Assembly: GCF_023238205.1 (NCBI RefSeq)
Contig: NZ_CP096659.1
Location: forward strand, 2,435,626-2,499,625
Source of the DNA: Halorussus limi
Lineage (GTDB): Archaea > Halobacteriota > Halobacteria > Halobacteriales > Haladaptataceae
Length of the DNA: 64,000 bases
Direction of reading: 5' to 3'
The position numbers and the translations under genes are program-made. Under the pieces are notes generated by a model. The model was not told the origin of the DNA, did no database searches, and saw only the letters and a program-made list of their open reading frames with translations. Of the stretch, positions 1 through 64,000 are shown in pieces. How positions within the stretch are numbered: position 1 is the stretch's first letter; each line of letters starts with the position of its first letter.

Positions 1-136
1 CGCTGGCCTCCTGCCAGTGTTCGAGCGCGACCCGCGAGTCCACCGGGGGAAAGAGGTCCACGAAGTTCTGGAGTGCCCGGAGGGTCGCGGCGTCGAACTC
101 GTCGTAGAGTCGATAGAGTTGGTCGTACCGCTCCAT
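1..136 (-). CDS. Partial hypothetical protein (N-terminus only)
   Basis: An open frame starts with ATG at 136 and runs off the left edge of the window. The 45 visible residues begin MERYDQLYRLYDEF and include the stretch FVDLFPPVDSRVALEHW. They look like a soluble, charged, helical protein with haloarchaeal codon use. I recognise no family. The next gene on the same strand ends 71 bases upstream of this start, so the two may be co-transcribed. The rest of the gene lies outside the window. Confidence 0.55.
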   Translation of the reverse strand, partial: MERYDQLYRLYDEFDAATLRALQNFVDLFPPVDSRVALEHWQEAS

Positions 137-207
137 GCCCGAACTGGGTCGCAATCCCGGATAAAGGTCGGGGTCGGCGCGAAAGACGGTCGTTCGGCCG
201 ACCGCGC

Positions 208-618
208 TCAGGCGTTCTCCGGCCGCGCGGACGCCTCGCTCGTCTCGAGTCGCTCCGTCTCGTCCCGAAGTTCGGCGTAGTACTCCCCCCGATATCGCCA
301 CATGTAGCCGACAGCGACACCGAGCGCGACGGCGACCAGCGGTCTGTCGAGGACCAGCGCGGTCAGTATCGTCACGGCGACCCCCGCGCTCCACTCGAGC
401 GCCTTTCCGACGGGACTCAGCCGAAATCGGAGCAGTCGAACTTCGAGGTCCGGCGACGAGAGGCCCTGCACGACGACGACGGACCCCGCGAGGAGGACGA
501 CCGAGAACAGCAGCAGGTGAATCAGATTCCCTAGGTCGGCACGCAGTCGGAGCAGCGCGAGGGCGTAGGCGAGGCCGAACGCTCCGGCCAGCGTGTCCCA
601 CTCCGAGAGACTCGACAT
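208..618 (-). CDS. Small membrane protein of unknown function
   Basis: This frame encodes 136 residues and I do not recognise the family. At least two hydrophobic stretches are visible: about residues 30-52 (IHLLLFSVVLLAGSVVVVQG) and 75-105, the latter perhaps a hairpin. A short charged cytosolic tail follows (YRGEYYAELRDETERLE). An integral membrane protein is a fair inference; a role is not. Its 5' side faces the AIR-synthase-like gene on the other strand, so the roughly 80 bases between them should hold both promoters. Confidence 0.6.
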   Translation of the reverse strand: MSSLSEWDTLAGAFGLAYALALLRLRADLGNLIHLLLFSVVLLAGSVVVVQGLSSPDLEVRLLRFRLSPVGKALEWSAGVAVTILTALVLDRPLVAVALGVAVGYMWRYRGEYYAELRDETERLETSEASARPENA

Positions 619-700
619 CGAATCGTGTCCGCGAAACGGTACGATACCTGTTAAATCTTCGTCCGTCGCATCTTAGGCCCCCGGCCTCCGAGAGACGAGT

Positions 701-1669
701 ATGATAGGCAAACTCGACCCCGAGGTCCTCGCGCGCGTCCTCTCGCGGACGGGCGCGCACGACGACTCGGTAGTGATGGGACCGCAGTACGGCGAGGACG
801 CCGCGGCGATGCGGGTCGGCGACCAGTTGCTCGTCGCCAGTTCCGACCCGCTCTCGTTAGCGAAGGAGCGTCTGGGAACTCTCGCGGTCCACGTCGCGTG
901 CAACGACGTGGCCGCGTCGGGGGCCGACCCCCGGTGGCTCACGAACGTCTTGTTCCTGCCCGACGACGACGAGGAGACGCTGGACGCGCTGACGACCCAG
1001 ATGGACGACGCGGCCCGCGAGTCGGGCGTCGCCATCGTCGGCGGTCACTCCGAGTACACCCCGGCGCTGGAGCGTCCGATGGTGTCGATGACCGCGATGG
1101 GACTCGCCGACGAGTTCGTGCCGACCGGCGGGGCCGAACCGGGCGACCGCGTCGTCCTCACGAAGGGCGCGGGCGTCGAGGGGACCGCGGTGCTGGCGAC
1201 CGACTTCCGCGACGACATCGACCTGCCCGACGACCTGCTGGCGCGCGCCGAGACGTTCTTCGACGACATCAGCGTCCTCCCGGAGTCGCGCGTCCTCCGC
1301 GAGTCGGCCACCGCGATGCACGACCCGACCGAGGGCGGACTCGTCAACGGGATGGTCGAACTGGCGACCGCCTCCGGCGTCCGCCTCGACATCGACCGGC
1401 GCGCGGTCCCCGTCCGCGAGGAGACCGCGGCAATCTGCGACGCGATGGGCGTGGACCCGCTCCGCATCTTCGGGTCGGGCGCGCTACTGGCGACCGTGCC
1501 CGAAGGAGAACTCGACGGCGTCCTCGATGCGCTCGACGCGGAGGACATCCGCGCGAGCGAAATCGGCGCCGTGGAGGACGTGAGCGACGCCGAGGAAGCG
1601 GGGGTCGAACTCGACGGCGAACTGATTCGGGACGCCGTCCGCGACGACCTCTACGACCTCTGGGAGTAG
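701..1669 (+). CDS. AIR synthase-related (PurM/HypE/ThiL-fold) protein
   Basis: This 322-residue protein has the two-domain PurM-like architecture: an N-terminal ATP-binding half (about 1-135, with the acidic GEDAA turn, VACNDVAASGADP and IVGGHSEY) and a C-terminal half with the DPTEGGLVNGM loop. These motifs are shared by AIR synthase, ThiL, SelD and HypE. HypE normally ends with a catalytic cysteine; this protein ends DDLYDLWE with no cysteine, and no hydrogenase genes are nearby, so HypE function is unlikely. The substrate cannot be read from sequence. Family membership is secure, the reaction is not. Confidence 0.85.
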   Translation: MIGKLDPEVLARVLSRTGAHDDSVVMGPQYGEDAAAMRVGDQLLVASSDPLSLAKERLGTLAVHVACNDVAASGADPRWLTNVLFLPDDDEETLDALTTQMDDAARESGVAIVGGHSEYTPALERPMVSMTAMGLADEFVPTGGAEPGDRVVLTKGAGVEGTAVLATDFRDDIDLPDDLLARAETFFDDISVLPESRVLRESATAMHDPTEGGLVNGMVELATASGVRLDIDRRAVPVREETAAICDAMGVDPLRIFGSGALLATVPEGELDGVLDALDAEDIRASEIGAVEDVSDAEEAGVELDGELIRDAVRDDLYDLWE

Positions 1670-1901
1670 ACCGCCGACCGATTTCCGGAGTCGCGTCCGG
1701 ACGGGCGCGACGACTTGACGGGAGCGACGAGGACGTGAACGACGACTTGAGGGGAACGACGCCGGACCAACGTGACGCCCGAGCGAGCGCGAAACGCGCG
1801 ACTGTCGAGTCGTGTAGCGGAGCGCCAGAATGTGCGCGGTGGGCAGGGCGACAGACGTTGGGTTCGACCAGCCCGCCCACCTCAGATGTTTACTCGGGAT
1901 A

Positions 1902-1909
1902 GAATAAAT
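1902..1909 (+). promoter_or_regulatory. Candidate TATA box of gdh
   Basis: An AT-rich element (GAATAAAT) stands out from the GC-rich surroundings about 31 bases before the gdh ATG, the right distance for a nearly leaderless haloarchaeal transcript. Known GfcR targets carry an operator close to the TATA box; I cannot identify that operator with confidence here. Confidence 0.5.
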
Positions 1910-1939
1910 CTTTTGTCCCCCGCGGTCATACGACCTGTC

Positions 1940-3052
1940 ATGGAAGCAATCGTCGTCCGGCGGGGCGAGACCTCGCCGACAGTCGCCGAAGTGCCGCGGC
2001 CGGACCCCGAACCGGGCGAGGCGCTGGTTCGGACGCTCCGCGTCGGCGTGGACGGGACCGACCACGAAGTCATCGCCGGGAGCCACGGCGGGTTCCCCGA
2101 GGGCGAAGACCACCTCGTGTTAGGTCACGAGGCGGTCGGCGTCGTCGTCGAGGCCGACGGCACTCCCTTCGCGGAGGGCGACGTGGTGGTTCCGACCGTC
2201 CGACGCCCGCCCGTCGAGGGGACGAACGAGTACTTCGAGCGCGGCGAACCCGACATGGCTCCGCCCGAGGCCTGCCGGGAGTGCGGCATCGACGGCGCGC
2301 ACGGGTTCATGTCCGAGTACTTCGCCGCGCCGGCCGAGTACCTCGTGCCCGTGCCCGAGGACCTCGCGGAGTGGGGGTTCCTCGTGGAACCGGTCAGCAT
2401 CTCGGAGAAGGCGCTCGAACACGCCGCGGCCTCCCGGTCGGCGTTCGAGTGGGACCCCGAGTCGGGTCTCGTACTCGGCAACGGGAGCCTCGGCCTGCTC
2501 ACGCTCGCCATGCTCGACCAACGGGGCTACGACCGGACCTACTGTCTCGGGCGGCGCGACCGGCCCGACCCCACCATCGACATCATCGAGGAGTTGGGCG
2601 CGACATATGTGGACTCCCGTCGGACGCCCGTGACCGAGATTCCGGAGGCCCACGAGTCGATGGATTTCGTCTACGAGGCCACCGGCTACGCCCGCCACGC
2701 GTTCGAGTGCATCGAGGCGCTCGCGCCCGGCGGGGTGGGTGCGCTGCTCGGCGTGCCCGAACCGTGGGACTTCGAAATCGACGGCGGGCGACTCCACAAG
2801 GAGTTCGTGATGAACAACAAGGCGCTGGTCGGAAGCGTCAACTCCAACGTCTCGCACTTCGAGGCGGCCGTCGAGACGCTCGCGGACTTCCCCTCGTGGT
2901 TCCTCGACGACCTCGTGACGGGCGTCCACGACCTCGGCGACTACGAGGCCGCGTTCGGGGACACCGCCGACGGCGATTCGGCGAGCGGCGAGAGTGCGCC
3001 TCGCCATGACGAAACGACAATAAAGACCGCGCTACAATTTAGCCAGATATGA
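1940..3052 (+). CDS. gdh: Glucose 1-dehydrogenase (semi-phosphorylative Entner-Doudoroff pathway)
   Basis: This 370-residue medium-chain dehydrogenase oxidises glucose to gluconolactone using NAD(P), the first step of the haloarchaeal semi-phosphorylative Entner-Doudoroff route. It aligns by eye with Haloferax mediterranei GDH, including the zinc ligands Asp38, His63 (in GHE) and Glu150 at the same numbers. The nucleotide fold begins near GLVLGNGSLG. The ATG at 1940 was chosen because it gives the family N-terminus (MEAIVVRRGE) and lies about 30 bases after a TATA-like box at 1902-1909; a longer in-frame extension has no support. The stop overlaps the start of the next gene, the probable regulator of this pathway. 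Confidence 0.93.
   Translation: MEAIVVRRGETSPTVAEVPRPDPEPGEALVRTLRVGVDGTDHEVIAGSHGGFPEGEDHLVLGHEAVGVVVEADGTPFAEGDVVVPTVRRPPVEGTNEYFERGEPDMAPPEACRECGIDGAHGFMSEYFAAPAEYLVPVPEDLAEWGFLVEPVSISEKALEHAAASRSAFEWDPESGLVLGNGSLGLLTLAMLDQRGYDRTYCLGRRDRPDPTIDIIEELGATYVDSRRTPVTEIPEAHESMDFVYEATGYARHAFECIEALAPGGVGALLGVPEPWDFEIDGGRLHKEFVMNNKALVGSVNSNVSHFEAAVETLADFPSWFLDDLVTGVHDLGDYEAAFGDTADGDSASGESAPRHDETTIKTALQFSQI
3016..3023 (+). promoter_or_regulatory. Possible internal TATA box for gfcR
   Basis: An AT-rich octamer (ACAATAAA) lies in the last codons of gdh, centred about 29 bases before the gfcR ATG. The spacing suits a leaderless promoter. The codons here (TIKTAL) are conserved in GDH C-termini, so the AT content may be only partly regulatory. 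Confidence 0.3.
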
Positions 3053-3690
3053 AGAACGTCGACGACCTCATCGAGAGCGCGGCAGAACTCGCCCAGCAGG
3101 GGCTATCGAAGGGCGAAATCGCCGACGAACTCAACGTCTCGCGAGAGACCGCGAGTTGGCTGGTCGAACGGAGCGGAACCGGCGCGCCGGCGACGACGAC
3201 GCCGACCGAACCCGCGGGCGGTCCCCACGACATCCACGTCGACTGGTCGGCGCTCGGCCGGGACAGCAACCGCCTCTACCACGCCGGGGCCGCGATGGCC
3301 GACCTCCTCGAAAAGCAGGGCGAAGAGGTGGACCTGACCATCGGCATCGAGAAGGCGGGCGCGCCCCTCGCCACCGCCGTCGCGCGGGAACTCGACACCG
3401 ACCTCGGGACCTACGCGCCGAGCAAGCACCAGTGGGAGGAGGGCGACATCGAGGACCTCGGCGGGACCTTCTCGCGGAACTTCGCCCAGATTCGGGACCG
3501 CGAGTGCTACGTCGTGGACGACACCATCACCAGCGGGACGACCATGGGCGAGACTGTCGAGGCCATCCGCGAGCAGGGCGGCGAACCGGTCGCCTGCGTT
3601 GTCCTCGTGGACAAACAAGGCGTCGAGGACGTGGAGGGCGTCCCGGTCCACTCGCTCATCAACGTGGTCCGCGTCGGAAACGACGAGTAA
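3049..3690 (+). CDS. gfcR: GfcR-type transcriptional regulator (orotate phosphoribosyltransferase-like)
   Basis: This 213-residue protein joins an N-terminal helix-turn-helix (about 1-45, SKGEIADELNVSRETASWLVER) to a phosphoribosyltransferase fold. The PRPP loop is intact (VVDDTITSGTTMG, about 155-168). The same architecture defines GfcR (earlier mis-called PyrE1), which in Haloferax controls glucose and fructose catabolism genes, gdh included. Its ATG overlaps the gdh stop by 4 bases, so it is translationally coupled to a likely target gene. An AT-rich element about 30 bases upstream, inside the gdh end, might give a second, leaderless transcript. Orotate phosphoribosyltransferase activity is unlikely because of the HTH. 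Confidence 0.9.
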   Translation: MKNVDDLIESAAELAQQGLSKGEIADELNVSRETASWLVERSGTGAPATTTPTEPAGGPHDIHVDWSALGRDSNRLYHAGAAMADLLEKQGEEVDLTIGIEKAGAPLATAVARELDTDLGTYAPSKHQWEEGDIEDLGGTFSRNFAQIRDRECYVVDDTITSGTTMGETVEAIREQGGEPVACVVLVDKQGVEDVEGVPVHSLINVVRVGNDE

Positions 3691-3705
3691 CGCAACTTCT
3701 TTGCG
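3691..3705 (+). terminator. Short hairpin after gfcR
   Basis: Five-base arms CGCAA and TTGCG flank a CTTCT loop immediately after the gfcR stop. It may help end the gdh-gfcR message, although the next gene starts only 23 bases further on. The stem is weak and could be chance. Confidence 0.25.
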
Positions 3706-3727
3706 AGAGGGTCGCGTATCAGGGAGT

Positions 3728-4069
3728 ATGACTTTCCAGCCGGAAAGCGAACTGACCGAAGAAGAGGTTCGGGACCGCGTGGACTCGGCCATCGAGGACA
3801 ACGACGTGGTCCTCTTCATGAAGGGCAACGAGTTGATGCCCCAGTGTGGCTACTCCCAGAAGGCGCTCGAACTCGTTCAGCAGCACCGCGACGACTACGA
3901 GACGGTCGACGTGCTGGACGCGCTCGCGGAGTTTCGGACCGCGCTGGAAGACCACAGCGGTTGGGAGACGATTCCCCAGACGTTCGTGAACGGGGAGTTC
4001 GTCGGCGGAAGCGACGTTCTCGCGGAACTCGAGGAGCGCGGCGAACTCGCCGACGAGCTGTCAGATTGA
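3728..4069 (+). CDS. Monothiol glutaredoxin (CGYS type)
   Basis: This 113-residue thioredoxin-fold protein carries the monothiol active site CGYS (preceded by MPQ), the IPQTFVNGEFVGGSDVL glutathione/cluster-binding segment and the early FMKGNELMPQC strand. These are the marks of Grx4/Grx5-type glutaredoxins, which usually carry or pass on [2Fe-2S] clusters. The ATG at 3728 gives the normal family length with an acidic N-terminal extension of about 25 residues typical of haloarchaea. It follows gfcR by 37 bases and may share its transcript, but a functional link is not evident. Confidence 0.88.
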   Translation: MTFQPESELTEEEVRDRVDSAIEDNDVVLFMKGNELMPQCGYSQKALELVQQHRDDYETVDVLDALAEFRTALEDHSGWETIPQTFVNGEFVGGSDVLAELEERGELADELSD

Positions 4070-4181
4070 ATAGTAGTTTCGACCGAGACACCGAGGACCA
4101 AAAGAGCAGGCCATATATGTTCGGACAACTTAGACACCCGTGTACCGTGTCGTCAGCCGGGAACCTGCATGTAAATCACAA

Positions 4182-4769
4182 ATGACGGGGCAAGTATATC
4201 GACTTCACTCGACGCTCGAACTGCCGCTGGAAAACGTTTACGACCACTTCGAGGAGGACCCCGACCTCCCCCCGAGCATAGCCAGCGTCGACATCACCCG
4301 GCGCAAGAACACGCTCATCATCAGTGCGGTCGCGGACGACGACAGCATCAGCAAGTACACGCCGACCGCTCAACTGAAGGCGTCCATCTCGGAGACCCGC
4401 GTCTACACCGAAGAAGAGCAGAAGCGCCGCGAGGGGCCGCGGTGGGGCGACGACGCCGAGGAACTCGACGAGGAGGAAGACGACGAACCGATGGGCGAAC
4501 TCATCGAGGTCGCCGCGTTCAAGGGCGACCGCGAGACCGTGCTTCAGAACACGGCGCTCCAGTACCCGATGTTCCTCGTCCTCTGTGACATCGCGCGACT
4601 CGCCGAGAAGGGGACGCTGACCGCGATTACCGAGAAGGACGGCGACCTGCAGGCGACCCGCATCGTGGACGGCGAGGACCGACCCGCCTCCATCGAAGTG
4701 GTCGAAGGGCCCGACTCCTCGAACTCCGGGTCGAGCGGAGTCGACTGGCGGGACAACGAGTTTATCTGA
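4182..4769 (+). CDS. Conserved haloarchaeal protein of unknown function
   Basis: This frame encodes 195 residues. The start at 4182 (MTGQVYRLHSTLELP) is preferred to an in-frame codon 14 triplets upstream because it begins at the folded-looking segment. An N-terminal alpha/beta region runs to about residue 75, an acidic low-complexity linker (DDAEELDEEEDDEPM) follows, and a second structured part contains YPMFLVLCDIARLAEKGTLTAITEKDG. There is no signal peptide or membrane segment. I recall similar haloarchaeal proteins of unassigned function but cannot name the family with certainty. Confidence 0.7.
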   Translation: MTGQVYRLHSTLELPLENVYDHFEEDPDLPPSIASVDITRRKNTLIISAVADDDSISKYTPTAQLKASISETRVYTEEEQKRREGPRWGDDAEELDEEEDDEPMGELIEVAAFKGDRETVLQNTALQYPMFLVLCDIARLAEKGTLTAITEKDGDLQATRIVDGEDRPASIEVVEGPDSSNSGSSGVDWRDNEFI

Positions 4770-5019
4770 ACCCACCTCTTTCTTCGTCGGGTGTCCTCGG
4801 GAGGACGGCGCGTTGCGCCGCTCTCCCTACGGGCACCGCTCCTCGAAAAATGTGGACCAAAAAAGACCTGCTCGCGTCTGGAGTTCGATTCCATCATTCG
4901 TGGTCCATTTTACCACGCCACTCCGACACACCAATTCGGGCCTGAGACACCGGTAGACGGCGCTTTCGAGTCCGTTGACGTGGCCTGCGAGCGTGGAGAG
5001 CCGAAAAGCACTTTAGGGT

Positions 5020-5039
5020 CGTAATTAGATGTAATTACG
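5020..5039. promoter_or_regulatory. Perfect palindrome before the PAPS-reductase-family gene
   Basis: Two perfect 8-base arms, CGTAATTA and TAATTACG, are separated by GATG. The element ends 4 bases before the ATG at 5044 and lies just after a TATA-like CTTTA at 5011-5015, so it covers the expected transcription start. This placement is typical of an archaeal repressor operator. The palindrome is strikingly AT-rich in a GC-rich genome. No regulator gene is adjacent. Confidence 0.65.
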
Positions 5040-5043
5040 AACG

Positions 5044-6015
5044 ATGCCCGAAGACTTCCCGAACTACGTCGACGTTGACTACACCGACGGCGAAGGCGAA
5101 GACCCCGAGGACTACGCCTCGATGGAGCACAAGATAGAGAAGGCCATCGACGTGACCCGACAGGGTCTCGAAGAGTACGAGAACCCCGCCGTAATGTGGA
5201 CCGGCGGCAAGGACTCGACGCTGACCCTCTACTTCATCAAGGAAGTCGCCGAGAAGTTCGACCTCGAAACCCCGACCGCGGTCTTCATCGACCACTTCCA
5301 GCACTTCGACGAGATTCACGACTTCGTCGCCAAGTGGGAGGACGAGTGGGACCTCGACGTCGTCTACGCGAGCAACGACGACGTGGGCGACTACGCCGAG
5401 GAGAACGACCTCGAACCGGGCGACGACATCCCCATCGACGCCCTCAACGAGCACAACCAGCACCACGTCCGCGACATCCTCGAATACGAGGAAGACGAGT
5501 TCCCGTTCCTGCTCGACACCTACGTCGGCAACCACCTGCTGAAGACGGTCGCGCTCAACGACACCATCGAGGAACTCGACATCGACGGTATCATCTCCGG
5601 CGTCCGCTGGGACGAGCAGGAGGCCCGCGCGGACGAGACGTTCTTCTCGCCCCGCCACGACCCCGACATCTACCCGCCCCACGACCGCGTTCAGCCGATT
5701 CTCCAGTTCGACGAGCGCGCGGTCTGGGACACCTTCTGGCACTACGTCGTGCCCGACACCGTCGAGGACTACCCCGACGACGGCTACGTCCCCGAGTCCG
5801 CCGACGACCTGCCGAACGGACTCACGCAGGACGACATCCCGGTCAGCCCCAAGTACTTCGCCGGATTCCGCTCGCTCGGTAGCGAGGTCAGCACCGAGAA
5901 GACCACCGAGGACCCGGCGTGGCTACAGGACCTCGACGACACGACCGAGCGCGCGGGCCGCGCACAGGACAAAGAGGACCTGATGGAGCGCCTGCGCGAC
6001 CTCGGCTACATGTAG
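5044..6015 (+). CDS. Phosphoadenosine phosphosulfate reductase family protein
   Basis: This 323-residue cytosolic protein has the adenine-nucleotide alpha-hydrolase (PP-loop) fold: the SGGKDS-like loop reads WTGGKDSTLTLYF (about 57-69) and a second motif reads IISGVRWDEQEAR. The family includes CysH (PAPS/APS reductase) and CysD (sulfate adenylyltransferase subunit 2). The C-terminal segment GFRSLGSEVSTEKTTEDPAW resembles CysD and lacks the ECG-x-H of CysH. However, no cysN or other assimilation gene is adjacent, so the acceptor is uncertain. The palindrome at the transcription start suggests tight control. Confidence 0.85.
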   Translation: MPEDFPNYVDVDYTDGEGEDPEDYASMEHKIEKAIDVTRQGLEEYENPAVMWTGGKDSTLTLYFIKEVAEKFDLETPTAVFIDHFQHFDEIHDFVAKWEDEWDLDVVYASNDDVGDYAEENDLEPGDDIPIDALNEHNQHHVRDILEYEEDEFPFLLDTYVGNHLLKTVALNDTIEELDIDGIISGVRWDEQEARADETFFSPRHDPDIYPPHDRVQPILQFDERAVWDTFWHYVVPDTVEDYPDDGYVPESADDLPNGLTQDDIPVSPKYFAGFRSLGSEVSTEKTTEDPAWLQDLDDTTERAGRAQDKEDLMERLRDLGYM

Positions 6016-6041
6016 GAACGACCGTTTACTGCGCTCGAAAC

Positions 6042-6111
6042 CGCGGCTCCGCCGCGATTTCTCGCTGGTAAAAGCTCGACCAAGAACACCGGAAGACGAA
6101 CCGCGTCTTCC
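6042..6111. terminator. Two perfect hairpins downstream of the PAPS-reductase-family gene
   Basis: The first hairpin has arms CGCGGC/GCCGCG around TCC (6042-6056), flanked by AAA and ATTT. The second has arms GGAAGACG/CGTCTTCC around a 5-base loop (6091-6111). They lie 27-96 bases after the stop and may stabilise or end the transcript. Haloarchaeal termination relies mainly on U-rich tracts, so this role is a guess. Confidence 0.35.
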
Positions 6112-6225
6112 GAGCAGTCGGTCACTCCGTTCGCTTCGCGGTCGTCCGTCGGTACTCTCCGGGTAGGGTCGGGACGACCGCAGGAGGGAGTCGGACCGAC
6201 GGTTCGTCGTTCCTTTCTTCGAAGC

Positions 6226-6417
6226 TTACCGCGTCGCCCGGTACTCGCCGTGCTTGACCCCCACGGCGAGTGCTATCGCGCCGAACACCAGCATCGAGGG
6301 CGCGACCATCATCAACACCGTACTCGTAGCCATGACTTCCATTCCGATGAGCGCGGCGGTTCCGAGCGCGACAATGCCGACTAGTATTGCGGCAGTCACG
6401 GGCAGATTGAACTCCAT
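6226..6417 (-). CDS. 63-residue two-helix membrane protein
   Basis: The product is almost wholly hydrophobic, with two transmembrane segments (about 5-28 and 32-54) joined by a short turn and a charged C-terminus KHGEYRATR. The start follows a standard ATG at 6417. Mini-proteins of this shape are common in haloarchaea and mostly uncharacterised. It lies downstream of the 247-residue membrane protein on the same strand, 37 bases away, so the two may form one transcript. No function can be assigned. Confidence 0.6.
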   Translation of the reverse strand: MEFNLPVTAAILVGIVALGTAALIGMEVMATSTVLMMVAPSMLVFGAIALAVGVKHGEYRATR

Positions 6418-6454
6418 GCGCGATTTTCAGGACGAGAAGGGCAAAAGCGTTGCT

Positions 6455-7198
6455 CTACTCCCCTTTCGGTCGCACCACGTCGGCCAACGTCACCAGCAGG
6501 CCGAGGAACCACCCGGTCGGCACCGAGAGGCCGAACCACATCGCCGCGTAGTTCGCGCCTTCGAGCGTGAACTGCTCGCGCAGGAACGTATTGATTCCCC
6601 AGAGGTCGAGCGGGTTGTCGAGTAGCCAGACCGCGAGGGTGTAGCTCTTGGGGAAGATGACCTCCGAGAGCGTCGGCGAGTAGAGCGCGGCCACGACCGG
6701 CGGGAGAAAGAGCGCGGTCATGGCGAACGGGTAGGCCAGCAGGACGGTGCTGAAGCGCCCGCCGCGGGTCCCCGAGAGGTACGCCAGCACGGCCGCCACG
6801 GTGGCGACCCCGCCGGCGGCCCCGACCGCCAGAAAGCCGTCCGTCGAGAATCGGAGTCGAGCGAGCGCGGTCAGGCCGCCCCAGACCAACAGCGACAGCA
6901 GGACCACGCCGACGACGCCGAGTCGGGTCGCCGTGCCGTCTATCTTCCGGGTGTAGTACCGGGCCGCGAACCCGAACAGCGTCAGGGGGTAGAGCAGCGC
7001 GACGACCGCCGTGCCGACCGCGCTCCACCCGCGGTAGGCGACCCGCCCGGAGGTGGTCGAGGGTTCCCACTTCCCGAGGACGCCGCCCTGATTGCTCCGC
7101 TGGCGGGGGAAGAACAGGGCCATCCAACTCTCGTGCAGTCGCTTCAAGTCGTACCGAATCGCCCCGACGAGACCGGTGCTGCTTGTTCCGCCGTGCAT
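6455..7198 (-). CDS. Polytopic membrane protein of unknown function
   Basis: This 247-residue protein has a soluble N-terminus of about 55 residues (with RYDLKRLHESWMALFFPRQR) and then five to six hydrophobic segments. The segment LSEVIFPKSYTLAVWLLDNPLDLWGINTFLREQF could be a re-entrant or extracellular loop. I do not recognise a transporter or enzyme signature. A TATA-like element (TTCATAATGG in the sense direction, 7221-7230) lies about 27 bases before the ATG, supporting this start and a leaderless message. Confidence 0.65.
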   Translation of the reverse strand: MHGGTSSTGLVGAIRYDLKRLHESWMALFFPRQRSNQGGVLGKWEPSTTSGRVAYRGWSAVGTAVVALLYPLTLFGFAARYYTRKIDGTATRLGVVGVVLLSLLVWGGLTALARLRFSTDGFLAVGAAGGVATVAAVLAYLSGTRGGRFSTVLLAYPFAMTALFLPPVVAALYSPTLSEVIFPKSYTLAVWLLDNPLDLWGINTFLREQFTLEGANYAAMWFGLSVPTGWFLGLLVTLADVVRPKGE

Positions 7199-7304
7199 CT
7201 GCGTTTTAATACGTTACGGCCATTATGAAGTTTCGGGGTCGTTCCGAGAGGTGAAACTCGGCTGGCACGTTTTCGGGACATATGGGGATCCTTCCGGAGT
7301 ACCG

Positions 7305-7395
7305 TGAAAGAGTGGTAGGAGACAGAAGAGGAGGGGAAGATAGGAGAGGAAGTGGAAGGCTGGAGAGGAGAGTAGAAAGAAAGAGAGAGGAGGAA
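7305..7395. repeat. Polypurine/polypyrimidine tract
   Basis: Over about 91 bases the + strand is almost entirely A and G, with about eight pyrimidines. It lies 47 bases downstream of the SHOCT gene stop (minus strand), so in that transcript it reads as a long C/U tract. That is a plausible haloarchaeal termination signal and a possible triplex-forming sequence. Confidence 0.7.
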
Positions 7396-7441
7396 ACTCC
7401 CAGTCGTCACGCCGAAGAATTGGCGGGTCAAGCGGACTCGG

Positions 7442-7963
7442 CTACCGACTTCGAGTCCGCTCGCGGCGGTCCGCGCTTCGCTTCTCCTCGCCGGTTCGTC
7501 GCTCCTCGCCGGTCGGCCTCGTCCCGCGGTCGCTACGGGAGTCTCCCATCACCGCGTCGAGTTGGCGTTCGAACTCCTCGCGGGAGAGTTCCCCGGCGGC
7601 GTACCGGCGCTTCAGGATGGCCTCGGCGCTCTCGCGGTCCTCGCTGGCCGCCGGTTCGCTCGCGCCGTCGGGATAGAGTTCGGGGGACTCGACGTTTCCG
7701 ATGAGCGAGAGGTACACCGGCCAGAGCGTCAGTAACCCTACGAAGAACGCCGGGACGCCGAGGACGGACGCGAACAGGGCCATCCCGAAGGCGGCGAAGT
7801 TCGCGGCGGTTTCCAGTCCCATCACGCCGCCGAAGAACAGGAACGGCGAGCAGACGAGCGCCGTTACGCCCAGCAGGGACCGGCCGAGGGTGCCGTCGGG
7901 CGTGTAGTGTTCGACCAGTCGGTGGAGGGCGCGGAACGTAGAGGTGTCGGCGGACTGGTTCAT
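7442..7963 (-). CDS. SHOCT-domain membrane protein
   Basis: This 173-residue protein has two transmembrane helices (about 29-52 and 58-90), a linker, and then a SHOCT motif (about 115-140, AEAILKRRYAAGELSREEFERQLDAVM), ending in an Arg/Lys/Glu-rich tail. SHOCT is a short helical hairpin found at the C-terminus of many membrane proteins and presumed to mediate oligomerisation. A second protein of the same architecture is encoded at 35443-35970. The polypyrimidine tract in its 3' region may terminate the transcript. Confidence 0.8.
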   Translation of the reverse strand: MNQSADTSTFRALHRLVEHYTPDGTLGRSLLGVTALVCSPFLFFGGVMGLETAANFAAFGMALFASVLGVPAFFVGLLTLWPVYLSLIGNVESPELYPDGASEPAASEDRESAEAILKRRYAAGELSREEFERQLDAVMGDSRSDRGTRPTGEERRTGEEKRSADRRERTRSR

Positions 7964-8050
7964 CGTGCGTCGAATCGGATACCTATCAGTAAAGCATTTT
8001 GTTTTATCGAGTGGAACGAAAGTGTCGGAGAAATCGGCGAGGCTACCGGC

Positions 8051-8884
8051 TCAGTTCCACGGGCCGAAGTCGGGGTCGACTCGCCGCTCGCGCCGGTCGA
8101 TGCTCTCTATCTTCTCGACGTCCTCGTCGTCGAGTTCGAGGTCCAGTGCGCCCCAGTTGTCCCGGATGTGGTCCTCGCTGGAGGCCTTCGGAATCGCGGC
8201 CACGCCGTCGCGCTGGAGGAGCCACGCGAGGCTGACCTGCGCCGCGGAGGCGTCGTGCTTCTCGGCGACTTCCTGAATCTCGGGCACGTCGAACACCTCG
8301 CCGCGGGCGAGCGGCGAGTAGGCCACGAGGTTCACGTCGTTCTCCCGGCCGTACTCGACCAGTTCGTCCTGCGGGAGCATCGGGTGCATCTCGACCTGAT
8401 TGGCGAACACCGGCGCGTCGAGGATTTCTCGGGCCTCGTCCAGATGTCGGGGCTCGAAGTTCGAGACGCCGACGTTCTCGATGAGTCCGTCGTCGTGGAG
8501 TTGGTCGAACGCCGGGAGCGTGTCCTCGGGGTCGTACTCGTTGGCGGGCCAGTGGACGTACAGCAGGTCGACGTAGTCGACGCCGAGTTTGTCGAGGCTC
8601 TCCTTCGCGGTGTGAATCACGTCGTCGTACGAGAGGTTGCTCGTCCAGATTTTCGTCGCGAGGAAGACGTCCTCGCGGTCCACGTCGGCGTCGGCGATGC
8701 CCTGTCCGACGTACTCCTCGTTGTCGTAGGCCTGTGCGGTGTCGATGTGACGATACCCCATCTCGAGCGCCTGTCGGACGCTCTCGGCGCACGTCTCGCC
8801 GTCGGTGTTCTCCCACGTTCCGAGTCCGAGTCGCGGCATGCCGTCGAGCGACTGCGCGTCGCTGTGTTCCTCGCGTTGAGCCAT
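8051..8884 (-). CDS. Aldo/keto reductase
   Basis: This 277-residue TIM-barrel oxidoreductase has all the AKR landmarks: the catalytic tetrad Asp (HIDTAQAYDNE), Tyr in the same motif, Lys (LATKIWTSN) and His (LLYVHWP), plus GVSNF, NQVEMHP and the NADP-binding AAIPKASSEDHIRDN near the C-terminus. It most resembles the prokaryotic 2,5-diketogluconate reductase-like (AKR5) group. The physiological carbonyl substrate is unknown. It stands alone, followed on its 5' side by a decayed transporter gene on the other strand. Confidence 0.9.
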   Translation of the reverse strand: MAQREEHSDAQSLDGMPRLGLGTWENTDGETCAESVRQALEMGYRHIDTAQAYDNEEYVGQGIADADVDREDVFLATKIWTSNLSYDDVIHTAKESLDKLGVDYVDLLYVHWPANEYDPEDTLPAFDQLHDDGLIENVGVSNFEPRHLDEAREILDAPVFANQVEMHPMLPQDELVEYGRENDVNLVAYSPLARGEVFDVPEIQEVAEKHDASAAQVSLAWLLQRDGVAAIPKASSEDHIRDNWGALDLELDDEDVEKIESIDRRERRVDPDFGPWN

Positions 8885-9008
8885 AACGTCTCTCCCTTGG
8901 GCGAGCGCGAGGAAAGTGGTTACGGCGTCGGAAATCTCTGAATACGGCGCGCCGCCGGAGCCAATCAGAAATCCCTGAACGCCAGCCCGAGCCGATTCGT
9001 CGAGTTTC

Positions 9009-9945
9009 GTGCGAGAGCCGACCCGCTACAGTTTCGGGGGGTCGCCGAACTTCGTCGTCCTCGCGTCGAACGGGAAGATACCGTTCGTCGGCGTCGGAAC
9101 GCCGTTCGTCTACCTGCTCGTGCTGGCGGGACTGGTCGCGGTGGTCCTCGCGTTGCTCATCGGCGCAGTGTCGTTCCGACTCTCGGGCGTCTACTTCGAC
9201 ATGATTACGCTGGGCTTCTCGCAGGTGCTGTACGTGTTCGTCCGCGGGTGGGACTACGCCGCGTCGAACCCCCGGGACGGTCCCGCGGTGCTCGAACGCA
9301 CCGACCCGTTCAGCGTCGGCGTCCCCGGCGTGGACTCGCTCAACCTCGCCATCGGCCAACTCGCGGGCGACAGCGTCGAGGGGTTCCTCGGATTCGTCAC
9401 CCTCGGCACGACCGAGGTGTCGTACTACATGGTCGGCCTCGTGGTGCTGGTCTGTTACTTCGCCATGCAGCGCATCGTCCACTCGCCGTTCGGTCGCGTC
9501 CTCGTCGCCATCCGCGAGAACGAGGAGCGCGCCGAGGCGGTCGGCTACGACACCTTCCGGTACAAACTCGGCGCGTTCGCGGTCAGCGCCTTCTTCGCCG
9601 CGGTCGCCGGCGGCCTGTTCGCGGGGTTCCAGCGGTCGGCCTCGCCCGAGAGCACCTTCTACTTCCTCGTGACCGGCGACGGCCCTGCTGGCGTCAATCA
9701 TCGGCGGGTTCGGCACGCTCGCCGGCCCGCTGTACGGGTGGCTGTTCGACGAGAGCGTCACCGAGTTCCTCTCGAAGACCGGGGAGGGCGGCGGACTGCT
9801 CCCCTACCTCCGGGACCACCTCGGCGAGGCCACGATGACGACCGAACTCTACGACGGACTGACGGTGTCGGGCGACCTGCTCTGCCTGCTCGCTGCCGGA
9901 ACGGGCTACACGTGGGCCGCGACGGTACTGGAGTGGCGGGGCTGA
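9009..9945 (+). pseudogene. Broken LivM-type branched-chain amino acid ABC transporter permease
   Basis: The frame from 9009 encodes a LivM-like permease core (FRLSGVYFDMITLGFSQVLYVF, then SPFGRVLVAIRENEERAEAVGYDTFRYKLGAFAVSAFFAA). It shifts phase near 9681: removing one G from GACGGCC restores ALLASIIGGFGTLAGPLYGW and the rest of the permease, to a stop at 9943. The N-terminal transmembrane segments expected of LivM are also missing; an in-frame stop lies at 8976. None of the partner genes (livH, livG, livF or the binding protein) is present. It is best read as a remnant; a sequencing error could explain the shift but not the missing N-terminus. Confidence 0.8.
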
Positions 9946-10013
9946 GACCCGGCGACCGTACGTCGCTCCCTTCGTCGGTACGCTCGTCCACCGTCGCCGA
10001 CGACGGACTCCGA

Positions 10014-10154
10014 TTACGCCCGGGTCGCCCCGCCGTTCTTGATGGCGGTCTTCTGTTTGCACTCGAAACAGCCGTGGACTTCGCCGTCGCGCCCGGCGAA
10101 GACTCGCTCGAACTCCCGCGTGACGAACGCGCCGCAGTTCTGACACTCTGGCAT
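10014..10154 (-). CDS. 46-residue zinc-finger mini-protein
   Basis: The product starts MPECQNCGAFVTREF and has two CxxC pairs (CQNC near residue 4 and CFEC near 29), enough to bind one zinc ion. It ends in a basic KQKTAIKNGGATRA tail. Short proteins of this MPEC-x-x-CG form are widespread in haloarchaea and are thought to be small zinc fingers with roles in regulation or nucleic acid binding; none is shown here. The ATG at 10154 is preferred to longer upstream options because it matches that form. Confidence 0.75.
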   Translation of the reverse strand: MPECQNCGAFVTREFERVFAGRDGEVHGCFECKQKTAIKNGGATRA

Positions 10155-10315
10155 GGGTTGGATTCGGCGCGTCGGACAGTTGGCCTTTGGGGCCTTCAGT
10201 CGCCTCGCGGGAACTACGGCGCGCGGGCGCTGACCGAGTGGTGAAGTCGGGCCGCCCCCGACAGGTCGTCCCACACCACCGCAACTTCCTTTTCGGACGC
10301 CCGCGACCGCTCGCT

Positions 10316-11341
10316 ATGGACGAGCAGATTCGGTCGGTCCTCGACGCCGCGTTTCCCGACCGCGAGTTCGAGAGCGTCGACGCCGCGGAACCGTCGTGGA
10401 ACGACAAGAACGAGACCGTCGCCGTCGCGTTCGCCGACGTCGAGGAGGCGTATCTCAAGGTCGCGGCCGACGGCGACGCCTCCCGAGTCGCCCGCGAGCG
10501 GGCGGTGATGGAGTACGTGGGAACTCACTCGTCGGTGCCGGTGCCGACCGTCTTGGCGAGCGAGACGGCCGGCGAGGTCCCCTACCTCGCCACCGCCGCG
10601 ATGGACGGCCAGCGCCGCTTGGAACTGTGGTACGACGACGGTGCCGACGACGAGTACCGCGCCGCCCTCGCTCGGCAGGTCGGCCGGGCGCTGGCGCGCC
10701 TCCACGAACTCCGGTTCGAGAGCCACGGTCACGTCGTCGGCGGGGACGCCGACGGCCTCGAACTCGAAAACGGCCCGTGGACCGACGTCCTCGTGGAGCG
10801 AATCGAGCGGATGCGCGACATCGCGGGCGACGGCCGGTTCGACCACCACTTCGAGGAGGTCATCGCCGCGGTGGAGGCGAACCGCGACCTGCTGGACGAC
10901 GCGCCCGCCGCGCTGGTCCACGGCGACCCGGCGCACCCGAACTGCGTCCACACCGGGGCGGCGGTCGGCCGCGCCGACGCGGACGCTCGCGGCGACGCGG
11001 CCGCGCCCGACGACGGGCAGGTCGGCTTCCTCGACTGGGAGATTTCGCACGTCGGCGACCCGGCCAGAGAACTCCGGCGGACCTGTCGCCTCCAGTTCGG
11101 GCCGCTGGTGTCCGACGGTCCGGAGCGACTCGTCTCGGCGTTCCGCGAGGGGTACCGCGAGACGGCGGGGTCGCTCCCGGACGGGTTCGCGGACAGGCGA
11201 CCGATTTACGACGCCGTCACCTTCCTCGGCGCGTCGGGGTTCTTCGAGAAGTGGGAACACCGCGCCGACGAACCGACCGAGGAGTTGGCCGAGCGTGTAC
11301 AGGCCGACATGGAGGAGCGACTCGCCGAGATACGGCGCTGA
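10316..11341 (+). CDS. Aminoglycoside phosphotransferase-like (APH family) kinase
   Basis: This 341-residue protein has the APH/choline-kinase fold: a phosphate-binding N-lobe (YLKVAADG with the ATP-site Lys), an RERAVMEYV helix, the catalytic loop ALVHGDPAHPNCV (HGD-x4-N) and the metal-binding GFLDWEISHVGDPARELR. Such kinases in haloarchaea usually act on sugars, fructosamines or small metabolites and not on antibiotics; the substrate here is unknown. An Ala/Asp-rich insert (about 222-240) splits the catalytic loop from the DWE motif, probably a halophilic surface loop. The ATG at 10316 gives the expected N-terminus. Confidence 0.85.
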   Translation: MDEQIRSVLDAAFPDREFESVDAAEPSWNDKNETVAVAFADVEEAYLKVAADGDASRVARERAVMEYVGTHSSVPVPTVLASETAGEVPYLATAAMDGQRRLELWYDDGADDEYRAALARQVGRALARLHELRFESHGHVVGGDADGLELENGPWTDVLVERIERMRDIAGDGRFDHHFEEVIAAVEANRDLLDDAPAALVHGDPAHPNCVHTGAAVGRADADARGDAAAPDDGQVGFLDWEISHVGDPARELRRTCRLQFGPLVSDGPERLVSAFREGYRETAGSLPDGFADRRPIYDAVTFLGASGFFEKWEHRADEPTEELAERVQADMEERLAEIRR

Positions 11342-11444
11342 CTTGTCTACTGCGGGAGCAACGCAGAACGTCCGCCGAGACCGAGACCCGCGGACGAGGG
11401 GGACGCTCCGACCGCTCTCCTCGGCGGCGGGCGGCGTTCGAATC

Positions 11445-11493
11445 CATATAAGGCCCCTATTTTGGCATTAACATCCCCTTAGCCATTCAGGGG
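11445..11493 (+). promoter_or_regulatory. Candidate gltB promoter and leader hairpin
   Basis: A TATA-like CATATAAG (11445-11452) is followed, where transcription should begin, by a small hairpin with arms CCCCT (11475-11479) and AGGGG (11489-11493). The predicted leader before the ATG at 11529 would be about 50 bases. Whether the hairpin is an operator or an RNA structure is not clear. Confidence 0.4.
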
Positions 11494-11528
11494 TAGCCTC
11501 TTGTAGCGGTTCGGGCTTGGTTTCGCAC

Positions 11529-14500
11529 ATGACCGAGTACCCACCTTCTGCGTCCGATGGCCGACCCCAACCGGGTGACCGTCCCCAATCTGGTGAGCGA
11601 GTCCGCGGCCGCGACGATGCGGACCGCCTCGCCGACCCCGAGGACTACCGCGCGAACTGCGGCGTCGGCGTCGTGATGGACCTCGCGGGCGAGGGCGGTC
11701 ACGACGTTCTCGCCGACGGTCTCGACCTGCTGGAGAACCTCGAACACCGCGGCACGACCGGCGCGGAGGAGAACACCGGCGACGGCGCCGGCGTCCTGCT
11801 CCGGAAGCCCCACGACTTCTTCGCCGACGAACTGGACGCCGACCTCCCGGACCCCGACGAGTACGCGGTCGGGTCGCTGTTCCTCCCGACCGACGAGACG
11901 GCCCGCGACCGACTCCAATCGCTCGCCGAGTCCGTCCTCGAAGACGAGGGGTTGGACCTGTTCGCGTGGCGTGAGGTCCCGACCGAGAACGCCGACCTCG
12001 GCCGGACCGCGCTCGACGCCGAACCCGAAATCTGGCAGTGTTTCGTCCGGGCCGAGAGCGAGGACGGCGAGGGTCACGACGCCGAGGGCGGCGACGAGTT
12101 CGACCCCCAGAGCTTCGACCGGGACCTCTACGTCGCCCGGCGCGTCCTCGAACGCTCCGTCGAGGGCGTGGACCTCGCGGGGGCCGACCGCTTCTACGTC
12201 TGCTCGCTCGACCGACAGACGGTCGTCTACAAGGGCCTGCTGAAGGGCGAGCAACTGCCCGACTACTTCCCGGACCTTCGCGACGACCGGTTCGAGACCA
12301 CGTTCGCGATGGTCCACGCACGGTTCTCGACCAACACGCTCGGCGCGTGGCACCTCGCGCACCCGTACCGCAACGTCGTCCACAACGGCGAGTTCAACAC
12401 CATCCGGGGCAACGTCAACTGGATGCGCGCCCGGGAGAACGACCTCGAATCCGAGGCGTTCGACCCCGACAGCGTGACCCCGGTCGTCGCCGACCCCGAG
12501 GGCAGCGACACCGCCGCGGTGGACAACGCCCTCGAACTGCTGATGCAGGGCGGCCGCGAACTCCCCCACGCGCTCAGGCTGATGGTCCCCGAGGCGTGGC
12601 GGAAGGACGACCAGATGACCGACGAGCGAAAGGAGTTCTACGACTTCCACGCCTCGCTACTCGAACCATGGGACGGTCCCGCACTGGTCGCGGCGACCGA
12701 CGGCGAACGCGTCGGCGCGGTGCTGGACAGGAACGGCCTCCGGCCCTGCCGGTACGACGTGACGACCGACGACCGCCTCGTGATGGCCAGCGAGGCCGGA
12801 GCGCTCGACACCGACGAGAGCGAGATTCGCGAACGGGGCCGCCTCGAACCCGGCCAGTTGTTCCTCGCGGACCCCGAGGAGGGCCGCGTGGTCCCGGACG
12901 CCGAGGTGTTCGACGACCTGACCGACGAGAAGTACGGCGAGTGGGTCGAGGACCAGCAGGTCGAACTCGACGTGCCCGAGGACGCCGACCCGCGCGCCGG
13001 CGCCACCGCCGACGCGCGCATCGACGCCGCCCTCCGCGAGCGCCAGACCGCCTTCGGCTACACCCGCGACGAGTTGGACGAACTGCTCGAACCGATGGCC
13101 GAGGACGGCAAGGACCCCGTGGGGTCGATGGGCGACGACACGCCGCTGTCGGTCCTTTCGGAGTTCGACCGGCCGCTGTTCTCGTACTTCAAGCAACTGT
13201 TCGCGCAGGTGTCGAACCCACCCATCGACTACCTCCGCGAGGACTGCGTGACCAGTCTCGAAAGCCGGTTGGGCAACCAGCGCAACCTCCTGTCGGAGAC
13301 CCCCGCCCACGCCCGCCAACTCGTCCTCGACTCGCCGGTGCTGACCGACGCCGAGACGGCCGAGGTCCGCGAGCAGGACGAGATTCCGACCGCGACCGTG
13401 GACGCGACCTACGACCCCGAAACCGACCTCGAAACCGCGGTCCGGCGCGTCCGCCGCGAGGCCAGCGAGGCGGTCGAGGACGGCGCGGAGATTCTGGTCC
13501 TCTCGGACCGCGAGGTGGGTCCCGACAGACTCGCGGTTCCGAGTCTGCTGGCGACCGCCGCGGTCCACCACCACCTCGTCCGGAACGGCCTCCGGAACCG
13601 CACCGGTCTGGTCGTGGAGTCGGGCGACCCCCGGACGGTCCACCACCTCGCGTGTCTGGTGGGCTACGGCGCGGGCGCGGTCAACCCCACGCTCGCGTTC
13701 GAGTCCATCGCGGACCTCGTGGCCGGACCCGACGGCGTCTCCGAGGCCGAAGCTATCGAGGCCTACGTCGCGGCGCTAGAGGACGGCCTCCAGAAGACGA
13801 TGTCGAAGATGGGAATCTCGACCGTCGAGAGCTATCGGGGCGCCCAGATTTTCGAGGCCGTGGGCCTCGATTCGGACTTCGTCGAGGAGTACTTCGAGGG
13901 GACCCCCGCGCGCACCGAGGGCGTCGGCATCGAGGGCGTCGAGGCGGACCTGCGCGAACGCCACGCGAAGGCGTTCGGCGGCGACGGAGAGGACGCCCCC
14001 GAACCGGAGCGTCAGGGGGAGTTCGAGCATCGCTCGAACGGCCGTCGTCACCAGTGGAACCCCGAGACCGTGGGCAGCCTTCAGCGCGCGGTCCGGCAGG
14101 ACGACCCCGACACCTACGCCGAGTTCGCCGAGGCGGTCAACGACCAGAACGGCGACCTCCAGACCCTTCGGGGCCTGTTAGAGTTCGACTCGGCGGGACG
14201 CGACCCGATTCCGGTCGAGGCGGTCGAACCGGTCGAGTCCATCGTGGAGCGGTTCTCGACCGCGGCGATGAGTCTCGGGTCGCTGTCGCCCGAGGCCCAC
14301 GAGAACAACGCCGTCGCGATGAACCGCCTCGGCGCGAAGTCCAACACCGGCGAGGGCGGCGAACCGCCCGAGCGGTTCGGCACCGAACGGGAGTGCAACG
14401 TCAAGCAGGTCGCCTCCGGCCGGTTCGGCGTCACGAGCGCCTACCTCGCCAACGCCGAGGAGATTCAGATAAAGATGGCCCAAGGCTCTAAGCCCGGGGA

Positions 14501-16175
14501 GGGCGGCCACCTCCCGGGGAGCAAGGTCGACGAGATGATAGCCCACGTCCGGTACGCCACGCCCGGCGTCGGTCTCATCTCGCCGCCGCCCCAGCACGAC
14601 ATCTACTCCATCGAGGACCTCAAGCAGTTGGTCTACGACCTCAAGTCGGCGAACCCCGACGCCGACGTGAACGTGAAACTGGTCTCGGAGGACGGCATCG
14701 GCACCATCGCCGCCGGCGTCGCGAAGGCCAACGCCGACGTGGTCCACGTCTCGGGCCACTCGGGCGGCACCGGCGCGAGTCCCCGGACCTCCATCAAGCA
14801 CGCGGGCCTGCCGTGGGAACTCGGTCTGGCGGAGGCCAACCAGATGCTCCGGGAGACGGGCCTGCGCTCGCGGATTCGCGTGAGCGTGGACGGCGGACTG
14901 AAGACCGGCCGCGACGTGGCCGTCGCGGCCCTGCTCGGCGCGGAGGAGTACGTCTTCGGCACCGCCAGCCTCGTGACTTCGGGGTGCGTGATGGCCCGCC
15001 AGTGCCACGAGAACACCTGCCCGGTCGGCGTCGCCACTCAGCGCGAGGACCTCCGCCGGCGGTTCCCCGGCGAACCCGACCACGTCGTCAACTACATGCT
15101 GTTCATCGCGCAGGAACTCCGGGAAATCATGGCCGAACTCGGCTTCGAGACGGTTGAGGAGATGGTCGGGCGCGTCGAGTGCCTCGAACAGCGCGCGACC
15201 GACCACCCGAGGGCCCGCGGTCTCGACCTCGCGTCGGTCGTCGCGGACCCCGCCGACTACGACGCCGCCGACCCCCAGCGGACCAAGACCCGCGAACAGC
15301 GCCACGGACTCGACGACCACCTCGACCGCGACCTGCTCGCGGCCGCCGAGTCGGCGGTCGAGGACGCCGACCCCGCGCACGTCGAGGCCGCCGTCGGCAA
15401 CGAGGACCGCGCGGTCGGCGCGATGCTCTCGGGTCGCATCTCCCAACTTCACGGCGAGTCGGGCCTGCCGACCGGGACCCTCTCCTGTGACTTCCGCGGC
15501 ACCGCGGGCCAGAGCTTCGGGGCCTTCCTCCAGTCTGGCGTGGACTTCCACCTCACGGGCGCGGCCAACGACTACCTCGGCAAGGGACTGTCGGGCGGCC
15601 GCATCGCCGTCTCGACCCCGGAGTCGGCGGCCTACGACCCGGCGGAGAACGTCGTGGTCGGCAACGTCGCGCTCTACGGCGCGACCGACGGCGAAGCCTA
15701 CGTCAACGGCGTCGCGGGCGAGCGATTCGGCGTCCGAAACTCCGGCGTCAAGGCGGTCGTGGAGGGCGTCGGCGACCACGGGTGCGAGTACATGACCGGC
15801 GGCGTCGTCGCGGTGCTGGGCGAGACCGGCCGGAACTTCGCGGCGGGGATGTCGGGCGGCGTGGCGTACGTCCTCGACGAGTCGGGCGACTTCGCGGAGA
15901 AGGTGAACCGTGGCATGGTGAGCGTCGAAGACTCGCTGTCGGAGCGCGACGAGAACGTCCTCCGGCGACTCGTGGAGAACCACGCGGCCTACACCGACAG
16001 CGAGCGCGCGGCGGAACTGCTCGCCGACTGGGACGACGCGCTGGCGGCGTTCGTGAAGGTGATGCCCGAGGCCTACGAGCGCGCCGTGACCGAGGAGGGC
16101 CGCGAGGACGTGCGCAACTCGCCGCCGCCGCGTGCGAGTGGAAAACCACGTCTCGCCGGAAGTCGGGCCGATTAA
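11529..16175 (+). CDS. gltB: Glutamate synthase large subunit
   Basis: This 1548-residue enzyme converts glutamine plus 2-oxoglutarate to two glutamates. All four domains are present: the class II glutaminase domain beginning at Cys44 (RANCGVGVVMDL), a central domain, the FMN synthase barrel with the [3Fe-4S] cysteines in C-x5-C-x4-C spacing (GCVMARQCHENTCPVG), and the C-terminal GXGXG beta-helix (GGRIAVSTPE, GGVVAVLGETG). The 43 residues before Cys44 should be a cleaved propeptide. No gltD is adjacent; ferredoxin may supply electrons, or the small subunit is elsewhere. ATG 11529 is preferred to a TTG four codons upstream. The C-terminus has about 20 residues beyond the core. Confidence 0.95.
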   Translation: MTEYPPSASDGRPQPGDRPQSGERVRGRDDADRLADPEDYRANCGVGVVMDLAGEGGHDVLADGLDLLENLEHRGTTGAEENTGDGAGVLLRKPHDFFADELDADLPDPDEYAVGSLFLPTDETARDRLQSLAESVLEDEGLDLFAWREVPTENADLGRTALDAEPEIWQCFVRAESEDGEGHDAEGGDEFDPQSFDRDLYVARRVLERSVEGVDLAGADRFYVCSLDRQTVVYKGLLKGEQLPDYFPDLRDDRFETTFAMVHARFSTNTLGAWHLAHPYRNVVHNGEFNTIRGNVNWMRARENDLESEAFDPDSVTPVVADPEGSDTAAVDNALELLMQGGRELPHALRLMVPEAWRKDDQMTDERKEFYDFHASLLEPWDGPALVAATDGERVGAVLDRNGLRPCRYDVTTDDRLVMASEAGALDTDESEIRERGRLEPGQLFLADPEEGRVVPDAEVFDDLTDEKYGEWVEDQQVELDVPEDADPRAGATADARIDAALRERQTAFGYTRDELDELLEPMAEDGKDPVGSMGDDTPLSVLSEFDRPLFSYFKQLFAQVSNPPIDYLREDCVTSLESRLGNQRNLLSETPAHARQLVLDSPVLTDAETAEVREQDEIPTATVDATYDPETDLETAVRRVRREASEAVEDGAEILVLSDREVGPDRLAVPSLLATAAVHHHLVRNGLRNRTGLVVESGDPRTVHHLACLVGYGAGAVNPTLAFESIADLVAGPDGVSEAEAIEAYVAALEDGLQKTMSKMGISTVESYRGAQIFEAVGLDSDFVEEYFEGTPARTEGVGIEGVEADLRERHAKAFGGDGEDAPEPERQGEFEHRSNGRRHQWNPETVGSLQRAVRQDDPDTYAEFAEAVNDQNGDLQTLRGLLEFDSAGRDPIPVEAVEPVESIVERFSTAAMSLGSLSPEAHENNAVAMNRLGAKSNTGEGGEPPERFGTERECNVKQVASGRFGVTSAYLANAEEIQIKMAQGSKPGEGGHLPGSKVDEMIAHVRYATPGVGLISPPPQHDIYSIEDLKQLVYDLKSANPDADVNVKLVSEDGIGTIAAGVAKANADVVHVSGHSGGTGASPRTSIKHAGLPWELGLAEANQMLRETGLRSRIRVSVDGGLKTGRDVAVAALLGAEEYVFGTASLVTSGCVMARQCHENTCPVGVATQREDLRRRFPGEPDHVVNYMLFIAQELREIMAELGFETVEEMVGRVECLEQRATDHPRARGLDLASVVADPADYDAADPQRTKTREQRHGLDDHLDRDLLAAAESAVEDADPAHVEAAVGNEDRAVGAMLSGRISQLHGESGLPTGTLSCDFRGTAGQSFGAFLQSGVDFHLTGAANDYLGKGLSGGRIAVSTPESAAYDPAENVVVGNVALYGATDGEAYVNGVAGERFGVRNSGVKAVVEGVGDHGCEYMTGGVVAVLGETGRNFAAGMSGGVAYVLDESGDFAEKVNRGMVSVEDSLSERDENVLRRLVENHAAYTDSERAAELLADWDDALAAFVKVMPEAYERAVTEEGREDVRNSPPPRASGKPRLAGSRAD

Positions 16176-16191
16176 TCCCTTAGTCGTTTCC

Positions 16192-16305
16192 TCAACTGCT
16201 TGACCTGCGAGCTATTTCCTGCAGATAGTAGAGGACAGCACCGACGATGAGTACGGTTAGAATCACGAAACCCCAGAACAGCATCATTGTACTTGATGTG
16301 AACAT
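16192..16305 (-). CDS. 37-residue single-helix membrane peptide
   Basis: From ATG at 16305 the frame reads MFTSSTMMLFWGFVILTVLI, then VGAVLYYLQEIARRSSS and TGA: a short polar N-terminus, one strong transmembrane helix (about 8-28) and a basic tail. It lies 58 bases downstream of the alpha-toroid gene on the same strand and within the same AT-rich island, so it is probably the last gene of that unit. It is small enough to be missed by routine annotation. By shape it could be a membrane anchor, a modulator or a toxin-like peptide; none of these is shown. Only the one upstream gene start supports expression. Confidence 0.5.
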   Translation of the reverse strand: MFTSSTMMLFWGFVILTVLIVGAVLYYLQEIARRSSS

Positions 16306-16363
16306 TGGAGGCTACAACTTACATTTCTGATAAAGATATTTAAAGTTTGTACTATATCGGAGA

Positions 16364-18190
16364 CTAACTTGTTTTAACTATTTGTAGCGCTCGAAGGCCC
16401 CAATAGGTGTATCGCATTTCGGGACTCAACTGATCAGTTCTCTTCGAAAGGATTGGGCTGAATCCTCCGTCAGGATGCTGGGCCGATCGAATACTCGATT
16501 TGAGCCCCGACTTGTTCTCAATATTAGTTCCGAGGGTCTGGAGTACACCGACACTCAGATACGTTGCGTACAAGTTTGAATGATTACTTTGGTTGTTTCC
16601 GACACGGTAATTGTAACCATTTTCTGTCCGTGTGGAACGAATCCACTCTACTGTTGCCGATTGGTTAGCAACCGGGTGACCGAGACAGTCTAGTGTCTTT
16701 ATCGCGTAGTAAGTCCCCTCGGTGGTGGGAGAAGTACCGGCTCCATAACCGCCAGTTTCGTGACGTTGTGCGGCCACGTGGTTACTAACTCGCGACTCAT
16801 TCAGCCCGTACGACGACTTATTTGAGAGGTAAGCTATGTAGTATACGTGTTTTAGCCTCGTAGTGCTATTCTGGAGATATGTTTCCGAATATCTACTAAG
16901 TTGTTTTCGGATTGCTTGATCAGATGGTGTCGGAACGCCTAAGAGTGTAGCAGTTCGGTACACTCGGTACAGTTCCTTCGGACTCGCAGCTTTACCACGT
17001 TCGATTTTCTGCACTTCACGTTGGATGATAGAAGCAGTCTTCTCGGAGTGATGCTGTTCAGTACGGAGTGCGTTTAAAATCGAAACTCCGTAGTAAGTAT
17101 CGTCAAGTGACGCGGACGGCCGGAATGCAAAGGAGAATCCTCCAGAACGTAGTCCATATGATTTAACCAACTCCTCCAGTTTCGACTGATCGAGTTCGTC
17201 GTACTGGTTCGCAGATAGCGTCCGTATCGCTAAATACGTCCCCTTCGATTCAGAGAACCCTTGATTGAACGCGTGATAGCCACCATCGGGGAGCTGATTC
17301 CTTACGATGTATTCGTCGATCTCGTTTTGGGATACTTCACCTTTCACATCTAACGTCTGGGTCAGGTAATCGTAAGCGCTAATTCCGAACATGTCTGCCT
17401 TTTTATTTTCTATTCGGCGGTCAACGTTTTCCCCTTGGCCTTCTACCCACGCTTTCCGCTGGTCATATCTCGGGAGACTTTTCGGCTCTATACCCAGGAT
17501 TTTTAGCGACATCACTATCCGTTCCGCACGAGGTAAATCTTGGTACCGTTGGAACTGAGTATCGTTTTTCCAGCGTGAGAGTAACCACTCACGGGTTCGG
17601 GTCAAGTTTTTACTTTCGAGTGCGCTCACCGTCTCTAATGTCGCCAGCGCACGGTAGGTCGATAACAATCGGTTTTCACCATTAACGCACGTACCGTTAG
17701 CATATACTGCAGCGCAATATGAGCCATCGGACTTCCGGAATTGGCTTATTTGTTTAATCGTTCCTTTGCGGTTGAGCGGCTTCGCTCCTAATTCTTCCAA
17801 GCTACCGACTACGTAGAAGATGTCCGCTATCTTCGTGGTATTGGCTTCTGCATGTCTGTATCTCTTAGATTCTATCCCTCGAAGCCATTCTGTTGTTTCG
17901 TCCGTGTTCGTTTTCTTGAAATCCATCTCCGACGATACCTGAAGGTAATAATAGGTTGGGTACAGTTTAGCTTCCCCGTTTGGAATTTCCCCGAATCCAC
18001 CTCGGGGACTCTCTGCCTGTTGCACCACTTGTTGAGTTTCTTGGTACTTGGAAGCGTTGAGAGAGGGCGATTTGTGTGTCACAGATGTTTCTTGCCGCGA
18101 CTTCCCCAGTGGTTCATGAAGGGTAACAGTCACTACTGAGGAGACTATCAAAACAGCCACTACGACTTTTGGTATCGTTGCTCGTTTCAT
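16364..18190 (-). CDS. Exported prenyltransferase/squalene-cyclase-like alpha-toroid protein
   Basis: This 608-residue protein has a hydrophobic signal or anchor (about 8-27). At least five repeats of the GGF/GGY...TYYA.K.L type follow: RGGFGEIP, DGGYHAFN, SGGFSFAF, TGGYGAGT and DGGFSPIL, each followed by a Tyr-rich helix (PTYYYLQ, GTYLAIR, DTYYGVS, GTYYAIK). This is the signature of the alpha/alpha-barrel seen in terpene cyclases, prenyltransferase beta subunits and complement C3. The DxDD cyclase motif and the zinc site are not evident, so it is probably a binding scaffold. About ten N-x-S/T sequons suit an exported glycoprotein. The gene is AT-rich, unlike its surroundings, and follows the exported protein gene by 31 bases. 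Confidence 0.75.
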   Translation of the reverse strand: MKRATIPKVVVAVLIVSSVVTVTLHEPLGKSRQETSVTHKSPSLNASKYQETQQVVQQAESPRGGFGEIPNGEAKLYPTYYYLQVSSEMDFKKTNTDETTEWLRGIESKRYRHAEANTTKIADIFYVVGSLEELGAKPLNRKGTIKQISQFRKSDGSYCAAVYANGTCVNGENRLLSTYRALATLETVSALESKNLTRTREWLLSRWKNDTQFQRYQDLPRAERIVMSLKILGIEPKSLPRYDQRKAWVEGQGENVDRRIENKKADMFGISAYDYLTQTLDVKGEVSQNEIDEYIVRNQLPDGGYHAFNQGFSESKGTYLAIRTLSANQYDELDQSKLEELVKSYGLRSGGFSFAFRPSASLDDTYYGVSILNALRTEQHHSEKTASIIQREVQKIERGKAASPKELYRVYRTATLLGVPTPSDQAIRKQLSRYSETYLQNSTTRLKHVYYIAYLSNKSSYGLNESRVSNHVAAQRHETGGYGAGTSPTTEGTYYAIKTLDCLGHPVANQSATVEWIRSTRTENGYNYRVGNNQSNHSNLYATYLSVGVLQTLGTNIENKSGLKSSIRSAQHPDGGFSPILSKRTDQLSPEMRYTYWGLRALQIVKTS

Positions 18191-18221
18191 TGTACAAAAA
18201 TATGCTCCGAAACGGGAGTGT

Positions 18222-18908
18222 TTAGACCCAGTCCTTCCCTTGCGAGTCCGGATTCAGGTCGACGTGCGTACTTGGAGTGTAAGCCGTTCCGCTAAACTTG
18301 AAGGTGAAGTAGTCGTTCTGGTCCGCGTCTTTGAACTTACCGCCCGTTTCAAAGACAATGCCACTGTACTGCTTACTAACGTCCCACTTGTCTTGCCACG
18401 AAGTCGTAAGACTTGCCTTTTTGTTACCGTTAGACACGGTCCAGGACGGTGGAATGCTCAGAGAGACACTCGAAGTGCCCTCAACTCCGATAGTAATCAC
18501 TTGTTCGATTTTGATCGTGTCTGCAGTGTACGGGTCACTGCCGTACCACGTGGCTTCCGACGTACCGTTGACCGTCATTTTGTTTTCCGACTCGCTGTAG
18601 TCTGTCTGCTCCGCGAAGCGAGTCTGACCTTTCATATCGGCTCCGTTGTGAGTCGACGAAGCTTGATCGGTACCTTCCTTCGTATCGTAGACGGCCTGTG
18701 TTCCGACCTGTCCCGAGGAGGAACTGCTTCCTTCACAGTTCTGTTCTTCTAGTTGCTCAGCGTACGCTCGTTTATCTTCGACTGTCTTCCCGGTCGCGTA
18801 CGTACAATCCGAATCTCCAGACTGTGCCATTGCACCGGGCGCGAAGACACTACTGAGGAGAGCAATAGTGACTATCGCCACGGATAGCTTCTTAGCTTTC
18901 TTTCTCAT
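18222..18908 (-). CDS. Exported protein of unknown function
   Basis: From ATG 18908 the 228-residue product starts with a Sec signal peptide (MRKKAKKLSVAIVTIALLSS, cleavage probably after GAMA). The mature part begins with a Cys pair (DSDCTY...EEQNC, a likely disulfide), a Ser run, and then a beta-rich domain (VITIGVEGTSSVSLSIPPSW, YFTFKFSGTAYTPSTHVDL). A longer start at 18968 is rejected because it hides the signal peptide and the promoter lies between the two. It is the first gene of the AT-rich unit, behind nested palindromes. I recognise no family; beta-sandwich adhesin, toxin or binding-protein roles are possible. Confidence 0.7.
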   Translation of the reverse strand: MRKKAKKLSVAIVTIALLSSVFAPGAMAQSGDSDCTYATGKTVEDKRAYAEQLEEQNCEGSSSSSGQVGTQAVYDTKEGTDQASSTHNGADMKGQTRFAEQTDYSESENKMTVNGTSEATWYGSDPYTADTIKIEQVITIGVEGTSSVSLSIPPSWTVSNGNKKASLTTSWQDKWDVSKQYSGIVFETGGKFKDADQNDYFTFKFSGTAYTPSTHVDLNPDSQGKDWV

Positions 18909-18944
18909 TGGGTACAACCCAATATTATAACTATACTGGGTTGT
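18907..18944. promoter_or_regulatory. Nested inverted repeats over the TATA box of the AT-rich unit
   Basis: Two overlapping palindromes are present. The first (18907-18923) is perfect: ATTGGGT-ACA-ACCCAAT. The second (18914-18944) has 12-base arms ACAACCCAATAT and ATACTGGGTTGT, one mismatch, around a 7-base TATAACT centre. The minus-strand TATA box (GTATAGTTATAA, 18926-18938) falls inside the second, about 27 bases before the start. Three ACCCA half-sites in this arrangement suggest a cooperatively bound repressor. Confidence 0.7.
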
Positions 18945-19003
18945 TAAAAACTTTTCTGAACACTTCATCTACGGTGAAAGATAAGGCTAACGGGCAAAGA
19001 AGG

Positions 19004-19762
19004 TCACAGATACGACGCGTCCCACCGAGTCGGCTTCTTCTGGTTGCCGCAGTCGTTACACTCCAACCGCTCCATCGAGTCCATCGCGGTGTCGAAGCTC
19101 TGGCAGTTCGAACAGAACCAGCCGTAGAGGTCCTCTCCCTCCTCGTCGGTGTAGGCGGCGTAGAACGGGGCGTCGGACCCGCGCTCGCTCTCCGCCCAGT
19201 TGACGTAGAGGGTCTGGCCCTCGAACTCGCGGGTCTCGTACTTGGCCCTGCCCTCGTGGACGTAGACGTTCTCGACGAAGCTCTCGTCGCCGATTTCACG
19301 CTCCCGTTCGCTGACCTTCTCGAAGCCGTTGGCCTCGTAGAAGGTGCATCCGGCCTCGTTCTCCGCGAGGACCTCCCCGGCGATGCGCTCGACGCCTCGC
19401 TCCGAGAGCGTGGCCAGCGTGTGGTTCAGCAGGGTGGTCCCGACGTTCTTGTCGCGGTTGTCGGGGTCGACGTGCAACCAGAGGATGGTGCCGTCCTCCC
19501 CGGCCACGAGGTTCTGCGAGAAGCCGACGACCTCGTCGCCCGCGACCGCGACGAGGTAGAGCATCCCCTCCTCGTCGAGTTCGGCGTCCATCGCGTCGTC
19601 GGCGTACCACTTCTCGACCGCGGTCTCGACGACTTCCCCGCCGAGCACGTCGGCGTAGGATTCGTGGAGCGACTCCAGCGCGACGTTCCGAATCCCTTCC
19701 ACGTCGCTCGATTCGGCTTCGCGGATTTCGATTCCGTCGGAGTCGGCCTCTCTCTGTCCCAT
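19004..19762 (-). CDS. GNAT acetyltransferase with C-terminal zinc-ribbon domain
   Basis: The 252-residue product has an N-terminal GNAT domain (about 10-160): IREAESSDVEGIRNVALESL, then ILWLHVDPDNRDKNVGTTLL with the acetyl-CoA loop, then AENEAGCTFYEANGFEKV. A second domain (about 180-252) contains FCSNCQSFDTAMDSMERLEC and CNDCGN, two CxxC knuckles that should bind zinc. This two-domain form recurs in haloarchaea; the ribbon may recognise a protein or RNA substrate. The start at 19762 is placed at the ATG about 27 bases after a GTTTATC TATA-like element; an upstream in-frame extension is not protein-like. Confidence 0.85.
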   Translation of the reverse strand: MGQREADSDGIEIREAESSDVEGIRNVALESLHESYADVLGGEVVETAVEKWYADDAMDAELDEEGMLYLVAVAGDEVVGFSQNLVAGEDGTILWLHVDPDNRDKNVGTTLLNHTLATLSERGVERIAGEVLAENEAGCTFYEANGFEKVSEREREIGDESFVENVYVHEGRAKYETREFEGQTLYVNWAESERGSDAPFYAAYTDEEGEDLYGWFCSNCQSFDTAMDSMERLECNDCGNQKKPTRWDASYL

Positions 19763-19950
19763 GCCCCATGTATTCGACGTTCTCACTGATAAACGTTCTA
19801 CCCGATTCGACCAAATCAGACGAAAAGCGAACGAATAGCCCGGATTAATTCGTACTTTGATACGCACGTTCGGTAACTGTCTCAGAATCGGTCGAACGTC
19901 GTATTTCCGACTCCAGTAGGTCTTTGAGACTGGTCGTCCAAGCGCGGGGC

Positions 19951-20940
19951 ATGGACACCGCACTCGTCGTCGGCGGCACGCGGTTCATCGGCCGCCACCT
20001 CGTCTCGGAACTGCGCGACCACGACTACGACGTGACCATCTTCAACCGCGGGAACCACGACAACCCCTTCGCGGAGACCGAGGGCGTCACCCACTACGAG
20101 GGCGACCGGAGCAACGAGACCGCGCTCGAACGGGCGAAGCAGGAAGTCGAACCCGACGCCGTCTTCGACTGCGTGGCGTACAAACCCCGAGAGGTCCGGG
20201 CCGCCACCGAGATTTTCTCCGACGCGGACGCCTACGTCTACATCTCCAGCGGCGACGCCTACGGCAACGAGGAGATTCCCAAGCGCGAGGGCGAGACCGA
20301 ACTCCGGCCCTGCACGATGGAGCAGGCGACCGACGACTCGGGCGACACCTACGGCAACCGGAAGGCCGAGGGCGACCGTGCGATTCGGGCCGCCGCCGAC
20401 CGCGGCGTGAACGCCTACAGCGTCCGGCCCTGCATCGTCTACGGTCCCCACGACTACACCGAGCGACTCGACTACTGGATAGACCGGGTGGCGAACTACG
20501 ACCGCGTCGTCGTGCCCGGCGATGGCGACAACGTCTGGCACCGCGCCTACGTCGAGGACGTGGCGAGCGCGCTCCGGGTAGTCGCCGAGGAGGGGACGCC
20601 CGGCGAGGCCTACAACGTCGGGGACCGCCGCGTCGTGACGATAGACGAGATGTTGGAACTGATTGCGGACGCGATGGACACCGACCTCGAAATCGTCCAC
20701 GCGGGCGAGCGCGAACTCGCGGCCGCGGACCTCTCGCCCGACGACTACGTCCTCTACCGGGACTACCCGCACGTGCTGGACACCGACAAACTGGCGGCGC
20801 TCGGGTGGGACTCGACGCCGCTCTCGGAGGCGATGGCGGCCACCGTCGAGGAACACCTCGACAGCGACCGCGACGGGAGCGAGTACGACCCCGGCCGCGA
20901 GGCCGAGGAGCGCGTCCTCGGCGTGCTGGACACGCTCTGA
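19951..20940 (+). CDS. NAD-dependent epimerase/dehydratase family protein
   Basis: This 329-residue extended short-chain dehydrogenase begins with the NAD-binding glycine motif VVGGTRFIGRHLV. A weak active site follows (YISSGDAYGN, then GDTYGNRKAEGDRAI with the YxxxK catalytic pair). RPCIVYGPHDYTERLDYW and the C-terminal helix pattern are typical of atypical SDRs related to nucleotide-sugar epimerases and plant CSP41-like proteins. The substrate is not evident. The ATG at 19951 directly precedes the glycine-rich strand, which fixes the start. No sugar genes are adjacent. Confidence 0.85.
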   Translation: MDTALVVGGTRFIGRHLVSELRDHDYDVTIFNRGNHDNPFAETEGVTHYEGDRSNETALERAKQEVEPDAVFDCVAYKPREVRAATEIFSDADAYVYISSGDAYGNEEIPKREGETELRPCTMEQATDDSGDTYGNRKAEGDRAIRAAADRGVNAYSVRPCIVYGPHDYTERLDYWIDRVANYDRVVVPGDGDNVWHRAYVEDVASALRVVAEEGTPGEAYNVGDRRVVTIDEMLELIADAMDTDLEIVHAGERELAAADLSPDDYVLYRDYPHVLDTDKLAALGWDSTPLSEAMAATVEEHLDSDRDGSEYDPGREAEERVLGVLDTL

Positions 20941-21116
20941 GGGTCGCCCCGAACTCGATTCCGGTCCCGTGACGTCCCGCCAGTGACAGGCTGATTTTAC
21001 TTCGCTCCACCGCGAGCTCCGAAGCCTCCGCCTACGCCGTTAACCGCGACTTTCGACCGTTCGCAGGACCACGCTACCCGTCTCAGGTGGCTGATAACAA
21101 ACACCCGCGAGGTGGA

Positions 21117-21845
21117 ATGTCAAGCCATGCCACCGCATCGCTGTCACCGAACGTCTCTCCCACTCCCCCGACGATGATACGCGAGGCGATTCGGACGACC
21201 GTCAGGGCCGTCGGCGTCGTCTGCCTGACCGTCGTCGAAGTCACCGCGCTGTCGGTCTGGCTCGGACTCGTCGTCGACGCCGAGGCGGTCTCGGTGTCGG
21301 CGCTGGTCGGGGTCGTCGGTCTCACGGCCGGGATGCTCGTGGAGGCGCTGCTCGCCCACGTCACGGTCAACGGGTGGAGTCGAGCGATTCCGGCGCGGGC
21401 GCTCGCGGGACTCGCGCTGGCCGAGACCGCGCTCTGGGTCGGATGGTTCGGGACGGCCGAGGTCACGGACGGACTCGTCGGCGTCGTCGGTGCCGGACTC
21501 GCCTTTGCGGTCGCGCTCGTGGCCCGCCACACCGTCGCGGACAACGTCGTCAGGGGCCGGAACGCGCTCGCCACGCTGGTCCAGCGCACGACTATCGGAC
21601 TCGCGGTCCTACAGGCCGCGGGCGCGACGGCGTGGTTCCTCGTCGTGACCGGCGCTGTCGCGGTCCCCGAGTGGTTCGTCTCGGTCCCGGTCGCCGGCTT
21701 CTCGGCGAACGCGGTGGTCGGGGCGGTCCTGCTCGCCGCCGCGGTGTTCGTCCGCCACCTGCTGGCGGTCCGCCACGCGCTCCGCCGACCGCCGCGGGCC
21801 TCGCAGTCGTCGTGGCGCTCGTCCCGGAGTACACTCCGGAAGTAG
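21117..21845 (+). CDS. Polytopic membrane protein of unknown function
   Basis: The product has six to seven hydrophobic segments and almost no loops, with a basic C-terminus (RHALRRPPRASQSSWRSSRSTLRK). I recognise no transporter signature. The start is uncertain: ATG 21117 gives 242 residues with a 19-residue polar leader, ATG 21174 (MIREAIRTT) gives 223 residues starting just before the first helix, and a GTG at 21087 is also in frame. It ends 85 bases before the G1P dehydrogenase gene and might be co-transcribed with it, but a link to lipid synthesis would be speculation. Confidence 0.65.
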   Translation: MSSHATASLSPNVSPTPPTMIREAIRTTVRAVGVVCLTVVEVTALSVWLGLVVDAEAVSVSALVGVVGLTAGMLVEALLAHVTVNGWSRAIPARALAGLALAETALWVGWFGTAEVTDGLVGVVGAGLAFAVALVARHTVADNVVRGRNALATLVQRTTIGLAVLQAAGATAWFLVVTGAVAVPEWFVSVPVAGFSANAVVGAVLLAAAVFVRHLLAVRHALRRPPRASQSSWRSSRSTLRK

Positions 21846-21930
21846 TCGGCGGCGGAGGTCAGCGGCCCCGCCAGCCCCGACCCGACCGGAGAGGTAAACT
21901 GTTTTGCCCGCCCGCGAGAGAGTAGCAGGT

Positions 21931-22980
21931 ATGTTCGACAAAACGACGTGGATTCGCCTGCCGCGCAACGTGGTAGTCGGCCACGGCGTCCTCGACCAGA
22001 CGGTCGAGGCCGTCTCCGAACTCCACCTCCACGGGCGTCCGCTGGTCGTGACCAGCCCCACACCCCGGCGGGTGGCGGCCGACAGAGTGGCCGCCGACTT
22101 CGAGGACGCGGGCGAGGACCCCGCGGTAGTCGAAATCGAGACGGCCAGCTTCGAGGCGGTCCAAGAGGTCATCGCGGCCGCCGAGGAGATAGACGCCGGC
22201 TACCTCGTGGGCGTCGGCGGCGGGAAGGCCATCGACATCGCCAAGATGGCGAGCCACGACATCGGTCGCGGGTTCGTCTCGGTCCCCACGGCGGCGAGCC
22301 ACGACGGCATCGTCTCGGGCCGGGGGTCGGTCCCCGAGGGCGACACCCGCCACAGCGTCGCGGCCGAACCGCCGCTCGCCGTAATCGCCGACACCGAGAT
22401 TCTGGCCGACGCGCCGTGGGAACTCACCACGGCTGGCTGTGCCGACATCATCAGCAACTACACCGCCATCAAGGACTGGCGGCTGGCCAACCGACTCCAG
22501 AACGTCGAGTACCACCACTACGCCGCGGCGCTCGCCGAGATGACCGCCGAGATGCTGGTCGAGGAGGCCGACTCGATAAAGCAGGGACTGGAGGAGTCGG
22601 CGTGGGCTGTCGTCAAGGCGCTGGTCTCCTCTGGCGTGGCGATGTCCATCGCCGACTCCTCGCGGCCCGCCTCGGGCGCGGAACACCTCTTCAGCCACCA
22701 GTTAGACCGCATGGTCCCCGACGCCGCGCTTCACGGCCATCAGGTCGGCGTCGGCACCATCGTCGCCGAGTACCTCCACGGCGGCAACTGGCGGGGCGTC
22801 CGCGACGCGCTCTCGACCATCGGCGCGCCGACCACCGCCGAGGAGTTGGGCATCGACGAGGAGACGGTCGTCGCCGCGCTGACCTCGGCCCACGAGATTC
22901 GGGACCGCTACACGATTCTGGGCAACGGGATGAGCGAAGCGGCCGCCTACGAGGCCGTCGAGACGACCGGCGTCATCTGA
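21931..22980 (+). CDS. egsA: sn-Glycerol-1-phosphate dehydrogenase
   Basis: This 349-residue enzyme reduces dihydroxyacetone phosphate to sn-glycerol-1-phosphate, the stereospecific backbone of archaeal ether lipids. It has the iron/zinc alcohol dehydrogenase fold of the family: GVGGGKAIDIAKMAS (NAD phosphate loop), SVPTAASHDGIVSGRGSV, the metal-ligand region TTAGCADIISNYTAIKDW and the His-containing SGAEHLFSHQLD and LHGHQVGVGTI. Length and motifs fit full-length archaeal EgsA. The ATG at 21931 gives the normal MFDKTTWIRLPRNVVVG start. Confidence 0.95.
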   Translation: MFDKTTWIRLPRNVVVGHGVLDQTVEAVSELHLHGRPLVVTSPTPRRVAADRVAADFEDAGEDPAVVEIETASFEAVQEVIAAAEEIDAGYLVGVGGGKAIDIAKMASHDIGRGFVSVPTAASHDGIVSGRGSVPEGDTRHSVAAEPPLAVIADTEILADAPWELTTAGCADIISNYTAIKDWRLANRLQNVEYHHYAAALAEMTAEMLVEEADSIKQGLEESAWAVVKALVSSGVAMSIADSSRPASGAEHLFSHQLDRMVPDAALHGHQVGVGTIVAEYLHGGNWRGVRDALSTIGAPTTAEELGIDEETVVAALTSAHEIRDRYTILGNGMSEAAAYEAVETTGVI

Positions 22981-23025
22981 AAAAACGGAGTCTCGCCTGC
23001 GCCGCCCGCTGTCGCTCTCCGCCGT

Positions 23026-23490
23026 TCAGTCGTCCTGCGCGACTCGGAGGAACGCCAGCGCGCCGCCCAGAAGCGCGGTGTTCTTCAGGAAGTGGACCAT
23101 CTGCTGTTCTCTCTCTTGGCCGTCGTCCATCGACCAGAAGTCGTGCATGACCGGCGTGGTGGACACGAGGAACGTGGCGATGGCTCCGGCGGCGAGTCGG
23201 GGAAGCTTCCACGCCGCGACGCCCAGACCGCCGAACAGCAGGCTTCCGCTGATGGCGGGGACCGACCGGTCGGCCATCGGCGCGCCCTTGCTCTCGGCGT
23301 AGCCTATCATACTCTCCAAGTCACGGAAGTTGTCCACCGCCGTGAACGCCAGCACGCCCCCGAACAGCGCGCGGGCGAGTTTGAACGACGTGGAGTGTGT
23401 CTTGGGCGCGTCCTCACCCGTCACGCTCTCCGTGGCTTCCTGTGCGGTTTCTGCGACGCTGTCGGTCGATTCACTGCCGAGTGACCACAT
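23026..23490 (-). CDS. DoxX family membrane protein
   Basis: The 154-residue product has an acidic N-terminal tail (about 1-35) and then four hydrophobic helices: ARALFGGVLAFTAVDNF, SGSLLFGGLGVAAWKL, AAGAIATFLVSTTPVMHDFW and LKNTALLGGALAFL. Both the helix pattern and the VHFLKNTALLGGALA ending match DoxX/SURF4-like membrane proteins, seen in quinol or sulfur redox and in stress settings. The ATG at 23490 precedes an acidic tail usual for the haloarchaeal versions. The catalytic role of this copy is unknown. Confidence 0.8.
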   Translation of the reverse strand: MWSLGSESTDSVAETAQEATESVTGEDAPKTHSTSFKLARALFGGVLAFTAVDNFRDLESMIGYAESKGAPMADRSVPAISGSLLFGGLGVAAWKLPRLAAGAIATFLVSTTPVMHDFWSMDDGQEREQQMVHFLKNTALLGGALAFLRVAQDD

Positions 23491-23591
23491 GGGCGAACGT
23501 AGTGGAGTCCGCGACTTACGTCTGTTCGCCGCGCCCGGACTCGCCGGTATCGCCTCGGTCGGTATCACCCCGGTCGGCGGCGGCCGACCTG

Positions 23592-24128
23592 TCACTCCGC
23601 GGCCGGAACGGGAAACCCGGCCAGTTCCGGATACAGCAGGTCGTCGGGGCGCTCGCGCCACCAGCGAACCTCCGCAATCTCGCCCTCCCGCGGTCGAGTC
23701 TCCCCCGAGACTCGCTCGCCGTCGAAGATGACGATGAGTCGATGAATCGGCGGCTCACCCCCGTCTTCGTCCCGAATCTCGACCCGGTGGACCTGCCGGA
23801 CTCCGGTCAGTTCGACCTCGACGCCGGTCTCCTCGCGCGTCTCGCGGCGGGCCGTCTCGGCCAGGTTCTCGCCGGGTTCCTGCTTGCCGCCGGGGTCGCT
23901 CCACGCCGTCTCGTCCTCGTGGCGGACCAGCAGGACCCGGCCCTCGTCGTCGGTGGTCCAGACGCCAGCGCCGCCGACGGTTCCGGCCTCGAATCGGTCG
24001 CGGACGGTCTCGTAGGCCTCCGGGGAGTGGTGCCACGTCTTCTCGACTGCCCCGAACTCGGCGTACTCGCGTTCGAGGCGGTCGAGGGTCGCGCGGACCC
24101 GGCGGCGCGACCGCTGTTCGATGGTCAT
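23592..24128 (-). CDS. Nudix hydrolase
   Basis: This 178-residue protein contains a complete Nudix box, starting GGKQEPGENLAETA and continuing RRETREETGVE (about 78-100), which binds Mg2+ and hydrolyses nucleoside diphosphate linkages. Residues 1-50 form a helical haloarchaeal extension (RVRATLDRLEREYAEFGAV). ADP-ribose, NADH, dinucleotides or damaged nucleotides are all possible substrates. It ends 101 bases upstream of the DoxX start, on the same strand. Confidence 0.87.
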   Translation of the reverse strand: MTIEQRSRRRVRATLDRLEREYAEFGAVEKTWHHSPEAYETVRDRFEAGTVGGAGVWTTDDEGRVLLVRHEDETAWSDPGGKQEPGENLAETARRETREETGVEVELTGVRQVHRVEIRDEDGGEPPIHRLIVIFDGERVSGETRPREGEIAEVRWWRERPDDLLYPELAGFPVPAAE

Positions 24129-24165
24129 GCCACGCAGTCGAACCGGAGCGAAGAAGACGGTTTCG

Positions 24166-24999
24166 CTACCCGAGGTCGGTCCGCTCGAAGCGCAGGTAGC
24201 CCACGAGCAGGGGCAGCAGAATCCACGCGCCCAGAATCGCGAGCGAGAACTCGGGCGTCAGGTAGAACGGCGTCGAGGGGTCGGCGGGCGGGATGTCCCG
24301 GTAGCCCTCGGGGAACGCGAGTCGGAGCGACTGGAGGTACGCCGCCGCGGGACTCAGCGACTGGACGAACGCCTCGGTGTTCTGCGAGAGCGAGACCCCG
24401 AGCGTGTCCTCGAAGACGAACCGGAGCGCGCCGACGACAGAGAACGCCGACCCCTGAATCCAGAGGACGTTGAACACGAAGAAGTAGCCGACCGACCCGG
24501 CCATCGCCCGCGACCGGGAGGCGGTCAGCGCCGAGATGCCGATGGCGACGGCGACGTAGGCCAGCGCGAAGTAGAGCACCAGCGCGACGACCCGCGCGAA
24601 GGTGCCGAGTTCGACCGCGGGGTAGAGCGCCGCGGTCAGCGCCGCGCCGACCGCGAACGCCGCGACGATGGCGCCACAGACCAGTCCGGCCCGCGAGAGG
24701 AACTTCCCGAACACCACGTCCCGGCGGCGGTTCGGAATCGAGAGCAGGAACTTGATGCTCCCCGACTCGCGTTCGCCCGCGACCGCGAGGTAGGCGGCCA
24801 CGAGCGCCACCAGCGGGATGAACAGGATGGCCAGCCCCGACATGTTCCAGAGCTGTCGCAGGACCGATGGACTCTGGCCGGTACTGCCGGTGTAGAAGAA
24901 CAGCGCGGCGAACAGCGTGTAGATGCCGCCGACGAACCAGAGGAGTTTCGCGCGCCGAACGTCCTTGAAGTCCTTGGCGGCGACGGCGCGGAGGCTCAT
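24166..24999 (-). CDS. ABC-2 type transporter permease
   Basis: The 277-residue product has six membrane segments in the ABC-2 pattern and the family motif GERESGSIKFLLSIPNRRRDVVFGKFLSR between the second and third helices. The start ATG overlaps the stop of the upstream ATPase gene by 4 bases (ATGA), so the two are translationally coupled and form one exporter. A long extracellular loop (about 180-245) sits between helices 5 and 6. Substrate unknown; relatives export drugs, lipids, polysaccharides or copper. Confidence 0.9.
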   Translation of the reverse strand: MSLRAVAAKDFKDVRRAKLLWFVGGIYTLFAALFFYTGSTGQSPSVLRQLWNMSGLAILFIPLVALVAAYLAVAGERESGSIKFLLSIPNRRRDVVFGKFLSRAGLVCGAIVAAFAVGAALTAALYPAVELGTFARVVALVLYFALAYVAVAIGISALTASRSRAMAGSVGYFFVFNVLWIQGSAFSVVGALRFVFEDTLGVSLSQNTEAFVQSLSPAAAYLQSLRLAFPEGYRDIPPADPSTPFYLTPEFSLAILGAWILLPLLVGYLRFERTDLG

Positions 25000-26024
25000 G
25001 CCGTCACCCCCGCGGACTCCTCGGCGGGTTCGTCGTCGGACCCGTCGCTTCCGCTCGCTTCTGTGGTCCTGCCCGCTTCGGCGCTCCCGGTCGGACCGGT
25101 CCCGTCGCCGGGGTCGGCGGCGGTGTACCGGTTGAACAGTTCTTCGAGCGACGCCTCCTCGGAGCGGATGTCGCGGACCGTCGCCACCTCGTCGATGCGT
25201 TTCAGCACGTCCATCTTCGCGCCGGGGTCCGAGCAGACCGCGGTCACGGCGTTGCCGTCCGAACTCGCGCGCTCGACGCCAGCGAGTGTCCCGAGTTCCG
25301 TCGGGTCGAAGCCGTCGGGGATGCGGTCCACGGTAGCGGTTATCTGACTGCTCCCGCCGGTCGATTCCCGGAGGCCCTCGATGGTGTCCTCGGCGACGAG
25401 GCGACCGCCGCTCATGATTCCCACGCGGTCGCAGACCGCCTCGACCTGCGGCAGGATGTGGCTGGAGAAGAAGACGGTCGTGCCGCGCTCGGCCTCCTCG
25501 CGGAGCAGGTCGCGCATCTCCTGAATCCCGTTGGGGTCGAGGCCGGACGACGGTTCGTCCAGAATCAGCAGGTCGGGGTCGCCGACCAGCGCCATCCCGA
25601 GCGCGAGGCGCTGGCTCATCCCCTTCGAGTACCCGCCGGCGCGCCGCTGGCGGTCCTCGCGCCCGAGGCCCACGCGGTCGAGAATCTCGTCGGGGTCGTC
25701 GTCGGCGCGCTTGGTGTCGGCGACCCACTCGACGTGTTCGCGGCCGGTGAGTCGGTCGTAGAGCGTCGCGCCCTCGGGCAGGACGCCGACGCGCTCGCGG
25801 ATGGCCTGCGTCTCGCGCTGGGCGTCGTGGCCCAGCACCTCCGCGGACCCCTCGGTCGGCCGGATGAAGTCGAGCAGGACGTTGATGGTCGTGGACTTGC
25901 CCGCGCCGTTCGGCCCGAGAAAGCCGAATATCTCGCCGGACTCGACGGTGAGGTTGAGCGAATCGACGGCGACCACGTCCTCACCGAACCGCTTGGTCAG
26001 ACCGCGCGTTTCGATTGCTGGCAT
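24996..26024 (-). CDS. ABC transporter ATP-binding protein
   Basis: The 342-residue ATPase has Walker A (GPNGAGKSTT, about 37), Q-loop (GVLPEG), signature (YSKGMSQRLALGMAL), Walker B (LLILDEPSSGLDP) and the H-loop (FSSHIL). A C-terminal accessory domain (about 220-305) and an acidic Ser/Thr/Glu-rich tail follow. It pairs with the ABC-2 permease whose ATG overlaps its stop. ATG 26024 (MPAIETRGLTKRFG) is the natural domain start. A strong TATA box at 26158-26166 predicts an unusually long leader of about 110 bases. Confidence 0.92.
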   Translation of the reverse strand: MPAIETRGLTKRFGEDVVAVDSLNLTVESGEIFGFLGPNGAGKSTTINVLLDFIRPTEGSAEVLGHDAQRETQAIRERVGVLPEGATLYDRLTGREHVEWVADTKRADDDPDEILDRVGLGREDRQRRAGGYSKGMSQRLALGMALVGDPDLLILDEPSSGLDPNGIQEMRDLLREEAERGTTVFFSSHILPQVEAVCDRVGIMSGGRLVAEDTIEGLRESTGGSSQITATVDRIPDGFDPTELGTLAGVERASSDGNAVTAVCSDPGAKMDVLKRIDEVATVRDIRSEEASLEELFNRYTAADPGDGTGPTGSAEAGRTTEASGSDGSDDEPAEESAGVTA

Positions 26025-26157
26025 GGGTCTCCCGTGGGAGTCGCGCCGTCGCAGTCGTCTCGAACGCGTCCTGTTCTCGGAGGTCGCGTACCGACGCGCG
26101 GAACGCCGGTTCGCTGGTGTCTCGTCGGTTTCACGGGTAGACCGAGGACGAGTAGGA

Positions 26158-26166
26158 CTATAAAAA
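26158..26166 (-). promoter_or_regulatory. TATA box of the ABC exporter operon
   Basis: In the sense direction the element reads TTTTTATAG, one of the clearest TATA boxes in the window. Transcription should begin near 26135, leaving about 110 untranslated bases before the ATPase ATG, unlike the leaderless genes around it. Confidence 0.6.
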
Positions 26167-26417
26167 CCCTCGCACGATTTCCGAGTCGGAAACTGTGCCC
26201 ACAGGTAGCAGTGGTGGAAGTCTCGCTCCGAGAGTGGTCCGACAGTGGTCCGGCGCTGGTCCGGTAGAGGCGCGACGCGGCGGTTAAGGTGTGCCTGTTG
26301 CGCCTCGTCGGCCGGCCGAATCGCTCGACCGCGGCGAGTCACCCGTGACGAGGGCGGGTCCGACGTTCGCGCCCGCACTCCGGCGGTAAGTGAACCATAA
26401 CCGGGCGTCGCGGCGAT
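26167..26417. other. Gap between the ABC exporter promoter and the S9 peptidase
   Basis: With the leader, the gene-free stretch is about 390 bases (26025-26417). Apart from the TATA box I see three near-copies of an 11-base unit containing TGGTCCG (about 26232-26262). No protein-like frame or RNA gene is visible. The 3' end of the S9 peptidase lies at its right border. Confidence 0.4.
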
Positions 26418-28220
26418 TCAGACGTGTTCGTCGAGGAAGTCCGCGACCGTGGTGTACGCCTCGATTCGGTTCTCCAGTTTCGAGAAGCCGTGGCCCTCGT
26501 CCTCGAAGACCAACTTCTCGACCGGAACGCCCTGATCGGCCGCGGTCTCGGCTATCTGCTCGGCCTCGCCGACCGGGACGCGGGGGTCGTTCGCGCCGTG
26601 GAGGACCAGCAGGGGCGCTTGGATGTTCTCGATGTTGTTCGTGGGGCTGATGGATTCGAGGAACTCGCGGTCGTCGGCGAGCGACCCGTACTCGGCCTCG
26701 CGGTGTTCGCGCCGCCAGTCGCCCGTGTTTTCGAGGAACGTGACGAAGTTCGCGATGCCGACCACGTCCACGCCCGCGGCCCAGAGGTCGGGGTACTCGG
26801 TCAGCGCCGCCAGCACCATGAACCCGCCGTACGACCCGCCGAAGGCGACGACTCGCTCGGGGTCGATTTCGGGTTGGTCGCGGAGCCACTCGACCGCCTC
26901 GGCGATATCGCGCACCGAGTCCATGCGCTTCTCCACGTCGTCGAGGTGGGTGTACGCCTTGCCGTACCCCGTCGAACCGCGGACGTTCGGTTCGAGGTAG
27001 GCGTACCCCCGGTTCAGGAAGTACTGCTTGACCGAGTGGAACGTGGGCCGGCGCTGGCTCTCGGGGCCGCCGTGGATGTCCACGATGACCGGCGTCTCGC
27101 CCTCGGCCGCGCCCTCGGGCACCGAGAAGAAGGCCGGAATCTCGCGGCCGTCGAACGTCTCGTACCGGACCAGTCGCGGTTCCACGAACGAGTCCTTCGG
27201 GAGTCCGGCCGTGGCGGCGTCGGTCCACCGCTCGGACTCGCCCGATTCGACGTCCACGACGTAGACGTTGGTGTTCTCGGTGCTTCCCGTGACGGTCAGC
27301 GCGAACCGCTCGGCCCCGTCGTCGAAGACGCCGCCGCCGGTGACTGCCTTCGGAACGTCGGGCGCGGGCAACTCCTCGAACTCGGTCTCGCCCGTGAGTT
27401 CCCCGACCGTGAGTTCGGTGTAGCCGTCTACGTTCGTTCCGAAGACGAACCGGCCGGTGTCCTCGTCCACGGTGAGACTCTCGACGTTCCACTGCCCGCC
27501 GGTCGCGACCGTCTCCAGTTCCCGAGTTTCGAGGTCGAGTCGGGCGACGTAGGTGGTGTCCTCCCCCTCGTCGGTAATCAGGTAGAGCGCGTCGCCGTCG
27601 GGACCCCAGTTGACCGACTGGTAGCGCACGTCTCCCTCGTGGGGCGTCACGTGGTCGAGGTCGCCGGTTTCGAGGTCGAGGACCGACACGTCGTAGTCGA
27701 AACTGGAGTGCATCTCTGTCACGACGAGGCGGTCGTCGCTCGGACTCCACCCCGACACCGAGAGCCAACCGTCGCCCTCGTGGACCATCTCGGCGTCGTC
27801 GCCTCGCTCGTCGCGGCCCTGCACGTACACGTCGAACACCGACTCGTCGCGCCGGTTCGACGCGAACGCGAACGCCGACCCGTCAGAGTTCCACCCGCCC
27901 CAGTAGTGGATGGCCTCGGGCTTGTCGGTCAGCGGCGTGACGGTCTCGCCGTCGCCGTCGAGTCGGAACAGTTGGGTGCGCTCGTCGCCGCCTTGGTCCA
28001 TCCCGAAGGCGAGTTCGTCGCGCTCGGGCGACCAGTCGGCGAAACTCACCGCCTCCTCCTCGAAGGTGAGTTGCTGGGGCCACTCGCGGGGTTCGTCGAG
28101 TCGCCAGACCTGCGAGACGCCAGTCGTGTCCATCAGAAACGAGAGTTCGCCGTCGGGACCGAACGACGGAGCCTTCGCGCTCCGGACGTTGAGGTAGCGC
28201 TCGAAGTCGTACGTTGTCAT
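26418..28220 (-). CDS. S9 family prolyl-oligopeptidase-type serine peptidase
   Basis: The 600-residue cytosolic product has an N-terminal seven-blade beta-propeller (about 1-340; repeats such as WRLDEPREWPQQLTF, SVNWGPDGDALYLI) and a C-terminal alpha/beta-hydrolase domain with VIVDIHGGPESQ and LEPNVRGSTGYGKAY. The catalytic triad is visible: Ser in GGSYGG (about 461), Asp in GANDPR (about 543) and His in DEGHGF (about 575). This is the acylaminoacyl peptidase/dipeptidyl peptidase S9C arrangement, probably trimming small peptides. The start at 28220 (MTTYDFERYLNVRSAK) is the family form. No signal peptide is present. Confidence 0.92.
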   Translation of the reverse strand: MTTYDFERYLNVRSAKAPSFGPDGELSFLMDTTGVSQVWRLDEPREWPQQLTFEEEAVSFADWSPERDELAFGMDQGGDERTQLFRLDGDGETVTPLTDKPEAIHYWGGWNSDGSAFAFASNRRDESVFDVYVQGRDERGDDAEMVHEGDGWLSVSGWSPSDDRLVVTEMHSSFDYDVSVLDLETGDLDHVTPHEGDVRYQSVNWGPDGDALYLITDEGEDTTYVARLDLETRELETVATGGQWNVESLTVDEDTGRFVFGTNVDGYTELTVGELTGETEFEELPAPDVPKAVTGGGVFDDGAERFALTVTGSTENTNVYVVDVESGESERWTDAATAGLPKDSFVEPRLVRYETFDGREIPAFFSVPEGAAEGETPVIVDIHGGPESQRRPTFHSVKQYFLNRGYAYLEPNVRGSTGYGKAYTHLDDVEKRMDSVRDIAEAVEWLRDQPEIDPERVVAFGGSYGGFMVLAALTEYPDLWAAGVDVVGIANFVTFLENTGDWRREHREAEYGSLADDREFLESISPTNNIENIQAPLLVLHGANDPRVPVGEAEQIAETAADQGVPVEKLVFEDEGHGFSKLENRIEAYTTVADFLDEHV

Positions 28221-28390
28221 GGCTCGTGATTGCAAGCCGACGGGCAAATCGCTTTGGTCTCCGGAAGTCGGCGGGTGCGCCGACCGCGAGATACGCCTCC
28301 CGAGTCCGGAGACGCTCGTCGAAACAGCCGGTTACGCCAGTTCATCGGCCGAATAACAAAACTCGGACCGTGCAAACCCCGACGAGAGAA

Positions 28391-30409
28391 ATGACGGACG
28401 CTCCCCGAACCCTCCCGTTGACCGCGCTAGTTCTCGCCGCACTGGTCCTCGCCGCGGCCGCCCTTGTTCCCGGCACCACCGCCCTCGGCTTCGGTAGCGC
28501 CGGAACGCCGTCGGCACAGGACGCCCCCACCGGAACCGTCCTGCTCAACGAGGCCGACGCCGCGCTCGCGGGTGCCAACGCCAGCGACCGCGCCGGGTCG
28601 GCGGTCGCGGCGGTCGGCGACGTGAACGGCGACGGCGTCGGCGACCTGCTGGTCGGCGCACCCCGGGCCGACGCCGGCGGAAACGACTCCGGCGCGGCCT
28701 ACCTGTTCTACGGGCCGATCGACCGCGGAGAGGTGAGTCTCGCCGCGGCCGACGCCGTCTTCGTCGGCGGGTCCGCCGGGGACCGCGCTGGCTTCGCCGC
28801 GGCGGGCGGCGACGTGAACGGCGACGGGGCCGCCGACCTGCTACTCGGCGCGCCGGGGTACGACTCCGAGAGCGACGCCGACGGAACTGACGATTCGGCG
28901 AACGACACCGTCGCGGACGGCGCGGGCGCAGTCCACGTCGTCTACGGCGGCGAGTCGCTGTCCGGAACCGTCTCGCTGGCCGACGCCGACGCGACTCTCG
29001 TCGGCGCGGGCCAGAACGACCGGGCCGGACGGTCGGTCGCCGCCGTGGCGAACGCTACCGGTGAGAGCGCCGCGGTGGTCGTCGGCGCGCCGGGCAACGA
29101 CTCCGCCGGGGAAGACGCGGGCGCGGCCTACCTCCTCGACGGCAACCTCTCGGGCACGGTTCCGCTGGCCGACGCGGGGACGACGTTCCTCGGCGCGGAC
29201 GCCGACGACCGCGTCGGATTCGCGGTCTCGTCGGCGGGCGACGCGAACGGCGACGGTGCGCCGGACGTGCTGGTCGGCGCGCCCGGATTCGACGCCGACG
29301 GAGGCGACGGCGAGAACGAGAGCGACGACGCCGAGACCGAGAAGACCGGCGCGAACGACGCCGGCGCGGCCTACCTCGTGACCGACGCCGTCGACGCCGG
29401 GCGGGTCGGCGCGGACGAGGCGAGCGCGCAGTTCACCGGCGTCGGCGAGGACGACCGGGCGGGGTCGGCGGTCGCGCCCGCCGGCGACCTGACCGGCGAC
29501 GGCGCGGCCGACCTCCTCGTGGGCGCGCCGGGCAACGACTCCGGCGGGAACGCCTCCGGCGCGGTTTACGTCGTCTCGCCCGGCGACGCGGCGGACCGGA
29601 CGACCCGCGGCCTCGAATCGGCCGCCGCGACGCTCGCGGGCGCGAGTTCGGGCGACCGGGCGGGCGCGGCCCTCGCGGCGGTCGTGTGCGGTGGCGAGAC
29701 CGATTTGCTGGTCGGCGCACCCGGCGCTGACGCGGGCGACGCGGCCGACGGCGGGAACGCCTCCGGCGCGGCGTATCTCGTCTCGGGCGAGGGCCTCGAC
29801 GGACGAACGGACCTCGCGGACGCCGCGGCGACGTTCCTCGGAGCGGAGTCGGGCGACCGGGCCGGGGAAGCGGTGGCGGCCGGCGACGCGGACGGCGACG
29901 GCGGCGACCTGCTGGTCGGCGCGCCGGGGGCCGACCCCGCTGGGAACGACTCGGGTGCCGCGTACCTCGTCGAGCGCGATTGTGCAGTCGCAGCGGCGAA
30001 CGTCACGACGGCGACGACCGCCCGGAGTGCGACGACGGAAACCACGACCGCGAACGCGACGACCGAGACGGAGACGACGACCGAAGCCCCCTCGAACGAG
30101 ACCACCGAGACGACCACCGCTACCGAAACGACCACCACGGGAACGGCGACAACTACCGAGACCACCGCCGAAACGACGACCACTGAGACGACGACTACGA
30201 CGGAAACAACGACCACGACTACTGAGACCACTACCGAAACGACCACTGAGACTACGACCACGACGGAAACCACCACGACCAACGAGTCGGACGGCGGAAA
30301 CATCGACCCCGGCGACAGCGTGGACCGCGACGGCGACAGGCGCGGCAGGCCCGACAAGGGCGGCGGGCGCGAGACGACGACCGAGAGCGGGGGCGAGTCA
30401 GACGGCTGA
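28391..30409 (+). CDS. Exported FG-GAP beta-propeller protein with Thr-rich stalk
   Basis: The 672-residue product begins with a Sec signal peptide (about 10-31). Seven FG-GAP repeats follow, each with an aspartate-rich loop and a V/LLVGAP ending: DVNGDGVGDLLVGAP, DVNGDGAADLLLGAP, SAAVVVGAP, DANGDGAPDVLVGAP, DLTGDGAADLLVGAP, GGETDLLVGAP and DADGDGGDLLVGAP. Seven copies fit one complete integrin-alpha-like seven-blade propeller; the loops should bind Ca2+. A Thr/Glu-rich linker (about 535-635) and an acidic and basic tail without a PGF-CTERM or lipid anchor end the protein. It is probably cell-surface or secreted. Adhesion is inferred from the fold, not shown. Confidence 0.85.
   Translation: MTDAPRTLPLTALVLAALVLAAAALVPGTTALGFGSAGTPSAQDAPTGTVLLNEADAALAGANASDRAGSAVAAVGDVNGDGVGDLLVGAPRADAGGNDSGAAYLFYGPIDRGEVSLAAADAVFVGGSAGDRAGFAAAGGDVNGDGAADLLLGAPGYDSESDADGTDDSANDTVADGAGAVHVVYGGESLSGTVSLADADATLVGAGQNDRAGRSVAAVANATGESAAVVVGAPGNDSAGEDAGAAYLLDGNLSGTVPLADAGTTFLGADADDRVGFAVSSAGDANGDGAPDVLVGAPGFDADGGDGENESDDAETEKTGANDAGAAYLVTDAVDAGRVGADEASAQFTGVGEDDRAGSAVAPAGDLTGDGAADLLVGAPGNDSGGNASGAVYVVSPGDAADRTTRGLESAAATLAGASSGDRAGAALAAVVCGGETDLLVGAPGADAGDAADGGNASGAAYLVSGEGLDGRTDLADAAATFLGAESGDRAGEAVAAGDADGDGGDLLVGAPGADPAGNDSGAAYLVERDCAVAAANVTTATTARSATTETTTANATTETETTTEAPSNETTETTTATETTTTGTATTTETTAETTTTETTTTTETTTTTTETTTETTTETTTTTETTTTNESDGGNIDPGDSVDRDGDRRGRPDKGGGRETTTESGGESDG
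30004..30290 (+). repeat. Low-complexity Thr codon tract (FG-GAP protein stalk)
   Basis: The DNA is a degenerate run of ACG/ACC/ACT with GAG/GAA codons encoding TETTT-like peptides. It resembles mucin-like, O-glycosylated stalks of haloarchaeal surface proteins. A similar tract occurs at 45887-46462. Such tracts expand and contract by slippage. Confidence 0.8.
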
Positions 30410-30805
30410 CGGACTCCGGCGGCGGCTCGAACCGTTCGCCGAATCGGTCCTCGCGATAGGGTCAAATCCCCGCGTAGACGGTGACTACCGGCGGCGCGAC
30501 TCCGAAACCAACAATGGAACCCCGGTAACGGTCGGTTCCGAGCGCGACGCGGCACCCTGCTCGCCGGTGTGCCGGCCGCCCCGTCGGGGCCGGTCGGTCC
30601 GGTGGTCGCCGACGCGGCCGGTCGGCCGACTCCGGCGAAGCAGTTCCGGGCCTCGGTTTCGTCGGAGGACCCGGCCGCTAGAACGCGGGGTTTCTTCCGG
30701 CGGTTCGCGCGCAACTTTTGGTTGAACCGTTGAACGATTTGGGTCGAGGGGTAAACAGTCAAATCTGTTTATCCGGGTTTCTGCCGTCCGTTTTCTACGG
30801 TACAC
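30410..30805. other. Intergenic region before the HTH membrane protein
   Basis: The first part (to about 30700) is GC-rich and holds no convincing frame. Near 30721-30736 GTTGAAC occurs twice (GTTGAACCGTTGAACG). At 30752-30771 a palindrome is present, described as its own feature. Confidence 0.5.
30752..30771. promoter_or_regulatory. Palindrome over the TATA region of the HTH membrane protein gene
   Basis: Perfect 7-base arms TAAACAG and CTGTTTA are separated by TCAAAT, flanked by GG and TCC that extend the symmetry loosely. It ends 34 bases before the ATG at 30806, so it overlaps the likely TATA box (TGTTTAT). Such a site suits autoregulation by the HTH protein encoded next. Confidence 0.6.
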
Positions 30806-31369
30806 ATGGCTACCGAAACCACACACCCCTCTCGGGAGGAAGTGTTCGACGCCGTGAAGAATCTCCGGCGTCGATACGTCCTCTACTATCTCCAGCGATA
30901 CGGCGGCCCGGTCGACCTCGGCGAACTCGCCGAACAGGTCGCGGCGTGGGAGAACGACACGACCGTCTCGGGGGTCTCGTCGGGCCAGCGCAAATCGGTG
31001 TACAGCGCGCTCCACCAGACGCATCTCCCGAAGTTGGAGGCCGCGGGCGTCCTGCGGTACGACCCCGACCGGAGTCTGGTCGAAGCGACCGAACGGGCCG
31101 AGCGACTGGAGATGCAACTGGCCAGCGACCCACAGACCTCGGTCCGCTGGCACCGCCTCTACCTCGGTCTCGCCGCGGTGAGCCTCGTTCTGCTGACCTC
31201 GGTCTGGGTCGACCTCTACCCCTTCACGCTGCTCTCGGGCGTCCAGTACGCGCTCGTCGTCATCTCGGTGTTCGGCGTGACCGCGCTGTTTCACACCCAC
31301 GACCTGCGACGGTGGCGACGCCGGGCCGACAACGCCGCGCCCGACTTCATCCTCGAACTGAACGACTGA
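30806..31369 (+). CDS. Membrane-anchored winged-helix protein (DUF7344-like)
   Basis: The 187-residue product has an N-terminal winged-helix segment (about 8-100): REEVFDAVKNLRRRYVLYYL, VDLGELAEQVAAWEN and VYSALHQTHLPKLEAAGVLRYD, which match the haloarchaeal DUF7344 DNA-binding pattern. Two C-terminal transmembrane helices (about 115-133 and 140-160) and a short cytosolic tail follow. It may be a membrane-tethered transcription factor. A palindrome upstream could be its own operator. The genes it controls are unknown. Confidence 0.75.
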   Translation: MATETTHPSREEVFDAVKNLRRRYVLYYLQRYGGPVDLGELAEQVAAWENDTTVSGVSSGQRKSVYSALHQTHLPKLEAAGVLRYDPDRSLVEATERAERLEMQLASDPQTSVRWHRLYLGLAAVSLVLLTSVWVDLYPFTLLSGVQYALVVISVFGVTALFHTHDLRRWRRRADNAAPDFILELND

Positions 31370-31534
31370 CTCGGCCTCGTGTGGTTTTGGTTCTCTCTTT
31401 CGTTTCTCGGTTTCATCTTCCGCCGGAGAATCGCGTCACGTGCCTCGGAGGGAGATAGCCCGCGCGCGCCGCCACCGAACTCCCGGCGGACGCAAAGAGT
31501 TGGGTTTTTAGTGGGCCGCTTCGTGGCGGAACGT

Positions 31535-32668
31535 ATGCGCGTCGCGTTCGTCTCGGAGACGGTCGCCCAACACCGACAGACGGGGGCAACGCGACGACTC
31601 CAGCGCACCGCCGAAGCGCTCGCCGGCCGGGGCCACGACGTGGTCGTCTGCTGTGCGCAGTGGTGGGACGGCGACCACGAGACGTTCGAACAGGACGGCG
31701 TGACCTACCGGGCCGTGACCGACGCGCCCGGCGAGGGCAGATTCGCCGTCTCGCTTCCGGCCGCGCTCCGGGACGCGAACCCGGACGTGATTCAGGCCAC
31801 CGCCGCGGACCCGATGCACGTCCTCGCGGCGAAAGCCGCCAGTCTTTTCCTGCGCGCGCCGCTGGTCGTGGACTGGTACGAGTCGCCGCAGGCGGGCGAC
31901 GCCGACGACCCGCGCTGGCGACTCGCCGCGACGGTGCCCGAACTCGTTCTCGCGCCCTCGGAAACCGTCCGGACTCGCGTCAGGGAACTCGGCGCGGACG
32001 GCGAGGCGGTCCGGGTCGTTCCCAACGGCATCGATATGGACGCCGTCCGCGCGGCCGAACCCCGCGAGGTCGCCGATATCGTCTACTCGCGGCGGCTCGA
32101 CGCCGACGCCAACCTCGAAAGTCTGTTGCTCGCCTTGGCGGAACTCCGGGACCACAACTGGTCGGCGGTCGTCATCGGCGACGGGCCCGAACGCGACGTC
32201 TACGAGCGACAGGTCCGGGACCTCCGCATCGAGGACCGCGTCTCGTTCGCCGGGGAACAACCCCTCGAAAATCGGCTGGCGGCGTTCAAGGGCGCGCACG
32301 TCTACGCCCAGACCGCCCGCCGGGAGGCGTTCCCGACCGACCTGCTCCGGGCGCTGGCCTGCGGGTGCGCCGGGGTCGTGGAGTACCACGTCGAGTCGAG
32401 CGCCCACGAACTGGTCGAGCAGGAGGACCGGGCGTTCCGGACCACCAGCGAGCAGGAACTCACCGACGCGCTCGTCGCCGCCAGCGAGATGGAGCCGATG
32501 GAACTCAACGAGAACTTCGCGGAGTACGACGAGGCGAAGGTGCTGGACAAGTACCTCGCGGCCTACGACGAGGCGAACGAGCGGCTGAGTTGGGTCGAAC
32601 CCGCCGCGGTCGCCGGCGCGGCGGTGCTGGTCGTGTCGCTTCTGGTGTTGCTGGTCGTGCTGCTCTGA
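31535..32668 (+). CDS. GT4-type glycosyltransferase with C-terminal membrane anchor
   Basis: The 377-residue product has two Rossmann lobes: MRVAFVSETVAQHRQTGATR, and after about residue 185 IVYSRRLDADANLESLLLALAEL (nucleotide-sugar side), VIGDGPERDVYERQV and the GT4 EX7E-region TARREAFPTDLLRALACGC. The second Glu of EX7E is replaced, so catalysis may be altered. The last 25 residues form a hydrophobic segment (AAVAGAAVLVVSLLVLLVVLL), so it is tail-anchored. Glycan or lipid-linked sugar synthesis at the membrane is likely; no S-layer glycosylation cluster is adjacent. Confidence 0.82.
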   Translation: MRVAFVSETVAQHRQTGATRRLQRTAEALAGRGHDVVVCCAQWWDGDHETFEQDGVTYRAVTDAPGEGRFAVSLPAALRDANPDVIQATAADPMHVLAAKAASLFLRAPLVVDWYESPQAGDADDPRWRLAATVPELVLAPSETVRTRVRELGADGEAVRVVPNGIDMDAVRAAEPREVADIVYSRRLDADANLESLLLALAELRDHNWSAVVIGDGPERDVYERQVRDLRIEDRVSFAGEQPLENRLAAFKGAHVYAQTARREAFPTDLLRALACGCAGVVEYHVESSAHELVEQEDRAFRTTSEQELTDALVAASEMEPMELNENFAEYDEAKVLDKYLAAYDEANERLSWVEPAAVAGAAVLVVSLLVLLVVLL

Positions 32669-32834
32669 CTGGCGGTCCTATTCTCACCGATTCCGCCCCG
32701 TACTCGCGCGAGCAACCGGAGTCCTGCGAGCCACGACGCGACGGTCAGCGCCGAATCGACCGGTCGCTGGCGGTCGAAGGGACTGATGGAGGGCAGAACA
32801 CGACCGGAACGGTCACAGCCAAGGGTGAGAAAAG

Positions 32835-35303
32835 TTACTCCTCGAACTTCTCGGGAGCGTCCGCCGCTTCCACCGCGTTCACCGCCGCGACGTTCTCGGC
32901 CACGTCGTGGACGCGCACGATGTCAGCGCCTCGTTCGGCCGCAATCGCGGTTCCGGCGACCGTCGCCGCGGTCCTATCGTCTTCTTCCCCGATCATGCCG
33001 AACATCGACTTGTGGGAGTGGCCGACGAGGACCGGGCATTCGAGCGCGTGGAACTCGTCGGTCCGCCCCAGCAGTTCGAAGTTCTCCCGCATCGACTTGC
33101 CGAAGCCGAGACCGGGGTCCACGATTATCTGCTCGCGGTCGAGTCCCGCCTTCTCGGCGAGCAGGACCTTCTCCTCCAATTCCTCTATCACGTCCTCCAC
33201 CACGTCGTCGTAGCGAACGTCGCGGTCGGGGACGACCGGAGCGTCGATGCTGTGCATGACGACGATGGGCACGTCGTGGTCCGCCGCGACGAAGCGCATT
33301 TCGGGGTCTTCGAGGCCCGACACGTCGTTGAGGATGTCGGCTCCGGCGTCGAGCGCGGCCTCGGCGACCGCGGCCTTCCGGGTGTCGATGGAAACGAGGG
33401 CGTCCGAGTCGGCGATTCGCTCGATTACGGGGACCACGCGGTCGATTTCGTCCTCGACCGGAATCTCGTCGGCGCCGGGTCGAGTCGATTCGCCGCCCAC
33501 GTCGATGACGTCCGCGCCCGCCTCGACCATCTCCTCGGCGCGAGCGACGGCGTCCTCGACCGCCTCGTAGCGCCCGCCGTCGTGGAACGAGTCGGGCGTG
33601 ACGTTCAGGATGCCCATCACGGCGGTACCCTCTTCCCACGGGTAGCCCCGGCGGTCGCTCTCGGTCCGGATGCCCAGCGCCTCCCGGAGTTCGTCGGCGA
33701 ACACCGACAGGCCGTAGGGCTGACCGTCGAGTTTGCCGGCGAGGCGCTTGAACTGCGCGAGAGTGCCCATCAGCACCACGTCGACGTTCTCCTCGTCCTG
33801 CTCGTTGGTTCCCGAGACGGCGCACTCGCCGCCGAGGCTCAGCATCTCCTCCTTGAGGTAGCGGGCCTGTCGGACCTGCACGCGGGTCTTGAGGACGCGG
33901 TGGACCGCCTTGCCGCGCATGCGCCAGACGCCGGGGTCGGTCACGTCCGCGCCTTCGAGCGCTTCCCGGGCGTCGTCCAGATTCCGAATGCGCTTGGGAA
34001 TCTCGGCGCGGGTCCAGCGCGTCCGGGCCTCCGCGACCGCGAACAGCGACCCCGCGACCAGCACGAAGTCGTCCTCGTCGGCGGCGTCGAGCGCGTTCTC
34101 GACCGCGCCCTCGACCGAGTTGCGGGTCAGCACTTCGCCCGCGCCCGACTCCTCGAAGGCGCGAGCGACGACCGCCTCGTCCTCCGCGCGGTCGAGATTC
34201 GGTTGGCAGGCGACCACGCGGTCGGGGGTCGGCAGGGCCTCGGCCATCCCCCGGAGGTCCTTGTCGTGTATCGCGCCGAACACGAGGTGGAGGTCGTCGT
34301 ACTCGCCGTCGAACTCGCTCACCGTCTCGGCCAGCGCCTCGCACGCGCCGGGGTTGTGCGCCCCGTCGAGGGCGACCACGGGGTCCCGGCCCATCACCTC
34401 GAACCGGCCGGGCCAGTCGGCCTTCCGGAGGCCCCGGGCGAGTGTCTCGCCGTCCAGCGCCGACTCCGGCAGGTCGCGGCGGGCCGCGACCTGTCGGGCC
34501 AGCACGGCGGCCACGCCGGCGTTTCGGGCCTGATACTCGCCGAGCAGGGGAATCCGGGTCTCGACCGCCCAGTCCGACCCGGAAATCGAAACCTCGGCTT
34601 CGGTGTGGTTGGTCCGGCCGCGGTACGCGACTCGCACGTCGGCGTCGTCGTCCTCGCCCACGCGAACCACGTCCCCGGCGTGGGCGCGGACGTTGTCCAA
34701 CGCCTCGCCGGTCGTCGCGGTCACGAGCGGCGCGTTCTCGGGCGCGACGTGGGCCTTATCGTGGGCGATTTCCCCGATGGTCTCGCCGATGATACCGGTG
34801 TGCTCCAAGGTGACACTCGTGACCGCGCTGGCGACGGGGTCCACGACGCTGGTCGCGTCGTACTTCCCGCCGATTCCGACTTCCAGAACCGCCACGTCGA
34901 CCTCCTCGCGCCCGAAGTGCCAGAGCGCGAGTCCGGTCATGACCTCGAAGAAGGTGGGCGCTTCGCCGTCGGCCGCCCGGTCCTCGACGTACTCGCGCAC
35001 CGACTCGACGTACTCGGTCAGCGCGGCCTTCGGAATCTTGCGGCCGTTCACTCGGACGCGCTCGCGCACGTCGTCGAAGTGCGGGGAGGTGTAGAGTCCG
35101 ACGTCGAGGTCCGCCTCGCGGAGGGCGCGCTCGGCCATTCTGGCCGTCGAACCCTTCCCGTTCGACCCGGCCACCTGCACGAAATCGACCCCGTCGTGGG
35201 GGTCGCCGAGGTGGGCGAGCAACTCCGCGGTCGACTCCGTCCCCGGTTTTGGCCGGAACCGACGCAGGTCGAACAGGAAGTTCGCCGCCTCGTGATAGTC
35301 CAT
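32835..35303 (-). CDS. folCP: Fused folylpolyglutamate/dihydrofolate synthase and dihydropteroate synthase
   Basis: This single frame of 822 residues joins two folate enzymes. The N-terminal part (about 1-430) is FolC, a Mur-ligase-fold enzyme with the ATP loop QVAGSNGKGSTARM, ITSVTLEHTGIIG-like region and ALDGAHNPGACEAL. The C-terminal part (from about 561) is FolP, starting VMGILNVTPDSFHDGG and containing IDVGGESTRPGAD, DVSGLEDP, VVMHS and DPGLGFGKSMRENF. A middle segment (about 430-560) has no name that I recognise. The FolCP fusion is known in haloarchaea and needs no separate folC. DHPS uses p-aminobenzoate and is the target of sulfonamides. Confidence 0.93.
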   Translation of the reverse strand: MDYHEAANFLFDLRRFRPKPGTESTAELLAHLGDPHDGVDFVQVAGSNGKGSTARMAERALREADLDVGLYTSPHFDDVRERVRVNGRKIPKAALTEYVESVREYVEDRAADGEAPTFFEVMTGLALWHFGREEVDVAVLEVGIGGKYDATSVVDPVASAVTSVTLEHTGIIGETIGEIAHDKAHVAPENAPLVTATTGEALDNVRAHAGDVVRVGEDDDADVRVAYRGRTNHTEAEVSISGSDWAVETRIPLLGEYQARNAGVAAVLARQVAARRDLPESALDGETLARGLRKADWPGRFEVMGRDPVVALDGAHNPGACEALAETVSEFDGEYDDLHLVFGAIHDKDLRGMAEALPTPDRVVACQPNLDRAEDEAVVARAFEESGAGEVLTRNSVEGAVENALDAADEDDFVLVAGSLFAVAEARTRWTRAEIPKRIRNLDDAREALEGADVTDPGVWRMRGKAVHRVLKTRVQVRQARYLKEEMLSLGGECAVSGTNEQDEENVDVVLMGTLAQFKRLAGKLDGQPYGLSVFADELREALGIRTESDRRGYPWEEGTAVMGILNVTPDSFHDGGRYEAVEDAVARAEEMVEAGADVIDVGGESTRPGADEIPVEDEIDRVVPVIERIADSDALVSIDTRKAAVAEAALDAGADILNDVSGLEDPEMRFVAADHDVPIVVMHSIDAPVVPDRDVRYDDVVEDVIEELEEKVLLAEKAGLDREQIIVDPGLGFGKSMRENFELLGRTDEFHALECPVLVGHSHKSMFGMIGEEDDRTAATVAGTAIAAERGADIVRVHDVAENVAAVNAVEAADAPEKFEE

Positions 35304-35442
35304 ATCTGCGAAGATTAGCGCGGCGCGCTTAGGAGTATCGGAGTCGGAAACGGCCCGGCCTCGCCCGCCACCGGGCCAGACGGTAGAAACGTATCGGTCC
35401 GCGTTCGAGGCCGCGGCGAGAAGCGGGGCAGGTCCGCGTGAC

Positions 35443-35970
35443 TCACCACTCGAACTCTCGGTCGCGCTTGCGGTCGGTCCGGTCGCGCTCCCGGCGGACC
35501 CGTTCGTCGCTCACGCCCTCCTCGCCCATCAGGTCCTGTAGCCGGCGCTCGTACTCCAGTTCGGTAATCTCGCCCGCGACGTACTGCTGTTTCAACTCCT
35601 CGATGCGGTCCTCGGTCGTGGGTTCGAACCGGTCCGAGAGGCCGAGACCGCGGGCGTCGGGGTAGTAGCGCTCGACCTTCCGGGCGAGTCGCGCGAGGCG
35701 GTCGTCGCGGGGTATCGACGCGCTCCGGACGACGGCGACCGCGAGGCCCACGAGCAGCAGAATCGACACGACCCCGAGCATCGCGGCGACGGCGACGAAC
35801 GGTGCGGCCGTCTGGAGGAGGACGACCAACACCGGCGCGCCCGCGGCCGGGTCGAGGAGCGCCGAGAGTACCGCGAACGCGCCGAGCGCGGTGACGCCGA
35901 CCAGTGCGAGCAGCGACAGCAGGAACCCGCCGAGAAGCACCGTGACCCGCGAGTCGTCTACCAATCCCAT
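35443..35970 (-). CDS. SHOCT-domain membrane protein (second copy type)
   Basis: The 175-residue product has two hydrophobic regions (about 10-45 and 48-82), a linker, a SHOCT hairpin (EDRIEELKQQYVAGEITELEYERRLQDLMGE in outline, about 118-150) and a highly charged tail (ERDRTDRKRDREFEW). It has the same layout as the protein at 7442-7963, but with little identity outside the hairpin. It is 112 bases from the start of folCP. No function known. Confidence 0.8.
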   Translation of the reverse strand: MGLVDDSRVTVLLGGFLLSLLALVGVTALGAFAVLSALLDPAAGAPVLVVLLQTAAPFVAVAAMLGVVSILLLVGLAVAVVRSASIPRDDRLARLARKVERYYPDARGLGLSDRFEPTTEDRIEELKQQYVAGEITELEYERRLQDLMGEEGVSDERVRRERDRTDRKRDREFEW

Positions 35971-36024
35971 CGTCGGCGTTTGGTGGCGCGCGCACTTGAA
36001 TTTCGTCCTTCGGGCGGGAAAGGT

Positions 36025-36861
36025 TCACCCCTGCTCGGGTCGCTCCCGACCGAGTCCCGCGAAGTCGAAGCGGTCGGTCCGGACCAGTCCTGTGGCGAGG
36101 ACAGACGCGAGCGCGACCGGGACCCAGTTGCCGAAGTAGACGTTCATCGCGCCCCACAACACGACGAAGCTGACAAAGTCGTCGAGCGCGAACTCGCAGT
36201 TCGCGAGTCGGTCGGCCAGCGCCTCGCGGTCGAAACTCCACTCGACTATCGAGACCGCGACCAGACCGCTCAGGACCCACCCCCGGAAGTTCGAGAGCGG
36301 GACGCCGTAGTAGACCCCGCCGCCGTCGTAAGTCCAGAAGCCGAGACCGACCGCCGCGGGGTCCAACACGAGGTCCACGACGAGGACGACTGCGAGCGCC
36401 GCGAGCGTCCGCCGGACGCGACCCGCCCGCGGGAACAGAAGCAGGACGAGCAGGTAGCTGTTGACCACCAGCGGGAGGAAGAAGACCGGCAGGCCGACGG
36501 GCACCCCGCCGACCATCGGTCCGAGTTCCAGTTGGTAGCTGAACTCGCCGTAGGGCACGCCGTAGTGGACGCCGACGTACTCGACGGCGTAGCTGTAGGC
36601 CGTGACCGCGAGCAGGCCGAGTCCGGCCTTCCGGTCCACGAGGGGCGCGAGGCCCGCCACCAGCGGGAGGCGCATCACCGCGGTCCCGAAGAGGACGAGA
36701 AGCGGGTTCATCGCCAGCCACGCCGGGAGCAGCACCCGCTCGTGGCTCAGGACGAACAGCGCGGCCCCGACCAGCGGGAAGACGACCGCGATGGTGAACC
36801 GGTTCTCCCGAACGAGGGTCGAGAGCGCCGCCTCGACCCGCCGCCTGCTCGGGCTACCCAC
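36025..36861 (-). CDS. cruF: Bisanhydrobacterioruberin hydratase
   Basis: The 278-residue, seven-helix membrane protein hydrates bisanhydrobacterioruberin to bacterioruberin, the last step of C50 carotenoid synthesis. Family motifs seen include YSYAVEYVGVHYGVPYGEFSY, GLPVFFLPLVVNSY and DLVLDPAAVGLGFWTYDGGGVYYGVPLSNFRGW. The GTG start at 36861 overlaps the stop of lyeJ by 8 bases, so translation is coupled. Gene order crtD-lyeJ-cruF matches the characterised haloarchaeal cluster. It closes the operon. Confidence 0.93.
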   Translation of the reverse strand: MGSPSRRRVEAALSTLVRENRFTIAVVFPLVGAALFVLSHERVLLPAWLAMNPLLVLFGTAVMRLPLVAGLAPLVDRKAGLGLLAVTAYSYAVEYVGVHYGVPYGEFSYQLELGPMVGGVPVGLPVFFLPLVVNSYLLVLLLFPRAGRVRRTLAALAVVLVVDLVLDPAAVGLGFWTYDGGGVYYGVPLSNFRGWVLSGLVAVSIVEWSFDREALADRLANCEFALDDFVSFVVLWGAMNVYFGNWVPVALASVLATGLVRTDRFDFAGLGRERPEQG

Positions 36862-37759
36862 GCACGACCCCCCAGAGACCGCCGAGGGTCAGCACCATCC
36901 CGACCAGTCCGTTGACCGCGGGGAACCACCAGTAGACCCGGGCCACGTCCGCGTCGGTCTCGGCGACGCCCGCGGCCAGCAGGGGGTAGAGCAGCAGCAG
37001 CACCCCCGCTCGCCGGTCGAGCAGGCCGAAGGCTCCCGCGGCGAGGAGCCAGACCGCCCCGCAGTACGCCAGCGTCCGGCGCTCGCCCAGCGCGGTCGCC
37101 GTCGTTCGAATCCCGGCCCGGCGGTCGGGGTCGATGTCGGGAATCGCCGAGAAGGTGTGCATCGCCATCGCCCAGAGCCACCCGCCAGCGACCGCGAGCG
37201 CGGGGGGTTGGCGGCCCGCCACGGCGACGAACGCCGCCGCGCCCGGCAGGACGTAGAGACCGTTCGACACCGAGTCGAGCGGCGGGACGGTCTTGAGACG
37301 GAACGGCGGTGCGCTGTAGGCGTAGCCGAGGACGAGGAACGCGACGACCCACGCGGCCACGCCCACGGTCGCACCTGCGGGCGGGTTCGGGGAGCGCGCC
37401 AGCGCACCCGTCGCGAACGCCACCGCCAGCGCGAGTCCCGCGAGACCGCAGACCGCGACGGCGGCGGTGACCGTGCGCCCGCCCCGGAACCGGGCCTCGG
37501 GCGCGTCCTCGCCCGTCTTCTTGGGGTTCTCGGCGTCGATGTCCGCGTCGAACGCGTCGTTGACGCCGTAGAGGTAGACGTTCGCGGGCACGAGGAAGTA
37601 CGCGAACAGCGCGACCGCGGCCGGGGCGAACAGGTCGCTCGCGGCCGACGCGCCGTACGCGACCCCGACGAGGACCGGCCCCGCCAGATAGAGCCAGAAT
37701 CGGGGCCGGGAGAGTTTCAGGAGGTAGCCGAGCGTGGCCGCCGAGGAGCGTTCGGACAT
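36854..37759 (-). CDS. lyeJ: Lycopene elongase/1,2-hydratase (UbiA family)
   Basis: The 301-residue UbiA prenyltransferase adds C5 units to lycopene and hydrates the double bond, giving C50 intermediates. The Mg-prenyl-diphosphate motif NDAFDADIDAENPKK (about 67-81) and a second acidic motif DIDPDRRAGIRTTATALG are present among about eight membrane helices. It lies 6 bases after crtD and overlaps cruF by 8 bases, so the three genes form one operon. Confidence 0.93.
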   Translation of the reverse strand: MSERSSAATLGYLLKLSRPRFWLYLAGPVLVGVAYGASAASDLFAPAAVALFAYFLVPANVYLYGVNDAFDADIDAENPKKTGEDAPEARFRGGRTVTAAVAVCGLAGLALAVAFATGALARSPNPPAGATVGVAAWVVAFLVLGYAYSAPPFRLKTVPPLDSVSNGLYVLPGAAAFVAVAGRQPPALAVAGGWLWAMAMHTFSAIPDIDPDRRAGIRTTATALGERRTLAYCGAVWLLAAGAFGLLDRRAGVLLLLYPLLAAGVAETDADVARVYWWFPAVNGLVGMVLTLGGLWGVVRG

Positions 37760-37765
37760 TCTGGG

Positions 37766-39328
37766 CTACCGACCGTAGTCCTCCAGCACGGCGTCCGCGG
37801 TGTGCTGGCCGCTGATGAGACACATCGGGACGCCGATGCCGGGCGTGGTGAACGACCCCGTGAAGTAGAGGCCCGGCACCTCCGACGAGCGGTGGCCGGG
37901 CCGGAGCGGGCCGGTCTGGCGGAGCGTGTGGGCCAGTCCGAGCGCGCTGCCTTTCGTGGAGTTGTACCGGTCGGCGAACTCCGAGACGCAGAACCGCTCC
38001 TCCACGACGATGCGGTCCCGGAGGTCGACGCCCGTGTTCTCGGCGATGTCCTCCAGCACGAGGTCGCGGTAGCGCTGGCGGGTCTCGGGGCCGTCTTCCA
38101 GACCGGGCGCGACGGGCACCAGCGCGAACAGGTTGCTGTGGCCCTCGGGCGCGACCGTCTCGTCGGTCTCGCTGGGCACGCAGAGGTAGTACGCCGGGTC
38201 GTCGGGCCACTGGGGGTCCTCGAATATCCCGTCGAAGTGGTCGTTCCAGTCGGGGGGCAGGACGAGCGTGTGGTGTTCGAGCGGGTCCACGTCGCCCTCG
38301 ACGCCGAGGTACAGCAGGAACGCGGAGGGCGCGTAGGTCCGGGACTCCCAGTAGTCGGCGTCGTACTGGCGGCTCTGGGGCGGGAGCAGTTCCTGTTCGG
38401 TGTGGGCGTAGTCGGCGTCGCTGACCACGAGGTCCGAGCGCAGAACCCCGTCTTCGGTCTCCACCCGGAAGTTCCCCGCCGACCCGAGGACGGACTCGAC
38501 TTCGGCGTCGGTCCGGTACTCGACGCCCAACTCCGCGCCCAACTCGGCGATACCGTCCACGACGACGCCCATTCCGCCGCGGGACGCGCCGTCCTCATCG
38601 TCGTTCTCGACGGGGTAGTGAACGCCGAGGTTGAAATCGACGTGGCTCATCAGGTTGTAGAGCGCCGGGGTGTTCTTCGGGGAGCCGCCGAGGAAGACCA
38701 GCGTGTACTGCATTATCTGCTGGAGTTTCGGGTGGTCGAAGTAGTCCTCGACGTGGCCCTGCATCGACCCGAGGAAAGTCAGTCCCCGGGCGTGGCGAAA
38801 CACGTCCAGGTCCACGTAGTCGCGGAACCGGGGCCGGTCCTCGTAGACGAAGTGTTCCATGCCGATTTCGTAGGTCTCCTCGGCCTCGTCGAGGTAGGCG
38901 TCCAGCGCCGCGCCCGCGCCGGGCTCGTACTCCTCGAAGGTCGCCTTGGTCGCCTCGCGGTCGGCCGTGATAGTCACCGCGTCGCTGTCTCGCGGGCCTC
39001 GACCGCTCGACGGTTCCGCGCCGTCTGGCGGCGCGCCGTCCTTGAAGAAAATCTGGTAGTGGGGGTCGAGATGTTCCAGTCCGTAGTAGTCGCCGGGAGT
39101 CCGACCGAAGTGGCCGAAGAAGCGCTCGAACACGTCGGGCATCAGGTACCACGACGGACCCATGTCGAATCTGAAACCATCGCGTTCGAGGACGCTCGCC
39201 CGGCCTCCCAACTGCTCGTTCTTCTCAACGACGGTCACGTCCGCGCCCGCGTCGGCGAGGTAACAGGCCGTCGAGAGGCCGCCGAAGCCACTTCCCACGA
39301 CCACGACTGACCGGTCGGCGAGTTCCAT
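37766..39328 (-). CDS. crtD: Carotenoid 3,4-desaturase (CrtI family)
   Basis: The 520-residue FAD enzyme begins with the dinucleotide fold VVVVGSGFGGLSTACYLADA and VVEKNEQLGGRA, and ends with the CrtI-family C-terminus (GLYFTGSFTTPGIGVPMCLISG). In the homologous haloarchaeal cluster this first gene is CrtD, which desaturates C50 intermediates at the 3,4 positions. CrtI, the phytoene desaturase, is similar in sequence, so the name rests on gene order with lyeJ and cruF. A TATA-like element about 27 bases upstream (39350-39358) supports the start. Confidence 0.88.
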   Translation of the reverse strand: MELADRSVVVVGSGFGGLSTACYLADAGADVTVVEKNEQLGGRASVLERDGFRFDMGPSWYLMPDVFERFFGHFGRTPGDYYGLEHLDPHYQIFFKDGAPPDGAEPSSGRGPRDSDAVTITADREATKATFEEYEPGAGAALDAYLDEAEETYEIGMEHFVYEDRPRFRDYVDLDVFRHARGLTFLGSMQGHVEDYFDHPKLQQIMQYTLVFLGGSPKNTPALYNLMSHVDFNLGVHYPVENDDEDGASRGGMGVVVDGIAELGAELGVEYRTDAEVESVLGSAGNFRVETEDGVLRSDLVVSDADYAHTEQELLPPQSRQYDADYWESRTYAPSAFLLYLGVEGDVDPLEHHTLVLPPDWNDHFDGIFEDPQWPDDPAYYLCVPSETDETVAPEGHSNLFALVPVAPGLEDGPETRQRYRDLVLEDIAENTGVDLRDRIVVEERFCVSEFADRYNSTKGSALGLAHTLRQTGPLRPGHRSSEVPGLYFTGSFTTPGIGVPMCLISGQHTADAVLEDYGR

Positions 39329-39474
39329 GTCGGCTTCTGAGGGCGCGAGTCACATAAATCGACGGACCGGGTCGGCGGCGAGTCCGGCGGTCGAACCGCC
39401 GCGCCGTCGTGTAATTCCCGGGAGATATCACCGATACACTTATATCTGAACGATGACGCTCTTGGACACAGGAG

Positions 39475-39783
39475 ATGAACCCCGCGAAGTTCGCCCTCCT
39501 ACTGGGCGTCGGCCTGCTCGCGTTCCTGTTCGTGCTGTCGCTGTACGTCGTCTGGACCCGTATCGTGGGTCTCGACCCGACGCTCGCGCAGCGGTGCGCG
39601 GACCTCTCGGGACCCGTCCGGTCGATAATCGCGCTGCTCTCGGGCGCTCTGCTCGGCACCGCGAGCATGGCCGCGCCCAACGTTGAGGTTGGCGTCGCGG
39701 GGATGGTCATGCTCGCGGCCAGCACGTTCGCGGCGCTGATGCTGTTCGAGTTGGCCCAGCAGTACGAGTTCGCGGCGAGCTAG
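39475..39783 (+). CDS. Small membrane protein of unknown function
   Basis: The 102-residue product has a first helix (about 5-28) and then a pair of hydrophobic stretches (about 48-68 and 70-95) around a short turn. A YVVWTR motif follows helix one. I recognise no family, although similar-length haloarchaeal membrane proteins of this shape are common. A TATA-like TTATAT element at about 39440-39445 precedes the ATG. It is encoded back-to-back with the carotenoid operon. Confidence 0.6.
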   Translation: MNPAKFALLLGVGLLAFLFVLSLYVVWTRIVGLDPTLAQRCADLSGPVRSIIALLSGALLGTASMAAPNVEVGVAGMVMLAASTFAALMLFELAQQYEFAAS

Positions 39784-39841
39784 TTCTTTCGAGCGCGACT
39801 CGGTCGGAGGTCCGGTCGGTACTCGCGACGACGCGACCGTG

Positions 39842-40834
39842 TCACTCGCCGTCGAGGAAACGCAGTCGGAACTCGTAGTACGTTTCGCCGTACCGGAGGA
39901 ACTCGGGGCGGTCTGGTTCCGAGAACGCGTCTTTCCGGATGTTTCCGTCGATGTACGCCCGGCGCTCGAGTCGCTTCAACACCGACCGGTACGCCGACGA
40001 GTAGGGGTGGGTCTCGCTGTAGCCCTCGCCGCCCCGCGCCTCGCTCAGGAGCGATCGCTCCTCGTCCGAGAGGTCGCTCCGGTCGAAGCGCGCGCCGACG
40101 AAGCGGGCGCGAAGCACCGCCTCCATCTCGGCGGGCGACTCCGCGACCGGTTCGACCTCGGCGCGGTAGACGCGGTCGTGGAACGTCTCGCGGGCGGTCT
40201 CGACCGCGTATATCTTGTCTCGGTAGGCGACGTGACTCGGTCCCGAATCGCCGAGGAGACGACTCGCGCCGACCGCCTCCTCGTTCGGGTAGACGTAGCC
40301 GCCGCGCCGGACGAGTCCCCACGGCACGCCGCCGGCGTTCCCGCGCGCTCGGGCCGCCTTGTACGCGATTGTCACGGCCCGCTGGTCGGCCTCGGGCAGG
40401 TCGGACTGCGCGACGTGGTCGGGGACGGAGTCGAGTTCGCCGGGCCGCCCGACGGTCCGGAGTCGGAGGACCGGTCGAGTCGCTTCCTTCTCGCCGACGA
40501 CGACGGACCCGAGTCGGTAGTAGGTCCCATCGCGCTTCGCGTACGTCGGGTCGTCGCGCGCGAAGAACGGTTCCTTGGCCCGGGTCGTGTACGTCCGGCC
40601 GTCGAGAGCGGCCGCGAACGCCTTCTCGTCCCACTCCGGCCGGGACTGTTCGAGGTCGGTGACGTAGCTGTCGCGCAGCGTCTCGGACCCGCGTGCGAGC
40701 GTGAGTTTGAGTCGTCGCCCGGCGTTCTCGCTTTCGGTCGCACCGGGGATGGCGTCGAGACAACCGCTCGAACCGGCGAGTCCGACCGCCCCGGTGGCCG
40801 CCAGCAGTCGCCGCCGCGAAATCGTGGAGGGCAT
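39842..40834 (-). CDS. Tat-exported lipoprotein of unknown function
   Basis: The 330-residue product starts with a twin-arginine signal (STISRRRLLAATGAVG) and a lipobox ending GSSGCLD, so it should be a lipid-anchored surface protein. The mature part has repeated TYxxR/FxARD-like motifs (DGRTYTTRAKEPFFARDDP, RDGTYYRLGSV, GETYYEFRLRF) but no domain I can name. The ATG at 40834 is chosen for the short n-region; an ATG 9 codons upstream (40861) is also possible. Confidence 0.75.
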   Translation of the reverse strand: MPSTISRRRLLAATGAVGLAGSSGCLDAIPGATESENAGRRLKLTLARGSETLRDSYVTDLEQSRPEWDEKAFAAALDGRTYTTRAKEPFFARDDPTYAKRDGTYYRLGSVVVGEKEATRPVLRLRTVGRPGELDSVPDHVAQSDLPEADQRAVTIAYKAARARGNAGGVPWGLVRRGGYVYPNEEAVGASRLLGDSGPSHVAYRDKIYAVETARETFHDRVYRAEVEPVAESPAEMEAVLRARFVGARFDRSDLSDEERSLLSEARGGEGYSETHPYSSAYRSVLKRLERRAYIDGNIRKDAFSEPDRPEFLRYGETYYEFRLRFLDGE

Positions 40835-40902
40835 CGTCCGCAGTTTCGCCACGGCTGACATATCCTTTGTGTCTCGACCGTGGGAAAACACGCTCCGGCG
40901 AC

Positions 40903-42168
40903 TCACTCGGTTTCCGCGCTCGGTCGTTCGCCGGACGCGGCCACCGCCTCCTCCACCGCCGACAGCAACTCGTCCGGGCCGACCACCTGTCCGCGCTCGC
41001 TCAACTCCCGGTAGAGCGCCGCGGCGTCGCTCCCGGCGTAGTTGCGCTCCGCGAAGGGCCGTTCCTCGACCACGACCACCGACTCCGCCTCGCGGGCGGC
41101 CCGGAGGTTGGCGAGGTTGCCAGCGCCGACCTCCACGTCCGCGAGGACCGTCGCGTCGGCCCGGCGGACCCGGTCTTCGACCGCCCGTCGGGCCTCGTCG
41201 CCGACCGGCGCGAACGGTTCCTCGGTCACGGCGTCGAGACCGAGCGACCGGGCGGTTTCGAGGTCGGAGTCGCCCTCGTTGAGCGCGCCGACAGAGACCT
41301 CGTAGCCCGCCGCCGAGAGGACGTAGAGCAGGCGCGAGACCGTCCCGCCCCCGCCGACGACGTGGACTCGACCCTCGCGCTCGGCCGGTCGCTCGGGCAG
41401 GGCCGTGACGTAGGTCGAACCGGTCACGGGGTGGGCGGAGACCACCGCCCGCGTGTCGAAGGCCGCTTCGAGGTGGTCCTCCGCGAGGACCGCCTCGGGG
41501 TCGCCGCTGGCCCGGATTTCGCCGCCCGCGAGCAGGCGGAGTTCGTCGCAGTAGTGGGCCGCGAGGTTGAGGTCGTGGATGGCCGCCACGACGGTCTTGC
41601 CGTCCTCGTCGGCCAGTTCGCGGACGAGTTCGAGCGTCCGCACCTGATGGTTGATGTCGAGGCTCGCGGTGGGTTCGTCGAGCAAGAGTGCCGGCGCGTC
41701 CTGCGCCAGCGCGCGGGCCAGCAGGACGCGCTGGCGCTCGCCGCCCGACACCGCCGTAATCGAGCGGTCCGCGAGGTGTTCGACCTCGGTGCGCGCCATC
41801 GCCGCCTCGACGCGTTCGCGGTCGGAGGCGGCGGACTGGGAACCGGCGAACCGCGACCGGTAGGGGTGGCGGCCCATCGCCACCACGTCCTCGACCGGGA
41901 AGTCGAACGAGAGGGTGGTGTCCTGCGGGACGACCGCGACCCGGCGACTGGCCTCCTTCGAAGTGAGCGAGGAGACCGGGTCGCCGCCGACGCAGACCTC
42001 ACCAGAATCAGGTTTAAGCACACCGTGGATTGTTCTAAGCAACGTGGTCTTGCCCGCGCCGTTGGGGCCGACGAGGCCGACGAACTGGCCCTCGTCGACG
42101 GTGGTGGTGACGCCGTCGAGAATCCGATTCCCGCCGAGTTCGACCGCGACGTCGTCTATCTCTATCAT
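40903..42168 (-). CDS. btuD: Cobalamin ABC transporter ATP-binding protein with C-terminal extension
   Basis: The 421-residue protein has an FecCD/BtuD-type ATPase domain (about 1-250): Walker A GPNGAGKTTL, signature VSGGERQRVLLARAL, Walker B LLLDEPTASLD and HDLNLAAHYCDEL. A second domain (about 260-410, HVVGGGGTVSRLLYVLSAAG...EEPFAPVGDEARRAVEDRV) of unknown fold is attached, as in haloarchaeal BtuD proteins. It is downstream of btuC on the same strand by about 100 bases. Together they move corrinoids into the cell. Confidence 0.88.
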   Translation of the reverse strand: MIEIDDVAVELGGNRILDGVTTTVDEGQFVGLVGPNGAGKTTLLRTIHGVLKPDSGEVCVGGDPVSSLTSKEASRRVAVVPQDTTLSFDFPVEDVVAMGRHPYRSRFAGSQSAASDRERVEAAMARTEVEHLADRSITAVSGGERQRVLLARALAQDAPALLLDEPTASLDINHQVRTLELVRELADEDGKTVVAAIHDLNLAAHYCDELRLLAGGEIRASGDPEAVLAEDHLEAAFDTRAVVSAHPVTGSTYVTALPERPAEREGRVHVVGGGGTVSRLLYVLSAAGYEVSVGALNEGDSDLETARSLGLDAVTEEPFAPVGDEARRAVEDRVRRADATVLADVEVGAGNLANLRAAREAESVVVVEERPFAERNYAGSDAAALYRELSERGQVVGPDELLSAVEEAVAASGERPSAETE

Positions 42169-42268
42169 CGGTTTCTAATCGTCTCCGGAGTCGGAGGTGA
42201 GCCGTTTTCGAGAGTCCGAGCGCGATTGCATCGCCGCGGTCGCCGACTTCGAGTGTCGGACCTCGACC

Positions 42269-43381
42269 TCACAGCGCGTGCACCTCCCGCGAGCGCAGGA
42301 GATAGAGGAAGAAGGGCGCGCCGAGGAACGCGGTCACGATGCCGACCGGCAACTCCGCCGGCCCCGACCGCGCCAGCGTGTCCGTGGCGACGAGGAAGGT
42401 AGCGCCCGCCAAGGCGGAGGTCGGGAGCAGGATTCGGTGGTTCGGGCCGACGAGCAGGCGCATGACGTGGGGAACCACGAGACCGACGAAGCCGATGACG
42501 CCCGTGACGGCGACCGCCGCGCCGGTCATCACGCTGGCGACCCCGAGCAGGAGTCGCTTGGTGCGCTCGACCTCGACCCCGAGCGCGTGGGCGTCCTCCT
42601 CGCCGAGCAGGAGGACGTTCAGGTCGCTCGCGTACGCGAGCAGAATCGCGAACCCGACGAGCGTCACCGGCAGGACCATCGCCACGTCCGCCCACGACGC
42701 GAGGTGGAGGTGGCCCATCAGCCAGTAGACCGCCCGCCGGAGGCTCCGCCCGCTCTGGAGCAGCAGAAACGAGACGACCGCGCCGAGGAACGTCTGGACC
42801 GCTACGCCCGCGAGCAGGAGGGTGGCGACTGGCGTTCGGCCGTCCTCGGTCGCGAGCAGGTAGACTCCGAAGGCGGCCCCGACCGCACCGAGGAACGCCG
42901 CGGCGGGGAGCGCGAGGTGGGGTCCGACCGGGAGCGCGAAGGGGAGCGCGATGGTCGCCACCGCGCCCACCGCCGCGCCCGACGAGACGCCGATGATGGA
43001 GGGGTCGGCCATCGGGTTCCGGAAGAACCCCTGCATCACGACCCCGGCGGTCGAGAGCGCGAAGCCGACGACCGCCCCGAGGACGATGCGGGGCAGGCGG
43101 AGCGTCACCACGATGGTCCGGGCCGTATCGGGCACCGCGAAGTCGAAGACCGGTGCGAACTCGACCGTCGGCGTCGGGGCCGAGACCGCGAGTCCCGCGA
43201 TTCGGAGCGTTCGCTCAGCCACGCCGACCCCGACGGGCACCGCGACGGCGTTCAAAAGCACCTTCCCGACGACGACGTAGTCGAGCGCCACCGGCCCTAT
43301 CGCGGCGCTGACGACCACGACGACCGCCAGCGCGGCGGTCAGTCCGCCCGACCAGCCGACGACCCGCGCTGAGTCACGCAT
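42269..43381 (-). CDS. btuC: Cobalamin ABC transporter permease (FecCD family)
   Basis: The 370-residue integral membrane protein has the FecCD/BtuC pattern of about ten helices and the conserved [47 protein letters not shown] region, with [20 protein letters not shown] near the ATPase coupling site. The ATG at 43381 is preferred to one 21 codons upstream because a TATA-like TATTTACC (sense) lies about 27 bases away. Substrate-side partner btuF is divergently transcribed. Confidence 0.9.
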
Positions 43382-43401
43382 CGTCTGAAAGCCTGATTGC
43401 T

Positions 43402-43418
43402 TTAGGTAAATACTTATT
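43402..43418. promoter_or_regulatory. Overlapping divergent btuC/btuF promoter
   Basis: Only 61 bases separate the two start codons. TATA-like elements for btuC (TATTTACC in the minus sense, about 43403-43410) and btuF (TACTTATT, about 43410-43417) are back to back. One bound factor could therefore switch both transcripts. No riboswitch-like structure was noted. Confidence 0.5.
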
Positions 43419-43442
43419 GGATACCGCCGGAGTTGGGCACGC

Positions 43443-44531
43443 ATGAGTCAGAAATTCACGAGTCTACTCGCGGTAGTGCTGTTGCTCGCGGCGGGCGTCG
43501 CCCCGGTCGGAGCGGTCACCGGAGACGGCGCCGTCGCGAGCGCCGGAGCGGCGACCCAGACGAGTTGTTCGTTCCCCGTCACGGAGACGGACGCGACGGG
43601 AACCGAAGTCACGGTCGAACAGAAACCCGAGCGAGTCGTCACGCTCGCGCCGAGCGCGGCCCAGACGATGTGGGAAATCGGCGGGAAGTCACAGGTCGTC
43701 GGCGTCTCCCAGTACGCGACGTACTTGGAGGGGGCCGACTCCCGGACGAACATCTCGGGCGCCGGCCGGTCCTACGTCAACGTCGAGAAGGTCGTCTCGA
43801 CCGAGGCCGACCTCGTCCTCGCGCCGAACGTCATCCCGAACGAGACGGTCCAGAAGCTCCGGGAGGCCGGACTGACCGTCTTCAAGTTCGACTACGCGAC
43901 CTCCGTCGAGGACATCTACTCGAAGACGGAACTGATGGGCCGACTCACGGGTAACTGCGAGGGCGCGAACGAGACGGTCTCATGGATGAAAGACCGCATC
44001 TCGACGGTCCGCGACGCCGTGAAGGGCGAGGACCCGCCCCGCGTCCTCATCTCGCAGGGCGGCGGCTGGACCGCCGGAAACGGCACGTTCGTCGGCAACG
44101 TGGTCGAACTCGCCGGCGGCACCAACGTCGCGGCCGAGGCCAACATCTCGGGTTACGGGAAGATAAGCGAGGAGGTCGTCGTGCAGCAGAACCCCGAGTG
44201 GATAGTCCAACTCGGCGCGTTCGGCGCGTATCCGAAGACAGAAGCGTACAACGGTACCGCCGCCGTCGAGAGCGGACAGGTCCTCACGGTCAGCAACGAG
44301 AACATCAGCCAGCCGGCACCGCGAGTCGTCTACGCGGTCACGAAGATGGCGAAGGCGTTCCATCCGGAAGCCTACGCCGCGGCGAACGGAACCGACGAGG
44401 GCGCGATGCAGGAGGCGACGACCACGCAGACGACGACTGACGGCGGGTCTTCCGGAGGCGTCCCCGGATTCGGCGTCCCCGTCGCGCTCGTCGCGCTCGC
44501 GGGCGCGGCCCTGCTCGCGCGTCGGCCCTGA
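43443..44531 (+). CDS. btuF: Cobalamin-type ABC transporter substrate-binding protein with PGF-CTERM anchor
   Basis: The 362-residue product has a Sec signal peptide (about 7-25), a BtuF/FepB-like periplasmic binding domain ([28 protein letters not shown] and onward) and, after a Thr-rich linker, the tripartite C-terminal sorting signal [24 protein letters not shown] (PGF-CTERM). Archaeosortase would process and lipid-anchor it to the outside of the membrane. It is divergent from btuC/btuD, its probable partners. Cobalamin is the likely ligand from context, but other chelates are possible. Confidence 0.88.
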
Positions 44532-44601
44532 AGCGACTCGAAGACGCCTCTTTCTCGCGAGTTTCCTAAGTTGTTTAATGGCCGGGGCGAGACGTTGACG
44601 T

Positions 44602-44883
44602 ATGGTCGAGAAAGTGCTGTGGCCCGCCTACTTCGACGCGGAGAAGACCCGCAACGAGGGCCGACGGGTGGCCGCCGAGATGGCCGTCGACGAACCGACG
44701 GTCGACGAGATAGCGCAGGCAGTCCAGCAAGTCGGGTACGACGCGATAATCGAGCGCGACAAGGCCTACTCCCGGGAGAACTGGAACGAGCGCGGCCGGG
44801 TGCTGGTCCAGAACGCCGACGACTCCTCGAAGAACGACCTGATTCAGGCGGTCGCGGCGTACGTCGCGGCGCTCCGAGACTGA
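44602..44883 (+). CDS. srp19: Signal recognition particle protein SRP19
   Basis: The 93-residue RNA-binding protein opens with the archaeal SRP19 pattern [19 protein letters not shown], followed by [19 protein letters not shown] and RGRVLVQ. It binds SRP RNA helices 6 and 8 and helps SRP54 join. A TTTAATG box about 27 bases upstream suits a leaderless start. Its stop overlaps the gar1 start by one base (TGATG), linking two RNA-protein factors in one transcript. The SRP RNA gene itself was not seen in the window. Confidence 0.93.
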
Positions 44884-45116
44884 TGGCGATGCAGCGACTC
44901 GGCGACGTCGTCCGGACCGCGCAGGGCCTCGCGGTCGTCCGGTGTCCCGACGACGAGCCGCCGGACGTGGGCACCGAAGCGGTGGACGAGCAGTTGAACG
45001 CCGTGGGGCGGGTCGTGGACGTGTTCGGCCCGGTCTCGCGGCCCTACGTCGCGGTCTCGCCCGACGAAGGGGTCGCGCTGGCGACGCTGTTGGGTCAGAA
45101 ACTCTACGCCCGATAG
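44883..45116 (+). CDS. gar1: H/ACA RNP protein Gar1
   Basis: The 77-residue protein has the Gar1 beta-barrel pattern: LGDVVRTAQGLAVVRCPDD, then GRVVDVFGPVSRPYVAVSP, and a short C-terminal VALATLLGQKLYAR. Gar1 binds Cbf5 in box H/ACA particles that make pseudouridine in rRNA. Translation likely restarts on the TGATG overlap with srp19. A second ATG (44889) two codons on would remove only MA. Confidence 0.9.
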   Translation: MAMQRLGDVVRTAQGLAVVRCPDDEPPDVGTEAVDEQLNAVGRVVDVFGPVSRPYVAVSPDEGVALATLLGQKLYAR

Positions 45117-45147
45117 ACGCGAAAACCGCGTTCGATTCGGTCCCCGA

Positions 45148-45465
45148 TTACTCGCATCGACGCCAGTTCTCGGCGTCGCGGAGGCGCGACCGCTTCGCGC
45201 CCACGTCGTCCTTCGTCGCTCCGAAGAAGCGCTCGCGTCCGACCGGCGTCCGGACGCCGAGGACGACGGTGTGGTCGGTCGCGTCGTAGACGGCGAGCGT
45301 CCGCCCCGACGTGACGTGTTCCCACTCGGACAGTAGCGCCGCGTCCGAGACGACCTGCGACCCTAACTCCCAACTGAGTCGCGTCACGGTCGTCAGGTCG
45401 AACGGAACCGCGTCGGGTAGCCGGGGTCCCCGTGCCGTGGTCGCGGTCCTGCCGTGACTTACCAT
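45148..45465 (-). CDS. Conserved small haloarchaeal protein
   Basis: The 105-residue soluble product contains WEHVTSGRTLAVYDATDHTVVLGVRTPVG, a beta-rich segment, and a charged C-terminus ending WRRCE. I recognise no domain. The ATG at 45465 gives a short polar start. It is convergent with gar1, leaving 31 bases between the two stops. Confidence 0.55.
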   Translation of the reverse strand: MVSHGRTATTARGPRLPDAVPFDLTTVTRLSWELGSQVVSDAALLSEWEHVTSGRTLAVYDATDHTVVLGVRTPVGRERFFGATKDDVGAKRSRLRDAENWRRCE

Positions 45466-45514
45466 GCCACAACGAGGTCACCGCCGACCTATAGAAGCGT
45501 CGAAATAAAGTGGG

Positions 45515-48265
45515 CTATCCCGCTGTCGCCGCCGTCGCGTTCTCCGTCCGGAACTCGACCACCGCGGGGTCGGTGACTATCTCGCCGTCGGGGTCGAGAT
45601 ACAACGTATCGACCTGCCCGCCGGACTCGATGAATCCGAAGGCTCGGTCGCCGTCGGTGTCGCGGTGGGCCGCGGCGAACACCACCTGCTGGCCGGACAG
45701 CGACTCGTCGACCGGCACGGACACGTTCTCGTACTCGCCGGGAGCGAGGTACTCCGAGACGCCGAGGAAGTTCCCGCTCCGGTCGTAGACCGCGACGAAC
45801 CCGCCCTCGGGCAGGTCGGCGGCCGCGACGGTGACCTGACCGTCGGCCGTCTGATTGTCGAGGCTGAGGGCCGCGGAGTCACCGGTTACTGTGGTCGTGG
45901 TGGTCGTCTGGGACGGCGTTGTCGTGGGCAGTTCGGTGGTCGTCGTGGTCGTCTGTGCCGTCGTGGTTGTAGTCGTCGGCTGAGTCGTGGTCGTCGTTGT
46001 TGCAGTGGTCGTGGTTGTCGTGGGCTGTTCAGTGGTGGTCGTCGTAGTGGTCTGAGTCGTCGTAGTCCGTTGTTCGGTTGTCGTAGTGGTCGTGGGCTGT
46101 TGGGTTGTCGTAGTGGTCGTCGGTCGTTCCGTGGTCGTGGTCGTCGTTGGCTGTTCGGTCGTCGTGGTCGTATCAGCCTGGACACCGGGCTGAGCGGTCG
46201 TGGTGGTGGTCTGAGTCGTGGTGGTCGTCTGCTGTTCGGTGGTCGTGGTGGTCTGACTCGTCGTGGTCGTCGGTTGGTCGGTCGTGGTGGTCGTGGTTGG
46301 CTGTTCTGTCGTCGTCGTGGTAGTCGTCTGGTCCGTGGTGGTAGTCGTCGGTTGCTCGGTCGTCGTAGTCCCTGTCGCGGTCGTCGTGGTCGTATCGGGA
46401 ACTGTCGTGACGACCGGGGTCGTGGTCGGTCCGGGCGCGGTCGTCGTCTCGGTCGTCGTGGTCTCCGGTTCCGGAGCGGTCTCGACGACCTCCGTCGCGA
46501 CCGCTGCGGCCGTCTCGCGGAGTTGCGCGGGGTCGGCCTCCGGTGACTCCGCGACGACCTGCGTCGCCTCCTCGGCACCCTCGGCCGCGGCCGTCACGAT
46601 GGTCTGCGGCGCGGTCACGTCGGCTTCCACCGCGGCCGCGGCCGCGCCGACCGCTGCGCCCTGTGCGACGGCGAGCGTCTGAGCCGGGTCGAGCGCCTCT
46701 ATCTCGCCGAGTTGCTCGACGGTCCCGGCCGATGCACCGTTCGCGGCCGCCTGAATCTGGACGACGCTCGCGGTCTGACTCTGTGAGACGGCCCCCGTGG
46801 CGGCCCCCTGCGCGGCGACCTGTATCTGCGTTACGTCCACCTGCTGGCGCTGGCTGGCGACGACCGCACCGTCGGCCGCGCCCTGTGCGGCGGCCTGAAT
46901 CTGGGTGACGCTGGCGTCCTGCGACTGGACGAGCGACCCGTACGCCGCGCCCCGACACGCGGCCTGCACCTGCTGGACGTTCACGCTCTGGACCTGCGTC
47001 ACGCCGCCCTTGGCCGCGCCGAGCGCGGCGGCCTGCACCTGTCGGACCGAGACCGATTGGCGCTGGACGGTGGCCGCGAGCGACCCGGCGGCCGCGCCCT
47101 GCGCGGCGACCTGAATCTGGACGACGTTGACTATCTGGACCTGTATCACGGTCACTTGGAGGAGCGCGCCGCGGGCCGCGCCGAGCGCGGCGGCCTGCAC
47201 CTGCTGGATAGATACCTGCTGAATCTGGGTGATTATCGCGCCCTGCGCGGCGCCCTCGGCCGCCAACTGAATTTGTTCGACCGTGACGCGCTGGGTCTGG
47301 CTGACCGCGCCGGTCGCCGCGCCCCTGCATCCGGCCTCGACCTTCTCGGCGGGCACTTCCTTCGGTTCTTTCACGCCGCCCTTGGCCGCCCCCAGCGCGG
47401 CGACCTGTATCTGTTTCACGTCGGCGCGCTGGACCTGCACCAGCGCCCCGGACGCGGAGCCTCGGGCCGCCGCTTGGAGTTGCGACACCTCGACGCGCTG
47501 GCGCTGGGCGAGTGACCCGTACGCCGCGCCCTGTGCGGCCTCCTGAACTTTGCCGACCGCGTCGACGTCTCGGCGAACCGCCGAGCGCGAAGCGCCCTCG
47601 GCCGCCGCCTGCGAGGCGACCTGAATCTGGGAGACGCTCGCCTGCTGGCGCTGGGCCACCGCGCCGTGGGCCGCGCCGTAGGACGCGCCCTGAATCTGCG
47701 CCACGTTCGCCTCCTGTGTCTGTACCAGCGCACCGCCGGTGGCGCCCCGGACCGCGGCCCGGATGGGGGCGACGGTGGGGCCGCGCTCGGCCGCCTGCGA
47801 CTGGAAGTGCAGCAGCGCGCCGTGGGCCGCACCGCGCGCGGCGACCAGAAGTTGCGCGACGTTCACGTCGGACTCGCGTTGGGACGCCGCGACCGCCCCG
47901 CGAACTGCGGCCTGCCGTCGCTCGGGCGTCACGGTCGCGCCCTGTATCTCCGCGAGTTGCGCGCCCTGACGCGCCCCGAGAACGGCCGCCTCTCGCGGGG
48001 TGAGGTCACCGACGTCCTGACGCGAGAGCGGGCCCTCGGTCACGTCGAACTGGGGACGGTCTGTTACTGTCCGAGGGAGCGTCTGCGGTGCGTCGATGGA
48101 CTCGGACGTACCTGTCTGCGGTGACCCCGTCGGTGAGCCGTCGGTCGCCGTTTCGGAGCCTCGGCGGTCGGCGTCTGCCGGACCGCCCACGGCAGGCGGG
48201 GCGAACCCGGCAGCAAGCAGCGAGGCGACGACGAGCAGTACCGTGAAGCGTCGGAGCGATGGCAT
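45515..48265 (-). CDS. Exported 916-residue repeat protein with Thr-rich stalk and DUF7282 domain
   Basis: A Sec signal peptide (about 8-28) is followed by a linker and about 17 tandem repeats (residues about 136-549) of a 23-residue unit, consensus V-x-Q-I-Q-x-A-A-x-G-A-A-x-G-A-x-x-Q-x-Q-x-x-x. A Thr-rich stalk (about 602-793) and a C-terminal DUF7282 domain (about 796-916; LDNQTADGQVTVAAADLPEG, GEYENVSVPVDESLSGQQ) follow. DUF7282 is common on haloarchaeal surface proteins. Short strands broken by Gly/Ala turns suggest a beta-solenoid, like trimeric adhesin heads, but helical folding is possible. No membrane anchor is visible at the C-terminus, so attachment must be indirect or the protein is released. 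Confidence 0.85.
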   Translation of the reverse strand: MPSLRRFTVLLVVASLLAAGFAPPAVGGPADADRRGSETATDGSPTGSPQTGTSESIDAPQTLPRTVTDRPQFDVTEGPLSRQDVGDLTPREAAVLGARQGAQLAEIQGATVTPERRQAAVRGAVAASQRESDVNVAQLLVAARGAAHGALLHFQSQAAERGPTVAPIRAAVRGATGGALVQTQEANVAQIQGASYGAAHGAVAQRQQASVSQIQVASQAAAEGASRSAVRRDVDAVGKVQEAAQGAAYGSLAQRQRVEVSQLQAAARGSASGALVQVQRADVKQIQVAALGAAKGGVKEPKEVPAEKVEAGCRGAATGAVSQTQRVTVEQIQLAAEGAAQGAIITQIQQVSIQQVQAAALGAARGALLQVTVIQVQIVNVVQIQVAAQGAAAGSLAATVQRQSVSVRQVQAAALGAAKGGVTQVQSVNVQQVQAACRGAAYGSLVQSQDASVTQIQAAAQGAADGAVVASQRQQVDVTQIQVAAQGAATGAVSQSQTASVVQIQAAANGASAGTVEQLGEIEALDPAQTLAVAQGAAVGAAAAAVEADVTAPQTIVTAAAEGAEEATQVVAESPEADPAQLRETAAAVATEVVETAPEPETTTTETTTAPGPTTTPVVTTVPDTTTTTATGTTTTEQPTTTTTDQTTTTTTTEQPTTTTTTDQPTTTTSQTTTTTEQQTTTTTQTTTTTAQPGVQADTTTTTEQPTTTTTTERPTTTTTTQQPTTTTTTEQRTTTTQTTTTTTTEQPTTTTTTATTTTTTQPTTTTTTAQTTTTTTELPTTTPSQTTTTTTVTGDSAALSLDNQTADGQVTVAAADLPEGGFVAVYDRSGNFLGVSEYLAPGEYENVSVPVDESLSGQQVVFAAAHRDTDGDRAFGFIESGGQVDTLYLDPDGEIVTDPAVVEFRTENATAATAG
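45887..46462 (-). repeat. Thr-codon low-complexity tract (surface protein stalk)
   Basis: A run of ACC/ACG/ACT codons broken by EQP, DQP, ERP and QQP steps encodes TTTTTEQPTTTT-like peptides. It probably forms an extended O-glycosylated stalk. The unit period of roughly nine residues in its middle suggests duplication by slippage. Confidence 0.8.
46619..47860 (-). repeat. Tandem 69-base (23-residue) repeats in the surface protein
   Basis: About 17 degenerate units encode the VxQIQxAAxGAAxGA pattern. Eight or so have exactly 23 residues; others carry 1-6 residue insertions at the same loop position (after GA, e.g. LLQVTVIQVQIVN). The unit is conserved at the protein level and the codons vary, so the array is old and selected, not a recent DNA expansion. 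Confidence 0.85.
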
Positions 48266-48441
48266 AGGCTGTCCACAGTCGGTCCGGATTTGAATCCCGA
48301 GAACGGTTTACGCTCCGTTCGCAGGCCCTCGCGGCGGAAACGAGCGGTGTCGGGGCGACAACGAGGAGTACCGACCGGTATCGGTCCGTTACCGCGCGCG
48401 AATCCACAACCCCAAAGGCGGCCGGGGGGCAACGCTCGGGC

Positions 48442-49482
48442 ATGGAGAATCGAACGCGCGTGTTCGCGGCCGCCGGGTTGACCGTCGCCATGTTCCTGCT
48501 GGTCCAACTCGGTGCGCTGGCGCTCGTCAAACCGTTTCAGCAGGCGGGCTACCAGCAGGTCGAGAACCCCTCCGACCCGACGAACAGTCTGGTCTACGTC
48601 GCGGCGGTACTGGTCCTGACCGGCGTGATGCTCGCCATCATCAAACTCGACGTGCAGTGGTTGCTCCGCGGGGCGCTCATCTTCACCAGCGGGTTGCTCT
48701 CGTGGTACGTCTTCTCGGTCGTGATTCCGGGGTGGGTCGTCGTGCAGTTCGGCGGCGCACCCCTCAACGTGGCGGCGCTGGCCGCGGCCGCGGGCGTCTC
48801 GTTGGCGCTCGCAGTTCACCCCGAGTGGTACGTCATCGACGCCGCGGGCGTCCTGATGGGCGCCGGCGCGGCAGGACTGTTCGGCATCAGTTTCGGCCTG
48901 CTCCCGGCCATCCTGTTGCTCTCGGTGCTGGCCATCTACGACGCCATCAGCGTCTACGGCACCGAACACATGCTGACGCTGGCCTCGGGCGTGATGGACC
49001 TCAAGATTCCCGTCATCCTCGTGATTCCGATGACGCTCTCGTACTCGTTCCTCGACGACGACGGGATGGCGGCGGAGTCGGAGGCCGAGACGGAAGCGAG
49101 CGCGGCCGACGGCGGCGAGGTCCCGGAGACGGACGCCGACGAAGCGGACGGCGAGGACGCCCACGCCGAGGCCGAGCGTCCGGACGCCGCCGACCGCGAC
49201 GTGTTCTTCATCGGCCTCGGCGACGCGGTGATGCCCACCGTGATGGTCGCCAGCGCGGCCTCGTTCGCGCCGCCGGAACCGCTCGTCTCCGGCCTCGCGC
49301 TCAACCTGCCCGCGCTCACGTCGATGGTCGGAACCATCGCGGGCCTGCTCGTGCTTCTCTGGATGGTCATGAAGGGCCGAGCGCACGCCGGACTCCCGCT
49401 CCTGAACGGCGGCGCTATCGGCGGCTATCTGGTCGGCGCGCTGGCCAGCGGAATGACGCTGATGCAAGCGCTGGGACTGTAG
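48442..49482 (+). CDS. Presenilin/SPP-type intramembrane aspartyl protease
   Basis: The 346-residue membrane protein has about nine helices and both catalytic motifs of the archaeal presenilin homologue family: YD (AIYDAISVYGT, Asp167) and GLGD (FFIGLGDAVMP, Asp261), plus a PAL-like GLPLLN near the C-terminus (about residue 325). Such proteases cut helices inside the membrane. Between the two catalytic helices lies a cytosolic loop of about 50 residues made almost only of Asp, Glu and Ala (about 205-252), longer than in well-known archaeal homologues. Substrates are unknown. Confidence 0.88.
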   Translation: MENRTRVFAAAGLTVAMFLLVQLGALALVKPFQQAGYQQVENPSDPTNSLVYVAAVLVLTGVMLAIIKLDVQWLLRGALIFTSGLLSWYVFSVVIPGWVVVQFGGAPLNVAALAAAAGVSLALAVHPEWYVIDAAGVLMGAGAAGLFGISFGLLPAILLLSVLAIYDAISVYGTEHMLTLASGVMDLKIPVILVIPMTLSYSFLDDDGMAAESEAETEASAADGGEVPETDADEADGEDAHAEAERPDAADRDVFFIGLGDAVMPTVMVASAASFAPPEPLVSGLALNLPALTSMVGTIAGLLVLLWMVMKGRAHAGLPLLNGGAIGGYLVGALASGMTLMQALGL

Positions 49483-49515
49483 TCGGAGCGCGAATCAGGT
49501 TCGCCCGGTCCCCGC

Positions 49516-49842
49516 TCAGAACCACTCGCGCGCCGGCGGGACGACGCCGAGCGTCGCCGCGCCGACGTAGAGTCCGAAGGCGGTGACGACAATGCCGAGT
49601 CCCGTCCCGGCCACACTCACCGATTGAGTGGCGAGCATAATCCCGGTCCACGTAACTACGAGCGCGACGCCGGTCAGCAGGACGGTCCCGATAACGCCGA
49701 GGATGGCGTCCTCTACCGCGTCTCGGACCACGCCGTGGAGCGCGGCCTCGTCGAAGCCGATTTCTTCGCCCCCGTCGGGTTCGGCAGTCTCTTCCGGGTC
49801 GCGGGAGGGTCGGTCGGACTGCTCGTCCGTGGTGGAGACCAT
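49516..49842 (-). CDS. Small membrane protein of unknown function
   Basis: The 108-residue product has an acidic N-terminal tail of about 38 residues (SDRPSRDPEETAEPDGGEEIGF) and two transmembrane helices (about 48-70 and 75-98). I recognise no family. It is convergent with the presenilin-type gene, leaving 33 bases between them. Confidence 0.6.
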   Translation of the reverse strand: MVSTTDEQSDRPSRDPEETAEPDGGEEIGFDEAALHGVVRDAVEDAILGVIGTVLLTGVALVVTWTGIMLATQSVSVAGTGLGIVVTAFGLYVGAATLGVVPPAREWF

Positions 49843-50246
49843 ACGTCGTCATCGGAAGGCGACCACAGAAAACTATCGGTAATCATACGTGTAGGCGGCA
49901 TCCCACCGGAACTCCGTGTCACGTCATTCCAAATGATTTGCGAGTCGGTAGCAGAGACGTACCCGAGACGATGTACTCAAGTGTGAGTAAATATTTTGTA
50001 TAGCTATGCGATGGCAGCACCCCCGAAACATGACCGACGCAGAGCGCAAACAGCAAGAAACCAAGGCCGGAACCAACTCGTCGTTCATCGCCGCCGTGAT
50101 GATCGCGGCGTGAGGTAACCTTGCAACGAATTCGCAGTCACACCTTTCTCCGAACTACTGACCGCGACCGACCGGACTACCCGACCGGTTAGGAATAGGA
50201 CTACTGGCCGATTAGCGACGGAACTACTGACCGATTAGCGGCGGGA
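49843..50246. other. Intergenic region holding a mini-ORF and tandem repeats
   Basis: The stretch contains an AT-rich promoter-like part (about 49985-50003, TAAATATTTTGTATAG), the 27-codon frame at 50030-50113 and most of the 22-base tandem repeats from 50152 to 50262; both are listed separately. No longer coding frame or RNA gene is visible. Confidence 0.5.
50030..50113 (+). CDS. 27-residue mini-ORF, possible gene remnant
   Basis: From ATG 50030 the frame reads MTDAERKQQETKAGTNSSFI, then AAVMIAA and TGA. The codons are haloarchaeal and an AT-rich TATA-like element (about 49991-50003) lies 27-39 bases upstream. The end looks like the first turn of a membrane helix cut by a stop, so it may be the 5' fragment of a lost gene; it could also be a true mini-protein. 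No continuation is found in other frames downstream. An in-frame ATG at 50006 is possible but overlaps the promoter. Confidence 0.35.
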   Translation: MTDAERKQQETKAGTNSSFIAAVMIAA

Positions 50247-50262
50247 CTATCGACCCGTGAGC
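50152..50262. repeat. Five degenerate ~22-base tandem repeats
   Basis: Units begin near 50152, 50174, 50198, 50220 and 50242 with a GGACTACTGxCCG-like head; two contain GATTAGCG. Spacing is 22-24 bases. The last unit runs into the 3' end of the ornithine-cyclodeaminase-family gene on the minus strand. Units differ by several bases. Confidence 0.6.
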
Positions 50263-51245
50263 GCCTCGCTCGCGGGAGCGAGCGAGATGTCCGACCCGAG
50301 ACCGTCGTCTCTGGCCTTCTCGTAGAGCATGTGGGCCGCCGCGACCGTCTCGATGCCCGTGCCGCCGCTGTCGAAGACCGTAATCTCGTCCTCCGATTCG
50401 CGGCCCGGCGCTTCCCCCGCGACGACCTCGCCGAGTTCCGCGTGGACGTGGTCCTCCGAGACGGCGCCCTCCTCGACCGCGGCGATGAACGACCCGGCGT
50501 CCTGCATCACCCGCTCGCGGAGGTCCGGGACGTACGTGGCGCGCTCGACGGTCGTCGCGTCGAGTTCGCGCTTCTTGGGGTGGTACTGGCCCATCGCGGT
50601 GACGTGGGTCCCGTCCGCGAGCAGGTCGCCGTCGAACACCGGGTCGCTCGCGGTCGTGGCGGTAACGACAATGTCGGCCTCCTCGACCGCGGCCGCGCTG
50701 GAGGCGACTGCGGCGACCGAGGGGTCCAACTGCTCGTTCATCTCGGCCGCGAACGACTCCCGCGACTCCTTGGTGGGCGAGTACACCCAGATGCTTTCGA
50801 GGTCCCGCACGGTCTCTATCGCGCGCAACTGCCCGCGGGCCTGCGACCCGCTCCCGATGAGCGCGAGCGTCTCGGCGTCCTCGCGGGCCAGCGCGTCGGT
50901 GCCGACCGCGCCCGCCGCGCCGGTCTTGAACGGGTTCATGCTCGCGCCGTCGAGGAGCGCGAGCGGTTCGCCCGACTCGGCGTCGAACAGCGGCGCGACG
51001 AACCACGCGTCCTCCGCGCCGAACCCGGCGGCGTACATGTACCCGCCCATCGCGCCGGTCTCGGGCAGGACGGCCGTGTAGTCGGTCAGCATCCCCGGTG
51101 GCTCCGCGTTGGTCAACTTCGCTCGGGGTCGGGCCGGAGCGCCCTCGCCGCGCTGGCGGTAGCCCTCGCGGACGGCGTCGACGTACTCGGCGGGCGACGC
51201 GAGTCCGGAAACGTCCTCGCTGGTCAGGAACAGTGCGTCCGTCAT
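50247..51245 (-). CDS. Ornithine cyclodeaminase/mu-crystallin family protein
   Basis: The 332-residue product has the family layout: an N-terminal substrate domain with EGYRQRGEGAPARPRAKL (Arg and Lys for the carboxylate) and a Rossmann domain with ALIGSGSQARGQLRAIETVRDL. The family includes ornithine cyclodeaminase, archaeal alanine dehydrogenase and ketimine reductase. Neither neighbour points to one of these; alanine dehydrogenase is a frequent role in archaea. ATG 51245 (MTDALFLTSEDVSG) is the usual start. Confidence 0.85.
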   Translation of the reverse strand: MTDALFLTSEDVSGLASPAEYVDAVREGYRQRGEGAPARPRAKLTNAEPPGMLTDYTAVLPETGAMGGYMYAAGFGAEDAWFVAPLFDAESGEPLALLDGASMNPFKTGAAGAVGTDALAREDAETLALIGSGSQARGQLRAIETVRDLESIWVYSPTKESRESFAAEMNEQLDPSVAAVASSAAAVEEADIVVTATTASDPVFDGDLLADGTHVTAMGQYHPKKRELDATTVERATYVPDLRERVMQDAGSFIAAVEEGAVSEDHVHAELGEVVAGEAPGRESEDEITVFDSGGTGIETVAAAHMLYEKARDDGLGSDISLAPASEALTGR

Positions 51246-51395
51246 GGCCAATCCAACACAGTCCAGCGGGAAAACGGTTGAGGAACCGGTCGGGTGCGAC
51301 TCTGGGGATGCGACTCACCGTGAAAGCAGTGAACGCGACCCGAACCCCGAACGAAAAGCGAGAAGAAAAGCGAAGCGACCCGACGTAGAACCGAC

Positions 51396-51629
51396 TCAGT
51401 CGGCGGGTTCGAAGGAAGACGAAGACGAGGACTCGACGGACTCCGTCGCGGACTGGGTGTCGTCGACGGGGCTGTTGACGAACAGTGCGTGACCGATGAG
51501 TGCGACCGGAATGCTGGCCGCCAGCGGCACGGCAGCCGTAATCGAGAAGCCGACGACGCTCAGCGCAGCGGTTACACCTATCAGGGAAAGCGGGATGAGT
51601 CCGAGGATTAGGTCGTAGTACCCAGTCAT
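51396..51629 (-). CDS. 77-residue two-helix membrane protein
   Basis: The product has two hydrophobic segments (about 6-28 and 32-52) and then an acidic, Ser-rich tail (TQSATESVESSSSSSFEPAD). A good TATA box (GTTATATAC in the minus sense, 51654-51662) lies about 27 bases before the ATG, so it is probably transcribed as a leaderless message. Function unknown. Confidence 0.65.
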   Translation of the reverse strand: MTGYYDLILGLIPLSLIGVTAALSVVGFSITAAVPLAASIPVALIGHALFVNSPVDDTQSATESVESSSSSSFEPAD

Positions 51630-51981
51630 AATCTATTACAAAATATGCTCCATAGGTATATAACTCTTTCCCGTAGTTGAGCGATTCAATACCGATAGGC
51701 AAATCCTATGCACTCCATGAGATTCTCATAACTTATGGATACGTCACCGGACTGTTTTCGTACTCAGAGCGCCCCAAACGAACCAGAGGGCGGTTCTGAG
51801 ACCGACGGTGAAATTCCCAGCAGTAATTTCGAGCGATTGACCGGACGCACCGCTCACCTCAGTAAACCGGTCGAACGAACCAGCGAGTACGGGAGAGCCG
51901 GTGAACGACTATTACAAATTGGTCGAGAATCGCGAGTAAACACCGCGAAAATATCGATTTCCGGCGTTTCGGAGACGGTGG
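51630..51981. other. Relatively AT-rich intergenic region
   Basis: The left end holds the promoter of the 77-residue membrane protein gene. A frame from ATG 51735 reads about 80 residues before running antisense into the MFS gene; I judge it spurious. Nothing else recognisable is seen. Confidence 0.4.
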
Positions 51982-53343
51982 TTACTCGCTCGGTTCGCGG
52001 AGCAGGAACGCTCCGAGTCCCGCCAGCACCGCGAGACCGCCGCCGAGGGCGAACGCGACGGGCCAACTAGTCTGGGACACGAGCCACCCCGTCACGCCGC
52101 CGCCGAAGACGCCGCCCCACATCTTGCCGGAGTAGAGCAGTGCGTAGTTGGTCGAGGAGTGTTGCTGGCCGTAGTAGTCGCCGACGACGCTCGGGAAGAG
52201 AGTGTACTGGGGACTCCAGAAGAACGTCGCTATCACCACGGCCGCGAGGAAGCCCAGCGGCGTCTGGGCCACGCCGAACCAGACCACCGCGAACAGGCCG
52301 AGACCGCAGAGCAGGAACGAGACTCCCATCGCGCTCTCGCGGTCCACCCGGTCCGAGAGGTCGCCGACCACGAGGCGGCCGACTCCGGCCGCGATGGGGA
52401 GGACCGTCGCCCCCGCTGTCGCGGTCAGCGCCGTGAGTCCGACGTTCTGGGCGAACGAGATGACTTTGGCGGTCAGCATCAATCCGGCCCCGCTGGCGAA
52501 GACGAACATCGCGTACATCAACCAGAACTGCCACGTCCGGAGCATCTCGCGAGAGGTGTACTGTCTGCGCGCGGCGGCGACGTTCGCCCCGCCGTCGGTC
52601 TCGGCGTCGGCGGGTTCGGCGTCGTCGCGCGGGACAGCGTCGGCCGCGTCGTCGCTCGCCTCGACCGACTCGGCGTCTGCGTCGCTCGCCTCGACCGACT
52701 CGGCGTCTGCGTCGCTCGCGCCGACCCATCCGCTCGGCGGGTCGCGCAGGACCAGCGCGCCGACGAGGATGCCGATGCCGATGAGCAGGCCCATGTTCCG
52801 GAGTACCTCCGGATAGCCCGCGATGGTCGCGTTCTGGCGGACGTACGGGACGAAGAGCGCGCTCCCGCCCGCGAACGCCATCGTGCCGACCCCGGTGGTG
52901 AGACCCCGGCGGTCGGGGAACCACTTCAGCGCGGTGTTGACCGCGACGGTGTAGACGATGCCGACGCCGACCGCGCCCAGCGAGTAGAGCAGGTAGAGTT
53001 GCCAGACCTCGGTCGCGTAGGCCAAGCCGACGTACCCGCCGCCCGCGAGCAGACCCGCGAGCAGGGTGAGACCCCGCGGTCCGTGGCGGTCGCGGTACCA
53101 CCCGACCGGGAACTGCGACCCGGCCTGAAAGATGACGAACAGGGTGAAGACGAACCCGAGCGCGGTCGGTTCGAGGTCGAGCGACCGCGCGATGGGCGAC
53201 TCGATGGACGACCAGACGTACTGGTACGGACTGATGAGTCCCATCATCACCGCGGCGGCGGCGACCTGCCACCACCGCGAGAACCCCAGCACGTCCCGCG
53301 CCCGCGCGGCGTAGTCGGTGTCGGACTGCGACGACGCTGTCAT
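51982..53343 (-). CDS. MFS transporter, OFA (oxalate/formate antiporter-like) type
   Basis: The 453-residue product has twelve helices in two halves, with GWYRDRHGPRG between helices 2 and 3 and VGDLSDRVDRESAMGVS in the second half. The N-terminal half (WWQVAAAAVMMGLISPYQYVWSSI) and the central acidic loop resemble OFA/MCT-type monocarboxylate carriers. The central loop (about 210-260) is highly acidic and contains an exact tandem peptide repeat (SDADAESVEA twice). Substrate is probably a small organic acid; unproven. Confidence 0.85.
   Translation of the reverse strand: MTASSQSDTDYAARARDVLGFSRWWQVAAAAVMMGLISPYQYVWSSIESPIARSLDLEPTALGFVFTLFVIFQAGSQFPVGWYRDRHGPRGLTLLAGLLAGGGYVGLAYATEVWQLYLLYSLGAVGVGIVYTVAVNTALKWFPDRRGLTTGVGTMAFAGGSALFVPYVRQNATIAGYPEVLRNMGLLIGIGILVGALVLRDPPSGWVGASDADAESVEASDADAESVEASDDAADAVPRDDAEPADAETDGGANVAAARRQYTSREMLRTWQFWLMYAMFVFASGAGLMLTAKVISFAQNVGLTALTATAGATVLPIAAGVGRLVVGDLSDRVDRESAMGVSFLLCGLGLFAVVWFGVAQTPLGFLAAVVIATFFWSPQYTLFPSVVGDYYGQQHSSTNYALLYSGKMWGGVFGGGVTGWLVSQTSWPVAFALGGGLAVLAGLGAFLLREPSE
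52651..52710 (-). repeat. Perfect 30-base tandem duplication in the MFS gene
   Basis: Two adjacent 30-base units (52651-52680 and 52681-52710) are identical, giving SDADAESVEA twice in the cytosolic loop, and a third partial copy follows. Identity at every third base shows it is recent. Reading frame is kept. Confidence 0.95.
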
Positions 53344-53506
53344 TACCGGGAAGTGTTTTCGCCCCCCAATCAGCGTTGTGCTTGCGGTAGTCCGGTCGGG
53401 GATTACGAACCGGCGGACTCGACCGTCGTTCGAACGTCGGCAGGACCCCGTGGTGAACGCCGAGATTCGGGAGTGGCCGGTGGTCGTCCGGGTTCGGCGG
53501 GTTTCG

Positions 53507-55039
53507 TCACTCCCCGCGCTTGGGCAGGTCCTCGACAGCGGGGCCGTCCAGCACCTCGCCGTCTATCGAGAACCGCGAACCGTGACACGGACAGTCCCAC
53601 GACCGCTCGGCGTCGTTCCAGTGGACGATGCAGTCCATGTGAGTGCAGACCGCCGAGGTGACGTGGATTTCGCCGTCGTCGTCGCGGGCGACCGCGTACT
53701 GCTTGCCGCCGCGTCGAATCACCTCGCCCTCGCCCGGTGCGACGTTCGGGTCCTCGCCGCGGAACGGTGCCTTCGCCCAGTCGCGGGTGAACTCCTTGCC
53801 CACGTCGAGGTTCTCCTTCAGGAACTCCTTGCCTCCCGCCTCCGGGTCGATGCGCTCGGGGTCGAAGGCGTCGCTCCACTGCGGCGACTTGCCCCGTGCG
53901 TATTCGGCGAGCATCTTTCCGGTCGCGGTCCCGTTGGTCATGCCCCACCCGCCGAACCCCGTGGCGACGTACACGTCGTGGGTCGTCGGGCCGAGTTCGC
54001 CCACGAACGGAATCTTGTCGACGGACACGTAGTCCTGCGTGGACCAGCGGTACTCGACCGACTCCACGTCGAAGTGGTCGCGGGCCTGCGCCTCCAGTTT
54101 CCGGTACCGGTCGGCGGTCGAACCGCCCTGCCCGGTCTTGTGGTTCTGGCCGCCGACCAGCATCGTCGGTCCGTCCGCGTTCGGGACGGGACGTGCCGAG
54201 AAGTAGGGCGACTGGTCGCGGTAGAACATCCCCTCGGGCGGTTCCTCGGCGAGTTCGACCGCCAGCACGTACGACCGCTTGGGGTACTGGCGCGCGAAGT
54301 AGAACGCCGGGTCCTCGATGGGGAAGTGGGTCGTCAGCAGGACGCTCTCGGCGGTGACCGTCCCGTTCTCGGTCTTGACCCGGCAGGGGTCGTCCCGGCC
54401 GCCGTCGTCCACGTCCGTCACTTTCGTCTGCTCGAAGACGTGCGCCTCGTCGCCGGAAATCTCGTCGGCGAGTTCGAGCAGGTACTTCCGGGGGTGGAAC
54501 TGGGCCTGGTCGGCGAACTTGACCGCGCCGGGCGTGTCGGCGGGGAACGGCGGGTCCGTGACGAACTCCGCCGGCAGGTCGAGTCCCTCGGCGACCGTGG
54601 CCTCGCGGCCGACCGCGGCGCGTTGGTCCTCGTCGGCGGCGTAGGTGTAGGCCGGGAGGCGCTCGAATCCGCAGTCGATGTCGTGGCGCTCGACCCGTTC
54701 GGCTATCTCCTCGACGGCGGCCGCGTTGGCCCGGGCGTACTGTCGGGCGGCGTCCCGCCCGTGCTTGTCGACCAAGTCGTCGTAGATGAGGCCGTGCTGG
54801 GCGGTGACCTTCGCGGTCGTCTTGCCGGTGACGCCCTCGACGATGCGGTCCCGCTCTAACAGGACGACCGACTGGCCCGCCTCCGCGGCGTGGAGCGCGG
54901 CGGTGACGCCCGCGATGCCGCCGCCGACTACCGCGGTGTCGACGTGCCGGTCGCCGTCCATCGCCGGGAAGTCGGTCCGGTCGGTCGTGTCCAACCACAG
55001 CGATGCGTCCTTCCCCGGTAACGGCTGTCGTTCTGTCAT
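53507..55039 (-). CDS. FAD-dependent oxidoreductase with C-terminal Rieske domain
   Basis: The 510-residue product has an N-terminal DadA-like FAD domain (VDTAVVGGGIAGVTAALHAAEAG, LLERDRIVEGVTGKTTAKVT) and a C-terminal Rieske [2Fe-2S] domain with CTHMDC and CPCHGSRF ligands (about 463-485). Fused proteins of this type are found in bacteria and haloarchaea; electron donor and substrate are unknown. ATG 55039 is used; a longer frame upstream (MPSPKRSRR...) is basic and not protein-like here. The Rieske part may pass electrons from the flavin. Confidence 0.87.
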   Translation of the reverse strand: MTERQPLPGKDASLWLDTTDRTDFPAMDGDRHVDTAVVGGGIAGVTAALHAAEAGQSVVLLERDRIVEGVTGKTTAKVTAQHGLIYDDLVDKHGRDAARQYARANAAAVEEIAERVERHDIDCGFERLPAYTYAADEDQRAAVGREATVAEGLDLPAEFVTDPPFPADTPGAVKFADQAQFHPRKYLLELADEISGDEAHVFEQTKVTDVDDGGRDDPCRVKTENGTVTAESVLLTTHFPIEDPAFYFARQYPKRSYVLAVELAEEPPEGMFYRDQSPYFSARPVPNADGPTMLVGGQNHKTGQGGSTADRYRKLEAQARDHFDVESVEYRWSTQDYVSVDKIPFVGELGPTTHDVYVATGFGGWGMTNGTATGKMLAEYARGKSPQWSDAFDPERIDPEAGGKEFLKENLDVGKEFTRDWAKAPFRGEDPNVAPGEGEVIRRGGKQYAVARDDDGEIHVTSAVCTHMDCIVHWNDAERSWDCPCHGSRFSIDGEVLDGPAVEDLPKRGE

Positions 55040-55121
55040 GCCCGAACCCTCCGGAACGAGTCCCGGTTCGGTCGCGTGTCGCTTAACCTCGGTGGCCCGG
55101 GTAGCGAGTCGGCACCGGCGG

Positions 55122-55763
55122 CTACGCTTCGGGGACGGCAACCACGTCGGGCGGTTCGGCGTCGGCCTTCGCGGCCAGAAAGTCGCGCTCCGCGGGCGCG
55201 AGGTCGTCTCGCTCCCGATAGGCGTCGAGTCCGGTCCGATAGCGCTCGGCCGACCGGTCGCCGGGAGAGGCGAGGACCAACTCGGCGAGACCGGTCTCCT
55301 CGCCGGTGTAGCCGAACCCGGCCTTGTAGAGCGCGTGGTACGCGAAGGGGTTGTTCACCGCGATGCGGACCCGGTCGTACCCCCGCTCGCGGAGTCGCGC
55401 GGTGGCGAACCGACAGAGCCGCGCGCCGACGCCCGCCCCGCGTCGGTCGCGCCGGACCGTGACGTACCGAAGCCACGCCGCCGTCGAGTCGGTCCGGTCC
55501 TCGTTGAACGCGACGGCTCCGACGATGCGGTCGTCCTCGACCCACTCGCGGTCCGGCGCGTCGGTCCCCGGTAGCTCCTCGGTCGCTTCGGCGTTGCCGC
55601 CGGTCCGGCCCTCGTCGTCCCCCGGCGACCGCTCTCCGACCGGTTCGCGGGCCACCGCCTTCCCGGTGTTCGACATGACGAACTTCCCGGCGTAGCTGAA
55701 CTCGCGGTGGTCGAGTCGGAGTTGCGGGCCGTCGTCTGGCCACCCGAGTACCGCGTACTGCAT
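55122..55763 (-). CDS. GNAT family acetyltransferase
   Basis: The 213-residue product has a GNAT core in residues about 75-165 (RIVGAVAFNEDR, WLRYVTVRRDRRGAGVGARLCRFA with the acetyl-CoA R/Q-x-x-G-x-G/A loop, YHALYKAGFGYTGEE). An N-terminal segment of about 35 residues (VLGWPDDGPQLRLDHREFSYAG) and an acidic disordered linker precede it. Substrate unknown. It lies 82 bases upstream of the Rieske protein start on the same strand. Confidence 0.85.
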   Translation of the reverse strand: MQYAVLGWPDDGPQLRLDHREFSYAGKFVMSNTGKAVAREPVGERSPGDDEGRTGGNAEATEELPGTDAPDREWVEDDRIVGAVAFNEDRTDSTAAWLRYVTVRRDRRGAGVGARLCRFATARLRERGYDRVRIAVNNPFAYHALYKAGFGYTGEETGLAELVLASPGDRSAERYRTGLDAYRERDDLAPAERDFLAAKADAEPPDVVAVPEA

Positions 55764-55903
55764 GGCCGGACTTGGGGTTCTGGCGGTAACTCCCCTTCGC
55801 TCGCGAGTTCGGGACCGAGAGGTTTCGTTCGGCGCTCGCTAATTTTGTGAGACTCAGAATCACTACCGAAAACGAAAAATTACCGACCGGAGCGGCCAGA
55901 ACA

Positions 55904-55912
55904 GTTATATTA
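55904..55912 (+). promoter_or_regulatory. TATA box before the H-NOX gene
   Basis: A clear GTTATATTA element is centred 27 bases before an ATG at 55935, the expected distance to a transcription start. If it serves the H-NOX gene the leader would be about 122 bases and would carry the short upstream frame described next. Confidence 0.6.
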
Positions 55913-55934
55913 CCGCTCCGAATCGGATTCAATC

Positions 55935-56075
55935 ATGTATCAGCGTCGGAGGGTTCGGCCCAGCGCCCGGAACCGCCGGAGGGCGACCCGCTGCGCCGAG
56001 TCGGTTCCGCCCGAACAGTCCAGAAGCCGACCTCTCACGGAACGGTGGTGTGAGCCTTGCACGGCATCGTGCTGA
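55935..56075 (+). CDS. Possible 46-residue upstream mini-ORF overlapping the H-NOX start
   Basis: ATG 55935 lies exactly where a leaderless transcript from the TATA box should begin. The frame runs 46 codons and ends inside the H-NOX gene, overlapping its TTG start by 19 bases. The peptide (MYQRRRVRPSARNRRRATRC...) is Arg-rich and unlike halophilic proteins, so it is more likely a translational control element, or chance, than a functional protein. Ribosomes finishing it could restart at the nearby TTG. Confidence 0.3.
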   Translation: MYQRRRVRPSARNRRRATRCAESVPPEQSRSRPLTERWCEPCTASC

Positions 56076-56596
56076 AAGGTCTGAAGGACTTCGTGACCGC
56101 GGAGTACGACCGCGAGGCGTGGCGCGCGATTCAGGACGAGGCAGGTCTCGGCGGCAAGGTGTACGTCCCCGTCACCGAGTACGAGGACGCCGACGCGTTG
56201 AATCTCGTGGACGCGGCCGCCGAGGCCACCGGCGAGGACCCGCCGGACCTGCTCGACGCCTTCGGTCGGTTTCTGGTCCCGCCGCTGGTCGAGACCTACG
56301 GCGTTCACGTCGAGGAGGACTGGACCGGTCTCGAACTGATAGCCAACGTCGAGACGTACATCCACGAGGCGCTTCGGGGCAAGCAACTCTCGACGTACAC
56401 GCCGCCCGCGCTCTCGGCGGAGTGGGTGGGCGACGAGACGGTGAAAGTGACCTACGCCTCCGAGCGCGAACTCTGCTCGCTCGCCAAGGGACTGCTGGCC
56501 GGCGTCGGCGACTACTACGACGAACAGGTGGAGGTGACCGAACCGACCTGCATGCACGAGGGCGACGACCGCTGCGAACTGGTCGTCACCCGATAG
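56057..56596 (+). CDS. H-NOX (haem-nitric oxide/oxygen binding) sensor protein
   Basis: The 179-residue protein begins MHGIVLKGLKDFV, the H-NOX N-terminus. It has the proximal haem ligand His103 in NVETYIHEALRG and the YxSxR haem-propionate motif (Tyr133-Ser135-Arg137, in VTYASERELCSLAKGL). It should bind haem and sense NO or O2. The distal pocket residue that separates O2 from NO sensing cannot be assigned by eye. Translation starts at TTG 56057: an in-frame stop is just upstream (56051) and the alignment fixes the start. A transducer gene lies 152 bases downstream on the same strand. Confidence 0.88.
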   Translation: MHGIVLKGLKDFVTAEYDREAWRAIQDEAGLGGKVYVPVTEYEDADALNLVDAAAEATGEDPPDLLDAFGRFLVPPLVETYGVHVEEDWTGLELIANVETYIHEALRGKQLSTYTPPALSAEWVGDETVKVTYASERELCSLAKGLLAGVGDYYDEQVEVTEPTCMHEGDDRCELVVTR

Positions 56597-56681
56597 GTCC
56601 CCACTCCCGACGCGCCGACGGCCGTTCGCCTCTCGCGAAAACTCCGAGACCGAGAGCCATCAGTTGAATTTTCTTCTACTC

Positions 56682-56690
56682 TATATTTTA
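56682..56690 (+). promoter_or_regulatory. TATA box of the transducer gene
   Basis: A TATATTTTA element lies 59-67 bases before ATG 56749 and would start transcription near 56712, giving a short leader. The transducer may thus have its own promoter as well as reading from H-NOX. Confidence 0.45.
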
Positions 56691-56748
56691 TAATCTGGAA
56701 TTCATGTTGCGTGAAGATTTATTACGCCGTGCTGATTGGGTTCTCTCA

Positions 56749-58680
56749 ATGTCTAACTTTGCGCGCGCACTCGTCCCTGCTTTCGTCAGGCGACGGTACT
56801 CGTTGAAGTTCGGTCTGACGATGGTACTGGTCGGCGCGGCCGCGGCCGGGGGGTTGTACGCGAGCGGTCAGTTCGACCGAACTGTCGTCGGTGCGACGTT
56901 CGGCGGCGCACTCCTCGCCGGCGTCGTCGGAACCGCCGTCTCGTGGCGAACGAGTCGGTCGCTCGACCGACTCGTCGAGAGCGCCGAGCGCCGGGCCGAC
57001 GGCGAAGACCCGTCCTTCGACTCGGCCCGCATCGACTCCGTGGGTCGGGTCGCCGACTCGATGGCCGACACTCACGAGACCTTGGTCGAACAGCACCGGG
57101 CCAGACTCGCGGCCGAGGACCTGAACGCCCACGTCGAGCAGAAGGCCGAGACGTACGGCGAAGTGATGCGCCGGTGCGCCGACGGCGACCTCGACGAGCG
57201 CATGGATCCCAGTTCCGAGAGCGAGGCGATGAACCGGGTCGCCACCGAGTTCAACGAGATGATTTCGGAGTTCGAGGAGACCGTGGACAACCTGACGCGG
57301 TTCGCCAACGAGGTGGCGACCTACAGCCAAGAGGTCACGCTCAGCACCGAGGAGGTCAGCGACGGGAGCGCCCGCGTCGTCGACTCCCTGCGGGACATCT
57401 CCGCGGAGGCCGAGACCCAGACCGACGACCTGCGGGCCGCCACCGAGCAGATGAACCGCCTCTCGACCGCGGTTCAGGAGGTCGCGGCATCGACCGACGA
57501 GGTGGCCTCCATCGCCGAGCGGACCGCCGAGACCGGCCGCGAGGGCCGGGCGGCCGCCACCGACGCGGTCGAGGGCATGAACGACATCGAGAGCGAGTCA
57601 GAGGACACCGTCGAGGCCATCGAGAGCCTCGAAGCCGAGGTCCAGCAGGTGGACGAACTCATCGACTTCATCTCCGAAATCGCCGAGCAGACCAACATGC
57701 TCGCGCTCAACGCCCACATCGAGGCCTCGCGGGCGGGCGAGCAGGGCGCCGGCTTCGCGGCCGTGGCGAACGAAATCAAGGAACTCGCCGAGCGCACCAA
57801 GGAGGCGGCGGCCGACATCGAACAGCGCCTCAACGGGATTCGGGACCAGACCGACCGGACGGTCGACGAGGTCCGGGACACCAGCGAGCGCATCGCCCAG
57901 CAGACCGACTCCGTCGAGAACGCCGCCGAGGCGCTCGCGGACATCGCGGGCTACGCCCAAGAGACCAACGCCGGCGTCCAAGAGATTTCCGACGCGACCC
58001 AAGAGCAGGCCGACTCCACGAAGGAGGCCCTCGACATGGTCGAGGAGGCCGCCGCGGTCAGCGAGGGCATCACCGACGAGGCGACGACGGTCGCGGCCTC
58101 CGCGGAGTCCCAGACGATGGCGCTCTCGCAGGTCTCCGACAGCGCGAGCGACCTCGCCCGGCAGGCGACTCGACTCAGCAACGCTCTCGACTCGTTCGAC
58201 ACCGACGAGGCGATGGTCGGCGACGAGGCCGACGACGCGGAACCCGAGGCGAGCAACGATGCGGAACCCGAGGCTACCGACGACGCAGCGACCGAGGAAC
58301 GCGACGAGGTAGAAGTCGCGTCCGAGGACGCGAAGCCTGAAGCAAGCGACGATGCGGAAACCGAGGCCGACGGCGACGCCGACTTCGAGGACGGCGACGC
58401 CGACGCCGTTCACCCCGACGACCGCGACACCGAGTCGGTGGCGGTCTCCTCGACGGCGGACGACGCGGACGCACTGCCGGAAGACGAAGAAGCGGACCCG
58501 CTGGTCGAAGACGCGGAAGCGGACCCGTCGGCCGAAGATGCCGAGGGCGCGGGGACCGACCCGCTGGTCGAAGACGCCGACGCCGAGACGCCCGAGACCG
58601 ACGGCGGCGAACCGGCGGACCTCGACGACCCGACGGACGGCGACGAACCGACCGACGCCGCGGAGGACGAGGAGGTCTGA
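56749..58680 (+). CDS. Methyl-accepting chemotaxis protein without an extracellular sensor
   Basis: The 643-residue transducer has two close helices (about 20-37 and 45-65) with a loop of about 8 residues, a HAMP-like stretch (to about 120), long coiled coils and the invariant signalling tip ([41 protein letters not shown], in outline about 315-355). Residues 484-643 form an acidic, repetitive tail ([17 protein letters not shown]) without a CheR-tethering pentapeptide. With no outside domain it must read the membrane or a cytosolic partner such as H-NOX upstream. ATG 56749 ([22 protein letters not shown]) is the halobacterial transducer start; an in-frame ATG at 56704 is too near the TATA box (56682-56690). 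Confidence 0.92.
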
Positions 58681-58683
58681 CGG

Positions 58684-59190
58684 ATGAGCGGCGACATCAG
58701 CGCGGCGACGCCGCCCGAGACCACCGAGAACCGACGCGAGTGGGTCGAGTTCGTCCGATTCCCGCTCGGCGGGCGTGCCTACGGACTGGAACTCGGCCGG
58801 GTCGAGCAGATAGTCTCCGACCCCGACGTGACGCCGGTTCCCCAGACCGGTCCGGCCATCGCGGGCGTGACCAACCTCGGGAGCGAACTGCCGGTCGTCG
58901 TGGACGCCGGCGCCCTGCTGGGTCTCGCGGACGGAGCGCCGGCCGACGAGGCGACGCTCCTCCTGCTGGACCGGGGCGACGCCCGGCCGACCGGCCTGCT
59001 GGTCGAGGAGGTGACGGGCATCGACGCCCACCACGTCGATACCGTCGCGGTGCCCCACGAGGCCGCGTGGGACCCGCCGGTCGGACGGCGGTGGTTCCGG
59101 GCCGTGGTCGAGGCGTCCGAGCGCACCGACGAGCCAATCGGGGTCCTCGACCTCGACGTTCTCGTCGCCAACGCGAGGGATCAATCGTGA
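58684..59190 (+). CDS. cheW: CheW-like chemotaxis coupling protein
   Basis: The 168-residue product has the CheW SH3-like pattern: VEFVRFPLGGRAYGLELGRVEQIV, VTPVPQTGPAIAGVTNLGSELPVVVDAGALLGL and RPTGLLVEEVTGID. The family couples transducers to CheA. It starts 3 bases after the transducer stop and its TGA overlaps the cheC start, so the operon is tightly packed. CheA, CheB, CheR and CheY are not in the window, so this CheW must join signalling genes elsewhere. Confidence 0.9.
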   Translation: MSGDISAATPPETTENRREWVEFVRFPLGGRAYGLELGRVEQIVSDPDVTPVPQTGPAIAGVTNLGSELPVVVDAGALLGLADGAPADEATLLLLDRGDARPTGLLVEEVTGIDAHHVDTVAVPHEAAWDPPVGRRWFRAVVEASERTDEPIGVLDLDVLVANARDQS

Positions 59191-59933
59191 CGCCCGAAAA
59201 CGACGCCGCCGAGCAGACCGACCGGGCGGACGAGGAGACGGGCGCGAGCGACCGCTCGGGCGACCAGCGAGCGCCAGCGGACGACCGCGAGTCGACGGCC
59301 GACCCCGACCCGGCGGCGAGCGCCGACGAGCCGTCGATTCCGCTCGAAACGCTGGCGGTGCTGAACTGGTTGGGCGACGAGGGCGTCAGCGGGGTCGAGT
59401 CCCGACTCAACGACGTGCTGGACGACGACCTGTCAGTGACGACCGAGCAGGTCAAAATCGGCTACGCCGACCAAGCGACCGTCGCCAGCCAGTTCCGGGG
59501 CGAGGACCGCGCCGGGGCGCGGGTCCTGCTGAGCAAGCCGCTGGTCGGGAACGTGCTGGTCGTGTTCCCGATGGACAGCGCGAACAAGGCCGCGGCGCTG
59601 ATGCTCCAGCGGGCGGTCGAGGACCTCTCGTCGGTCTCGACCGAGATGGGCCGGGACGCGCTGACCGAACTCTGCAACATGATGGCCAACGGGTTCGTCG
59701 ACGAGTGGGCCACGCTGTTCGAGACGACCATCGACACGGGGTCGCCGGTCCCGGTGCAGGACCCCGAGCGGACCCTCGTCGCGCGCATCCTCAAGCAGTA
59801 CGGGGTCGGCCTGTTCATCCGGTCGCGGCTACGAATCCCCAGACACGACGTGGACGCGGCGATATACATGTTCCCCGGCAAGCAGGAGTTCGTCACGAAG
59901 CTCTCGGCGGTCGACCTCGAGGTGATAGAGTGA
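59187..59933 (+). CDS. cheC: CheC-type CheY-P phosphatase
   Basis: The 248-residue product has an acidic disordered start (about 1-47) and a CheC domain. The phosphatase pattern D-x3-E-x2-N-x22-P is complete: Asp157, Glu161, Asn164 and Pro187 (DALTELCNMMANGF...GSPVP). The GTG at 59187 overlaps the cheW stop (GTGA). CheC removes phosphate from CheY and is tuned by CheD, which follows. A second active-site copy, usual in CheX or FliY, is not visible. Confidence 0.88.
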   Translation: MTPENDAAEQTDRADEETGASDRSGDQRAPADDRESTADPDPAASADEPSIPLETLAVLNWLGDEGVSGVESRLNDVLDDDLSVTTEQVKIGYADQATVASQFRGEDRAGARVLLSKPLVGNVLVVFPMDSANKAAALMLQRAVEDLSSVSTEMGRDALTELCNMMANGFVDEWATLFETTIDTGSPVPVQDPERTLVARILKQYGVGLFIRSRLRIPRHDVDAAIYMFPGKQEFVTKLSAVDLEVIE

Positions 59934-60472
59934 AGACGTACGAGTCGAACCCCGACGACCCCGACCGCGAGCGCCGGTTCGTCGGCGTCTCGGAGTACGA
60001 GGTCGTGGGCGACGGGTCGACGCTCGCGGCCTACGGTCTCGGCGCGTGCGTCGGCCTCGCGGTCTACGACCCCGAGAACGCGGTCGGCGGCCTCGCCCAC
60101 GCGATGCTCCCCCGCCAGTCGGAGGGCGACGGCACCAGCGAGGGCAAGTACGTCGACGCCGCGGTCGAGACGATGCTCCGCGAAGCGGTCTCGGCGGGCG
60201 CGAGTTACGGGGCGCTGGAGGGGTACGTCGTCGGCGGGAGCGACCTGCTCGACCTCCGGGAACTCCCCCGGGAGGTCAGCGACGACAACGTCGCGACCGC
60301 CCGCGAGGCGTTCGCGGAACTCGACGTGCCGGTCGAGGGCGCGGACGTGGGCGGCGGCCGCGGCCGGACCGTGGAGTTCGACACCGGGACGGGCCGCATC
60401 GCGGTCCTGACCGCGTACGACCCCGAACCGATTCTGCTCCGCGTGGGCGAGGACGACGAAGACGGGTCGTAG
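59930..60472 (+). CDS. cheD: CheD (receptor glutamine deamidase)
   Basis: The 180-residue product has the catalytic Cys40 (AYGLGACVGL), His57 (GLAHAMLP) and the GSDLLD/GRTVEFDTGTGRI segments of CheD. CheD deamidates transducer glutamines and binds CheC. GTG 59930 overlaps the cheC stop (GTGA). It ends the transducer-cheW-cheC-cheD operon; a U-rich stretch (CCCTTTTG, about 60485) follows. Confidence 0.92.
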   Translation: MKTYESNPDDPDRERRFVGVSEYEVVGDGSTLAAYGLGACVGLAVYDPENAVGGLAHAMLPRQSEGDGTSEGKYVDAAVETMLREAVSAGASYGALEGYVVGGSDLLDLRELPREVSDDNVATAREAFAELDVPVEGADVGGGRGRTVEFDTGTGRIAVLTAYDPEPILLRVGEDDEDGS

Positions 60473-60615
60473 ATAACTCTGTACCCTTTTGAGCAACGAA
60501 AATCTGTCTTTTCCGCGTCTCTATAACCCTCTGCGTTCGCGGCGGTTGTCGGAGGTTTTCCCGACCTCTCCGAGCAAACGACGCTTCTTTACCCGACCCG
60601 GTGCCACACACTCAC

Positions 60616-61704
60616 ATGACCCAACGCGACGAACTGCTGATGACGCCCGGCCCGACCGCCGTCCCGCCGGACGTGCTGGACGCGATGGCTCGCCCGCCGG
60701 TCAACCCCGACGTGCAGGCCGAGTTCTCGCCGTTCTACCGCGACCTGCTCGACAAACTGGCGCGGGTCTACGACACCGACGACGACGTGTTGGTGCTGAG
60801 CGGCGAGGGGATGCTCGGACTGGAGGCCAGCGTCGCCTCGCTGGTCGCGCCCGGCGACGAGGTGCTGTGTCTCGCCAACGGCATCTTCGGCGAGGGGTTC
60901 GCGGACTTCGTGGAGATGCAGGACGGCGACCCCGTGGTCCACGACGCGCCCGCCGACGCCGGATTCGACCCGGAAGCGGTGAAGGAACTGGTCGAGGACC
61001 GCGACTTCGCGGTGGCGACGATGGTCCACTGCGAGACGCCGACCGGCGTCCTGAACGACCTCGGCGAGGTTCTGGGCGTCCTACAGGACGCGGGCGTCCT
61101 GACCGTCGTGGACGCCGTCTCGTCGCTCGGCGGGACGCCGGTCCCGACCGACCGCATCGACGTGTGTCTGGGCGCGTCCCAGAAGTGCTTCAGTTCCCCC
61201 GCGGGTCTCACCACGCTGTCGGTCAGCGACGCGGCGTGGTCGAAGGTCGAGGAGACCGAACAGAACAGCTTCTACGCCAGTCTCGAACCGTGGCGGGACG
61301 CCGACATCCCGGAGGACGCGCCGCCGCACCTGCCGTACACCCACGCGGTGTCGAACCTCTACGCGCTGGACGCCTCGCTCGACCGACTGCTGGACGAGGG
61401 TCTGGGGGAAGTCTACGACCGCCACGAGGCGGTCGCCGCGCAGTGCCGCGAGCGCGGCCGGGACCTCGGACTCGAACCGTTCGCGGAGTCGGACGCGCTC
61501 TGCTCGCCGACCGTGACCGCGTTCCGGACGGAGAGTCGGGCCGGCGAACTGCAGGAGCGACTGGCGGACGACCGCGGCGTCGTCGTGGCGACCGGTCTCG
61601 GCGACCTCGCGGACGACGTGCTCCGGGTCGGGCACATGGGGTACAACGCCGACCCGGACCGCGTCGAGCGCACGATGGACGCGCTGGCCGACGTTCTCGA
61701 CTGA
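60616..61704 (+). CDS. Alanine-glyoxylate/serine-type aminotransferase (class V)
   Basis: The 362-residue PLP enzyme has LMTPGPTAVPPDVLDAM at the N-terminus, the GLGEGMLG-like VLSGEGMLGLEASVASLV and the catalytic Lys in LGASQKCFSSPAGLT. Subgroup members transfer amino groups among alanine, serine, glyoxylate and pyruvate. Substrate choice cannot be read. It stands alone 143 bases after cheD. Confidence 0.9.
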   Translation: MTQRDELLMTPGPTAVPPDVLDAMARPPVNPDVQAEFSPFYRDLLDKLARVYDTDDDVLVLSGEGMLGLEASVASLVAPGDEVLCLANGIFGEGFADFVEMQDGDPVVHDAPADAGFDPEAVKELVEDRDFAVATMVHCETPTGVLNDLGEVLGVLQDAGVLTVVDAVSSLGGTPVPTDRIDVCLGASQKCFSSPAGLTTLSVSDAAWSKVEETEQNSFYASLEPWRDADIPEDAPPHLPYTHAVSNLYALDASLDRLLDEGLGEVYDRHEAVAAQCRERGRDLGLEPFAESDALCSPTVTAFRTESRAGELQERLADDRGVVVATGLGDLADDVLRVGHMGYNADPDRVERTMDALADVLD

Positions 61705-61875
61705 GTTCGCGCGACCGGGCGGTCGCTACTCCCCGGCGACCGTCGGCGTGCGAGGCCACCGCTCGCCGACCGCGGAGCGCTTCCGGGTTCCGGTTCGCCG
61801 GGAGAGGGAGACATTCGTACGCCAGCCGTTCACTACAGACGGGAGTAACCCCGTTGCCTAATCAGCGAGGTTGCG

Positions 61876-64000
61876 TCACCGGATACTAGTGGCTGGCTGC
61901 TCGAACAGCGCGCCCAGAAGCTTGTTCTCGGCCAGACGGACGTGCTGGTGGAAGGTCGCGTCGGCCACGCCGAGCGATTCGGCGACGTCCTGGGCGCTGC
62001 TCTCGCGGGGCCACTCGAAGAACCCGGCGAAGTAGGCCGTCTCCAGCGCGGTGCGCTGGCGGTCGGTCATCTCGTCGGTCAGCACCTCGTCGAGTCGCCG
62101 GAGCGACTCGCTCGTCCGCGAGACCTGCCGCCGGGTGACGACTTCGACCGTGGGGTAGGCGTCCCGGACGCGTTCGACCACGCTCCGGACGTCGACGGTC
62201 GGCGGGAAGTGGAGGGTCATGTGGTAGTCGCCGCCCTCGATGGACGCGCTCTCGATGTAGCCGCCCGCGGACGCGACCATCGAGACGACCGGCGGTTCGG
62301 TGAGGCGGGCCTCGAAGGTGGTCGTTCCGAACTGTTCGCGGACGGGCGTCACCTCCTCCCAGTACGGAAGTTGCTCGGGCAACGCCGTCAGCGTCTCTAT
62401 CGCGTCGTTGGTCGCGGTGCCGTACTCGATGAAGACGTCGTCGCCGACCGGGACCGCCCGGTCGAACGAGATGGTGCCCTCGCTCTCGGGGAGGCCCACC
62501 GACTCGAACACGTCCCGGATGCGGAACTCCAACTCGACCATCTCGTCGCTCATCAGCGCCCGCTTGCGCTCGATGCTGGCGATGGCGTGGCCGACCACCT
62601 CGCCGAGTTGCCGGACCACCCGCCGCTCGTCGCCCTCGAACGCGCCGACGCGGTCGGCGTAGACGTTCAGCACGCCGTACAGCGTGTCCTCGTACGTGAC
62701 CGGAATCGCGGCCGACGACCGGAAGCCGTGGACCCGAGCGTGGTCGCGCCACGACTCGTAGTCGGGGTCCTCGAACACGTCGCCCGTGACCTGCATCTCC
62801 TCGGTCCGGACCGCCCGACCTGTCGGGCCTCTGGCGGTCGCGTCGTCTGGGTCTATCGAAATCTCCACGCCGTCGAGGTAGTTCTCGACGCCCGCCTCGG
62901 CGGTGAGTTCGACGGTCTCCGACTGGGTGTCCACCGTGCCGAACCACGCGAACTCGTAGGACTCGGCGTCGGCGAGTCGGTCGCAGACGACCTGCTCGAC
63001 CTGCTCGCGGGTGGACTGCTGGACCAGCGCCTCGTTGATGTCGCGGACGACCGCGTTCAGGTTGTTGAGCGCGGTCAACTGCTCGCGGTGGCGCACGAGT
63101 TGGGTCTCGCGGGCGACCCGGTCGTAGGCCGCCTCGGCGTTCGCGGCCAGCAGTTCGACCAACTGGCGGGTCCGGTGGTCGAACTCGCCGGGTTCGCGCG
63201 ACCCGACGACGAGGACGCCGTGGTCGCCCATCGGCACGAACGACCCGGCGCGCATCCGGGTGCCGTCGGGGTCCACGCCCAAGTTCGGCGCGTCGAGGAC
63301 GTCGTCGTGGTGGACCGGGTCGCCGCCGACGAACGCGCTCCCGGTGATGGTACTGTCGTCGGCCGAGACATCGGGAAACTCGTCTCGCATGAAGTCGGCC
63401 TCGACCGACCGCTCGGCGGGCCGGAGTCGGCCGTCGGCGGCGTCGTGGCGGTAGACGATGACGCCCGGCAGGTCGAGGACGTCGGTGGCGGCGTTCGCCG
63501 CGATTTCGCCGACCTCCTCGCGGGACTTCGCGCCGAGCAACTCCCGACTGGAGTCGTGGAGCGACTTCAGGGTCTCCTCGAACCGCTTGCGGTCGGAGAC
63601 GTCCCGAGTGACGCCGGTCCACGCGTACCTGTCGTCGGGACCGTACGGCCCGAACCTGCTCTCGACCGGAATCGTCTCGCCGTCCTTCCGCCGGAGGTCG
63701 AACTCCAGCGTGGCCCCCTCGGGGTCGCTCGTCGCCACCGTCGAACTCGACTCCGCTGCGACTTCGTTGACCGACTCCCCGTGGACGAGGTGAATCGGCC
63801 GACCGAGCAGTTCCTCTCGGTCGTACCCCGTCATGTCGAGGAACCGCCGGTTGGCCATCACGAACCGCTCGTCCTCGTCTAGCGCGTAGACGCCGTCCCA
63901 GAGGGTCTCGACCACCGTCTCGTAGCGTTCGAGTTCGCGCTCGCGCTCCTTGCGCTCGGTCACGTCCCGGAAATACACCGACAGGCCCGTGTCGGAGGGG
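61876..64000 (-). CDS. PAS/GAF sensor with bacterioopsin-activator-type HTH_10 (partial)
   Basis: The frame is open to the right edge, so the N-terminus is missing; the visible 708 residues start in a PAS-type segment (LSVYFRDVTERKERERELERYE). A PAS domain (about 30-140), two GAF domains (about 150-300 and 330-470), a GAF/HTH-associated domain and a C-terminal HTH_10 (LTDEMTDRQRTALETAYFAGF then VAESLGVADATFHQHVRLAENKLLG) follow. Bat-type regulators of this family respond to light, oxygen or redox. Targets unknown. Coordinates describe only the part in the window. Confidence 0.88.
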   Translation of the reverse strand, partial: PSDTGLSVYFRDVTERKERERELERYETVVETLWDGVYALDEDERFVMANRRFLDMTGYDREELLGRPIHLVHGESVNEVAAESSSTVATSDPEGATLEFDLRRKDGETIPVESRFGPYGPDDRYAWTGVTRDVSDRKRFEETLKSLHDSSRELLGAKSREEVGEIAANAATDVLDLPGVIVYRHDAADGRLRPAERSVEADFMRDEFPDVSADDSTITGSAFVGGDPVHHDDVLDAPNLGVDPDGTRMRAGSFVPMGDHGVLVVGSREPGEFDHRTRQLVELLAANAEAAYDRVARETQLVRHREQLTALNNLNAVVRDINEALVQQSTREQVEQVVCDRLADAESYEFAWFGTVDTQSETVELTAEAGVENYLDGVEISIDPDDATARGPTGRAVRTEEMQVTGDVFEDPDYESWRDHARVHGFRSSAAIPVTYEDTLYGVLNVYADRVGAFEGDERRVVRQLGEVVGHAIASIERKRALMSDEMVELEFRIRDVFESVGLPESEGTISFDRAVPVGDDVFIEYGTATNDAIETLTALPEQLPYWEEVTPVREQFGTTTFEARLTEPPVVSMVASAGGYIESASIEGGDYHMTLHFPPTVDVRSVVERVRDAYPTVEVVTRRQVSRTSESLRRLDEVLTDEMTDRQRTALETAYFAGFFEWPRESSAQDVAESLGVADATFHQHVRLAENKLLGALFEQPATSIR

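Follow-up and report, generated by a model that had tools for sequence, protein, structure and literature searches.

The repeat unit of classical alpha-solenoids is a pair of helices in 34 to 47 residues. Acidic surfaces are reported to be almost ubiquitous in halophilic proteins (PMC3787623), and many archaeal S-layer proteins carry a Thr-rich disordered region between their lattice and anchor segments (PMC8559796). Here we describe a gene in a 64,000-nucleotide stretch of Halorussus limi DNA (the window), whose product combines an array of 23-residue repeats with a Thr-rich stalk and one copy of DUF7282. The whole is best explained, with a probability of about 0.5, as a surface protein with a new helical head that acts as an adhesin or a matrix scaffold. 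In the literature collection searched, no paper mentions DUF7282 and none on the 23-residue repeat was found.

Layout and location of the protein

The open reading frame at 45515-48265 on the minus strand translates into a single protein of 916 amino acids, the parts of which are listed in Table 1. The first-pass annotation had described a surface protein built on about 17 repeats at 46619-47860, which corresponds to residues 136 to 549.

Table 1. Features of the repeat protein and neighboring genes (residues of the protein; nucleotide positions in the window)
Feature	Residues	Positions	Strand	Basis
Predicted signal peptide	1-28	48182..48265	-	Basic n-region LRR, then hydrophobic stretch
Polar linker after signal peptide	29-88	48002..48181	-	Translation
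Two degenerate N-terminal repeat units	89-135	47861..48001	-	Model helices; conserved in relatives
About 17 units of 23-29 residues	136-549	46619..47860	-	Profile scan, self-identity, model
Degenerate C-terminal helical segment	550-601	46463..46618	-	Model; last helix ends near residue 564
Thr-rich low-complexity stalk	602-789	45899..46462	-	Thr content, tandem-repeat DNA
DUF7282 (PF23951)	798-903	45557..45874	-	hmmscan, E 5.6e-27
Presenilin/signal-peptide-peptidase-type membrane protease gene		48442-49482	+	PF06550, E 8e-89
Peripla_BP_2 binding protein with PGF-CTERM motif, then SRP19		43443-44880	+	

The signal peptide was predicted from hydropathy and a reading of the n-region; the N-terminal 19-residue hydropathy is 2.05, and nearly all of the 42 relatives described below share this feature. 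Thr makes up 40% of the C-terminal 351 residues. The DNA of the stalk is a tandem repeat, its length differs between close relatives (188 versus 209 amino acids), and it is presumably O-glycosylated. The DUF7282 match scores 94.6 bits against a curated cutoff of 27, which places the domain in PF23951. Eleven DUF7282 matches occur in the window genome (G000), a sizeable set of surface-type proteins.

No C-terminal hydrophobic anchor (peak hydropathy, 0.36) and no PF18204 or PGF-CTERM match were found in the window protein, and a 98%-identical relative likewise lacks the anchor. A hydrophobic C terminus is present in relatives from Halorussus (L014, L016, and L018), Halorarius (L042), Halobaculum (L049), and Halorientalis (L050) and in L054. 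The signal peptide, the stalk, and these C termini together indicate that the protein lies outside the cell, in agreement with the secreted, Thr-stalked surface protein first proposed. With the hydrophobic anchor at the C terminus, the array of an anchored relative would form its outermost part, and DUF7282, where present, probably lies between array and membrane. The DUF7282 assignment holds, but for relatives with an anchor a tip position of this domain is probably incorrect.

Repeat units of the array

Using a position-specific profile scan with a threshold set from shuffled sequence, we identified 16 units above threshold, starting at residues 136, 165, 188, 211, 237, 260, 283, 306, 329, 353, 381, 407, 430, 453, 478, and 501; a degenerate 17th unit, seen in the scan and by eye, begins near residue 526. 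The spacings (29, 23, 23, 26, 23, 23, 23, 23, 24, 28, 26, 23, 23, 25, and 23) reduce to a base of 23 residues with additions of 1 to 6. Self-identity of the array at lag 23 is 0.276 (z = 11 versus shuffles), with a second peak at lag 4 (z = 4.5), a helical period. The repeat array first proposed is confirmed. The unit consensus is VxQIQxAAxGAAxGALxQxQxVS, in degenerate form VxQ[IV]QxAAxGAAxGA[LV]xQxQx[VA][STND].

The proposed bounds contain repeats, but they are too narrow: because 20 modeled helices span residues ~90 to 564, the array starts before and ends after 46619-47860, with two degenerate units before residue 136 (model residues 11-28 and 35-49 are helical) and one after residue 549. 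Extra residues sit after position 16 of the unit, and the first-pass annotation was mostly right in assigning all insertions to one loop; in the model, however, several 3-residue insertions extend the helix rather than the loop, giving helices of 21 to 22 residues. Alternating layers would be expected to produce a period-two (46-residue) super-repeat. Lag-2 identity is slightly higher than lag-1 identity (0.543 versus 0.512), but the signal is weak and in most groups falls short of significance, so that such a super-repeat is not claimed. Connectors enlarged by 8 or 16 residues (units of 31 and 39) occur in arrays of Halorussus (L015, L016, and L018) and of Natrialbaceae loci, and their inserts, e.g., QRQKITVEQ, copy the connector motif. 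Each Halosimplex array (L046 and L047) contains seven N-glycosylation sequons, several of them arising where a helix opens with Asn (NVT).

Predicted fold

AlphaFold2 was run on the full array, with 38 aligned sequences from haloarchaea as input; the best model had a mean pLDDT of 86.7 and a pTM of 0.87, with pLDDT falling across the five models to 39.2. For an eight-unit stretch of a Haladaptatus relative, 53% identical there, all five models reached a pLDDT of 86 to 89 (pTM, 0.89). Both models are all-helix, with one helix of 15 to 21 residues per unit, and no strand as long as 3 residues appears in either. In the sequence itself, consensus positions 1 to 16 show a 100-degree periodicity in hydrophobicity and variability, and at positions 16 to 23 the entropy moment peaks at 170 to 180 degrees, strict Q18, Q20, and V22 alternating with variable positions 17, 19, and 21. 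These two patterns indicate a unit made of a helix (positions 1 to 16) followed by an extended connector (positions 17 to 23).

The first-pass annotation had read VTQIQVAA and GAVSQSQ as short beta-prone segments and suggested a beta-solenoid adhesin in which they would form stacked strands. The Q18-x-Q20-x-V22 alternation with variable positions between, as well as Gln conserved at positions 3, 5, 18, and 20 (invariant at 18 and 20), is what such a fold would display. However, some 16 residues per unit are modeled as helix at high pLDDT with no strand, the VTQIQVAA segment forms the beginning of that helix, and positions 1 to 16 carry helical periodicity, so that a beta-solenoid is now highly improbable. 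A predicted plain helical array was also among the outcomes that the first-pass annotation had named as refuting its own reading. Of the two alternating segments only GAVSQSQ alternates as described; it is strand-like in sequence but modeled as an extended connector, and a plain loop leaves the alternation unexplained. An alpha/beta solenoid of leucine-rich-repeat-like layout would account for it, with parallel helices and extended return segments forming a Gln-laddered parallel sheet, the predictor having the topology wrong. Leucine-rich repeats typically have units of 23 residues, the unit length of this array, and a connector of 7 to 8 residues is long enough to return along a 16-residue helix. 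We regard this layout as unlikely, given that both models lack strands and that the structural matches are to antiparallel helical arrays.

In structure searches, designed antiparallel helical repeats head the match lists of both models. The designed helix-turn-helix repeat 8ugc matches sequentially (Z of 11.9 and rmsd of 8.5 over 261 aligned residues), as does the designed repeat DHR10 at lower score (Z of 5.8 and rmsd of 5.4 Å over 153). Four consecutive array helices also superpose in order on AmtB residues 215 to 339 (rmsd of 3.2 Å over 104 residues). The membrane helices of AmtB alternate in direction. From the sequential matches to AmtB and to the designed repeats, an antiparallel order of consecutive array helices is implied. 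Such Z scores can reflect a common arrangement, and the matches speak for general architecture rather than relationship. Foldseek TM-scores were low (0.11 to 0.37), indicating that no known natural solenoid among the matches listed is close to the array. On the strength of the predicted structure, the array is probably an alpha-solenoid in which the unit is a single Gly/Ala-packed helix.

Composition

The window array contains 6.6% Asp plus Glu, 6.8% Lys plus Arg, 15% Gln, and 25% Ala. Among 77 soluble open reading frames from the window and related loci, called mechanically and hence a rough yardstick, the median Asp plus Glu content is 17.7%, and Gln stays below 15% in all of them. Some Haladaptatus arrays have only 1.4 to 3.0% acidic residues and are net basic. 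For a haloarchaeal protein, the array is oddly non-acidic and almost uncharged. It thus poses a puzzle, an extracellular domain with 1 to 13% acidic residues where proteins normally need strong negative charge for solubility.

Neutral composition and GxxxG spacing would also suit a glycine-zipper array that associates with or inserts into the membrane instead of forming a soluble head, and the structural matches include AmtB, Rh proteins, urea transporters, and V-ATPase proteolipids. Hydropathy argues otherwise: the 19-residue peak is 1.55 in the window array and does not exceed 1.72 in the relatives, apart from L016, where the segment includes the signal peptide. Helices of ~16 residues are moreover short for a bilayer, and each contains conserved Gln. 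A membrane array is accordingly improbable, and a soluble helical head is the preferred reading.

Distribution and evolution

When 84,980 species genomes were scanned, 42 loci were recovered, all haloarchaeal. The search of other haloarchaea suggested at first annotation likewise recovered a family: single-sequence searches matched 22 of 40 whole genomes of relatives, and a profile matched 83 genomes among the 292 sampled from the class and 100 of 121 Natrialbaceae genomes, the latter mostly in single copy. In a phylum-wide sample of 294 genomes, the profile gave one marginal match outside the order (G547; E value of 8e-4), which was rejected as a member because it has a different, charged Ala/Lys/Glu helical repeat. 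The array family was therefore found only in haloarchaea among the genomes sampled; phage, plasmid, and viral collections contained no array relatives, and the window genome contained no second array locus.

The series of spacings is nearly identical in every Haladaptatus and takes a different but constant form in Natrialbaceae. Between Halorussus and Haladaptatus, orthologous units share 0.63 identity versus 0.54 for non-orthologous units, and relative to the nearest species the array has a dN of 0.008 and a dS of 0.134 (98% identity). The conserved spacings, the identity of orthologous units, and the dN/dS together argue that the array is of old date, fixed in structure and maintained by purifying selection, and that it is not a repeat in recent expansion. 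The stalk, 87% identical to that of the nearest species and different in length, changes faster than the array. Recent DNA duplication as the origin of the array was discounted, as units average 64% DNA identity; this value and a tandem-repeat finder that picks out only the stalk likewise point to an old array. The array is retained unit for unit across many genera, while the C-terminal modules are exchanged among relatives and comprise one to three DUF7282 domains, LTD, CARDB, beta-helix, and TSP3.

Gene neighborhood

In Halorussus, the repeat gene lies head to head with the membrane protease gene of Table 1, and a PF06550 peptidase (54% identity) lies upstream of the Halobaculum repeat gene (L049) as well. 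A DUF7344 gene is divergent from the repeat gene in Haladaptatus. At 23 Natrialbaceae loci (e.g., L022:3147-5209), the divergent genes form an operon for an ECF transporter of the biotin type (CbiQ-like, ABC ATPase, and BioY). This arrangement, the Peripla_BP_2 protein that with SRP19 lies near the Halorussus repeat gene, and cobalamin-type genes near the repeat gene on one Halorarius contig would fit a protein that captures a ligand such as a vitamin, the array serving as its binding surface. We consider that role very unlikely: the neighbors vary between clades, the Natrialbaceae arrangement represents one inherited event, and no feature of the array resembles a vitamin-binding fold. No neighbor gene in the loci compared across clades points to adhesion either. 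As neighbors change between clades and none is common to all, we draw no function from the neighborhood.

Proposed function

We propose that each 23-residue unit would form a helix of ~16 residues, with GxxxG and an Ala face, followed by an extended connector of ~7 residues (QxQxV), and that consecutive helices, running antiparallel, would be closely packed in an alpha-solenoid that is long and rigid. As the working head, the array would present a neutral Gln/Ala/Gly surface that favors partner docking in near-saturated salt, be it to further arrays, to the S-layer, to a polymer of the matrix, or to other cells. The mucin-like stalk would keep the array away from the cell, and the C-terminal beta-type modules (DUF7282 and the others exchanged among relatives) may be lineage-specific spacers or adaptors. 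The function itself, in which a rigid head would mediate adhesion or scaffold a matrix, is a tentative assignment somewhat short of even odds. In a bolder and rather unlikely version, neutral arrays would polymerize in near-saturated salt, side by side or end to end, to form a hitherto undescribed helical protein matrix or fiber on haloarchaeal cells; if so, salt-driven assembly would replace the usual acidic solubility.

Comparison with known systems

As the first-pass annotation had supposed, the repeat belongs to no named family: neither the single sequence nor the profile of the repeat region matched anything in NCBIfam, PHROGs, or PDB sequences, and matches in Pfam were at chance level. 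Within a known general kind, the repeat thus defines a real and new, undescribed family of secreted haloarchaeal proteins, present in most sampled Natrialbaceae genomes yet missing from the protein-family libraries searched.

Of known surface proteins, haloarchaeal DUF7282 (PF23951) proteins share that domain with the window protein, which has one copy; the array is nevertheless a separate element, since in other genera it is retained by relatives that have no DUF7282. The haloarchaeal S-layer glycoprotein is likewise secreted with a Thr-rich region, but the window protein has a helical array in place of a beta-rich lattice part and lacks the PGF-CTERM and C-terminal anchor.

Gly-zipper families, such as PF13441 (YMGG-like), have GxxxG small-residue helix packing in common with the array. 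PF13441 was matched weakly by 1 of 38 array members (E value of 0.029), below the cutoff and hence outside the family, and phage tape-measure proteins gave weak fold matches (E > 0.4). In contrast to both, whose matches fall below any cutoff, the array is built of regular 23-residue units and belongs to a secreted protein.

The closest likeness is to alpha-solenoids, both natural (TPR, HEAT, ARM, and TAL-effector) and designed (DHR and FD15), which like the array consist of tandem short helices joined by turns. The predicted extended antiparallel stack is common to both, and the top matches among solved structures are designed helical repeats; beta-catenin (ARM) and TAL-effector entries, among the matches listed, reached a Z of only 3.6 to 4.3 with an rmsd of 11 to 17. 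TPR, HEAT, ARM, and other named helical repeat profiles gave no match in Pfam, NCBIfam, or PDB sequences. Unlike classical alpha-solenoids, the array is extracellular, packs through small Gly/Ala residues, has no sequence relation found to them, and places one helix, not a helix pair, in each 23 residues. The array thus offers a natural helical repeat in which the predicted unit is one Gly/Ala-packed helix.

Follow-up and report, generated by a model that had tools for sequence, protein, structure and literature searches.

The window, i.e. the whole stretch of 64,000 nucleotides of the Halorussus limi genome (G000) that was analysed (G000:C1:2435626-2499625), carries five plus-strand genes coding for H-NOX, a methyl-accepting transducer (MCP), CheW, CheC and CheD, and each of the five products scored above the cut-off of its own Pfam family. 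The H-NOX gene (56057-56596) encodes a protein of 179 residues, of which residues 2-161 match PF07700 (HNOB) with 114 bits for a cut-off of 25.5. Translation starts at a TTG codon and this start is supported by the occurrence of TTG or GTG at the equivalent position in four relatives. A leader open reading frame from the upstream ATG at 55936 was rejected, its frame not being preserved in L164. A TATA-like element (gttatattac, 55904-55913, plus strand), kept in the upstream sequences of the relatives L076, L053 and L164, is the putative promoter of the H-NOX gene. A previous interpretation made from the letters alone (the sequence-only reading) had described the haem motifs as intact and, indeed, the proximal His103 and the residues of the Y133-x-S135-x-R137 motif are all present. 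The nearest solved structure by sequence is that of the Shewanella oneidensis H-NOX (2kii, E-value of 2.6e-19), and the AlphaFold model (mean pLDDT of 75) superposes on 4u9b with a TM score of 0.86. The closest named relative is found in Halorussus aquaticus (82% identity). No relative was found in viral contigs, and the plasmid matches listed comprise one from a haloarchaeon (Natrinema, 57%) and bacterial ones.

The transducer gene (56704-58680, plus strand) encodes 658 residues, or possibly 643 if translation starts at 56749, and its product matches PF00015 with an E-value of 2e-36. The tiny outside loop attributed to it by the sequence-only reading was recovered: two transmembrane helices (residues ∼37-55 and ∼61-79) form a membrane hairpin with a very short loop, and the extracytoplasmic ligand-binding domain, usual in MCPs and not required, is absent. 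The tip for CheA and CheW binding is intact and the protein carries a 180-residue acidic tail. In the gap of 107 nt between H-NOX and MCP lies a TATA-like element (ttttataatc, 56686-56695, plus strand) that is conserved in L164; its position suggests that the MCP would have a promoter of its own and that its true start would be 56749 rather than 56704. Then come CheW (58684-59190, plus strand, 168 residues; PF01584, E-value of 6.9e-16), CheC (59187-59933, plus strand, 248 residues; PF04509; 3qta, E-value of 7.5e-13) and CheD (59930-60472, plus strand, 180 residues; PF03975), the last being aligned with the Thermotoga maritima CheD 2f9z. These genes had been said to follow the transducer in overlapping frames, which is correct for the CheW-CheC and CheC-CheD junctions (4 nt each) and incorrect for MCP-CheW, where a gap of 3 nt was measured.

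The conservation of the H-NOX/transducer pair was surveyed in the haloarchaea. An HNOB match was obtained in 86 of the 391 genomes of the class, a raw count that overstates the haem-type proteins, as two groups were distinguished: group A (haem-type), in which the proximal His is present in all members, and group B (∼70 proteins), in which it is present in none and which has another neighbour: in 66 of 69 cases, a PRPP-synthetase-like gene comes directly before it. After L038 and L040 had been set aside (Tyr at position 103 and gene order of group B), group A comprised 45 proteins from 42 loci of 38 genomes, including this one. The system occurs unevenly within Halorussus (3 of 9 genomes). The pairs are spread over several haloarchaeal families, and their transducers are nearly all two-helix hairpins devoid of an outside domain, two having no membrane helix, and the CheA/CheW tip is kept. 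In about two dozen loci, the ATG of the MCP overlaps the H-NOX stop codon, lying 3-7 nt upstream of where that codon ends.

One could suppose that H-NOX acts on another partner and merely lies beside chemotaxis genes. No transducer lies next to H-NOX at eight of the 42 loci, and a further locus (L073) stops at a contig edge; the neighbours at the eight loci include a kinase with PAS domains, a flavin amine-oxidase-like protein, a cupin and a NifU-like protein. Such a fortuitous proximity is nevertheless very improbable. A transducer is the next gene in 33 of the 42 loci (one of the 33, L043, looks truncated), against a chance expectation of ∼0.2% per gene for 9 transducers per genome and an estimated gene number; the reading frames often overlap, and the H-NOX and MCP distances are correlated (Mantel r = 0.89, a value reached by 0 of 2000 permutations), with a contribution of shared species history. 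The pair is thus conserved, and we are highly confident, from these sequence comparisons, that H-NOX serves as the input of the neighbouring transducer. In about three quarters of the pairs, CheA and CheY are absent from the vicinity, and the receptor is then likely to signal into the general pathway. A gene for NirK was detected in 27 of 40 group-A genomes and in 181 of the remaining 351 (p = 0.066 in a Fisher test uncorrected for kinship), which makes the link of group-A H-NOX with denitrification a weak one; no NirK above the cut-off was found in the Halocatena-lineage genomes.

The sequence-only reading had also stated that CheA and CheY are not nearby. This is true inside the window, but not as a design of the system, since relatives keep CheY, CheA and CheC beside H-NOX and an inversion of ∼66 kb has cut the cluster in two in the present genome. 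The second half (CheC_L, CheA2, CheY2 and a truncated haemoglobin) was located in inverted orientation at G000:C1:2424795-2430386, upstream of the window and ∼61-66 kb upstream of H-NOX, and its CheC_L is 95% identical to that of G374. In a blastn comparison of the window with the G374 segment that separates CheC_L from H-NOX, homology to the intact cluster started at ∼55,889, just before the putative H-NOX promoter, and the right breakpoint was placed approximately at this position. The genes that now flank the breakpoints, a methyltransferase-like gene on the far side and GNAT (55122-55763) and oxidoreductase (53507-55141) genes on the window side, are contiguous in two congeners, G374 and G384. 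The split arrangement was found in this genome only, the Halorussus relatives having an intact cluster, and each half appears to have retained its own promoter. A single window can therefore mislead its reader, the "missing" CheA being merely relocated.

In the intact clusters of Halorussus (G374, G384, H. aquaticus and LT46), a divergent truncated haemoglobin gene precedes CheY, CheA, CheC_L, H-NOX, (H-NOX2), MCP, CheW, CheC and CheD. The order in Haloferax and Salinigranum is a divergent truncated haemoglobin gene, then H-NOX, MCP, CheW, CheY, CheA, CheC, CheC_L and CheD, so that the globin stands beside the cluster in these three genera; the arrangement of Halocatena marina, shared by two other genomes, is H-NOX, (H-NOX2), MCP, CheW, CheY, CheA, CheC_L and CheD. 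CheB, CheR and CheF were found in none of the H-NOX clusters examined. CheA2 has kept the phospho-accepting His and CheY2 the Asp, and each of them is separated from its motility counterpart with a support of 100/100. This topology is compatible with a single origin of CheA2 and CheY2, the trees being unrooted. For the genomes with a full cluster, we hold with strong confidence that CheA2 and CheY2 would constitute a dedicated partner pathway.

Adaptation of this receptor had been proposed to be based on CheC and CheD. The idea is plausible, but CheD should not be taken for a standard deamidase. The phosphatase motif of CheC is complete (D-x3-E-x2-N-x22-P, DALTELCNMMANGFVDEWATLFETTIDTGSP, searched with the pattern D/S-x3-E-x2-N-x22-P). 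CheD depends on a Cys-His-Thr triad (Cys27, His44 and Thr21 in the T. maritima protein; PMC7022378), of which the window CheD keeps the Cys and the His and has Ala at the position of Thr21. This Thr is replaced by Ala in the CheD of every H-NOX cluster aligned; in addition, the Cys is changed to Ser in G277, G183 and L169 and the His to Arg in G384. The main CheD of the present genome retains all three residues. Because these catalytic residues are lost, the CheD of H-NOX clusters could not be a standard deamidase and adaptation through CheC/CheD would be non-enzymatic. CheR was not detected in either of the two Halocatena-lineage genomes tested (G277 and G183). Our best guess is that binding of CheC and CheD provides the feedback and that the receptor is left unmodified, in line with Bacillus subtilis, where this binding counts more than deamidation (PMC3513319).

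The output was predicted to be taxis, and the genomes give a divided answer. The present one encodes archaellins and two CheF and has, at ∼3.5 Mb, a main che cluster adjoined by CheF, so taxis could be the output here. On these grounds, the H-NOX/transducer pair could be an ordinary taxis input that joins the common arrays and acts through the main CheA, CheY and CheF on the archaellum in NO- or oxygen-related taxis, as would also fit the intact transducer tips and the many pairs that have no private CheA nearby. We consider this rather unlikely: a private CheA, CheY, CheW, two CheC and CheD, distinct from the main set, are kept alongside in several genera, CheF, CheB and CheR occur in no cluster, and two genomes of one lineage carry the whole system with no other transducer. 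In these two, G277 (Halocatena marina) and G183 (Actinarchaeum halophilum, assigned to the same genus), the H-NOX cluster is complete and a single transducer is encoded; archaellin, CheF and CheR were not detected (completeness of 98% and 94%, respectively). When archaeal che regions were surveyed in 2009, those lacking CheF were limited to che2 of Methanosarcina (PMC2666748). Since archaellin, CheF and CheR are missing and the transducer is the sole one, archaellum-based taxis seems unlikely in this lineage; the absences are strong but not final evidence that the output would be of another kind. An output other than the archaellum is accordingly graded by us as very likely in the Halocatena lineage, and as evenly balanced against the archaellum elsewhere.

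The signal was anticipated to be NO or O2. The pocket suits the first and weakens the case for the second: Leu142 occupies the distal position held by Tyr140 in the O2-binding Thermoanaerobacter protein, and the 47 haloarchaeal sequences have V, L, F, W or I there and never Tyr. H-NOX proteins deprived of the distal Tyr bind NO, a rule which predicts NO and CO binding and no stable O2 complex (PMC8738867, PMC12329717). O2 is thus a less likely ligand. On the other hand, Cys140, Cys165 and Cys173 are invariant (47/47) and correspond to Cys139, Cys164 and Cys172 of S. oneidensis, i.e. to the zinc ligands which, together with His or Gln, build the site of zinc-binding H-NOX (PMC7108781). In the window protein the fourth position is Glu162, and Glu is found there in 44 of the 47 sequences. 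The lack of an O2-stabilising Tyr and the conservation of these three Cys of a zinc/redox site make NO or an oxidant likelier than O2 as the H-NOX signal. NO is our somewhat favoured main ligand, and the invariance of Cys at zinc-ligand positions makes oxidant sensing, instead of NO or in addition to it, a real alternative. A rival proposal, in which H-NOX would be mainly an oxidant sensor acting via the three-Cys metal site with haem and NO being secondary, draws on the Caulobacter H-NOX, which is activated by oxidation of the corresponding Cys and not by NO (PMC12329717), on the haem-free Vibrio H-NOX activated by oxidation (PMC7108781), and on the haem-less haloarchaeal paralogue group, which keeps the Cys. 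We doubt it, in view of the strict conservation of the haem ligands in the MCP-linked group, of the globin that neighbours the cluster in three genera, and of the Glu at the fourth ligand position, which leaves metal binding putative. The gene neighbourhood offers no support for cyclic-nucleotide or c-di-GMP signalling.

Taken together, these data are best explained if the five genes make up the receptor half of a second, dedicated chemosensory pathway of haloarchaea, controlled by H-NOX as a cytosolic sensor, and we regard this explanation as probable. NO would bind the five-coordinate haem of H-NOX, and/or oxidation would occur at the three-Cys zinc-type site, and either event would alter how H-NOX contacts the adjacent transducer on the cytosolic side, this transducer being devoid of an outside sensor domain. 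Through the window CheW, the transducer would set the activity of the private CheA2, which would phosphorylate the private CheY2; the phosphate would be removed by CheC, and binding of CheC and CheD would give feedback in the absence of receptor methylation. In the present genome, the half comprising CheA2, CheY2, CheC_L and the truncated haemoglobin was displaced by ∼66 kb through the inversion and may still take part. The NO ligand, the physical contact, the direction of control and the output are what we infer from the sequences. Pointing away from this explanation are the many pairs with no CheA or CheY alongside, the loci whose neighbour is no transducer, the patchy occurrence and the weak enrichment of NirK. 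A fuller version is put forward more tentatively: an archaeal NO/oxidant receptor with a complete private CheA-CheY pathway, no receptor methylation and a non-catalytic CheD, whose output would be gene regulation, surface structures or biofilm and not the archaellum, and which would be the sole chemosensory system of one lineage.

No description of a haloarchaeal H-NOX and no archaeal NO receptor pathway were found in the literature searched, most subscription journals lying outside it; individual haloarchaeal proteins are auto-annotated as "heme NO-binding domain-containing". Wherever that literature describes MCP-linked H-NOX, they are O2 sensors from anaerobic bacteria and fused to the MCP. 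The present system would instead wire a stand-alone H-NOX of the NO type to a transducer, with a private CheA and CheY in several genera and, in one lineage, no detectable archaellum. Cultivable haloarchaea would allow tests of archaeal NO/oxidant sensing through the sensor fold of the animal guanylate cyclase, and also of the function governed by a chemotaxis-type pathway when its archaeal host apparently cannot swim.

Among the known systems, that of Caldanaerobacter (Thermoanaerobacter) tengcongensis also uses an H-NOX domain, of matching fold (1u4h family), as transducer input. In this obligate anaerobe, H-NOX is fused to the MCP and has the O2-stabilising distal Tyr (PMC8738867, PMC12329717), whereas the archaeal H-NOX is encoded by a separate gene, often overlapping that of the MCP, and has no distal Tyr, a three-Cys site and a dedicated CheA/CheY. 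Stand-alone H-NOX of the NO type beside an effector gene are also known in S. oneidensis, Vibrio cholerae and Caulobacter, the S. oneidensis protein being the closest by structure and sequence (2kii/4u9b) and sharing the Cys139/164/172-type site. Their effectors are histidine kinases or c-di-GMP enzymes, whereas here a transducer would feed CheA, and the fourth zinc ligand, Glu here, is His or Gln in the Shewanella/Vibrio groups 2 and 3. The taxis system of Halobacterium salinarum (CheA, CheY, CheW, CheC, CheD, CheB, CheR and CheF) has in common with the H-NOX cluster the CheA-CheY core and the CheC/CheD feedback; the cluster differs by the absence of CheB, CheR and CheF, the catalytic loss in CheD and the separate CheA2 and CheY2 lineages (PMC3579733, PMC2666748). 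The che2 region of Methanosarcina is, by its description, likewise an archaeal che region without CheF, and H-NOX is not reported there in PMC2666748; the Methanosarcina with che2 carry flagellins, in contrast to the Halocatena-lineage genomes, in which none were detected. Finally, in the CheC-CheD-CheYp system of B. subtilis the two proteins CheC and CheD act together, as would be the case here (PMC3513319), but in that bacterium CheR and CheB are present and CheD is an active deamidase, unlike in the H-NOX cluster.

In this genome only, the che cluster has been split in two by an inversion of about 66 kb, as revealed by the comparison of the related haloarchaeal locus L157 (8169-14386) with window 53507-56057. 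A long repeat was looked for at the inversion breakpoints and none was found. Divergent to the H-NOX/che cluster lies a truncated haemoglobin gene, found in Halorussus, Haloferax and Salinigranum (L157:14024-14386, L076:2230-2610 and L075:7453-7818), the product of which is possibly an NO-detoxifying partner. At the C-terminal end of the transducer (window 58138-58680) is an acidic, repeat-containing tail of 180 residues (17 protein letters not shown).

Ahead of where H-NOX starts, a TATA box is followed at leaderless distance by an out-of-frame ATG that could open a leader ORF (window 55936-56072); this frame is not preserved in locus L164. Elsewhere, window 16001-20000 displays a G+C of 0.49-0.56 versus about 0.69, with sparse gene calls, and is possibly foreign DNA.

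In some Halorussus and in Halocatena, a divergent second copy, H-NOX2, is located between H-NOX and the transducer (L076:8647-9240, L053:8638-9174, L051:8578-9114); it is absent from the H-NOX cluster of this genome. A further group-A H-NOX copy, of the type keeping the proximal haem His, is adjoined by a flavin amine-oxidase-like gene and not by a transducer (L044:7998-9885, L054, L032).

The proximal haem His is missing from every member of a second haloarchaeal H-NOX-fold group (L086:7941-9439, L133 and about 68 other loci), in which YxS/TxR and the three Cys are mostly retained. A PRPP-synthetase-like gene lies directly 5' of the H-NOX-fold gene in 66 of 69 cases, and an HVO_0234-like beta-propeller gene also precedes these genes. 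Possibly, this second group senses redox state or a metabolite without haem.
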